Source: Actinomycetota bacterium (GTDB taxonomy: Bacteria > Actinomycetota > Thermoleophilia > Gaiellales > Gaiellaceae). Taken from it: a DNA stretch of 32,658 bases. The position numbers and the translations under genes were made by a program. Of the stretch, positions 1-32,658 are shown piece by piece; the first letter of the stretch is position 1; every line of letters begins with the position of its first letter. The notes beneath the pieces were generated by a model, which did no database searches, was not told where the DNA came from, and saw nothing but the letters and a program-made list of their open reading frames with translations. Where the stretch lies: the NCBI GenBank assembly GCA_947507735.1, contig CANNRA010000004.1:1-32658 (forward strand). Reading direction: 5' to 3'.

Positions 1-825
1 CATCGCCTGCTCGCCGGTGCTGTCGAGGCCGCTCAGCGTGTCCTCGTCGGGGGCACGCGCGGCTGCCGCTGCCGGGATGATCGCGGTCTGCTCGGCGGCG
101 GTTGAGGCGGTGTCGGCGGCGACCGTCTCGAACAGGACACAGGTGATGTTGTCCTCGCCGCCCCCGGCGTTTGCGGCGGCGATCAGGGCACGGGTGGCAG
201 CCTGCAGGTCGTCGCGGCTGTGCAGGAGGATCGCGCGCAGCTGCTCGTTGCCGACCATCGTCGTCAGGCCGTCGGAGCACAGCAGGTAGAGGTCGCCCGG
301 CTCGGAGGTAACCTCGAAGGTGTCGACCTCGACGTTGAGGTCGGTGCCGAGCGCGCGCGTGATGACAGCACGCTGCGGGTGGCCCTCCGCCTCCTCGGGC
401 GAGATCTGGCCGATGCGCACCAGCTCGGCGACCAGCGAGTGGTCGGGCGTGAGCTGCTCGATCGCGCCGCCGCGCAGCCGGTAGGCGCGCGAGTCGCCCA
501 CGTGGCCAATCTGCAGGCGGCCGTCCTTGCGGGCCAGCACCGCCGTGACGGTGGTGCCCATGCCCGAGGCGGCCGCGTCGATGCGCGAGCGCTCGTGGAT
601 GCGCCGGTTGCCCTCGAGAATCGCCTCGACCAGGTCGATCGGGCCGCCGCGGTGCACCGCCTCCTCGAGCGCCGTCGCGGCGAGCCGCGAGGCGAGCTCG
701 CCGGCCAGGGCGCCGCCCATGCCGTCGCACACCGCGAACAGCGGCGGCTCGTGGACGAACGAGTCCTCGTTGCCGCGCCGGCGACGGCCGGCGTCGCTGA
801 GCGCTGCGCTACGGCCGACGCTCAC
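1..825 (-). CDS. pstP: PP2C-family Ser/Thr protein phosphatase (partial, 3' end outside window)
   Basis: Metal-dependent protein phosphatase that would reverse phosphorylation by Ser/Thr kinases such as the one at the head of this operon. Translating from the GTG at 825 gives an open frame of 275 codons to the window edge. It has the PP2C hallmarks in order: RRRRGNEDSF (residues 14-23), FAVCDGMGGA (30-39) with Asp34 as a metal ligand, HVGDSRAYRL in the middle, LLCSDGLT, and GGGEDNITCVLF near residue 220. This covers essentially the whole catalytic domain. What follows is a Thr/Ala-rich juxtamembrane stretch. In actinobacterial PstP a single membrane helix and an extracellular tail come next, but these are not visible here. 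The GTG overlaps the FhaB stop codon (GTGA), so translation is probably coupled. The symbol rests on domain and context; family assignment is secure. Confidence 0.93.
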   Translation of the reverse strand, partial: MSVGRSAALSDAGRRRRGNEDSFVHEPPLFAVCDGMGGALAGELASRLAATALEEAVHRGGPIDLVEAILEGNRRIHERSRIDAAASGMGTTVTAVLARKDGRLQIGHVGDSRAYRLRGGAIEQLTPDHSLVAELVRIGQISPEEAEGHPQRAVITRALGTDLNVEVDTFEVTSEPGDLYLLCSDGLTTMVGNEQLRAILLHSRDDLQAATRALIAAANAGGGEDNITCVLFETVAADTASTAAEQTAIIPAAAAARAPDEDTLSGLDSTGEQAM

Positions 826-1337
826 GGCTCGAACCTGAACTCCGTCTCGCCGACGCGCACCAGGTCGCCCGGCTCCAGACGTACGGCGCCGGTCAGCAGG
901 ATGCTGTTGACGAAGGTGCCGTTGGTCGAGCCGACGTCCTCGAGCCAGACGCCGTCGGGCCGCGGATCAAGGCGCGCGTGCAGGGTCGAGGCGAACTGGT
1001 CGCCGGGCAGCACGAGGTCGTTCTCGTTGGCGCGGCCGATCGTCATCGGCACGTTGCCGATCGAGCGCAGCGAGCCGGGCTCCAGCGTCGGGCTGTCCGA
1101 GACGACGAGCTTGCCGGCCGGCAGCAGCGTCGCGTTCGCCAGCAGGCGACGCGCCTCCAGCGGCGACAGGATCATGCTCTCCTGGCCGACCCCGCCATAG
1201 CCCGGCTTCGCCTCGCGCGTGGCCGCGCGCAGGATCCGCCAGATCACCAGATAGAGCAGGACGACGAAGGCGATCTTGAGAACGAGGAGGACGCTCTCGA
1301 CCGTCGCCGAGGCGACGAGCGACGGCGTGCCGATCAC
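822..1337 (-). CDS. fhaB: FhaB-like FHA-domain membrane protein
   Basis: Phosphothreonine-binding adaptor of 171 residues with one N-terminal membrane helix (about 13-35), a short basic linker and a C-terminal FHA domain (about 97-165). The FHA signature is clear: TIGRANENDLVL, then the ASTLHARL loop, then DVGSTNGTFVN. In mycobacterial FhaB the equivalent loop reads STRHARL as I recall it, so a Leu replaces the first Arg while the phosphate-contacting Ser and His remain. Family members dock on phosphorylated kinases and penicillin-binding proteins at the division site and pole. The start is GTG and overlaps the FhaA stop (GTGA). Its own stop overlaps the PP2C start. Length matches the family (about 155 residues in mycobacteria). 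Confidence 0.9.
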   Translation of the reverse strand: MIGTPSLVASATVESVLLVLKIAFVVLLYLVIWRILRAATREAKPGYGGVGQESMILSPLEARRLLANATLLPAGKLVVSDSPTLEPGSLRSIGNVPMTIGRANENDLVLPGDQFASTLHARLDPRPDGVWLEDVGSTNGTFVNSILLTGAVRLEPGDLVRVGETEFRFEP

Positions 1338-2236
1338 CGTTCCGACCGCTCGAAGACGAGCACGGTCGAGCCGAGCTCGATCCGGTCGCCGTTCTCGAGC
1401 TTGGCGCGGGACACGCGCGTGCCGTTCACCGACGTGCCGTTGGTGGAGCCGAGGTCAACGAGCCAGTGCTCGCCGTCCTCGAGGCGCACCTCGGCGTGGC
1501 GGCGGGAGACGTTGAGGTCGGCGACAACGATGTCGCAGTCCTTGGCGCGGCCCATCGCAACTGCTGGCTTGTCCAGCGCATGGCGGCCGCTCTCGCCGAC
1601 GAGCGCTGCGCCACCCTCGTGCGCGGGCGCTGCCGCGGGCTCGGGGGCCGGCGCGGGCGGCGTGTAGAGCATCGTGTCGCTCGACGGCGCGGCGGCAGGG
1701 ACGAGCGGCACGACGAGCGGCACGACAGGCGGCACGACGAGCGGCGGCGCTGCGACCTCGGCCGGTGCAAAGCCGCCGAAGACGTCGCTCTCGCTGCTCT
1801 CCAGCTCCGGGATCGGCGGCGGCAGCACGGGCTCGGCGCCGCGGCGTGGGCGCTCGGCGGTCCGCGAGGACTGCACCATGCGGGTTGCGATCCCGAAGTG
1901 GCCGAGCGGCAGGTCCTTGTCGGTGTCGATCGTCACGGTGGGCGGCGAGAGCAGCACGTAGCCCTCGCGGCGCGCGTGCTCGGCCAGGAAGTCCTGGAGC
2001 TCCAGCACCAGCGAGTCCTCGTAGTCGGCGAACTGGGTGCGATCGCCACTGCTCAGGAAGAGGGTGAACTCGTTTGGCGCGTACGTCCGCGAGACCGAGG
2101 CCATGCGATGGTCGTCCATCTCCTTCGTCAGCTTGCGCGCCAGTTCAACCGGCTGGACATGCGTTCTGAAGGCGCGACCAAAAAGCCCCTCGAAGAGGCC
2201 CTCGATCTTCTGTTCAATAGTCCGAAGGACGCTCAT
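1334..2236 (-). CDS. fhaA: FhaA-like protein: DUF3662 plus FHA domain
   Basis: Cytoplasmic adaptor of 300 residues. Residues 1-115 form the DUF3662 domain, recognisable by HVQPVELARKL and the segment ending in GHFGIATRMV. A Pro/Val/Ala-rich linker (about 120-210) follows, then a C-terminal FHA domain with MGRAKDCDIVVADLNVSRRH and DLGSTNGTSVNG. In mycobacteria FhaA binds phosphorylated pseudokinase MviN and restrains peptidoglycan synthesis; that role is inferred here from homology. I chose the ATG at 2236 rather than the GTG one codon upstream because family members begin MxVLxxxExxLEG. It lies 20 bp after the kinase stop and overlaps fhaB by four bases, so it belongs to one operon. The linker is encoded partly by a 12-nt tandem repeat. 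Confidence 0.92.
   Translation of the reverse strand: MSVLRTIEQKIEGLFEGLFGRAFRTHVQPVELARKLTKEMDDHRMASVSRTYAPNEFTLFLSSGDRTQFADYEDSLVLELQDFLAEHARREGYVLLSPPTVTIDTDKDLPLGHFGIATRMVQSSRTAERPRRGAEPVLPPPIPELESSESDVFGGFAPAEVAAPPLVVPPVVPLVVPLVPAAAPSSDTMLYTPPAPAPEPAAAPAHEGGAALVGESGRHALDKPAVAMGRAKDCDIVVADLNVSRRHAEVRLEDGEHWLVDLGSTNGTSVNGTRVSRAKLENGDRIELGSTVLVFERSER
1700..1747 (+). repeat. 12-nt tandem repeat inside fhaA
   Basis: About four copies of a GACGAGCGGCAC unit, one with a GACAGG variant. It lies in frame within fhaA and encodes the repetitive Val/Pro/Leu part of the linker on the minus strand. Because the unit is a multiple of three, copy-number change would lengthen or shorten the linker without a frameshift. 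Confidence 0.75.
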
Positions 2237-2256
2237 CACCAGCTTCTACAGGGCAT

Positions 2257-4098
2257 TCACGAGTGTAGCTGGGGGTTTCGGCGCGGTGCCGCTGCGCGCT
2301 CGCGGAGCCTGCGCCAGGGAACGAGCGGCCCGGCAATCGTGGCGCTGACGAGGAAGGCGGAGGCGACGAGCGGCAGCGATGCGGTGCCCCGTACGGGAGC
2401 CACGGTCAGACCGGCGAGCACGAGGCCGAATCCGGTGAGCCACCGGCCGCTGCGCCCGCGCAGGAAGGGTAGGGCCGCAGCGGCCGCGGCCAGCACGACG
2501 GCCTCGGCAGCGATCGCGGGCCGGTGCTCCAGCACCTGCGCCAGCGCGCGCAGCACGGTTAGCGGCTGCAGGACGTTGTTGATGCCGAGCCCGGCGAGCG
2601 GTGCGACGCCGAACGGCAACGCGTTCCCCACCAGGCCGCAGGCGAGCACGCCCCCGAGCACGAGCGTCACGGCGAGCGCGATCCGGCGTGGCAGCGAGCG
2701 AACATGCAGCACTGCGAGCGGCACCAGGCCGAGCAGCGAGACCGCGCCAAGCACGGGCGCCAGCGCGATCAGCAGGCCCTCGGCGGGGCGGCGACGGAAG
2801 GCGAACAGCCACACGGCGGCGAACGCGGCCCAGGCAGCACCTGCACCGAAGGCGATGTTGCCGAGCGGCAGGATCGGCACGGCGAGCGCGAAGGCGAAGG
2901 CCCAGCCCGGCAGCGTCAGGCCGAGGACGGCGGCGACAAGCGCTGCGAGTGGCGCCCCGCCCGTCGGGAAGAAGGGGATCGTGGCGGCGGCCCAGCCGGC
3001 GAGCAGCGCTGCCAGCCCGGCGATCGCTAGCCGCTCGTTGGCGGGGCGCGCGAGCGTCGGGGCCGAGAGGCGAGGGGTGGCGATGACGCGGCGCGGGGCC
3101 TTGCTGCGCGGGCGCTGCGGCCGGTCGCCGCCGGAGCCGTTCCCGTCGTCGTTGCCGCCACCGCCACCGCCACCGCCAGTGCCACGGCGGCGCTTCGGCT
3201 GCTCCTTGCGACGCGGCCGGTCGGGGCGCTCACGGGTGCGCTCCGGCTTGCGGGAGCGGTTGCTCGTGGTGTGGCGTGGCGCAGCGCGCAGGGCGGCGGC
3301 GAGCGCCTCGGCGGAGGGGCGGTCGGCCGGATCGAGCGAGAGGGCGCTATCGACGAGCGAGAGCAGTTGCTTCGGCAGGTCGGGACGCTGGCCGCCGAGC
3401 GGCTCGGCGCCGATGCGAATGCCGCGCGCGGTGTCGAGCAGCGAGCCCTTCCAGAACGGGTGCTGGCCGGCGAGCGCCTCCCAGAGCAGGACGCCGATCG
3501 CCCAGATGTCGGCGGGCGGGCCGCCCTTGTGGCCGCGTAGCCGCTCCGGCGAGATGTACGCGAGCGTGCCGGGGACGTCGCCGTGGGCGGTGAGCGTCTC
3601 CTCCTCGGCCACCAGCGCGAGGCCGAAGTCGAGCAGCTTCGCGTGGATGCCGCCATGGCCCTCGGCGAGCATGATGTTCGACGGCTTGACGTCGCGGTGG
3701 ACGATGCCGGAGCCGTGGGCGTGCGCCAGCGCGTCGAGGATCTGGGCCGCGGCCTCGATTGCCTCGCCGTCGCGCAGTTGGCCGTTACGGATCGCGTCGC
3801 GCAGCGTGCCGCCGGCGATGTACTCGTAGGCGATGTAGACGTGCCCCGGGTCGCGCCCCAGGGCGTAGGCGCGCAGCACGTGGGGGTGGCGCAACTGTGC
3901 GGCGGCGCGTGCTTCGCGCTCGGCCCGCTCGCCTGCCCGTCCCTCGCGGGCGACGATCTTGAGCGCCACCTCGCGGCCGGTCGGTTCGTGCACCGCGAGC
4001 CACACCGATCCCGAGCCGCCAGAGCCGAGCGGGCGCAGGGGCCGATAGGCGCCGAGGACGAGGTTGGTGGTCGGAAGTGCTTCTGCTGCTGCGCCCAT
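2257..4098 (-). CDS. Ser/Thr protein kinase with multi-pass membrane C-terminus
   Basis: Hanks-type kinase of 613 residues, first gene of the kinase-fhaA-fhaB-PP2C operon. Catalytic elements are intact: glycine loop LGSGGSGSV (24-32), ATP-anchoring Lys47, helix-C Glu62, catalytic loop HRDVKPSN (134-141), DFG (157-159) and GTLAYISPERL (177-187). After about residue 275 comes a strongly basic, glycine-rich linker (to about 355, with eight consecutive Gly). Roughly eight hydrophobic segments follow between 357 and 592. It has no PASTA repeats, unlike PknB, and not the single-helix layout of PknA. The membrane part resembles no ligand domain I recognise. The ATG at 4098 begins just before the kinase fold; no strong ribosome-binding site stands directly before it. 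Kinase activity is very likely; what the membrane part senses is unknown. Confidence 0.93.
   Translation of the reverse strand: MGAAAEALPTTNLVLGAYRPLRPLGSGGSGSVWLAVHEPTGREVALKIVAREGRAGERAEREARAAAQLRHPHVLRAYALGRDPGHVYIAYEYIAGGTLRDAIRNGQLRDGEAIEAAAQILDALAHAHGSGIVHRDVKPSNIMLAEGHGGIHAKLLDFGLALVAEEETLTAHGDVPGTLAYISPERLRGHKGGPPADIWAIGVLLWEALAGQHPFWKGSLLDTARGIRIGAEPLGGQRPDLPKQLLSLVDSALSLDPADRPSAEALAAALRAAPRHTTSNRSRKPERTRERPDRPRRKEQPKRRRGTGGGGGGGGNDDGNGSGGDRPQRPRSKAPRRVIATPRLSAPTLARPANERLAIAGLAALLAGWAAATIPFFPTGGAPLAALVAAVLGLTLPGWAFAFALAVPILPLGNIAFGAGAAWAAFAAVWLFAFRRRPAEGLLIALAPVLGAVSLLGLVPLAVLHVRSLPRRIALAVTLVLGGVLACGLVGNALPFGVAPLAGLGINNVLQPLTVLRALAQVLEHRPAIAAEAVVLAAAAAALPFLRGRSGRWLTGFGLVLAGLTVAPVRGTASLPLVASAFLVSATIAGPLVPWRRLRERAAAPRRNPQLHS
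3154..3178 (+). repeat. 6-nt CCGCCA tandem repeat in kinase linker
   Basis: Four perfect CCGCCA units in tandem code, on the minus strand, for the polyglycine run that separates the kinase domain from the membrane segments. In-frame slippage would alter linker length only. Confidence 0.7.
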
Positions 4099-4155
4099 CT
4101 GAGTGGAAGGTTTGGACGACGGGGGGGAAACTCCTTTCGCCGTGTTGAAACGCGG

Positions 4156-4161
4156 TAGACT
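4156..4161 (+). promoter_or_regulatory. Putative -10 box (TAGACT)
   Basis: TAGACT fits the TANNNT -10 pattern and sits 20 nt before the ATG at 4182, in the 83-bp divergent gap after the kinase gene. No convincing -35 hexamer is visible. Confidence 0.4.
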
Positions 4162-4181
4162 GGGCCAGGCTTCCAGCCCTT

Positions 4182-5330
4182 ATGAATCGCGACGACGACG
4201 ACGACATCGAGTTCGACTTCTTCGCGGAGCCCGAAACCCGCGAGGCCCAGCCGAGCGAGCGAGGCTTCCGTGGCGGTCAGGCACCCCGCGAGGGCGGGCC
4301 GCGCCGCCCGTCCGCTCCATCGACGCCGCTGCTGCGCCTGCTCGGCCTGATCGGCTTCGCGATCCTGATCGTCGTGCTGCTCATCCTCTGGGTGTCCAGC
4401 TGCGGCGGCACGAGCAAGACGTCGGTGTACCGCAGCTACATGGCGAAGGTCGGCGTCGTCGGCACGGCCTCGGCGAAGGTTGGCAACCAGCTGATGGCAG
4501 CGCTCAACACTGCTGGCATCAAGTCCAGCGATCTCGACCCGAAGGTGCACAACCTCGCGCAGCAGGAGCAGCAGCGCCTGGCGACCGTGGAGCTCGTCAA
4601 GCCCCCCAAGGAGCTCATCGAGGAGCACGCGATGCTGCTCGAGGCCTTGCAGCTGCGCGTTGCCGGCCTCCAGGGGATCGCCACCGTCTTCCACGGCAAC
4701 CCGGTTGCGAAGGATCGCACCGCCACGGCCAACAGCCTCGCGGTCGCGTCGCAGCGTCTTGTCGCCGCCGACGTCGTATGGGCCGATCTCTTCAAGGCCG
4801 CCGCCGACACCGAACTGCAGCGCCAGGCGATCGTCGGCGTCACGGTGCCGCAGTCGAACCTGCTGGCCGGCAACGATCTCGGCAGCTCGCGCACGTGGGT
4901 GCCGGTGCTGCAGCGCATCCAGGGTGCCTCGACCGGCGGCTCCACCGCCACCGCGGCAGGCCTGCACGGGATGGGCCTCGTCGCGGTCAAGGTGCTCCCG
5001 TCCGGCACGCTGCTCGCGCCCGGCACCGAGACGACGATCGTCGCCAAGACTGATCTCGGCTTCGAGGTCACGGTCCTGGACACGGGTGAGAGCCAGGAGG
5101 TGCAGGTCAACGTGACCCTCACCATCCTCCAGTCGCCGACGCCGATCGTGAAGAAGGCTGTCATCGACCAGATCAACCCGGGCGAGCAGAAGACGATCAC
5201 CTTCTCCGATCTCGGGCCGGTCCAGTTTGCCACCAAGACCTCCGTGAAGGTCGATGTCCAGCCGGTGCCCGGCGAGCAGTCGACGGCGAACAACTCGGCC
5301 GAGTTCCCGGTCATCTTCTCGCTCGGCTAG
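4182..5330 (+). CDS. Membrane-anchored protein with CARDB-like C-terminus
   Basis: Protein of 382 residues, no function recognised. The N-terminus is acidic (five consecutive Asp at residues 4-8), followed by a Pro/Arg-rich stretch and one hydrophobic segment (about 50-72) that ends in VSSCGG with Cys74. This reads as a type II anchor. The VSSC sequence resembles a lipobox, but the roughly 70-residue cytoplasmic lead makes a lipoprotein less likely. Residues 80-235 are mostly helical in appearance (many Ala, Leu, Gln, Glu). Residues 250-382 look like a beta-sandwich: FEVTVLDTGESQEVQVNVTLTI and a later alternating segment resemble CARDB adhesion-type folds. Divergent from the kinase operon and five nt upstream of a DUF4446 gene, so probably co-transcribed with it. 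A cell-wall role is conjecture. Confidence 0.85.
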   Translation: MNRDDDDDIEFDFFAEPETREAQPSERGFRGGQAPREGGPRRPSAPSTPLLRLLGLIGFAILIVVLLILWVSSCGGTSKTSVYRSYMAKVGVVGTASAKVGNQLMAALNTAGIKSSDLDPKVHNLAQQEQQRLATVELVKPPKELIEEHAMLLEALQLRVAGLQGIATVFHGNPVAKDRTATANSLAVASQRLVAADVVWADLFKAAADTELQRQAIVGVTVPQSNLLAGNDLGSSRTWVPVLQRIQGASTGGSTATAAGLHGMGLVAVKVLPSGTLLAPGTETTIVAKTDLGFEVTVLDTGESQEVQVNVTLTILQSPTPIVKKAVIDQINPGEQKTITFSDLGPVQFATKTSVKVDVQPVPGEQSTANNSAEFPVIFSLG

Positions 5331-5334
5331 GCCT

Positions 5335-5823
5335 GTGCTGGCCTTCCTCTCGTCGGGTGTCGCGGCCTGGGTCGCGGTGAGTGCTGCGGTCGCTGCTGGC
5401 GTATCGCTGGTGCTGGCTGCCTGGTTCGCCACCCGGATCCGCTCGATCCGCGCTGGCCAGAAGGTGCTGCTCGGCGGCGGCAAGGGCGACCTGATCGACT
5501 TCGCCGTGTCGCTGCAGGCGCGCATCGACGACCTGCATCGTGCCGTGGACGAGGTCGCGGCCGGCCTCTCGCGCGTCGACCGCCGTGTGGACGGCTCGCT
5601 GTCGAACGTGGCCGTGCTGCGCTACGACGCCTACGAGGACACGGGCGGCCAGCTCTCCGCGTCGGTGGCACTGCTCGACGGCGCGCGCACCGGCCTCGTG
5701 CTGACGGCGATCCAGGGCCGCGACCACGCGCGCATCTACGTCAAGAAGCTGGATCACGGCCGTGCCACGATCGCGCTCTCCCCCGAGGAGATCGAGGCGG
5801 TCGAGCGCGCAATGACGCCGTAA
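5335..5823 (+). CDS. DUF4446 family membrane protein
   Basis: Protein of 162 residues of unknown function. One N-terminal membrane helix (about 7-30) leads into a heptad-rich segment (DLIDFAVSLQARIDDLHRAV, about 50-70) likely to form a coiled coil. The conserved DUF4446 core follows: NVAVLRYDAYEDTGGQLSASVALLD, then TAIQGRDHARIYVKKL and a final LSPEEIEAVERA helix. I chose the GTG at 5335, five nt after the upstream stop, because it starts just before the hydrophobic segment and no other start is better placed. Function is unassigned in the family; the tight spacing suggests it works with, or is at least expressed with, the anchored protein upstream. Confidence 0.88.
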   Translation: MLAFLSSGVAAWVAVSAAVAAGVSLVLAAWFATRIRSIRAGQKVLLGGGKGDLIDFAVSLQARIDDLHRAVDEVAAGLSRVDRRVDGSLSNVAVLRYDAYEDTGGQLSASVALLDGARTGLVLTAIQGRDHARIYVKKLDHGRATIALSPEEIEAVERAMTP

Positions 5824-5880
5824 CCCCACCTTCACCGTTGCTGCACCGGGGCGTGACGCTGCTGCACCCGCCCCGCCCGT

Positions 5881-5886
5881 TACACT
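5881..5886 (+). promoter_or_regulatory. Putative -10 box, leaderless start (TACACT)
   Basis: TACACT ends eight nt before the GTG at 5895. Transcription starting about seven nt downstream would begin at the start codon, giving a leaderless mRNA; no ribosome-binding site is visible. Confidence 0.5.
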
Positions 5887-5894
5887 CGCGATTC

Positions 5895-6431
5895 GTGGAC
5901 CATGTGCTCGTCCTCAACGCGAGCTTCGAGCCACTCAACGTGTGCTCGGTTCGGCGTGCGCACGTTCTCTTGCACAAGCGCAAGGCTGAGCTGCTGGAGA
6001 CGCTCGAACGTCCGCTTCGCTCGGCGGCCGGCTCGCACCCGTGGCCGCTCGTGATCCGGCTGCTCGACTACGTGCGGGTGCCGCGCTCCTCCTCGCGCAA
6101 GATCTCGCGGCGGGCGCTGTTCGCCCGCGACGGCTGGCGCTGCGTCTACTGCGGGACGGCGGCGGGCCGGATGACGCTCGACCACGTGGTGCCGCGCAGC
6201 AAGGGTGGCCGGTCGGAGTGGGACAACGTCGTCACGGCGTGTGCCCCGTGCAACCTGCGCAAGGGCGACCGGCCGCTGGAGACGACCGGAATGACGATGC
6301 GCATCCCGCCGCGGCCACCGCAGCCTGTGCTGTTCATCCGCCTGGCGGCGCCGACGGTGCCGCAGAGCTGGAAGCCGTACCTCGGCGAGGGCGCGCTCGG
6401 TGCGCTCGCCGCCCAGGTCGCTGCGGCTTGA
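5895..6431 (+). CDS. HNH endonuclease family protein
   Basis: Stand-alone HNH protein of 178 residues. It opens with HVLVLNASFEPLNV, typical of a widely conserved HNH subfamily in actinobacteria and cyanobacteria. The nuclease motif lies at about 78-121: RDGWRCVYCG (Cys83, Cys86), LDHVVPRSKGG (Asp96, His97), WDNVVTACAPCN (Asn111, Cys116, Cys119, Asn120). The two CxxC pairs would bind a structural zinc. I start it at the GTG at 5895, preceded by a well-placed TACACT box, rather than at an upstream in-frame codon, because the conserved family N-terminus begins there. Neighbours do not suggest restriction or a mobile element, so a DNA repair or housekeeping role is more plausible than defence; substrate unknown. 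Confidence 0.92.
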   Translation: MDHVLVLNASFEPLNVCSVRRAHVLLHKRKAELLETLERPLRSAAGSHPWPLVIRLLDYVRVPRSSSRKISRRALFARDGWRCVYCGTAAGRMTLDHVVPRSKGGRSEWDNVVTACAPCNLRKGDRPLETTGMTMRIPPRPPQPVLFIRLAAPTVPQSWKPYLGEGALGALAAQVAAA

Positions 6432-6451
6432 TCCCAGCCCGCCTGGTGGCG

Positions 6452-6457
6452 TAGGGT
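6452..6457 (+). promoter_or_regulatory. Putative -10 box for the thiolase-DUF35-MaoC operon (TAGGGT)
   Basis: TAGGGT lies 27 nt before the GTG at 6485. A strong Shine-Dalgarno sequence (AGGAGGGGG, 6471-6479) sits five nt before the start, so this mRNA is predicted to carry a leader. Confidence 0.4.
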
Positions 6458-6484
6458 CGTTCCACTCGGCAGGAGGGGGACAGG

Positions 6485-7639
6485 GTGGGCGCACAGCTGC
6501 GTGAGAAGGCCGCGATCGTCGGCATCGGCGAGACGGAGTACTCCAAGGAGTCGGGCCGCACGGAGCTCGCGCTCGCGTGCGAGGCGATCCGCAAGGCCGC
6601 CGACGACGCCGGCATCTCGGTGGGCGAGATCGACGGGCTCGTCCGCTACGACATGGATCCGGTGGACGAGGTGGCGCTGACCTCGTCGGCGGGCCTGCGC
6701 AACCTGCGCTGGATGAGCCACACCGGCTACGGCGGCACCGGCGGCAACGCGGTGATCGTCCACGCTGCTGCCGCGATCGCCGCGGGGCTCGCGACGACGG
6801 TGGTCTGCTACCGCTCGCTCAACGAGCGCTCCGGTGCCCGCTACGGCCAGGGATCGACCTGGATGAGCGAGAAGGTGGGCGGCTTCGAGCAGATGCAGAT
6901 GCCCTGGGGCCTGCTGACGCCGGCGCAGGCGTTCGGCATGTTCGCGCGCCGCCACATGATCGAGTACGGCTGGACGAGCGAGCAGTTCGGCGCGGTCGCC
7001 GTGGCGCTGCGCACGCACGGGTCGATGAACCCGCGCGCGATGATGCGCAAGCCGATCACCGTCGCCGACCACCAGGCGTCACGCATGATCGCCGACCCGC
7101 TGCACCTGCTGGACTGCTGCATCGAGAGCGACGGCGGCTGCGCCGTGATCGTCACCACGGCCGAGCGTGCCCGCTCGCTGCGCAAGCCGCCTGCCTGGAT
7201 CATGGGTGCCGCGCAGGGTTCAGGGACGCGCGCCCGCGGCATCATCTTCCGCGACGACCTCGCCACCACCGAGGCGCACTTCACCGCGAAGGACGTCTAC
7301 GCCTCGGCCGGGGTCGGCCCGGCTGACATCGACGCGGTGATGATCTACGACCACTTCACGCCGTTCATCCCGATGGCCCTGGAGGCATACGGTTTCTGCG
7401 GCCGCGGCGAGGGCGGCCCCTTCGTCGAGGATGGCCGCATCCACTTCGACGGCGAGCTGCCGGTGAACACGCACGGCGGCAACCACTCGGAGGCGTACAT
7501 CCACGGTCTGCCGCACATCATCGAGGCGACCCGCCAGCTGCGCGGTGAATCCAGCGCCCAGGTGCCGGGCTGCGAGGTCGTGCTGTCGTGCAGCGCGGTC
7601 GCCCAGCTCTCTGCCGCCGTGATCCTGAGGAAGGACTGA
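6485..7639 (+). CDS. Thiolase-fold protein, probable Ltp2-like acyl-CoA retro-aldolase
   Basis: Protein of 384 residues of the lipid-transfer-protein/thiolase family. It begins KAAIVGIGETEYS and carries the typical GGTGGNAV and NTHGGNHSEAYIHG motifs. The thiolase nucleophilic Cys is absent: the corresponding region reads SHTGYGGTGGN. Tyr288-x-His290 (YDHF) and Tyr338 (SEAYIHG) are present with the same 50-residue spacing as the catalytic Tyr294/His296/Tyr344 that I recall for the actinobacterial steroid side-chain aldolase Ltp2. The next gene encodes a DUF35 protein, the partner that Ltp2-type aldolases need, and then a MaoC hydratase follows. I therefore read it as a retro-aldolase that cleaves a beta-hydroxyacyl-CoA rather than a true thiolase. 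The substrate is not shown. GTG start with a strong ribosome-binding site. Confidence 0.87.
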   Translation: MGAQLREKAAIVGIGETEYSKESGRTELALACEAIRKAADDAGISVGEIDGLVRYDMDPVDEVALTSSAGLRNLRWMSHTGYGGTGGNAVIVHAAAAIAAGLATTVVCYRSLNERSGARYGQGSTWMSEKVGGFEQMQMPWGLLTPAQAFGMFARRHMIEYGWTSEQFGAVAVALRTHGSMNPRAMMRKPITVADHQASRMIADPLHLLDCCIESDGGCAVIVTTAERARSLRKPPAWIMGAAQGSGTRARGIIFRDDLATTEAHFTAKDVYASAGVGPADIDAVMIYDHFTPFIPMALEAYGFCGRGEGGPFVEDGRIHFDGELPVNTHGGNHSEAYIHGLPHIIEATRQLRGESSAQVPGCEVVLSCSAVAQLSAAVILRKD

Positions 7640-7642
7640 CCC

Positions 7643-8065
7643 GTGCTGCGAGGCATGCCGCTCCCCCGTCCCGACCACGACACGCAGCCGTTCTGGGACG
7701 CCGCGCAGGAGGGCCGCTACGTCGTGCCCCGCTGCGCCGCCTGCGGTGTCGGCCACTGGCCGCCCGGCCCGATGTGCCCACACTGCTTCGGCGACGAGAT
7801 CGCCTGGGGCGACGCGCCGACGCGCGGCAGCGTCTACTCGTGGGTGGTGGCGACGCACCCGGTGGCCGAGGTGCTGGTCGACCAGGTGCCGTACGCGATC
7901 GCGCTGATCGACCTCGAGCCGGGGGTGCGCGTCGTCGGCAACGTCGTCGGTTGCGACCCGTCGGCGATCCAGGCCGGCATGGCGGTCGAGGTGTTCTTCG
8001 AGGAGCGCGAGGAGGGCGTCCGCGTTCCGAACTTCCGTATCCCTTCCGGCAATCTGGAGGCTTGA
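7643..8065 (+). CDS. DUF35 / OB-fold zinc-ribbon acyl-CoA-associated protein
   Basis: Small protein of 140 residues. The N-terminal rubredoxin-like zinc ribbon is formed by Cys31, Cys34, Cys45 and Cys48 (CAACG ... CPHC). An OB-fold (about 60-130) follows, including GSVYSWVVATHPV, a YAIALIDLEPGVRVVGNVVG core and a closing VEVFFEE strand. Proteins of this family bind thiolase-fold partners and acyl-CoA. In steroid degradation the equivalent domain is fused to a MaoC domain in ChsH2; here it is free-standing between the thiolase-fold gene (three nt upstream) and the MaoC gene (three nt downstream). The GTG start follows the previous stop almost directly, so translation is probably coupled. Family certain; exact substrate not known. 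Confidence 0.92.
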   Translation: MLRGMPLPRPDHDTQPFWDAAQEGRYVVPRCAACGVGHWPPGPMCPHCFGDEIAWGDAPTRGSVYSWVVATHPVAEVLVDQVPYAIALIDLEPGVRVVGNVVGCDPSAIQAGMAVEVFFEEREEGVRVPNFRIPSGNLEA

Positions 8066-8068
8066 CTC

Positions 8069-8536
8069 GTGTCGTCCAACGTTCTCAATGCGTACTACGA
8101 CGAGCTCGCGGTCGGTGACCGCTTCCACACGCGCGCGCGCACGATCACCGAGGCCGACCTCGTCTTCTTCTCGGGCTGGTCGGGCGACTACTCGGCCCTC
8201 CACACCGACGAGGTGTACGCCAAGGCGGGGCCGTTCGGCAAGCGCATCGCGCACGGCTGCCTCACGCTCAGCGTCGCCACCGGCCTCGAGTTTGCGCTGA
8301 TGTCGGGCGACGGTCCGGAGGACGCGATCGTCGCGTTCTACGGCATGGATCGCGTGCGCTTCGTCAAGCCGGTCTTCATCGGCGACACGCTGCACGTCGA
8401 GGGCGAGGTGCTTGCCCTCGACCCGAAGGAGGAGGGTGGTCGCGGCGTCGTCACGATCCGCGAGGAGATCAAGAACCAGGACGGCGTCACCTGCGCCGTG
8501 CTCGACAAGCGGACGCTCCGCATCGTCAAGCCGTAA
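8069..8536 (+). CDS. MaoC-like (R)-specific enoyl-CoA hydratase
   Basis: Single hot-dog-fold protein of 155 residues. The hydratase-2 motif is present: FFSGWSGDYSALHTDEVYA followed by FGKRIAHGCLTLSVATGL, with the Asp and His of GDxxxxH as likely catalytic residues. It would add water to a 2-enoyl-CoA, making the beta-hydroxyacyl-CoA that the upstream Ltp2-like protein could cleave. The GTG start is three nt after the DUF35 stop, so the three genes form one operon. Known ChsH1/ChsH2 hydratases are heteromers of half-hot-dog partners. At 155 residues this one is a normal homodimer-type MaoC, so a steroid substrate should not be assumed. Confidence 0.92.
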   Translation: MSSNVLNAYYDELAVGDRFHTRARTITEADLVFFSGWSGDYSALHTDEVYAKAGPFGKRIAHGCLTLSVATGLEFALMSGDGPEDAIVAFYGMDRVRFVKPVFIGDTLHVEGEVLALDPKEEGGRGVVTIREEIKNQDGVTCAVLDKRTLRIVKP

Positions 8537-8563
8537 GGGCGTAGTCACCGGCACGGGCGCCGG

Positions 8564-8569
8564 TACGCT
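8564..8569 (+). promoter_or_regulatory. Putative -10 box, leaderless start (TACGCT)
   Basis: TACGCT ends seven nt before the GTG at 8577 and no ribosome-binding site is present, which suggests an independent leaderless promoter after the MaoC gene. Confidence 0.45.
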
Positions 8570-8576
8570 CTTGCCC

Positions 8577-9032
8577 GTGCCGGACTCCGCCCCGCTCGAA
8601 CGCTTCCTCGCTGCGCGCGCCGACGTGGTGCTGCGCAGCGCCGAGCTCGGCGAGAGCCGCTTTGCGCTGTACGAGGTCGAGGAGCTGGCGGAGGCCCAGC
8701 TCGGCTACGCCGTCGGCGCTGACGACGAGGATCTGACGGGCGACGAGACGGGCCAGTGGCGGCCGCTGTGGCTGGTCGTCGGCGAGGAGGAGCTCGGGCA
8801 GGTCGCTCTGCTCGTCGATCTCGGCGACCCGCGCCTGCCGGTGCTCGTCGCTGTCGAGGACGACGGTGGCTGGGCGCCGGTCGAGGTCGCCGAGACCTAT
8901 GCCGGCTTCGTGGCTCTGCTCGCCGACCTGCAGGAGTCTCGGGCCCAGGGGGCCGATCGGGCTGCGTTGCTGGTCGGCGCCGGAGCCAGGACTCCCACGG
9001 GCGCGCTCCGCTTCTGGGAGTCCTGGCTCTAG
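8577..9032 (+). CDS. Hypothetical protein, possible SMI1/KNR4 (SUKH)-like
   Basis: Acidic protein of 151 residues without signal peptide or membrane segment. Order of elements: an N-terminal helix (LERFLAARADVV), FALYEVEELAEAQLGY, then WRPLWLVVGEEELGQVALLVDL, a strand and DDGGWAPVEVAETYAGFVALLADL. This matches the pattern of SUKH domains (hydrophobic strand, G-E-E or G-D turn, late W/Y, terminal helix). The resemblance is by eye and weak. SUKH proteins include toxin-immunity proteins, but no toxin gene is next to it. I chose GTG 8577; an in-frame TTG at 8571 is an alternative. It ends 16 nt before the convergent amtB stop. Confidence 0.72.
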   Translation: MPDSAPLERFLAARADVVLRSAELGESRFALYEVEELAEAQLGYAVGADDEDLTGDETGQWRPLWLVVGEEELGQVALLVDLGDPRLPVLVAVEDDGGWAPVEVAETYAGFVALLADLQESRAQGADRAALLVGAGARTPTGALRFWESWL

Positions 9033-9038
9033 ACGCTC

Positions 9039-9059
9039 GCTCGGGCGGCTAGCCCGAGC
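9039..9059. terminator. Bidirectional hairpin between SUKH-like gene and amtB
   Basis: Perfect 8-bp stem GCTCGGGC/GCCCGAGC around loop GGCTA. The amtB stop codon (TAG on the minus strand, 9049-9051) lies in the loop. There is no T tract, as is common in GC-rich actinobacterial terminators. Confidence 0.65.
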
Positions 9060-10461
9060 TAGGTGCTGACCCTGCGGGCTCCGAGTGCGGGTGGCGGTTG
9101 CTGGCCTGGTCGGTCGCGTGGGTGCCGAGCTGCGTGTGCGTGTCGGTGCCGTAGCCGCCGGGGACCGGGATGTAGAACTCGGGGTAGCCCCACATGCCGT
9201 GCTCGTGCACGTCGAGGCCCTGGATCTCGACCTCGGCCGGGACGCGGATGCCCCACAGCCTGTTGAGCGTCCAGAGGCAGCCGTACGAGGTGGCGAAGCT
9301 GAAGGCGCCGACCGCGACCAGGCCGATTGCCTGCTGGCCGAGCTGGTGGAACGAGCCGGTGTAGACGAGGCCGCCCGTGCCCGTGGCGAGGTTCTTCGCC
9401 AGCAGCGGCACCGCGAACAGGCCGGTGGCGAGGGTGCCCCAGATGCCAGACATGCCGTGCACCGCGACCGCCCCGATCGGGTCGTCGATGCCGCGCTTTT
9501 CGACCCAGACGACGCCGTACACCGCGATCACGCCGGCGACGGCGCCGATCACGACGGCCGCCCAGGGCGCGACGAAGCCGGATGCCGCGGTGATGGCGAC
9601 GAGCGCGCCGAGGGCGCCGTTCAGCATCATCGAGATGTCGGGCTTGCCGAGCTTCTTCCAGGCGATCAGCATGCCAACCACCGCGCCGGTCGCGGCCGCG
9701 ATGTTCGTGGTCATCGCCACGTACGCGAAGTAGCCCATCCCGCCGAAGTCGACCGACAGCGTCGAGCCCGCGTTGAAGCCGAACCAGCCGAACCAGAGGA
9801 TGAACGTGCCGAGCACGGCGAACGGGATGTTGTGGCCGGGGATCGCGTGGGCGCGTCCGTCCTTGCCGAACTTGCCGATGCGGGGGCCCAGGATGAGCGC
9901 CCCGGCGAGCGCGGCGAGCGCGCCCTGGTAGTGCACGACGGTCGAGCCGGCGAAGTCCTGCATGCCGCGCTGGAAGAGCCAGCCCGCCGGACTCCAGATC
10001 CAGTGCGACACGATCGAGTAGGTGATCGTGAAGAAGACCCCGAAGACGATGTAGACCCAGAGCTTGACGCGCTCGGCCATGGCGCCCCAGACGATCGCCA
10101 GCGAGACGCCGGCGAAGACGACCTCGAACAGGTAGCCGGCGGCGCCCGGGATCTCGGCGAAGAAGGAGAACGGCTTGCTGCCAACCGAGATCAGCGACTC
10201 GACCGAGGGGAAGAAGCCGGACGTGCCGATGATCTGGGAGCTGCCGTCACCGAACGCGATGCCGTAGCCGATCGCCCAGTAGACGACCGAGCAGAGGCCG
10301 AAGATCAGGATGTTCTTGCCAGCGATGTGGCCGGCGTTCTTCATGCGGGTGAGGCCCGCCTCGAGCAGGGCGAAGCCCGCCTGCATGAACATGACGAGCA
10401 CGGCCGCGATGACCACCCAGACCGTGCTGATGGCAATGAGAAGGTCGTGGTTCTTCGGCAT
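9049..10461 (-). CDS. amtB: Ammonium transporter
   Basis: Amt/MEP/Rh channel of 470 residues with about eleven membrane helices, starting MPKNHDLLIAISTVWVV. Recognisable family elements include FALLEAGLTRMKNAGH, the motif around DFAGSTVVHYQGALAAL carrying the first pore histidine, and VHGMSGIWGTLATGLFA carrying the second. After the last helix is the usual amphipathic tail GLDVHEHGMWGYPEF, where PII proteins dock. The tail then runs on about 40 polar residues (His/Thr/Ser-rich), longer than in E. coli. The residues after the first histidine (YQG) differ from the usual I-N-A/S-G. The ATG overlaps the glnK stop (ATGA), so the two are coupled. The frame is open far upstream of this ATG, but that extension would overlap glnK and is not coding. 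Confidence 0.95.
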   Translation of the reverse strand: MPKNHDLLIAISTVWVVIAAVLVMFMQAGFALLEAGLTRMKNAGHIAGKNILIFGLCSVVYWAIGYGIAFGDGSSQIIGTSGFFPSVESLISVGSKPFSFFAEIPGAAGYLFEVVFAGVSLAIVWGAMAERVKLWVYIVFGVFFTITYSIVSHWIWSPAGWLFQRGMQDFAGSTVVHYQGALAALAGALILGPRIGKFGKDGRAHAIPGHNIPFAVLGTFILWFGWFGFNAGSTLSVDFGGMGYFAYVAMTTNIAAATGAVVGMLIAWKKLGKPDISMMLNGALGALVAITAASGFVAPWAAVVIGAVAGVIAVYGVVWVEKRGIDDPIGAVAVHGMSGIWGTLATGLFAVPLLAKNLATGTGGLVYTGSFHQLGQQAIGLVAVGAFSFATSYGCLWTLNRLWGIRVPAEVEIQGLDVHEHGMWGYPEFYIPVPGGYGTDTHTQLGTHATDQASNRHPHSEPAGSAPSSG

Positions 10462-10820
10462 CAGAAGCTCTCTCCGGGCTCGATCTCTTCGAGCCGCTTG
10501 CCGGTGCGGTTGTGCATGACTCCCGTGACGGGGGTCGTCCAGACGATGCCGTCGCCGGACTCGTTCCCGCTCACGGCGGCGTCGACGATGGACGCGACGA
10601 CCCTGTCGGCGAGGTCGTCCTGGACGATGAAGACCAGCAGGGCCTTCGGCAGGAAGCGCGACTCGAAGACGCGTCCCCGGTACTCGTGCGTGATGCCGCG
10701 CTGCTTGCCGTGGCCAACAGCCTCGATCACCGTCACACCTACGTGGCCTGTCTCGTCCTCGACCGCATCGATCACTGTCTCGATGCGCTCGCGGATCACG
10801 ACGGCTTCTACCTTGATCAT
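10461..10820 (-). CDS. glnK: PII nitrogen regulatory protein lacking the T-loop tyrosine
   Basis: PII signal protein of 119 residues that senses 2-oxoglutarate and ATP/ADP and gates the ammonium channel encoded by the next gene. Family elements: MIKVEAVVIRERIETV, TVIEAVGHGKQRG, the T-loop to FLPKALLVFIV, and GDGIVWTTPV followed by NRTGKRLEE. Gap-free alignment with E. coli GlnB over this region puts Phe52 where GlnB has Tyr51, the residue that is uridylylated or adenylylated in classical PII proteins; Tyr47 (GlnB Tyr46) is kept. It therefore probably works by ligand binding alone. Strong Shine-Dalgarno GGGAGGG six nt before the ATG. The leader is about 180 nt long and structured. Divergent from arsR. 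Confidence 0.94.
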   Translation of the reverse strand: MIKVEAVVIRERIETVIDAVEDETGHVGVTVIEAVGHGKQRGITHEYRGRVFESRFLPKALLVFIVQDDLADRVVASIVDAAVSGNESGDGIVWTTPVTGVMHNRTGKRLEEIEPGESF

Positions 10821-10875
10821 CGCGCTCCCTCCCGTCGTGCCGTGGTCTGTTCCTCGGCTCCGGCAGCGGCGGGGT

Positions 10876-10970
10876 GGGGCGGTTAGACCAAAAAAATCGC
10901 CCCGTCCTCCCCTGTGCTGCAGGAGTCCGAGGCGTCTTTGCCTCCCTTGCCGTCGAACGCCGACGGCAAG
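10876..10970 (-). ncRNA. Candidate structured 5' leader of glnK-amtB mRNA
   Basis: In the transcript order (minus strand) this stretch holds: a perfect 11-bp hairpin (CCTTGCCGTCG/CGACGGCAAGG, 5-nt loop, 10945-10971); a 5-bp hairpin GAGGC/GCCTC with loop AAAGAC (10928-10943); a third stem CTCCTG/CAGGGGAG-type around CAGCA with one G-U pair; then a run of seven U (10890-10896) enclosed by GGGGCG/CGCCCC (10876-10881 with 10898-10903). Such tandem hairpins before a T run are rare in this GC-rich DNA and suggest an attenuator or riboswitch-like leader. I do not recognise it as a known riboswitch class. Confidence 0.4.
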
Positions 10971-11001
10971 GCGACAAGGTAGCGGTCCGATCGGAGCGCG
11001 T

Positions 11002-11007
11002 GTTATA
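11002..11007 (-). promoter_or_regulatory. Putative -10 box of glnK-amtB (TATAAC on minus strand)
   Basis: The only AT-rich patch in the 200-bp gap. Read on the minus strand it gives TATAAC, placing the glnK start of transcription near 10995 and a leader of about 175 nt. It overlaps the arsR -10 box on the other strand. Confidence 0.45.
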
Positions 11008-11009
11008 TT
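11004..11009 (+). promoter_or_regulatory. Putative -10 box of arsR (TATATT)
   Basis: TATATT ends 11 nt before the arsR ATG at 11021. Transcription would start within a few bases of the ATG, so the mRNA is leaderless or nearly so. Overlaps the glnK promoter on the opposite strand. Confidence 0.5.
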
Positions 11010-11022
11010 GATGTCTGTCGAT
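11007..11022 (+). promoter_or_regulatory. Candidate ArsR operator overlapping the arsR start codon
   Basis: Imperfect inverted repeat ATTGA-N6-TCGAT (four of five positions match) between the -10 box and the first codon. ArsR/SmtB regulators bind such short AT-containing dyads to repress themselves. Binding here would block the arsR start site and lies next to the glnK promoter. Confidence 0.4.
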
Positions 11023-11377
11023 GCGTGACCTGCCCGTCAGCCCGTCGCCTGCCTGCTGCGTCCCGGGCGCACCGGTGCTCGACGTGGCCGTTGCCGAGTC
11101 GCTCGCGGCAGGCTTCAAGGCGCTCGCCGACCCGACGCGCATCGCAATCGTCAACCGGCTCGCCGCCCTCGGCGAGGTGTGCGTGTGCGACATCACCGAC
11201 GCCTTCAACCTCGGCCAACCCACCATCTCGCACCACCTCAAGGTGCTGCGCGATGCTGGCCTCGTCAGCGCGGAGAAGCGCGGCAAGTGGGCCTACTACC
11301 GCATCGTACCGGGCGAGCTCGAGCGGCTCGGCGGGGCGTTGCGCCCTGACGGCCTTCCGGTGGCGGTCGCCGTCTAG
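11021..11377 (+). CDS. arsR: ArsR/SmtB-family metalloid-responsive repressor
   Basis: Winged-helix repressor of 118 residues. The DNA-binding part reads LADPTRIAIVNRLAALGEVCVCDITDAFNLGQPTISHHLKVLRDAGLV, followed by the wing KRGKWAYYRI. Two cysteine sets are present: CC at residues 12-13 near the N-terminus and CVC (Cys54, Cys56) before the recognition helix. This is the arrangement known in the Corynebacterium-type ArsR, where the N-terminal CC pair and a Cys near position 55 bind As(III). No arsenic efflux or reductase gene is adjacent, so its target may be elsewhere, or it may act on the divergent glnK promoter region. Its last codons overlap the convergent PRC-barrel gene through a shared CTAG. 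Confidence 0.92.
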   Translation: MRDLPVSPSPACCVPGAPVLDVAVAESLAAGFKALADPTRIAIVNRLAALGEVCVCDITDAFNLGQPTISHHLKVLRDAGLVSAEKRGKWAYYRIVPGELERLGGALRPDGLPVAVAV

Positions 11378-11631
11378 AGGAAGGTGCGCAGTTGGTCGCC
11401 GCCGACCCGCAGGCCGACCACGCCCGCAGCAGCGTCGATCGCAGCAATCACGTCGACCGGCACCAGGCGCCGCCGCCGGCCAAGCAGGCCATGGGTACGC
11501 ACTGACAGCGCGTCGGGGGCGTCGGGGCGACTGCCGTACATCGGGCACTCGACCCGGCCGAGCGGGAGGCCGGTCGCATCGGCGACAAGAAAGCCGCGCG
11601 TGCCCGCGAGATCGATGGCGACGCTGCTCAT
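11374..11631 (-). CDS. Small PRC-barrel-like protein
   Basis: Protein of 85 residues. The C-terminal part (RRRLVPVDVIAAIDAAAGVVGLRV) follows the usual end of PRC-barrel domains, where an R-R-x-L-V-P-V strand precedes a helix and a final beta-strand. The first half (AIDLAGTRGFLVADATGLPLGRVECPMYG) is the expected beta-rich start with the D-x-x-G-x-x-x-G-x-V pattern. PRC-barrel proteins bind partner proteins or RNA in ribosome maturation and photosynthesis. As a free-standing protein its role is unknown. It converges with arsR, sharing four bases, and is separated by about 75 bp from the membrane-protein pair on the same strand. Confidence 0.72.
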   Translation of the reverse strand: MSSVAIDLAGTRGFLVADATGLPLGRVECPMYGSRPDAPDALSVRTHGLLGRRRRLVPVDVIAAIDAAAGVVGLRVGGDQLRTFL

Positions 11632-11706
11632 GCGGGCAGATTCGCTGCGGCCGTGGCGAATCCTTGGCGTGGACGCGCGCTCGCTGCCGCTCGCGCGGCG
11701 ACCGGG

Positions 11707-12150
11707 TCAGGCGGGCTTGCCGGACATCAGGAACGCGATGACGAGGATCGCGGTGACGATCGCCGGTGCGATCGATGCGGCGCCGCGCATGGTGCTGGGC
11801 GACGGCGCGTGCCCCTTCTCGGTGGCGGCGATGCCGCGGCGCAGGAAGCCGTGCAGGACGAGCGCTCCGACGAGCACACCGACGTAGGTCAGCCCCGACC
11901 CGACGTCGAGCCACGTGCCGACCGCGTCCGCCTTGGCCTTGAGTCCCTCGCCGAAGCCGATCGAGGCGACGGTGGCGGGAATCGTGACGAGCATGTTCAG
12001 CCGGTAGGCGAAATGCAGCAGCAGGCCGGCGCGGGCGACATCGTCGATGCGGCGCGTAACTGCGACGAGCATGATCGCGACGGTGACCGCCGAGCCGAGC
12101 AGCACCATCGCGGCGAGGACGTGCAGGAAGAGGAGGGTGTCGGAGCGCAC
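11707..12150 (-). CDS. Small integral membrane protein, DUF2269-like (copy 2)
   Basis: Protein of 147 residues with four hydrophobic segments (about 5-27, 46-65, 77-97, 120-142). It opens SDTLLFLHVLAAMVLLGSAVT, a pattern of DUF2269-type proteins with a conserved His in helix 1. The GTG at 12150 starts two bases after the upstream stop, so it is coupled to its paralogue. The two proteins share the same length class, the LxxLHVLxAxxxLG start and the basic cytoplasmic loop, which suggests a tandem duplication or a heteromeric complex. Function unknown; DUF2269 members are sometimes linked to redox or haem handling, but no haem ligands beyond the helix-1 His are obvious here. Confidence 0.82.
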   Translation of the reverse strand: MRSDTLLFLHVLAAMVLLGSAVTVAIMLVAVTRRIDDVARAGLLLHFAYRLNMLVTIPATVASIGFGEGLKAKADAVGTWLDVGSGLTYVGVLVGALVLHGFLRRGIAATEKGHAPSPSTMRGAASIAPAIVTAILVIAFLMSGKPA

Positions 12151-12152
12151 CG

Positions 12153-12638
12153 TCAGGCCCCCGGCTTCCAGATCATCAGCACGAGGATCGCGAGGATGGC
12201 GAGCCCGCTGCCCCAGTTGAGAATGAGGTGGATGCGGGCGCCAACCCTGGCGCGCAGCTCTGCGCTCGGCTGGTCGCCGTCGGCAGCGAGCTGCTCGGCC
12301 AGGTAGCGGACGTGGCGCAGCGGACGGCCGCCGGCGCCGCCCAGGGCGAGCGAGATGACCCAGAGGGCGAGCGCGGCCGACAGCCAGCCGGCGCCCAACG
12401 AGAGGTGGAGGTGGTGGACGAGCAGCATCCCGAAGACGATGGTGCCGATCGAGCCGAGGCCCGCCAGGATGACGCCGCTGCGGATCAGGCCGAGCAGCGC
12501 GGCGATCTCGCTCGGCTTCTCGCGCTTCATCGCCGCAACGTGCAGCGCCCCTGCCACGACCCCGCCGGCGAGCATCAGGAACGCCGAGAGGACGTGAAGT
12601 GCGATCAGCCACTGGAACGTCGTCACGCTGGCGAGCAT
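12153..12638 (-). CDS. Small integral membrane protein, DUF2269-like (copy 1)
   Basis: Protein of 161 residues with four hydrophobic segments (about 8-32, 48-70, 79-97, 135-157) and the start FQWLIALHVLSAFLMLAGGVVAG. Two adjacent His residues follow helix 2 (LLVHHLHLSL), and a polar cytoplasmic loop (about 100-130) carries RYLAEQLAADG. I chose the ATG at 12638; a GTG four codons later is possible. It diverges from pdtaS with only 24 bp between the start codons, so the two share a small control region. It is followed immediately by its smaller paralogue. Function unknown. Confidence 0.82.
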   Translation of the reverse strand: MLASVTTFQWLIALHVLSAFLMLAGGVVAGALHVAAMKREKPSEIAALLGLIRSGVILAGLGSIGTIVFGMLLVHHLHLSLGAGWLSAALALWVISLALGGAGGRPLRHVRYLAEQLAADGDQPSAELRARVGARIHLILNWGSGLAILAILVLMIWKPGA

Positions 12639-12650
12639 ACCGGCCGCCGC

Positions 12651-12656
12651 TACGAT
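12651..12656 (+). promoter_or_regulatory. Putative -10 box of pdtaS, leaderless (TACGAT)
   Basis: TACGAT ends six nt before the ATG at 12663 with no ribosome-binding site between; transcription would start at or next to the ATG. Confidence 0.5.
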
Positions 12657-12662
12657 CGCCGC

Positions 12663-14108
12663 ATGGACGCCAGCGCCCGCCATCTCCGCGTTCTCACGGA
12701 GACGATCGAGGCGGTCAACTCGACGCTCGACCTCGAGGAGGTGCTCGCCCTGGTGGCGAGCAAGGTGGCCACGGCGCTGCACGCCGATGCCTGCTTCGTC
12801 TATCTCTACGACGCGCGCGCCGACGAGCTCGTGCTGCGCGCGACGCACGGCACCGGCGTTGACGAGATGACGCGCCGCCCGCGCATGCGCCCGGGCGAGG
12901 GCATCACCGGCGCCGCGGCCCTGCAGCGCGAGCCGATCATGATCGCCGCCGATGCGCACCTCGACCCCCGCTTCAAGCGCTTCACCAACCTGCCGGAGGA
13001 TCAGTACGAGTCGATCCTGGCGGTGCCCGTGCTCGCGCGCGAGAAGCTGGCCGGGGCGCTCAACGTCCGCACGCGCAGCGCCCACGAGTTCAGCCAGGAG
13101 GAGATCGACCTGCTCGTCGCGATCGCTGCGCAGGTGGCACACTCGATCGAGCATGCGCGGCTGTACGCGAACGCGCAGGCCCGCGTCGGCGAGCTGGAGG
13201 CCCTGGCGCGCATCTCGGCGGCGGTGTCGGATTCCCTGTACCTCGAGGAGTCGCTGGAGGAGATCGTCAAGACGACGGTGCACGCGGTGAAGGCGAGCGG
13301 TGCGTCGATCGTGCTCGACGACGGGCGCGTGCACTGGCCTGTCGGCAGCGAGGCGGCGCACGAGGCGCGGACGCCGCTGCGCTGGAAGGGTCGCGAGCTG
13401 GGCGAGCTGGTGACGCACCGCGAGACGCCGTTCACCGATGAGGAGCTGACGCTGCTCGGCTCGATCGCGCACCACGCGGCGGTGGCCGTTGAGCAGGGGC
13501 GTGCCGTGATGCGCGGCGTGCTCGCCCAGGAGATCCACCATCGCGTCAAGAACAACCTGCAGACGGTCGCCTCGCTCCTGCGCATCCAGGCGCGCGCGAC
13601 CGATGTCGATCCGCGCCGCGCCCTCAACGACTCGGTCAACCGCATCCTGGCCATCGCCGCGGTGCACGAGGTGCTCACCGAGCGTCGCGACGACGACGTC
13701 GATCTCGCGGAGCTGCTGGAGCGCCTGCGCGCGACGATCGTGCAGGGAGTCGGCGCCGGCAAGACGGTGACGACGCAGCTGCAGCAGGTCTCGTTGGCCG
13801 GGCACACCGCGACAGCGCTGGCGCTGGTGTTCAGCGAGCTGCTGCAGAACGCCCTGGAGCACGGTGGCACCACCGTCCACGTGGAGCTCGACCAGGTCGG
13901 CAGCCATCTGGTGCTGGCCGTGATCGATGACGGCCCGGGGATGGCGGCGGGCGGCAAGCCTGGCACCGGCCTCTCCATCGTGCAGGCGCTGGTGCGCGAC
14001 GAGCTGCGCGGTGACATCGACTTCGTCAGCGAGGGCGGCCTGCGCGCCGTTGTCACGTTCCCGGCGAGCGCAACAGCGGGGGGCGCGGCAGCAAGCTCGG
14101 CGGCATGA
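12663..14108 (+). CDS. pdtaS: Soluble sensor histidine kinase, GAF-GAF-HisKA_2-HATPase
   Basis: Cytoplasmic sensor kinase of 481 residues with no membrane segment. Layout: GAF domain 1 (about 15-165), a second, shorter GAF-like region (about 175-280), HisKA_2 dimerisation motif EIHHRVKNNLQTVASLLRIQ (290-309) with His292/His293 as phosphoacceptor candidates, and the ATPase domain with N-box ELLQNALEH (392-400), G1 box DDGPGM (422-427) and G2 box GTGLSIV (434-440). HisKA_2 kinases of this type phosphorylate ANTAR response regulators, and one lies directly downstream. In Mycobacterium PdtaS the second sensor is a PAS domain and the kinase responds to copper and nitric oxide. The signal here is unknown. 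The Ala/Gly-rich C-terminus (about 470-481) looks disordered. Confidence 0.93.
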   Translation: MDASARHLRVLTETIEAVNSTLDLEEVLALVASKVATALHADACFVYLYDARADELVLRATHGTGVDEMTRRPRMRPGEGITGAAALQREPIMIAADAHLDPRFKRFTNLPEDQYESILAVPVLAREKLAGALNVRTRSAHEFSQEEIDLLVAIAAQVAHSIEHARLYANAQARVGELEALARISAAVSDSLYLEESLEEIVKTTVHAVKASGASIVLDDGRVHWPVGSEAAHEARTPLRWKGRELGELVTHRETPFTDEELTLLGSIAHHAAVAVEQGRAVMRGVLAQEIHHRVKNNLQTVASLLRIQARATDVDPRRALNDSVNRILAIAAVHEVLTERRDDDVDLAELLERLRATIVQGVGAGKTVTTQLQQVSLAGHTATALALVFSELLQNALEHGGTTVHVELDQVGSHLVLAVIDDGPGMAAGGKPGTGLSIVQALVRDELRGDIDFVSEGGLRAVVTFPASATAGGAAASSAA

Positions 14109-14112
14109 CCGC

Positions 14113-14130
14113 GTGCTAGCATGCTAACAC
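14113..14130. promoter_or_regulatory. 18-bp palindrome directly before pdtaR
   Basis: GTGCTAGCATGCTAACAC is a nearly perfect palindrome: eight of nine base pairs match (GTGCTAGCA against GTGTTAGCA). It begins five bases after the pdtaS stop and ends one base before the pdtaR ATG. It contains TAGCAT (14117-14122), a plausible -10 box nine nt from the ATG. It could be an operator over a leaderless promoter, or an RNA hairpin in the pdtaS-pdtaR message. Confidence 0.5.
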
Positions 14131-14131
14131 G

Positions 14132-14728
14132 ATGAGTGGTGCAGTTGACAGCCCGGGCCTGCTCCGCATCCTGATCGCGGAGGACGAGACGATCATCCGG
14201 CTCGATCTGCGGTCGCTGCTGGAATCGTCCGGCTTCGAGGTGTGTGGTGAGGCACGCGACGGCGAGGAGGCGGTCGCGCTCGCCCGCGCCACCGCACCGG
14301 ACCTCGCCATCTTCGACGTCAAGATGCCCAGGCTCGACGGCATTGAGGCGGCGCGCGTGATCCTCGAGGAGCGCCCCATCCCGATCGTCATGCTCACCGC
14401 CTACGGGCAGGACGAGCTGGTCGCACGGGCGATCGAGGCCGGCGTCTTCGGCTACCTCGTCAAGCCGTTCCGCGAGAGCGACCTGCTGCCCGCGATCCGC
14501 ACGGCGCGCGCTCGCTTCGACGAGCTGAGCGCGCTGCGCGAGGAGGTCGAGACGCTGCAGGATGCGCTCGCCGCACGCAAGGCGATCGAGCAGGCGAAGG
14601 GCCTGCTGATGGCCAAGGAAGGCATCGACGAGCAGGCCGCGTTCGCCCGGCTGCGCAAGGCGAGCCAGATCTCGGGACGGCCGATGAAGGTCGTCGCCGA
14701 CGCGTTGATCGCCACCTTCGACGTGTAG
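14132..14728 (+). CDS. pdtaR: ANTAR-domain response regulator
   Basis: Response regulator of 198 residues acting on RNA. The receiver domain (about 12-125) has the acidic pocket Glu17-Asp18, phosphoacceptor Asp62 (AIFDVKMPRLDG), Thr89 and Lys111 (VKPF). A helical linker (130-150) leads to the ANTAR domain (about 137-195), seen as AIEQAKGLLMAKEGIDEQAAFARLRKAS and the end AdaLI. Phosphorylation by the upstream kinase is expected to allow dimerisation and binding of paired RNA hairpins, which would act as antiterminators. It is 23 bp from pdtaS and converges on the NUDIX gene. Its targets are not in this window as far as I can see. Confidence 0.95.
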   Translation: MSGAVDSPGLLRILIAEDETIIRLDLRSLLESSGFEVCGEARDGEEAVALARATAPDLAIFDVKMPRLDGIEAARVILEERPIPIVMLTAYGQDELVARAIEAGVFGYLVKPFRESDLLPAIRTARARFDELSALREEVETLQDALAARKAIEQAKGLLMAKEGIDEQAAFARLRKASQISGRPMKVVADALIATFDV

Positions 14729-14734
14729 GCGCGA

Positions 14735-14753
14735 CGGCCGCTAGACGCGGCCG
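14735..14753. terminator. Bidirectional hairpin between pdtaR and NUDIX gene
   Basis: Perfect 7-bp stem CGGCCGC/GCGGCCG with loop TAGAC. The NUDIX gene's stop codon (TAG on the minus strand, 14741-14743) starts at the stem-loop junction. Six bases after the pdtaR stop. Confidence 0.6.
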
Positions 14754-15271
14754 GCAGCCATCGCCCAGAGCAGCGCCGTCAGCGACAGCCCGTCGACGAT
14801 CTCGCCTGCGACGGCCATGCGGCGCACCTCGGCGGCCGGGAACCATTGCACGCGGGCGATCTCATCGGCATCCGGCTCACGCTCGTGCGTCGCACCGTCG
14901 GCGACGTAGATGTTGAACCCGTGGTTCGAGATGGCGATCGGCTTGTAGTGGCCGAGGAAGGTGAGCGGGCCGGGGCGCCAGCCGGTCTCCTCCAGCGTCT
15001 CGCGCGCGGCGCCCTCCTCCGGCGTCTCGCCCGCGTCGATGCGCCCCGCCGGAACCTCCCAGCCCCAGTCAGCGCGGGCCAGCCGGTGCTGCCAGCAGAG
15101 CAGGACGCCGCGCTCCGGGTCGGTGACGACAACGCCTGAGGCGTCCGTCTGCAGCTCCAGCGTGTGCATCTCGAAGCGGGCGCCTGACGGCAGCTCGACG
15201 TCCTTGAGGACGACGCTCAGCCACTTGTTCGCGTAGGCGACGCGCTGGCCGTGCAGCTTCCAGAGGGTCAT
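14741..15271 (-). CDS. NUDIX hydrolase (ADP-ribose pyrophosphatase-like)
   Basis: NUDIX enzyme of 176 residues that would hydrolyse a nucleoside-diphosphate derivative. The Nudix box lies at about 76-98: GRIDAGETPEEGAARETLEETGW, with the metal-binding Glu residues of the RExxEExG core intact (the expected aliphatic residue after RE is Thr). The N-terminus is an antiparallel beta domain (WKLHGQRVAYANKWLSVVLKDVEL), and WGWEVPAG precedes the box. Both are typical of ADP-ribose and sugar-nucleotide pyrophosphatases. The ATG overlaps the M20 gene's stop (ATGA), so it is the third gene of the ABC-F-M20-NUDIX operon. The substrate cannot be read from the sequence. Confidence 0.92.
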   Translation of the reverse strand: MTLWKLHGQRVAYANKWLSVVLKDVELPSGARFEMHTLELQTDASGVVVTDPERGVLLCWQHRLARADWGWEVPAGRIDAGETPEEGAARETLEETGWRPGPLTFLGHYKPIAISNHGFNIYVADGATHEREPDADEIARVQWFPAAEVRRMAVAGEIVDGLSLTALLWAMAAGRV

Positions 15272-16395
15272 GCCACTCCCGGGTCGAGGAGGAGGCGTGC
15301 CAGCAGGCGGGCGCGCTGGGGGAGCGAGGCGGCGAGGATGTGCTCGTGCGTCGCATGGGCGCCGGCGCCGTCGGGGCCGAGGCCATCCAGCACGGGCACG
15401 CCGAGCGCGCCGATCAGGTTGCCGTCGGAGCCGCCGCCGGAGCCGCCCCTGTCGAGCTGCAGTCCGAGCGCGGCGGCATGGCGGGCGGCTGCCGCGAAGA
15501 GCTGCTCGGCGCCGGGCGAGCACTCGAGCGGTGGGCGCGTCCACGCGCCCGTCCACTCGTGGCGGGCGCCGGCCACCTCGGGCACGAGGGCGCGCAGCGC
15601 CGACTCCAGCTCGGGCGCCTGGGTCTGCTGCGTGATGCGGATGTCGATCTGCGCCTCGGCTCGCGCCGGGATCACGTTCTCGGCGGTGCCGCCGCGGATC
15701 ACGCCGACGTTGACCGAGATGCCACGCGCCGGGTCGGCGAGACCGTGCACCGCCACGACCTGGCGGGCCAGCTCGTCGATCGCGCTGATGCCCGGGCTCG
15801 GCTGGGTGCCGGCATGGGCCGCGCGGCCGTGCACCGTCAGCTGGAAGCGGCCGATGCCCTTGCGGTGCAGCTTGACGCCGCCGCCGGGGAGGCACGGCTC
15901 GAGCACGAGGGCCGCCGCGGCCCCGGCGGCGGCAGCGGCGATGTGCGGGCGCGCCGAGACGCTGCCCTGCTCCTCGTCGGCCGTGATCAGCACGCGCAGC
16001 GCGCGGCGCGCAGGGTCGCCGGGGCGCGGGGCCTCGGCGAGCGCCGCCAGGATCGTCACGATCCCGGCCTTCATGTCGTAGGCGCCGGGGCCGTGGATGC
16101 GGCCGTCCGCGACCCGGAAGGGCATCCCGGCCAGCGTCCCGACCGCCCACACCGTGTCGGTGTGGGCGAGCAGCACGAGCGGGGCGCCGCCGCCGGGGAA
16201 GTCGACCTGCAGGTGGCCGCCGTCCTCGAGCACGGTCGTGCCGCCCAGCGCCTCCAGCCGTGCGCGCGTCCACGCGCTCGCCGCTGCCACGCCGGGCGTG
16301 CCGGTGGGCGACTCGATCTCGACCAGCTCCCGCAGCAGCGCAACCAGGGCAGCCGGGTCGTCGGCGGTGGGCGCCACGGGCGGAACGGACGTCAC
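15268..16395 (-). CDS. M20 metallopeptidase, carboxypeptidase G2-like
   Basis: Zinc hydrolase of 375 residues. Two-metal site: His78-x-Asp80 (LLAHTDTVW), bridging Asp107 (GAYDMKAG), Glu141-Glu142 (TADEEQGS), a VLEP motif and a final His in ATHEHI. The small dimerisation domain is inserted in the middle (about 180-290, GRAAHAG to IDIRI). This layout is that of glutamate carboxypeptidase/ArgE/DapE relatives, nearest in style to carboxypeptidase G2. It would remove a C-terminal residue or acyl group from a small peptide or amino-acid conjugate. The GTG start overlaps the ABC-F stop (GTGA). A GSGGGSDGN loop near the C-terminus is typical of the family. Confidence 0.93.
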   Translation of the reverse strand: MTSVPPVAPTADDPAALVALLRELVEIESPTGTPGVAAASAWTRARLEALGGTTVLEDGGHLQVDFPGGGAPLVLLAHTDTVWAVGTLAGMPFRVADGRIHGPGAYDMKAGIVTILAALAEAPRPGDPARRALRVLITADEEQGSVSARPHIAAAAAGAAAALVLEPCLPGGGVKLHRKGIGRFQLTVHGRAAHAGTQPSPGISAIDELARQVVAVHGLADPARGISVNVGVIRGGTAENVIPARAEAQIDIRITQQTQAPELESALRALVPEVAGARHEWTGAWTRPPLECSPGAEQLFAAAARHAAALGLQLDRGGSGGGSDGNLIGALGVPVLDGLGPDGAGAHATHEHILAASLPQRARLLARLLLDPGVA

Positions 16396-18278
16396 GCTCC
16401 GGCCTCTTCCTGCGCCTCCGCGAACAGCGCCTCCCAGCGCTCCATCAGCTTCGCCAGGTCGTCGCGCTGGCGCTTGTGCGCCGCGATCAGGTCGGCATTG
16501 CTCCAGTCCGCGGCCAGCTGCGCCTCGACCGCGACCAGCTTCTCCTCGGCAGCGGCGATCTCGACCTCGATCTTGTCGAGGTCGGACTTGCCCTTGCGCT
16601 TCGGCGGGCGTGCTTTCTCGGCGACAGCGGCCGCCCCGGCCCCGGCCTTCTTCGCGGGCGCAGGCGGCAGGATCAGCTCTTCCGCGCGCTTGGCGATCAC
16701 GTCGGCCCAGCCGCCGTCGTAGGAGCGCAGGTTCTTGCCCTCGACCGCGAGGGTGCGCGTCGCCACCGCGTCGAGTAGCGCGCGGTCGTGCGAGATCAGC
16801 AGCACCGTGCCCGGGAACGACTCGAGCGCCTCCTCCAGCGCCTCGCGGCTCTCGACGTCGAGGTGGTTGGTCGGCTCGTCCAGCACCAGGAAGTTGGCGC
16901 CCGACGCCACGATGATCGCCAGCGACAGCCTGCGCCGCTCGCCGCCCGACAGCGCCTTCACCGGCTTCTCGTGCGCATCCGCCCCGCTGAACAGGAACTT
17001 GCCGAGCAGCGACTGCGCCTGCGGCCGCTTCAGGCCCGTGCCCGAGACGCAGGCGTCGAGCACCGTGCCCCGCTCGTCCAGCTCCACCTCATGCTGCGAG
17101 AAGTACGCCGTCTTCACGTCGTGGCCGGTGCGGATCTTCCCCGCGACCTGCTCGCGGTTGCCCACCAGCGTCTCGATCAGCGTCGTCTTGCCCGCGCCGT
17201 TCTGACCGACCAGAGCAACGTGCTCGCCACGCTCGATCGCGAAGTCGACGTTCTTGAACAGCTCCTTGTCGCCCGCCTTCAGCTCCAGGCCGAGCACCTC
17301 CAGCACGACGCGCGCCGACCGCGGCGGATCCAGGAACTCGAAGCCGAGCGTGCGGCCGCTCGCGCCCGGGGCCTGCACGCGGACGCGCTGGATGCGATCC
17401 ATCTGCTTCAGCTTCGACTGCGCCTGGCGCGCCTTGGTGCCGTAGCGGAAGCGATCGACGAAGTTCTGCAGGCGCGCGAGGTCGGCGGCCTGGCGCTCGC
17501 TCAGCTTCGACATCGCCGAGGCGCGCGCCGCCTTCTCCTTGCGCCAGGTGTCCCAGGTGCCGGGGAAGTAGGTGCCCTTGCCGCGCTCCAGCTCCAGCAC
17601 GGCGGTCGTCACCGACTCCAGGAACCAGCGATCGTGCGCCACCAGGATGACCGCGGCGTCGATCGTCGTGATCTCCTTCTCGAGCCACTCCAGGCTCTCC
17701 ATGTCCAGGTGGTTCGTCGGCTCGTCCAGCAGCAAGAGGTCGGGATCCGACGAGAGGGCGCGCGCCAGCGAGGCGCGGGTCAGCTCGCCGCCCGAGAAGG
17801 TGTCGAGCGTGCGCGCGAGCTCCGCATCGGTGAAGCCGAGGCCGCGCAGCACCTGGTCGGCGCGGTCGCGCCAGTTGTAGCCGCCCGCGTGCTCGAGGCG
17901 CGCGTGCGCCTCCGACCAGCGGCGCATCGTCGCCGGCTCGTGGTCGCCTGCAGCCATGCGGGTCTCCAGCGTGGCCAGCTCCTGCTCGAGCTGGACGAGG
18001 TCGGACGCACCCGACAGCACGTAGTCGCGCAGCGTCAGCGAGCGGTCGCGCGGCGGGCGCTGGTCGTGCAGCGCGACGCGGCAGCTCTTCTCGAAGGCGA
18101 GGTCGCCGCCCTGGTAATCGGTCTCGCCCGCGATCACGCGCATCAGCGTCGTCTTGCCCGCCCCGTTCTGGCCGGAGAGGGCGAGGCGCTGCCTGCGCTC
18201 GATCGTGAACGACACCCCGTCGAACAGGGGCGTGCCGGAGAGCTCCTTGCGCAGAGCGGAGGCGATCAGGACGGCCAC
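16392..18278 (-). CDS. ABC-F family ATPase (translation factor/resistance type)
   Basis: Soluble tandem ABC ATPase of 628 residues, no membrane segments. Domain 1 has Walker [10 protein letters not shown] (about 37-45), signature FSGGE and [16 protein letters not shown]. Domain 2 has Walker [10 protein letters not shown], signature LSGGE and [13 protein letters not shown]. The interdomain linker includes a basic helical segment ([20 protein letters not shown]) that in ABC-F proteins reaches the ribosomal P-site. A Lys/Ala-rich stretch and a C-terminal coiled coil (about 565-625), as in Uup, complete it. It would act on ribosomes, either as a housekeeping factor or in antibiotic protection. 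The start is the GTG at 18278; the frame stays open far upstream, but that extension is antisense to transketolase and not coding. First gene of its operon. Confidence 0.94.
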
Positions 18279-18279
18279 A

Positions 18280-18308
18280 GCCCTCGGAGGGTACCGCCAC
18301 CCGAGGGC
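18280..18308 (-). promoter_or_regulatory. Hairpin sequestering the ABC-F ribosome-binding site
   Basis: On the minus strand GCCCTCGG pairs perfectly with CCGAGGGC across a 13-nt loop. The 3' arm contains GAGGG, the only Shine-Dalgarno-like sequence before the ABC-F GTG, and the stem ends one base before that codon. A GGGT/ACCC pair allows an alternative extended stem. This suggests control of translation initiation. Confidence 0.5.
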
Positions 18309-18377
18309 GCACCCGCCGTTCGCTGCGCCACGTATCCTCCGGTCGACCTTTTCTTCTGCCGCACGACGAGGAGCGAC

Positions 18378-20384
18378 GTGACCGACGCAGACCTGCGCCG
18401 CCTGTCCATCGACACGATCCGGACACTTTCGATGGACGCGGTCCAGCAGGCCAATGCCGGCCATCCCGGCACGGCCATGGCGCTCGCGCCGCTCGCGTAC
18501 CTCATCTACACGAAGCATCTGCGGCATAACCCGGCCGATCCGGCCTGGCCCGACCGCGACCGCTTCGTCCTGTCGTGCGGCCATGCCGGGATGCTCCAGT
18601 ACGCGCTGCTGCATCTCACCGGCTACGAGCTTGCGCTGGACGATCTCAAGCAGTTCCGCCAGTGGGGCTCGCTCACGCCGGGCCACCCGGAGCGTGGGCA
18701 TACGGCCGGCGTCGAGCTGACCACCGGCCCGCTCGGCTCGGGCATCGCCTCCGCCACCGGCTTCGCCATGGCCGAGCGCTTCCTCGCCCAGCGCTTCAAC
18801 CGCCCCGGCCACGACGTCGTCGACCACCGCACGTACGTGATCGCCTCCGACGGCGACCTGATGGAGGGCATCTCGGCCGAGGCCGCCTCGCTCTCCGGCC
18901 AGTTCGCGCTCGGCAAGCTGGTCGTCTTCTACGACGACAACCGCATCACGATCGACGGCAGCACCGAGATCACCTTCTCGGTGGAGGACCGCGCCGCCCG
19001 CTACGCCGCGCAGGGCTGGCACGTCCAGACCGTCAGCAACATCGAGGATCTCGACGCGCTCGATGCCGCCATCGAGGCCGCCAAGGCCGAGACCGGCAAG
19101 CCGTCGCTCGTCGTCGTGCGCAGCCACATCGCCTACCCGGCGCCGAACGCGGTGGACACGTGGAAGGCGCATGGCGCCCCGCTCGGCAAGGACGAGGTCG
19201 CCGCCACGAAGCGCGTGCTGGGCCTGGATCCGGAGAAGAGCTTCGACGTTGCGCCCACCGTCTACGAGCACATGGGCCAGCACGCCCGCGGCACCGCCCT
19301 GCAGCAGGCGTGGCAGGGCCGCTTCGCCAAGTGGAGCAGCGCCTTCCCGGACGCCCGCGCCGACTGGGACCAGGCCGCAACGGGCAAGCCGGCCCCCGGC
19401 TTTGGCGCGAAGCTCCCCGTGTTCCCGGCAGGCGAGGGCGTCGCCACGCGCGACGCCGGCAAGACGATCATGCAGGCCTTCAAGGGCTCGGCGCCGACGA
19501 TGATCGGCGGCTCGGCCGACCTCGTCGAGTCGAACAAGACCGTCTTCGAGGGCGGCGGCCTGTTCTCGTCCACGCATGCCGGCCGCAACATTCCCTTCGG
19601 CATCCGCGAGCACGCAATGGGCGCCATCGTCAACGGCCTCGCGGCCCACGGCGGCATCGTCAAGCCGTACGGCGCCACCTTCCTCGTCTTCTCCGACTAC
19701 ATGCGCGGCGCCGTCCGGCTCTCGGCCCTGATGGGCCTGCCCGTCGTCTGGGTGTGGACGCACGACTCGCTCGGCGTCGGCGAGGACGGCCCGACCCATC
19801 AGCCGATCGAGCATGTCGAGTCGCTGCGCGCGATCCCGAACCTCTGGGTGATCCGCCCCGGCGACGCCAACGAGGCGTCCGCAGCCTGGAAGGTCGCGCT
19901 GGAGCGTGAGGACGGCCCTGTCGCCCTCATCCTCTCGCGCCAGAAGCTGGCAACGCTCGACCGCAACGAGGTCGCCTCCGCGTCCGGCCTCGAGCAGGGC
20001 GGCTACGTCCTCTGGGACAGCGCGCCCGGCAGCACGCCCGAGCTGATCCTGATCGGCACCGGCTCCGAGACCAACCTCGCGCTCGACGCGGGCCGCACGA
20101 TCGCCGCCACCGGCCGCTCGGTGCGCGTCGTCTCGATGCCCTGCCGTGAGCTGTTCGCGGCCCAGCCGCAGAGCTACCGCGACCAGGTGCTGCCGCCCGC
20201 CGTGCGCGCGCGCATCGCCGTCGAGGCCGGCATCACGGTCGGCTGGCACCGCTGGGTCGGCGATGCCGGCGACATCGTCGGCGTGGACCGGTTCGGCGCT
20301 TCCGCGCCGGGCGACCGCGTCTTCGCCGAGTACGGCTTCACCGTCGACAACGTCGTGGCGCGCGCGAGCGCGCTGCTCGGGTAG
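18378..20384 (+). CDS. tkt: Transketolase
   Basis: Thiamine-diphosphate enzyme of 668 residues that moves two-carbon units between pentose, tetrose and hexose phosphates. Motifs in order: [41 protein letters not shown], the ThDP motif [13 protein letters not shown] with the Mg-binding DDNRITIDG, then [10 protein letters not shown] with the catalytic Glu, and [20 protein letters not shown]. Length is normal. GTG start with a good Shine-Dalgarno (GAGGAG) six nt upstream; a TATCCT box at 18333-18338 may be its -10. Head of the tkt-rpiB-tal-pgi cluster, divergent from ABC-F. Confidence 0.97.
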
Positions 20385-20396
20385 AGCGGAGACAGC

Positions 20397-20855
20397 GTGC
20401 GGATAGCGGTCGGCTTCGATCACCGCGGCGTCAAGCTGCGCAGCACCATCCTGGCGCGACTCGTCGCCCTCGGGCACGAGCCGGTGGACTTTGGCGTTCA
20501 CACCGACGAGGTGCGGGTCGACTATCCCGACATGGCTGCAGCCGTGGGCGGGGCGATCCAGCAGGGCAAGGCCGAGCGCGGCATCCTCGTCTGCGGCTCC
20601 GGTGTCGGCGCCTGCGTCGCCGCGAACAAGCTGCGCGGCATTCGCGCCGGGATCTGCCACGACGTCTACTCGGCCCACCAGGGCGTCGAGCACGACGACA
20701 TGAACGTGCTCTGCCTCGGCTCCGAGATCGTCGGTGCAGCCGTGGCCGACGAGCTGGTCGCAGCCTTTCTCTCCGCTACGTTCGATGGTGGCGAGCGCTA
20801 CGTGTCCCGTCTGAAGCTGGTCGAGCAGTTGGAGGAGAGTGGAAATGGGCGATAG
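20397..20855 (+). CDS. rpiB: Ribose-5-phosphate isomerase B
   Basis: Isomerase of 152 residues interconverting ribose 5-phosphate and ribulose 5-phosphate. Family landmarks: [53 protein letters not shown] with the likely catalytic Cys, and [22 protein letters not shown]. This is the RpiB/LacAB fold, not RpiA. GTG start 12 bases after the tkt stop; its 3' end overlaps the transaldolase gene by 11 bases, and the transaldolase ribosome-binding site lies inside its last codons, so expression is coupled. Confidence 0.96.
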
Positions 20856-21945
20856 CCCTCTGCACAAGCTGGCCGGGTATGGCCAGAGCGTCTGGGTCGA
20901 CTCGCTCTCGCGGGACATGGTGCGCGGCGGTGAGCTGGCGCGGCTGATCCGCGAGGACGCCGTCACCGGTGTCACGTCCAACCCGGCGATCTTCCAGAAG
21001 GCGCTCGCGCAGGGCGCCGCCTACGACGCCCAGCTGGCCGAGCTGGCCGGTGCCTCCAGCGCGAAGGAGGCGTTCATCGCGCTCGCCGTCACGGACATCC
21101 AGGACGCCTGCGATGTGCTCCGCCCGGTCTTCGATGAGACGAAGGGCGCCGATGGCCACGTCTCGCTGGAGGTCGACCCGACCTACGCGTACGACACCGA
21201 GCAGACGTTCGCCGAGATGGCGCGCCTCTGGCAGGAGGTCGACCGGCCGAACCTGCTCGTCAAGATCCCGGCGACGCTCCCCGGCCTGCCCGCCATCGAG
21301 GATGCGATCGCCAGCGGCCGCTCGATCAACGTCACGCTGATCTTCTCGCTCGAGCGCTACGTCAAGGTCGCCGAGTGCTACATCCACGGCCTGCAGCGCC
21401 TCGCCGCCGACGGCAAGGATCTCTCCAGGGTCTCGTCGGTCGCCAGCTTCTTCGTGTCGCGCGTGGACACCGAGGCCGATGCGCGCCTCGAGGCTGCCGG
21501 CGCCGGCCACCTCTGCGGCAAGCTCGCCGTCGCCAACGCGAAGCTCGCCTATGCCGAGTACCAGCGGCTCTTCTCCGGCCCCGCCTGGGAGGAGCTCGCA
21601 GCGAAGGGCGCGCGGCCGCAGCGGCCGCTCTGGGCCTCCACCTCTGCCAAGAACCCGGCCTACCGCGACGTGATCTACGTCGAGGAGCTGATCGGCCCGG
21701 ACACCGTGAACACGATGCCCGAGGAGACGATTCGCGCCTTCAGGGATCACGGCCTGCTCGCCCGGACGATCGACGCGGACGTGGACGAGGCGCGCGCGCT
21801 GTTCGCCGCTGTCGCGGCCGCCGGTGTCTCGTACGACGACGTGGTGACCGTGCTCGAAGCCGAGGGCGTCCAGAAGTTCGCGGACGCGTTCAGCTCGCTG
21901 CTCGCCGGCATCGAAGCGAAGCGCACGATGATCGCGGGGGCCTGA
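20845..21945 (+). CDS. tal: Transaldolase
   Basis: Class I aldolase of 366 residues transferring a dihydroxyacetone unit from sedoheptulose 7-phosphate. Motifs: QSVWVDSLSRDMV, AVTGVTSNPAIFQKA, SLEVDP, and the Schiff-base lysine Lys140 in RPNLLVKIPAT, then INVTLIFSLERY and RPLWASTSAKNPAY. Length fits the mycobacterial/cyanobacterial long-form transaldolase. I chose the ATG at 20845, which follows GGAGGAG by seven bases, rather than a GTG two codons earlier. It ends eight bases before pgi; in some bacteria these two enzymes are fused, but here the stop codon is clear and the proteins are separate. Confidence 0.96.
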   Translation: MGDSPLHKLAGYGQSVWVDSLSRDMVRGGELARLIREDAVTGVTSNPAIFQKALAQGAAYDAQLAELAGASSAKEAFIALAVTDIQDACDVLRPVFDETKGADGHVSLEVDPTYAYDTEQTFAEMARLWQEVDRPNLLVKIPATLPGLPAIEDAIASGRSINVTLIFSLERYVKVAECYIHGLQRLAADGKDLSRVSSVASFFVSRVDTEADARLEAAGAGHLCGKLAVANAKLAYAEYQRLFSGPAWEELAAKGARPQRPLWASTSAKNPAYRDVIYVEELIGPDTVNTMPEETIRAFRDHGLLARTIDADVDEARALFAAVAAAGVSYDDVVTVLEAEGVQKFADAFSSLLAGIEAKRTMIAGA

Positions 21946-21953
21946 GACCGGAC

Positions 21954-23381
21954 ATGACCGGCGGCCCGATCGCCCCTGCCGAGCTCATCGAGCGCATCTG
22001 GGAGCGCGACTCGACGGTCTGGACCGGGACGGGCGAGGCGGGGTGGCTGGGCTGGCTCGATGAGCCGGTGCACGCGCGCGAGCGCATCGCCGAGTACCGG
22101 GCGGTGGCTGCGCGCGTGCTGGAGGGCGTGGACGACGTGGTGCTGCTGGGCATGGGTGGCTCGTCGCTCGCGCCCGAGGTGCTGCGCCGGACGTTCGCCG
22201 TCGAGCGCTTCCACGTGCTCGACTCGACGCACCCCGCGGCGGTGCGTGCGCTGGCGGCGCAGCTCGACCCGGCCCGCACGCTGGTCGTCGCCGCGTCGAA
22301 GTCGGGCGGCACGATCGAGACGCGCTCGCACCTCGAGCACTTCTGGCTGCGCGCCCAGGGCGTCGCTGCCCGCGGCAGCCGCTTCCTGGCGATCACTGAC
22401 CCGGGCAGCGACCTGGAGCGCCTCGCCCGCGAGCGCGAGTTCGCAGCCGTGGTCTACGGTGAGCCGACGATTGGCGGACGCTACTCGGCCCTGTCGCCGT
22501 TCGGGCTCGTGCCGGCAGTCCTGATGGGCATCGACCTTGACCGGCTGGTCGCGAGCGCCGAGGCGATGCGGGAGGCCTGCCGGCTCGACCGCTCGCCGGG
22601 GCTCGAGCTGGGGCTCGCCCTGGGTGAGGGCTGGCTCGCCGGGCGCGACAAGGTGTGCCTGGGCGAGGCGCCGGGCGGGTTCGGCCTCTGGATTGAGCAG
22701 CTCGTCGCCGAGTCCACGGGCAAGCAGGGGAAAGGGCTCGTGCCCGCCCCCGGCGAGGGAGCTACGGCCCCTGGCGCCGCCTCTGGGAGCGCGCCCGCCG
22801 CCGACCGCCAGCTCGCCGAGGTGCGCATCCCCGAGCCGCACGCGCTCGGCAGCGAGTTCTTCCGCTGGGAGTTCGCCACGGCCGTCGCCGGCGCGCTCGT
22901 CGGCATCAACCCTTTCGACCAGCCCGACGTCCAGGCCGCCAAGGACCGCACCGGCGCGATCCTCGAGGCCGTGGTCGCCTCGGGCGCCGCTCCCGATGTC
23001 GCGCCGGTCTCCTCGGAGGCCGAGCTGCTAGCGCAGGCCCGGCCCGGCGACTACGTCGCAGTGCTCGCCTTCGTGAACCCGACCCCCGCGGTCGAGGCCC
23101 GGATCGAGGCCGCCGCCGACCGCATCCGCGGCGCCACCGGGCTCGTCGTGACGCACGGCATCGGGCCGCGCTACCTGCACTCCACCGGCCAGCTCCACAA
23201 GGGCGGTGCCAACAACGGGCTCTTCCTGCAGGTCGTTGACGACCGCGGGCCCGAGCTCGACATTCCCGGCCGGCCGTTCGGCTTCGGTCGGCTCATCGAC
23301 GCGCAGGCCGCGGGAGACCTGGAGGCGCTGCGTGAGCGCGGCCGCCGCGTCGCGCGGGTGCGACTGGACGAGCTCGCATGA
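21954..23381 (+). CDS. pgi: Glucose-6-phosphate isomerase
   Basis: Isomerase of 475 residues linking fructose 6-phosphate and glucose 6-phosphate. The two SIS-type subdomains are visible: VVLLGMGGSSLAPEVLRRTF, HVLDSTHPAAV, VVAASKSGGTIETRSHLEHF, FAITDPGS-like turn, GGRYSALSPFGLVPAVLMG, and late FRWEFATAVAGALVGINPFDQPDVQAAK, HSTGQLHKGG with the ring-opening His. This layout matches the shorter form seen in transaldolase-isomerase fusion proteins, which fits the adjacent tal gene. Its TGA overlaps the ATG of a short ORF that resembles the start of gnd. Confidence 0.95.
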   Translation: MTGGPIAPAELIERIWERDSTVWTGTGEAGWLGWLDEPVHARERIAEYRAVAARVLEGVDDVVLLGMGGSSLAPEVLRRTFAVERFHVLDSTHPAAVRALAAQLDPARTLVVAASKSGGTIETRSHLEHFWLRAQGVAARGSRFLAITDPGSDLERLAREREFAAVVYGEPTIGGRYSALSPFGLVPAVLMGIDLDRLVASAEAMREACRLDRSPGLELGLALGEGWLAGRDKVCLGEAPGGFGLWIEQLVAESTGKQGKGLVPAPGEGATAPGAASGSAPAADRQLAEVRIPEPHALGSEFFRWEFATAVAGALVGINPFDQPDVQAAKDRTGAILEAVVASGAAPDVAPVSSEAELLAQARPGDYVAVLAFVNPTPAVEARIEAAADRIRGATGLVVTHGIGPRYLHSTGQLHKGGANNGLFLQVVDDRGPELDIPGRPFGFGRLIDAQAAGDLEALRERGRRVARVRLDELA

Positions 23382-23473
23382 GGATCGGCATGGTCGGACT
23401 GGCCCGGATGGTGCCGGCCGACGTGTTCGGGCGCGCTGCCGTCTACGAGCAGGCACTGGCCTCGGTTCGGTGA
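23378..23473 (+). pseudogene. 31-codon remnant resembling 6-phosphogluconate dehydrogenase
   Basis: The ATG overlaps the pgi stop (ATGA), exactly where a following operon gene would start. The first eleven residues, MRIGMVGLARM, match the start of the short-form 6-phosphogluconate dehydrogenase (usual pattern M-x-I/L-G-M-I/V-G-L-G-R-M-G), with the second and third dinucleotide-binding glycines replaced. The next residues, VPADVFGRAAVYEQALASV, faintly recall the VPAPV...AALFARFAS region near the C-terminus of the same enzyme, then a TGA stops the frame. Best read as the product of an internal deletion of gnd. Alternatively it is a short coupling peptide. No full gnd or zwf is seen in the window. 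Confidence 0.5.
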
Positions 23474-23477
23474 GGCT

Positions 23478-24659
23478 GTGACCCGCCTGAGGCTCGTCGC
23501 TCTCGCCGCAGTCGCTGCGGCCGCCTTCGCGGTGGCCACTGTCGCCGCGGGAGTCGCGTTTGCCGCGACGCCCGCTCGCGCTCCCTTTGCCATCGCCGTC
23601 GGCGACACCGTCCGTGTCTCCGGCACCCAGCTCTCCTGCACGGCAACCGGGCAGCCCGGTGCCGCGGGCCTGCTCTGCTCGCTGCGCGGCAAGGACGGCA
23701 AGGAGGCGGCCGGCACCTATGGCGTCGCGCTCTCCGACCACGGCGAGGCGCTCGTCATCGAGTTCGCGGAGGGCGGCGCGGCCGTCAGCCCGAAGCAGCT
23801 GTGGCGCGTCAAGGCCGGCCACCGTGCCGCGAGCGCAGCCGGCGCCGCACCCGTCACGCACGTCACCGACGTTGGCGGCAGCTGGTTCCTGGCCGGTACC
23901 GACCTGCGCTGCGTCGTCAAGCGTGGCGCCCTGCAGCCCGGCGTCGTGTGCAGCCGCTACGACGCCCAGGGCGTGCGCCCCAACAGCAACAGCATCGCCA
24001 TCACGCCCGCAGCGGCGGGCATCTACCGTTACGACGGCAAGCGCCGCGCCGCGCGCACGCTGGAGAAGGCCGAGCCCGACCGCGTCACCACCGTGCACCG
24101 CACGACCACGCTGCACCGCACAGCAGCCCGGCCGCGCGCCGCGGCCGCCACCAGGCCGACACCGATCGTCCAGCTCGCCGTGCGCGACACGTTGCGCCTG
24201 CCCTCGTCGCGCGTCGCCTGCACCGTCACCTCGGACGGCACCACGCCCGCGATGTTCTGCGTGCTCGTCGCCCGGCAGACCACGCCGGTGCCGAAGAGCT
24301 ACGCGGTGGGCCTCGACGGCAACGGCGCCGCGATCCTCGTCAGCTACGACGCGACGAGCCGCGGCTCGCTGCTGCGCACCATCCAGGCGGGCGGCCGCAC
24401 CCGGGCCCCCCGTGCCACGGGGAGAGTCGTCACGGCGCGCTTCGGCGAGGTGTACCGCGTCACCGGCACGGTCATCGTCTGCAACGTCCTCGCGGCCGGC
24501 GCACCCGGCGTCGCCTGCACGCTGAACGGCCCGAAGGGGCGCATCATCGGCGCTCCCGGCATCGCCGTCACCGACGGCGGCAGCGCTCGCATCTTCCGCG
24601 TCACCTCGAAGACGGCGTTCACGACGGTGATCGAGAGGGCCCAGCCTGCTTCTCGCTAG
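23478..24659 (+). CDS. Secreted protein of four repeats with paired cysteines
   Basis: Exported protein of 393 residues, function unknown. Signal peptide at 1-30 (hydrophobic Ala/Val core, cleavage near AFAA). The mature part consists of four diverged repeats of 50-55 residues: about 42-96, 133-185, 236-290 and 323-374. Each has a start like G-D-x-x-x-V-x-G-T-x-L-x-C, a second Cys 12-13 residues later (Cys54/67, 145/158, 248/261, 335/347), and an end like Y-G-V-A-x-x-D-x-G-x-A-x-I. Basic, low-complexity spacers (for example 186-225, Arg/Thr/Ala-rich) separate them. The even cysteine pairing suggests one disulphide per repeat outside the cell. GTG start four bases after the gnd-like remnant; no obvious ribosome-binding site. 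Confidence 0.85.
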   Translation: MTRLRLVALAAVAAAAFAVATVAAGVAFAATPARAPFAIAVGDTVRVSGTQLSCTATGQPGAAGLLCSLRGKDGKEAAGTYGVALSDHGEALVIEFAEGGAAVSPKQLWRVKAGHRAASAAGAAPVTHVTDVGGSWFLAGTDLRCVVKRGALQPGVVCSRYDAQGVRPNSNSIAITPAAAGIYRYDGKRRAARTLEKAEPDRVTTVHRTTTLHRTAARPRAAAATRPTPIVQLAVRDTLRLPSSRVACTVTSDGTTPAMFCVLVARQTTPVPKSYAVGLDGNGAAILVSYDATSRGSLLRTIQAGGRTRAPRATGRVVTARFGEVYRVTGTVIVCNVLAAGAPGVACTLNGPKGRIIGAPGIAVTDGGSARIFRVTSKTAFTTVIERAQPASR

Positions 24660-24662
24660 GCT
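24657..24662 (+). promoter_or_regulatory. Putative -10 box of the CitE-like gene, leaderless (TAGGCT)
   Basis: TAGGCT includes the stop codon of the repeat protein and ends six nt before the ATG at 24669; no ribosome-binding site intervenes. Confidence 0.45.
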
Positions 24663-24668
24663 CGTGGC

Positions 24669-25589
24669 ATGACTGCCGCACCGCGCAATCGCCGCTCCAT
24701 CCTCGCCGTCCCTGGCTCCTCCTGGAAGATGCTCCAGAAGGCCGCGACGCTCCCCGCCGACGTCGTCTTCATCGACATGGAGGACGCGTGCAGCCCGCTG
24801 GAGCGCACCGACGAGACGCGGCAGCAGGTCGTGCGCGCACTCACCGAGCTGGAGTGGGTCGCGCCGACGCGTGAGGTGCGCATCAACGACGTCACGACGC
24901 ACTGGTGCCACCGCGATCTCGAGGTGATTGCCGTCGGCGCCCGCGAGCACCTGCACGGCATCGTGCTGCCGAAGGTGGAGGACGCGAGCCACGTCCACTT
25001 CGTCCATCACCTGCTGAACCAGCTCGAGGCCGAGCACGGCATCCCCGGGCGTCGCTGCATCGAGGCGCAGATCGAGACCGCGCGCGGCATGGTCAACGTC
25101 GAGGCGATCGCCCAGGCCTCCGACCGCATCGAGACGATCGTCTTCGGGCCCGGCGACTACACCGCCTCGCTCGGCATCGTGCAGCTCTCGGTGGGCGCCA
25201 TCGACCCGCTGTACCCGGGCGACCAGTGGCACTACGCGCTGTCGCGGATCCTCACCGCAGCCCGGGCCTACGGCAAGCAGGCGATCGACGGGCCGTTCAC
25301 GCAGATCAGGGATCTCGACGCGTTCCGCGAGGTGGCGACGCGCTCGCAGCGGCTCGGCTTCGACGGCAAGTGGGCCGTCCATCCCGACCAGATCGCCATC
25401 CTCAACGAGGTGTACTCGCCGTCGCGCGAGCAGTTCGAGAAGGCGCTCGCGCTGGTCGAGGCGTACCGCGAGGCGACCCACGGCGAGACCCGCCGCGGCG
25501 CCGTCGTCCATGACGGCGAGATGATCGACGAGGCGAGCGCGAAGATGGCGAACGCGATCGTGACGCGCGGGCGAGCCGCGGGGCTGTAG
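24669..25589 (+). CDS. HpcH/HpaI-family CoA ester lyase (CitE-like)
   Basis: TIM-barrel lyase of 306 residues. Family motifs: RSILAVPGSSWKMLQKAATLPADVVFIDMEDA, VRIND (Arg71), LPKVEDASHV, AQIETARGMVN with metal-binding Glu136, and VFGPGDYTASLG with Asp163; the C-terminus has WAVHPDQI. Members cleave malyl-CoA, beta-methylmalyl-CoA or citramalyl-CoA. FGPGDYTASLG is the form seen in malyl-CoA/beta-methylmalyl-CoA lyases rather than in the citrate lyase beta subunit, and no citrate lyase alpha or gamma gene is nearby. A stand-alone acyl-CoA lyase is the best reading. ATG start, leaderless. Confidence 0.92.
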   Translation: MTAAPRNRRSILAVPGSSWKMLQKAATLPADVVFIDMEDACSPLERTDETRQQVVRALTELEWVAPTREVRINDVTTHWCHRDLEVIAVGAREHLHGIVLPKVEDASHVHFVHHLLNQLEAEHGIPGRRCIEAQIETARGMVNVEAIAQASDRIETIVFGPGDYTASLGIVQLSVGAIDPLYPGDQWHYALSRILTAARAYGKQAIDGPFTQIRDLDAFREVATRSQRLGFDGKWAVHPDQIAILNEVYSPSREQFEKALALVEAYREATHGETRRGAVVHDGEMIDEASAKMANAIVTRGRAAGL

Positions 25590-25623
25590 GCGCCCCCACC
25601 CGCGTTCTCGGCCACTGGCGGCC

Positions 25624-25667
25624 TTCACCGAACGGTCACCGCCCGGTGACCCGACTCGCACCCTGAC
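25624..25667 (+). promoter_or_regulatory. PHO-box-like array of four 11-bp direct repeats
   Basis: Four units start at 25624, 25635, 25646 and 25657: TTCACC, GTCACC, GTGACC, CGCACC, each followed by five variable bases, so the period is exactly 11 bp. Streptomyces PhoP binds direct repeats of this size with a G-T/G-T-C-A-C-C core. The array ends 16 bases before a TAGCGT -10 box, covering the -35 position. The middle units also form a 7-bp inverted repeat (GGTCACC/GGTGACC). Confidence 0.6.
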
Positions 25668-25683
25668 GGCGCCGCCGCGCTCG

Positions 25684-25689
25684 TAGCGT
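25684..25689 (+). promoter_or_regulatory. Putative -10 box of the phosphoesterase gene (TAGCGT)
   Basis: TAGCGT lies 32 nt before the GTG start at 25722 and directly downstream of the PHO-box-like array. A ribosome-binding sequence GAGGGG (25709-25714) precedes the start, partly inside the palindrome GGGGATCCCC (25711-25720). Confidence 0.5.
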
Positions 25690-25721
25690 CCGGGGGGTCA
25701 TCCGACTCGAGGGGATCCCCT

Positions 25722-26957
25722 GTGAAGAAGCCGTTCTCCCGCGCCGTCCTGGCTGCGGGTCTCGCACTCGCTGTTGCTGCCGCTGCGCTCGCGGGCACCG
25801 CGCTCGCCGCCGGCAAGCCGACCGTCAAGGCGGGCAAGCGTTCCGCCGCTGCGCCGCTGACCGTTGCCGTCATTGGCGACTTCCCGTACGGGCTGAACAA
25901 CGCGGACGTCTCGGAGTCCGACGCTGCGCCGGCGTTCGTCAAGCGGGTCAACGCCGACCCGGACGTGTCGCTGGTCGTCCATGTTGGCGACATCCACTCT
26001 GGCAAGCAGGTGTGCACCCAGGCGTACGACGAGGCGATCGCTCGCATCTTCTCCGGCTTCGCCGATCCGCTCGTCTACACGCCGGGCGACAACGAGTGGG
26101 CCGACTGCCACAAGGCCGCTCAGGGCGGCGGCGTCTACAACGCCACCACCAAGAAGGTCGAGCTCGTCATGGACGCGGCCGGCAACCCGCAGAGCTTCGC
26201 GAGCGGCAACCCGCTCGCCAATCTCTGGCTCGTCCGCCAGCTCTTCTTCGCGAAGGCCGGCACGACCCTTGGCAAGAACGCCATGCAGGTCGACTCGCAG
26301 GCCACCACGTTCGACCCGACCCACCCCAAGGACGCGCAGTTCGTCGAGAACGTGATGTTCGAGAAGGGCGGCGTCCTCTTCGTCACGGTGAACGTGCCGG
26401 GCGGCTCGAACAACGACCAGGATCCCTGGTACGTGACCCCCGTCGCCTCGGCCGACCAGCTGCGCGAGGCCGCCGAGCGCAATGGCGCCACCGCCCGTTG
26501 GCTGAACGCCGCGTTCGCGAAGGCGAAGGCCGACAAGGCCGCCGGCGTCGTCGTGATCTCGCAGGCCGACATGTGGGATCCGGAGAAGGGCGCCGACCAT
26601 CAGACCGGGTACGACGTGCTGATCACTGCGTTGAAGATCAACGTGAAGAGCTTCGCCAAGCCGGTGCTGATGTTCAACGGTGACTCGCACGTGTACCGCT
26701 CCGACAACCCGCTGTCGCCCACTGCGACCTGCGTGCTCGACGGTGCCACGACCTGCGTGTCGGACTACAACGTCCACCCGGCGATCGGCATCGACCTGCC
26801 GAACTTCCATCGCGTCGTCGTGCACGGCTCGACCGCCCCGCTCGAGTTCCTCAAGCTGACGGTGGACACCACGAGGAACGCGCCCAACGGCGACACCGCG
26901 TTCGGCCCGTTCGCCTGGGAGCGCAAGATCCAGGCCGATCTGATCAAGACGGCCTAG
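25722..26957 (+). CDS. Secreted calcineurin-like metallophosphoesterase
   Basis: Exported phosphoesterase of 411 residues. Signal peptide 1-30 (MKKPFSRAVLAAGL to ALAA). Metal-site motifs: AVIGDFPYG (Asp53), VVHVGDIHSG (Asp90, His92), YTPGDNEWADC (Asn124), and the later VVISQADMWDP and MFNGDSHVY (about 318-325), which replaces the common GHxH by GDSH. Cysteines at 98 and 129 flank the site and a further pair sits near the C-terminus (ATCVLDGATTCVSDY), suitable for disulphides in an exported protein. It would release phosphate from an extracellular substrate. A PHO-box-like array upstream suggests induction under phosphate limitation. Followed by a strong terminator. Confidence 0.92.
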   Translation: MKKPFSRAVLAAGLALAVAAAALAGTALAAGKPTVKAGKRSAAAPLTVAVIGDFPYGLNNADVSESDAAPAFVKRVNADPDVSLVVHVGDIHSGKQVCTQAYDEAIARIFSGFADPLVYTPGDNEWADCHKAAQGGGVYNATTKKVELVMDAAGNPQSFASGNPLANLWLVRQLFFAKAGTTLGKNAMQVDSQATTFDPTHPKDAQFVENVMFEKGGVLFVTVNVPGGSNNDQDPWYVTPVASADQLREAAERNGATARWLNAAFAKAKADKAAGVVVISQADMWDPEKGADHQTGYDVLITALKINVKSFAKPVLMFNGDSHVYRSDNPLSPTATCVLDGATTCVSDYNVHPAIGIDLPNFHRVVVHGSTAPLEFLKLTVDTTRNAPNGDTAFGPFAWERKIQADLIKTA

Positions 26958-26969
26958 CCAGCCTGACCG

Positions 26970-27010
26970 GCAGGGTGGGCTCGTGACTTCGGTCGCCGGG
27001 CCCACCCTGC
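26970..27010 (+). terminator. Strong hairpin terminator with UUCG tetraloop
   Basis: Perfect 11-bp outer stem GCAGGGTGGGC/GCCCACCCTGC. Inside it a 5-bp inner stem (GTGAC/GTCGC, one G-U pair) closes a C(UUCG)G tetraloop. No T tract. It lies 12 bases after the phosphoesterase stop and ends just before the racemase promoter box. Confidence 0.8.
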
Positions 27011-27016
27011 TACCTT
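27011..27016 (+). promoter_or_regulatory. Putative -10 box of the racemase-family gene, leaderless (TACCTT)
   Basis: TACCTT immediately follows the terminator hairpin and ends six nt before the ATG at 27023; no ribosome-binding site is present. Confidence 0.45.
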
Positions 27017-27022
27017 CCTCGC

Positions 27023-27853
27023 ATGCCCAAGCTTGCGATCATCACGTCGGGCGGCGAAGAGCGCCCGCTGCTCCGCGCCCCCGAGAACTCGCCCTTCACC
27101 ACGCAGCGCATCGAGATGCGGGTTCCCGGCTTCGCCCGGAACCCGTACGACCGTTTCATCGTCGCGCTGGCACACATCGATGCCGCCGAGCGCGCCGTGG
27201 CCGAGGGCTGCGACGCGATCTTCCTCGACACCTTTGCCGACTACGGCCTGGCCGAGATGCGCTGCGCCGTTCCGATCCCGGTGATCGGCGCGGGCGAGGC
27301 CGGCATCATCACCGCCTCGGCGAACGGCACGCGCGACTTCGCGATCGTCACCGTGTGGCCGCAGTCGATGAACTACCTCTACAAGGAGCGCCTCGACAAC
27401 GTGCTCGGCGGCGACCGCTGCAAGCACGTCGAGCACGCGCTGCCCGAGGCGGAGCTGAATAAGGCCGGCACCGACGGCTTCATCAAGAAGCGGATGGAGC
27501 GCCACGAGTCGAGCGTCATCGACATGCTCGCCGCGAAGGTGCAGCAGGTTGCCGATGAGTGCGGCGTCTCGACGATCCTGCTCGGCTGCACCTGCATGGC
27601 GCCGATCGGCCCGCAGATCCAGGAGCGCGTCACCGTCGAGGTGGTCGAGGGCACGCGCAATGGCCTGGAGGCCTGCTGGGCGACGATGGCGGCGCCGCAG
27701 GGCGAGGTCAACCTCAGCCCGCGCCGCGGCACCGTGCCGCTGATCGTGGACGCCTGGCTCGAGCACGGGATCATCCCGGCGTGGAGCCCCGACGAGTGCG
27801 AGCTGTGCGTCTCGCTCGCGTCGGCCGAGGAGATCGCCGCCTCGCTGGTGTAG
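27023..27853 (+). CDS. Asp/Glu/hydantoin racemase-family protein
   Basis: Two-domain protein of 276 residues of the cofactor-independent racemase superfamily. Domain 1 runs to VPIPVIGAGEAGIITA; domain 2 contains TILLGCTCMAPIG with Cys189 as the second catalytic cysteine. The first catalytic cysteine is missing: hydantoin racemases have an A-C-F-G-D-P-G-L type sequence, and here the aligned stretch is LDTFADYGL, with Thr70 in place of Cys. It is therefore either a one-base racemase or isomerase variant or an enzyme with another reaction. Substrate unknown. Leaderless ATG. Converges with the SRPBCC gene across a bidirectional hairpin. Confidence 0.87.
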   Translation: MPKLAIITSGGEERPLLRAPENSPFTTQRIEMRVPGFARNPYDRFIVALAHIDAAERAVAEGCDAIFLDTFADYGLAEMRCAVPIPVIGAGEAGIITASANGTRDFAIVTVWPQSMNYLYKERLDNVLGGDRCKHVEHALPEAELNKAGTDGFIKKRMERHESSVIDMLAAKVQQVADECGVSTILLGCTCMAPIGPQIQERVTVEVVEGTRNGLEACWATMAAPQGEVNLSPRRGTVPLIVDAWLEHGIIPAWSPDECELCVSLASAEEIAASLV

Positions 27854-27878
27854 GTCGCTGTTCTGCCCGGTGCGCGCT

Positions 27879-27910
27879 GCCGCGGGCGACCTTCGAGGTC
27901 AGCCCGCGGC
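27879..27910. terminator. Bidirectional hairpin between racemase and SRPBCC genes
   Basis: Outer 9-bp stem GCCGCGGGC/GCCCGCGGC and inner 5-bp stem GACCT/AGGTC around TCG, separated by one unpaired A. The SRPBCC stop codon (TGA on minus, 27899-27901) lies within the hairpin. It serves both converging genes. Confidence 0.75.
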
Positions 27911-28342
27911 GCGCGCGTCGAGCTGCTGCTGCAGGCCGGCCAGCGCCTTGTCGCCGAGCGCGCGCAGGAAGCCGCCCATGAACGGCTCGGCGATGCGCAG
28001 GGGGCCGCGCAGCCGCAGGTCGACGTCGTAGGTGATGCGCGTGCGGCCGGCGTCGCCGGGCTCGAACGTCACCTCGTCACGCGAGGTTGCCCGCGGGCCG
28101 CGGCCGAAGACGACGACGCAGCGGGGCGCGCTCAGCTCCTCGATCGCGTAGCGGAACGCCTGCGGCTTGCCGTTGACGTCGGCCAGGATGTGGAAGGCGC
28201 TGCCCACCTGCAGCGGGCCGTCATCGAGGCGGCGTGACTCGAGCAGGCCGGGATCCCACTCGGCGGCATTGCCGAAGTCGGCGACGTAGGCGAAGGCCTC
28301 GTCGATGGTGACTGGCACCTCGATGCTCTTGCGGTAGCGCAT
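27899..28342 (-). CDS. SRPBCC (START/polyketide cyclase-like) lipid-binding protein
   Basis: Small protein of 147 residues with the usual SRPBCC start (SIEVPVTIDEAFAYVADFGNAAEWDPGL), a curved beta-sheet core and a long C-terminal helix (FMGGFLRALGDKALAGLQQQL). Such proteins enclose a hydrophobic ligand; many are of unknown function. It lies 24 bases after the MmpL gene on the same strand, with GGAG nine bases before its ATG, so it is co-transcribed with the exporter. A role in presenting or handling the lipid that MmpL exports is an inference from this pairing only. Confidence 0.9.
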   Translation of the reverse strand: MRYRKSIEVPVTIDEAFAYVADFGNAAEWDPGLLESRRLDDGPLQVGSAFHILADVNGKPQAFRYAIEELSAPRCVVVFGRGPRATSRDEVTFEPGDAGRTRITYDVDLRLRGPLRIAEPFMGGFLRALGDKALAGLQQQLDARAAG

Positions 28343-28366
28343 GGGTATCTCCGCTCGCTGGGTGGG

Positions 28367-30568
28367 TCAGGTGTCGCGGCTGCGCCGGACGGGAGCGGGG
28401 GCAAGCGGCGACGGCTCGACGCGGACGATCCGCGCGATGCGCTCGGGGAGCCACCAGTTCCAGCGGCCGAAGTAGGACATGAGGCTGGGCACGAGGATCG
28501 CGCGCACGATGGTGGCGTCGATGAAGATCGCCACGGCGAGGCCGATGCCGAACTGCTGCAGGCCGACGATCGAGCCGGCGATGAAGCCCGAGAAGGCGGC
28601 GACCATGATGATCGCGGCTGCCGTGACGATGCGGCCGGTGCGCTCCAGCCCGTGCGCGACGGCGCGCTCGTTGTCCTGCACGTGATCCCAGCTCTCGCGC
28701 ATGCGCGAGACGAGGAACACCTCGTAGTCCATCGAGAGGCCGAAGAGCATGGCGAAGAGGAAGATCGGGATCCAGCCCTCGATCTGGTCGACCTGGTAGA
28801 TGCCGCCGAGCTCGGCGCCGAAGCCCCAGCGGAAGAAGACGACGAGCATCCCGTAGCTGGCGGCCACCGACAGCAGGTTGAGCGCGACTGCCTTGAGCGG
28901 CAGGAGCAGCGAGCGGAAGGCGCGCAGCAGCAGCAGGTAGGTGAGGGCGAGCACGGCGAGCACGAGCCACGGGAACGAGCCGTAGGCGACGTCGAGGAAG
29001 TCCACGCCCTGCGGCGGCCCGCCGCCGGCCAGCACGCGCGTCGCGGCGGGGAAGCGGGCGCCCGGGATGATCGTGTGGCGCAGCCGGTGAACGAACGCCT
29101 GGGCGGCCTGCTCGCCGTAGTCGCTGCGGCCCGCCACCATCACCTGGGCGTAGCGGCCGGAGCTATCGAGGAAGCGCCCGCCGGGGAAGAAGAAGACGGC
29201 GGCGACCTCCCTGTCGCCGTGCAGCGCGGTCTCCAGCCGGTCGATCGCTGCGACGTTTGCCGGCGAGAGCGCGCTGCCACCCGGACCTGCGTCGATCAGC
29301 ACCTGGGACGGCGAGATCGCACCGGGGCCGACGGCGGCGCGCAGCAGATCGAAGCCGCGCACCGACTGCGGCGTGCGCGGGATGCCCATGGTCGAGCCGG
29401 GCGTCACCTGGAGCGCGTAGGCGGGGACGGCGGCGGCGATCAGCACGGCGGTGCCGGCGGCAAGCCACAGGGCGGGCCTCTTCATGATCGAGCGGGCGAG
29501 CCGCGCCCAGAAGCCCTTGTCGATGTCGGTTGTGGCAGGGAGCTGTGGCAGCGGGATGCCGAGCCGCCGCAGGCGCGGGGCGACGTGGTGCTTGCGCACG
29601 CCGCGCGGCCCGAAGACGTGCAGCAGCGCCGGCTGCAGCGTGAGTGCGGCGACGATCGAGAGCAGCGGCAGCAGGAAGCCGGCAAGGCCGATCGAGCGGA
29701 TGAACGGCACCGGGATGAACAGCAGCATCGCCAGACCGATCGCGACCGTGGCGCCTGAGAAGACGACGGAGCGCCCGGCGGTCTCCATCGTGCGCACCAC
29801 CGCCTCGGTCTTGTCCAGCCCGCGCTCCAGTTCCTCGCGGAAGCGGTAGACGATGAGCAGCGAGTAGTCGACGGCGATGCCGAGGCCGATCAGCTGGACG
29901 AGGTTGGTCGAGTACGTGGCGATCGTCGTCTCGTGCGCGAACAGGTAGACGAGGCCGAGCGTGCCGAAGATGGTCGCTGCGGCGAAGAGGAACGGGATGC
30001 CCACCGCCCAGGAGAGGCCAAACACCGCGATCAGCACCGCCAGGGCGATCGGCAGCGCGATCGACTCGCCCTGCTTGAGGTCGTTCGTGAAGATCGGGTC
30101 GAGGTCGCGCTGGATGGCTGCTGCACCGGTGACGTAGACGCGGACGCCGTCGGGCGTGCCGATCGCGTCACGCAGCGCGTAGGTGTAGCCCTTAGCCTCG
30201 GCGAGCTCGAGGGTGGAGGTGACGTCCTGGTAGAGGACGGTCTTGCTCGCCACTCGCAGCTCGGCCGCCTGGGCGGTGGGGATGACGTGGGCGGCCTGGG
30301 TGACGCGGGCGGAGAGCTCGGCCTTGAGGCCGGGTGCAGCGGCGTCCCTGACCTGGAAGACGACGGTGAAGGCGCCATCGCTGCGGTCGCCGAAGTGCTG
30401 CTCCAGCGTGGTGCGGACGATCTCGGAGTCGGTGCCGGGCACCGTGAAGGTGTTGGAGAGCAGCTTGGAGAGCTGCGTCGAGGCGCCGAATCCGACCACC
30501 AGCACCGCCAGCCAGAGACCGAGCACCGGCCAGCGGAAGCGGATCACGAAGCGGGTCCAGCGAGACAC
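28367..30568 (-). CDS. MmpL/RND-family membrane transporter
   Basis: Polytopic exporter of 733 residues with the duplicated 1+5/1+5 helix layout of MmpL proteins and two periplasmic domains (about 35-165 and 385-525). The proton-relay Asp-Tyr pairs in the fourth helix of each half are intact: GIAVDYSLLIVYRFRE and GLSMDYEVFLVSRMRE. This makes it a proton-driven lipid or drug exporter of the MmpL3-like class, though shorter than mycobacterial MmpL proteins and without a long cytoplasmic tail. The GTG start is preceded at nine bases by TAAGTT on the minus strand, a possible leaderless promoter. The SRPBCC gene follows. Confidence 0.95.
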   Translation of the reverse strand: MSRWTRFVIRFRWPVLGLWLAVLVVGFGASTQLSKLLSNTFTVPGTDSEIVRTTLEQHFGDRSDGAFTVVFQVRDAAAPGLKAELSARVTQAAHVIPTAQAAELRVASKTVLYQDVTSTLELAEAKGYTYALRDAIGTPDGVRVYVTGAAAIQRDLDPIFTNDLKQGESIALPIALAVLIAVFGLSWAVGIPFLFAAATIFGTLGLVYLFAHETTIATYSTNLVQLIGLGIAVDYSLLIVYRFREELERGLDKTEAVVRTMETAGRSVVFSGATVAIGLAMLLFIPVPFIRSIGLAGFLLPLLSIVAALTLQPALLHVFGPRGVRKHHVAPRLRRLGIPLPQLPATTDIDKGFWARLARSIMKRPALWLAAGTAVLIAAAVPAYALQVTPGSTMGIPRTPQSVRGFDLLRAAVGPGAISPSQVLIDAGPGGSALSPANVAAIDRLETALHGDREVAAVFFFPGGRFLDSSGRYAQVMVAGRSDYGEQAAQAFVHRLRHTIIPGARFPAATRVLAGGGPPQGVDFLDVAYGSFPWLVLAVLALTYLLLLRAFRSLLLPLKAVALNLLSVAASYGMLVVFFRWGFGAELGGIYQVDQIEGWIPIFLFAMLFGLSMDYEVFLVSRMRESWDHVQDNERAVAHGLERTGRIVTAAAIIMVAAFSGFIAGSIVGLQQFGIGLAVAIFIDATIVRAILVPSLMSYFGRWNWWLPERIARIVRVEPSPLAPAPVRRSRDT

Positions 30569-30577
30569 GACGCACCC

Positions 30578-30583
30578 AACTTA
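30578..30583 (-). promoter_or_regulatory. Putative -10 box of the MmpL gene (TAAGTT on minus strand)
   Basis: On the minus strand TAAGTT ends nine nt before the GTG at 30568, consistent with a leaderless or very short leader. Confidence 0.4.
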
Positions 30584-30620
30584 GCAACAGCGGATTGGCC
30601 TAGGCTTCGGGAAAACCGCG

Positions 30621-31496
30621 CTAGTTTGTGACAGGTGCTGCGACCGCTTCGGTCGCGGCGTCTCCTGGCTGCTCCTCGCGCGCCAGGATGACGGCGCCTG
30701 CGATCACGAAGGCGAACGCGAGCACGCGGGCCACTCCGGCAGCGCCGCTCGGCAGCGGCTCGTCGTAGAGCGTCATGCCCGCGGCGATCGGCACGGCGTT
30801 GGTCAGCATCGTGGCGAGGCCCGCGGTGGTGAGCGCGCCGCCGCGCTGGAAGCCCATCTGCAGCACGAGCGTCCCGGCGGCGTAGGCGGCGAGCATCAAC
30901 GGCGCGAGCGCGAGGCGGCTGCCACCCTCGACAACCGACTTCGTGCAGACGTCACCGGCGGCGAAGAGGATCCCGGCTGCCGCCCCGTAGCTCGCTCCTC
31001 GCCCGAGCAGCCCGCCGCCGAGCCGCACCACGAGCAGCGCCACCACGAGCGAGCCGACGATCCACGCCAGCAGCGGCACCCACTCGCTGCTGCGGCCCTG
31101 CTCGGCGCCACGCGCCAGCGACAGGCCGAGCAGCCCGAGCCCGGTGATCGCGACGCCGACGCCGATTCGCTCGCGCCGCGCGAGGCGCACCATGCCAGGC
31201 CGGCCGACGAGGAAGGCGAGCACCCCGATGCCTCCTGCCGAGGCGGCCTGCACGAGCGACAGCGGGGCCAGCGCCAGCGCCAGCACGTAGAGCAGCCAAC
31301 CCGCAACCTCGGCGAGGAAGCCGGTCAGCCAGCGGCGGCTGGCCAGCAGCACGCGCACGGCGTGGAGCGGCCGCTTGATCGAGACGGCGGGCAGGCTTGA
31401 CGCTGCGGAGTGCTCGGTGAGGTAGCCCCAGTTGAGCAGGCAGGCGGAGGCGATCGTGATGACGAGGGCGAGCGAGAGCTGTGCGTTCGCCCCCAT
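30621..31496 (-). CDS. DMT-superfamily (EamA-like) membrane protein
   Basis: Membrane protein of 291 residues with nine to ten hydrophobic segments arranged as two similar halves. Typical features are SLVQAASAGGIGVLAFLVGRP at the end of half 1, the Gly-rich helix packing in GVAITGLGLLGLSLA, and PIAAGMTLYDEPLPSGAAGVARVLAFAFVIAGAVIL at the end, the usual EamA/magnesium-transporter-like pattern (Glu-Pro-Leu-P before the last helix). The transported molecule is unknown. The ATG lies four bases after the lipoprotein stop, so it is the third gene of the M23-lipoprotein-DMT operon. Confidence 0.87.
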   Translation of the reverse strand: MGANAQLSLALVITIASACLLNWGYLTEHSAASSLPAVSIKRPLHAVRVLLASRRWLTGFLAEVAGWLLYVLALALAPLSLVQAASAGGIGVLAFLVGRPGMVRLARRERIGVGVAITGLGLLGLSLARGAEQGRSSEWVPLLAWIVGSLVVALLVVRLGGGLLGRGASYGAAAGILFAAGDVCTKSVVEGGSRLALAPLMLAAYAAGTLVLQMGFQRGGALTTAGLATMLTNAVPIAAGMTLYDEPLPSGAAGVARVLAFAFVIAGAVILAREEQPGDAATEAVAAPVTN

Positions 31497-31500
31497 CGGC

Positions 31501-32076
31501 TCAGCGAGCGGCGGCGAGCGTGAAGGAGGAGAGCAGCGCGGCGCACGGCGCGTCCGGGTCAGCGGCGGCGCGCCGGCAGACGAGCAGCCACTCGGTGGCG
31601 CCGCGCAGGACGAAGGTGACCTGCTGCTGGACGAGGTCGCTGTCGAGCGTGTACTCGATGCGGTAGCTGCGCACCTCGATGCCTGCGACGGTGATCGTCT
31701 CGCTGGCTGTGACCTTGCCCTTGCGGTCAGTGGCGAGCTGCGCCGCGACCTTGTCGAGCTCCAGGGCGGCAGCAGCGAACTTGGCCGGGTCGAAAGGCTT
31801 GACGAGCGGGTAGACGGCGACCGCGAGAAGCTGCGAGCCGGGGCCCGTTGCGTTCATGCCGCGAGGCCGCGTGGAGATCTTCCAGCCGATCGGGGCGGTG
31901 TAGCTGTAGCCGCTGCCTGCGACCTTCTGGGTCGTCGGGGCGACAGGGGCGGGCTGCTTGGCGCTACCGCCGCAGCCGGCGACGGCAACGGCGAGCAGGG
32001 CTGCGAGGGCGAGCACTGCGACGGTGCGCGTCCCGCGCGGGGTGCTGCGGAAATGGCGGTTCAGGGGGTGCTGCAT
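31501..32076 (-). CDS. Predicted lipoprotein
   Basis: Protein of 191 residues with a lipoprotein signal peptide: basic start, hydrophobic core (VLALAALLAVAV) and lipobox VAGC with Cys35 as the lipidated residue. A Pro/Ala/Thr linker follows, then one domain (about 50-190) beginning SGYSYTAPIGWKIST, which recalls the PsbP/Mog1-like fold of many actinobacterial lipoproteins (Y-x-Y-x-x-P-x-G-W start, two late helices, Cys pair CRRAAADPDAPCAALL). No enzymatic motif. Its ATG overlaps the stop of the M23 peptidase gene. A role near the cell wall is likely but unspecified. Confidence 0.87.
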   Translation of the reverse strand: MQHPLNRHFRSTPRGTRTVAVLALAALLAVAVAGCGGSAKQPAPVAPTTQKVAGSGYSYTAPIGWKISTRPRGMNATGPGSQLLAVAVYPLVKPFDPAKFAAAALELDKVAAQLATDRKGKVTASETITVAGIEVRSYRIEYTLDSDLVQQQVTFVLRGATEWLLVCRRAAADPDAPCAALLSSFTLAAAR

Positions 32077-32658
32077 CACGGTTTGGCTCCAGTCACGTCG
32101 GCCTCCAGCAGGTACGCCGCGGGCCGCGCGGCGACGGTGAGCCGTGCCGGGGCGGGCGGCGCTGCCACGACCTGGACGGCGTCGCTCCCGCGCTGCCACG
32201 CGGCGAGCATAGGGCTCGGGTTGACAGCCCCGGCGTAGCCGACCGCTGCGAGGGCGGCCGGGTGGATCTCGAAGTGGAGGTGCGCCGGGGTGCGCTCGGC
32301 GTCGCCGGTGTTGCCGACCAGACCGAGCGGCGCGCCGGCACGCACGCGGCTGCCGTTGCGTAGGCCGGGTGCGTACGCGTCGAGGTGCGCGTAGTAGAAG
32401 GCGTTGCCGGCGGTGTCGCGCAGCCAGAGCCGCTGCCCACCGCGGGGGTTCCAGCCGAGCTCGGAGACGGTGCCGTCGGTGACAGCCACCACCGCGGTGC
32501 CGCGTGGCGCGAAGAGATCGATGCCGTGATGCCAGATGACGCCCGCGCGCGCGGCGCCGAACGTGTCGGTGACCGGCGTGCTCCGCGCGATCGGGAAGGC
32601 GTGGCGACCGGGGGTGACCGGAACGGCAACGTGGGCCAGCGCCGCTGCGCCCGCCACG
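32076..32658 (-). CDS. M23 metallopeptidase (partial, 5' end outside window)
   Basis: C-terminal 193 residues or so of a LytM/M23 zinc peptidase that would cut peptidoglycan cross-links or regulate an amidase. The zinc site is intact: HHGIDLFAP (H-x-x-x-D) and AHLHFEI (H-x-H), with TAVVAVTDGTVSELGWN, YYAHLDAY and GLVGNTGDA between them, all typical. A Pro/Ala-rich tail of about 50 residues follows. The frame is open at the window edge and the visible GTG near 32657 need not be the start, so a signal peptide may lie beyond. First visible gene of the operon with the lipoprotein and DMT protein. Confidence 0.93.
   Translation of the reverse strand, partial: VAGAAALAHVAVPVTPGRHAFPIARSTPVTDTFGAARAGVIWHHGIDLFAPRGTAVVAVTDGTVSELGWNPRGGQRLWLRDTAGNAFYYAHLDAYAPGLRNGSRVRAGAPLGLVGNTGDAERTPAHLHFEIHPAALAAVGYAGAVNPSPMLAAWQRGSDAVQVVAAPPAPARLTVAARPAAYLLEADVTGAKP

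Follow-up and report, generated by a model that had tools for sequence, protein, structure and literature searches.

A polytopic kinase at the head of the fhaA-fhaB-pstP locus in Thermoleophilia and in other families of Actinomycetota

In the genome of the soil actinobacterium studied here, the pstP/pknB locus begins, directly before fhaA, with a Ser/Thr kinase that carries a polytopic membrane tail; this protein, which we call the front kinase, is most likely a conserved second kinase of the elongation locus that has not been described in the literature we found. In Actinobacteria, the pstP/pknB locus forms the central phospho-switch that governs wall growth; to our knowledge, it has been studied almost exclusively in mycobacteria, corynebacteria and streptomycetes. 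Its conservation throughout Actinobacteria has been described (PMC6554272), and in mycobacteria the operon consists of fhaA, fhaB, rodA, pbpA, pknA and pknB together with the phosphatase (PMC11898655). Our surveys indicate that, in a whole class and in several other families, the second kinase of this locus is a different one and carries a membrane domain that lacks annotation. No account of a polytopic kinase before fhaA was found in a literature search that covered few subscription journals, and an earlier description is possible.

The stretch of DNA analysed, hereafter the window, comprises the first 32,658 nucleotides of contig C4 in a 2.16-Mb MAG (94% complete, 233 contigs); those of its close relatives that bear names are Gaiellaceae/Thermoleophilia MAGs. 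Position 1 of the window is the contig end. An earlier note, made from the sequence alone, had read a kinase first and then FhaA, FhaB and a PP2C, and these genes were confirmed on the minus strand, from 4098 to 1 (Table 1). The genes fhaA and fhaB lie upstream of pstP in the window, as judged by their FhaA_N and FHA domains. In FhaA, the FhaA_N domain maps to 1889-2227 and the FHA domain, which retains the GR / SxxH / NG phospho-Thr residues, is C-terminal; the FhaB-like protein scores 92 bits against the NF049868 FhaB model, under the cut-off of 125. The kinase, fhaA, fhaB and PP2C genes are separated by a 17-nt gap and two successive 4-nt overlaps, which is an operon-like arrangement, and chance is excluded as its source because the gene order is conserved across dozens of genomes.

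Table 1. Features at the head of the locus in the window.
Feature	Coordinates	Strand	Basis and remarks
Front kinase gene	4098-2257	-	613 aa; Pkinase at residues 19-266
Catalytic (Ser/Thr kinase) domain, front kinase residues 19-266	3301..4044	-	Pfam PF00069 E 3e-51; scan of own genome gives the same coordinates
Basic glycine-rich juxtamembrane linker of the front kinase, residues 267-352	3043..3300	-	Sequence and orthologue alignment; length varies
Membrane tail of the front kinase, residues 353-613 and stop	2257..3042	-	AlphaFold2 models, positive-inside count, 49-sequence alignment
fhaA	2239-1334	-	PF12401 FhaA_N E 4e-33; PF00498 FHA E 1e-21
fhaB-like gene	1337-822	-	N-terminal TM helix and FHA; PF00498 E 4e-16
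pstP-like PP2C phosphatase gene, cut by contig end	825-1	-	NF033484 Stp1/IreP 238.6 bits, cut-off 230
Divergent gene, TM and CARDB-like protein, 382 aa	4182..5330	+	Found beside the front kinase gene across most of the class
DUF4446 protein gene	5254..5823	+	PF14584 E 5e-31; conserved next neighbour

The catalytic motifs of the front kinase (ALK47, HRDVKPSN and DFG) include the VAIK Lys, the HRD Asp, the downstream Asn and the DFG Asp, and the corresponding residues Lys47, Asp136, Asn141 and Asp157 are invariant in the orthologues of its family. Catalytic residues are kept in all full-length orthologues examined, those of families outside the class included, some of them having HLD for HRD. 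The activation loop reads TLT...GDVPGTLAY, a Thr-x-Thr type that is retained by the majority of front kinases in the class and is lost in families f12, f24, f45 and f51. The protein is a Ser/Thr kinase whose catalytic motifs are intact, and it is putatively active. It has no PASTA repeats, as the earlier note had seen, and its score against the NCBIfam PASTA-kinase model NF033483 (201.7 bits, cut-off 450) shows that it is not a PASTA-kinase equivalog. The basic polyglycine linker pointed out in the same note is real (about residues 280-345), but it is largely specific to the closest relatives of the window, most orthologues having a much shorter one.

That the window ends after the PP2C gene reflects the contig end and not biology. 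Scans of the same assembly for PASTA domains and for RodA both matched contig C165, where the C-terminal end of a protein with a TM anchor is followed by RodA, PbpA and a kinase with four PASTA domains; the TM anchor and outer domain of PP2C sit at the end of this contig. In a relative, L014 (70% identity over the kinase), kinase, fhaA, fhaB, PP2C and rodA occur on a single contig. The window match to the L014 PP2C ends at residue 256 and the end of C165 matches it from residue 344, and in the DNA alignment to L014 the window extends up to 5094 (77% identity) and C165 begins at 5304 (84% identity). Judging from these alignments, the window and C165 would be separated by only some 60 bp. Linkage of pstP to rodA, pbpA and the PASTA kinase therefore spans two contigs in the MAG and is seen on single contigs in relatives. 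The earlier note had left open whether these three genes follow, and all were found on C165; its implication that the PASTA kinase is absent or replaced does not hold, as loss of this enzyme is ruled out by the 4-PASTA kinase on C165. The front kinase is an additional kinase, not a replacement of the PASTA kinase. Only these two canonical Ser/Thr kinases, both in the operon, were found in the assembly, next to two weak and partial matches, a count that comes from a 94% complete MAG from which another kinase could be missing.

The front kinase is widespread. Of 82 genomes sampled from the window's family, 76 contained the tail in a profile search, almost all of them in a single copy, and weaker matches came from other families of the class. 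A survey of the class anchored on FhaA_N yielded 40 loci from ten other families, and in all 40 a kinase occupies the same place; in 39 of them, the gene before fhaA encodes a kinase followed by 4-8 hydrophobic segments. The fortieth locus, L140, is not a genuine tail-less case: its frame is disrupted and the tail continues in another reading frame, owing to a real shift or to a sequencing error. A polytopic kinase heads the locus in each of the 11 families of Thermoleophilia sampled, and the gene order is nearly constant in the class, with HNH, DUF4446 and CARDB-like genes transcribed in one direction and the front kinase, FhaA, FhaB, PP2C, RodA, PbpA and the PASTA kinase in the other. Outside the class, among 70 loci from 47 families, a polytopic front kinase was present in 13 families (f14, f15, f17, f23, f24, f28, f29, f41, f45, f51, f57, f58 and f64) and absent from 34.

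To establish whether these tails are related, profiles were built family by family and compared with hhalign, using RodA as a polytopic control. First, the f1 tail matched those of f2/f3, f5, f6, f7, f9 and f10 at 94.6-99.5%. Second, the f10 tail matched f8 at 99.6%, f11 at 98.6% and f12 at 93%. Third, f9 matched f29 at 98.2%, and f29 matched f23 at 94.3%. The RodA control remained at or below 0.5% throughout. In addition, the tails of f14, f15, f17, f28, f41, f58 and f64 score 38-128 bits against the profiles of f9 or f29, and f24, f45, f51 and f57 have polytopic front kinases for which tail homology is unproven. These comparisons indicate that, with the last four families excepted, the tails are homologous across front-kinase families, and the kinase in the window, which lies upstream of fhaA and has a polytopic tail homologous to those of other families, belongs among them.

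Two AlphaFold2 models of the tail, from 16 and 49 sequences, reached pLDDT values of 84-86 and pTM values of 0.77-0.79. Basic residues cluster in alternate loops (tail residues 44-48, 82-88, 111-120, 195-198 and the C-terminus), and the remaining loops are almost uncharged, the stretch 138-174 excepted. Together, the positive-inside pattern and the models imply an N-in/C-in topology with 8-10 predicted helices, so that the count of about eight membrane segments in the earlier note was fair. The outer loops are short, with one outer stretch of about 36 residues, and, on the topology given by loop charges and models, the tail has no periplasmic domain of useful size. The tail of the window kinase (residues 353-613) matched no Pfam family, even at E<=10, and no PDB sequence; the 49 tails of the family gave only scattered chance matches to Pfam, and those of other families nothing of note. 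Foldseek searches of the PDB with the two models returned best E values of 0.7 and 1.5, and the query TM-scores did not exceed about 0.25. A known sensor domain in the tail is thus unsupported by Pfam, PDB sequences and both Foldseek searches. The possibility had been raised that this would turn out to be a known kinase tail common in the class: common it is, class-wide and in outside families, but it corresponds to no known annotated domain, since neither a Pfam nor a PDB match nor a paper was found.

Within the 49 sequences of the window's family, Leu53, Pro59, Asn62, Ala75, Pro108 and Leu142 of the tail are invariant; the PxLPLGN-like motif of these tails is not retained in other families, and few residues are fixed overall. 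Such fast divergence and scarcity of fixed residues also fit a plain anchor.

The best explanation, to which we give a probability of roughly 55%, is that the first gene of this elongation/division locus encodes a conserved second kinase that is membrane-gated and phosphorylates FhaA and its neighbours. The tail would hold the front kinase at the elongation complex, and what gates the enzyme would be intramembrane contact with RodA/PbpA, MurJ or lipid-linked precursors, not a periplasmic ligand domain. The kinase would then phosphorylate itself and partners of FhaA/FhaB, creating phospho-Thr sites for the two FHA proteins, and its phosphorylated regions and its substrates may bring FhaA and FhaB to the RodA/PbpA machinery. 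PstP would act as the eraser that resets the switch, and the PASTA kinase would supply the periplasmic (peptidoglycan) input, so that two inputs, one from the wall and the other from the membrane, would be read by the operon. The earlier suggestion that the membrane part is a sensor is possible on these terms, by way of the membrane only, as a sizeable periplasmic domain is missing; likewise, the signal read could differ from that of other loci insofar as the membrane part could carry a different input.

A possible though less probable explanation is that the tail does no more than anchor the kinase near RodA/PbpA, or serve there as a platform for oligomerisation, and reads no signal of its own, selection acting on its position and hydrophobicity and not on its sequence. 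Fast divergence with almost no invariant polar residues across families agrees with it, and so does a tail that has neither a sizeable outer domain nor a Pfam or PDB relative. However, one TM helix would be enough to anchor a kinase, as it is for PknA and PknB, homologous polytopic tails are kept across at least 11 families, and Pro59, Asn62, Pro108 and Leu142 do not vary in the window's family.

It is improbable, in turn, that the tail acts in the manner of a transporter or flippase, for instance on lipid-linked wall precursors, and that the fused kinase reports on this activity or controls it. The earlier note had considered such a module, with an eye to the membrane part, and the 8-10 helices, their proline breaks, the invariant Asn inside the membrane part and the role of the operon in lipid II polymerisation (RodA, PbpA) would suit it. 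Against this, the Pfam searches with the tails gave no transporter match, the Foldseek results include no transporter fold, no charged residue inside the helices is conserved across families, and the genome has a separate MurJ; the transporter-like reading is therefore without support.

Returning to a conserved second kinase, its relation to PknA can be judged from the kinase domains. In our trees, the front kinases of the class, together with that of f23, fall on one side, and PknA-position and PASTA kinases on the other (SH-aLRT 98-100). Trees built without constraint separated the outside front kinases from those of the class; however, a constraint uniting all 20 front kinases was 31 log units likelier and was not rejected (p-AU 0.865). 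The front kinases are therefore compatible with a single clade and origin, distinct from PknA and PknB, and apparently orthologous across lineages. A kinase at the PknA position is missing from all 24 front-kinase families and occurs in 10 of the remaining 34 (Fisher p 0.003, a value that is descriptive only, as families are non-independent). It is highly improbable that the front kinase is a PknA that was relocated to the head of the operon and acquired a larger membrane tail. In favour of this reading, the front kinase is the operon's second kinase and never co-occurs with a PknA-position kinase, but PknA-position kinases group with PASTA kinases, away from the front kinases of the class. 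An assembly or gene-calling artefact joining a kinase to an unrelated membrane protein, conceivable in a MAG of 233 contigs with a window that begins at a contig end, is refuted by the same fusion in independent MAGs and in single-contig genomes of many families.

The Mycobacterium, Corynebacterium and Streptomyces locus (PMC6554272; PMC11898655) shares fhaA, fhaB, pstP, rodA, pbpA and the PASTA kinase, in the same order, and the mycobacterial and front-kinase versions each have two kinases and one phosphatase. The differences are the extra polytopic non-PASTA kinase before fhaA, by which the arrangement is indeed unlike that of mycobacteria and streptomycetes, as the earlier note had it; the empty PknA position; and the divergent CARDB-like/DUF4446 pair that adjoins the front kinase. 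Like PknA (PMC7164672), the front kinase lacks PASTA repeats and is the operon's second Ser/Thr kinase, and it may fill the same slot, whereas PknA lies between pbpA and pknB, has one TM helix (one is predicted for kinases at that position) and has a kinase domain that groups with the PASTA kinases.

A second parallel is mycobacterial MviN (MurJ), a lipid II flippase whose C-terminal pseudokinase (ActPs3) binds FhaA (PMC12599244). It too is a polytopic membrane protein with a kinase fold tied to FhaA, and the front kinase could be an analogue that recruits FhaA to the membrane, but the MviN kinase is dead and C-terminal, whereas the front kinase has intact motifs, is N-terminal and is joined to a tail that is not MurJ. 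The MurJ gene of the window's genome is separate, and its frame of 552 aa (stop to stop, an upper limit) is too short for an added kinase-like domain; for this reason, we propose that the front kinase may be the membrane-embedded kinase fold of the locus. In the f35, f39 and f43 genomes the MurJ frames are 926-1260 aa (stop to stop, also upper limits). It is tempting to speculate further, although we regard this as unlikely, that the front kinase is an ancient second master kinase of envelope growth in Actinomycetota, gated by lipid-linked precursors or elongasome contacts through a new membrane fold, and that lineages losing it gained PknA and, in some, the FhaA-recruiting pseudokinase MurJ.

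The polytopic front kinase suggests that, in lineages without PknA at the locus, the switch receives a second input that is embedded in the membrane. Questions that become testable are whether cells also sense envelope growth within the membrane and by what route the mycobacterial two-kinase design came about. A MAG with only two canonical kinases also hints at a minimal system of two kinases, two FHA readers and at least one phosphatase, which could be rebuilt in a laboratory host.

The polytopic front kinase and the lipid II flippase MurJ, whose mycobacterial counterpart bears a C-terminal pseudokinase that binds FhaA, behave as if front kinase and MurJ-borne kinase-like domains were alternatives, albeit with exceptions, when judged from frame lengths. 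MurJ frames, measured from stop to stop and hence upper limits, span approximately 540–580 aa in most genomes encoding a front kinase, whereas in several genomes lacking it they reach 700–1260 aa. Three genomes, G132, G387 and G488, depart from this pattern.

Among Actinomycetota families outside Thermoleophilia, the catalytic-loop motif HRD is replaced by HLD in the front kinases of f24, f45, f51, f57 and f64 (for example, at loci L216, L219, L237, L234 and L233). In f24, f45 and f51 the activation loop is also shortened and its Thr pair is absent, which suggests altered regulation. Within Thermoleophilia, one front kinase, at locus L140, has its membrane tail out of frame (Table), owing either to a genuine frameshift or to an error in sequencing.

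Table. Features located in the window and in related loci.
Feature	Location	Strand	Remark
Front kinase, membrane tail in different reading frame	L140 10900-12269	-	f5 genome, single-contig assembly
Divergent trio: TM plus CARDB-like protein, DUF4446 protein, HNH endonuclease	window 4182-6431	+	
Class-A penicillin-binding protein carrying PASTA repeats at its C-terminus	L011 (contig C179) 1-2400	-	truncated by contig end

Across most of Thermoleophilia the trio lies next to the front kinase, and its CARDB-like/DUF4446 pair does likewise in several outside families. In the window's genome, the PASTA carriers found were the PASTA kinase, a match on contig C64 and the class-A penicillin-binding protein, with no others.

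An additional kinase, roughly 500 aa long and with a single TM helix, was observed at loci of f8, f10 and f11 (L150, L152, L153, L158 and L160–L167) and at two of the window's own family, f1 (L017 and L018); none was found in the window's genome. These kinases lie immediately downstream of the locus, on the opposite strand, and the members tested form a separate clade in our tree (SH-aLRT 98).
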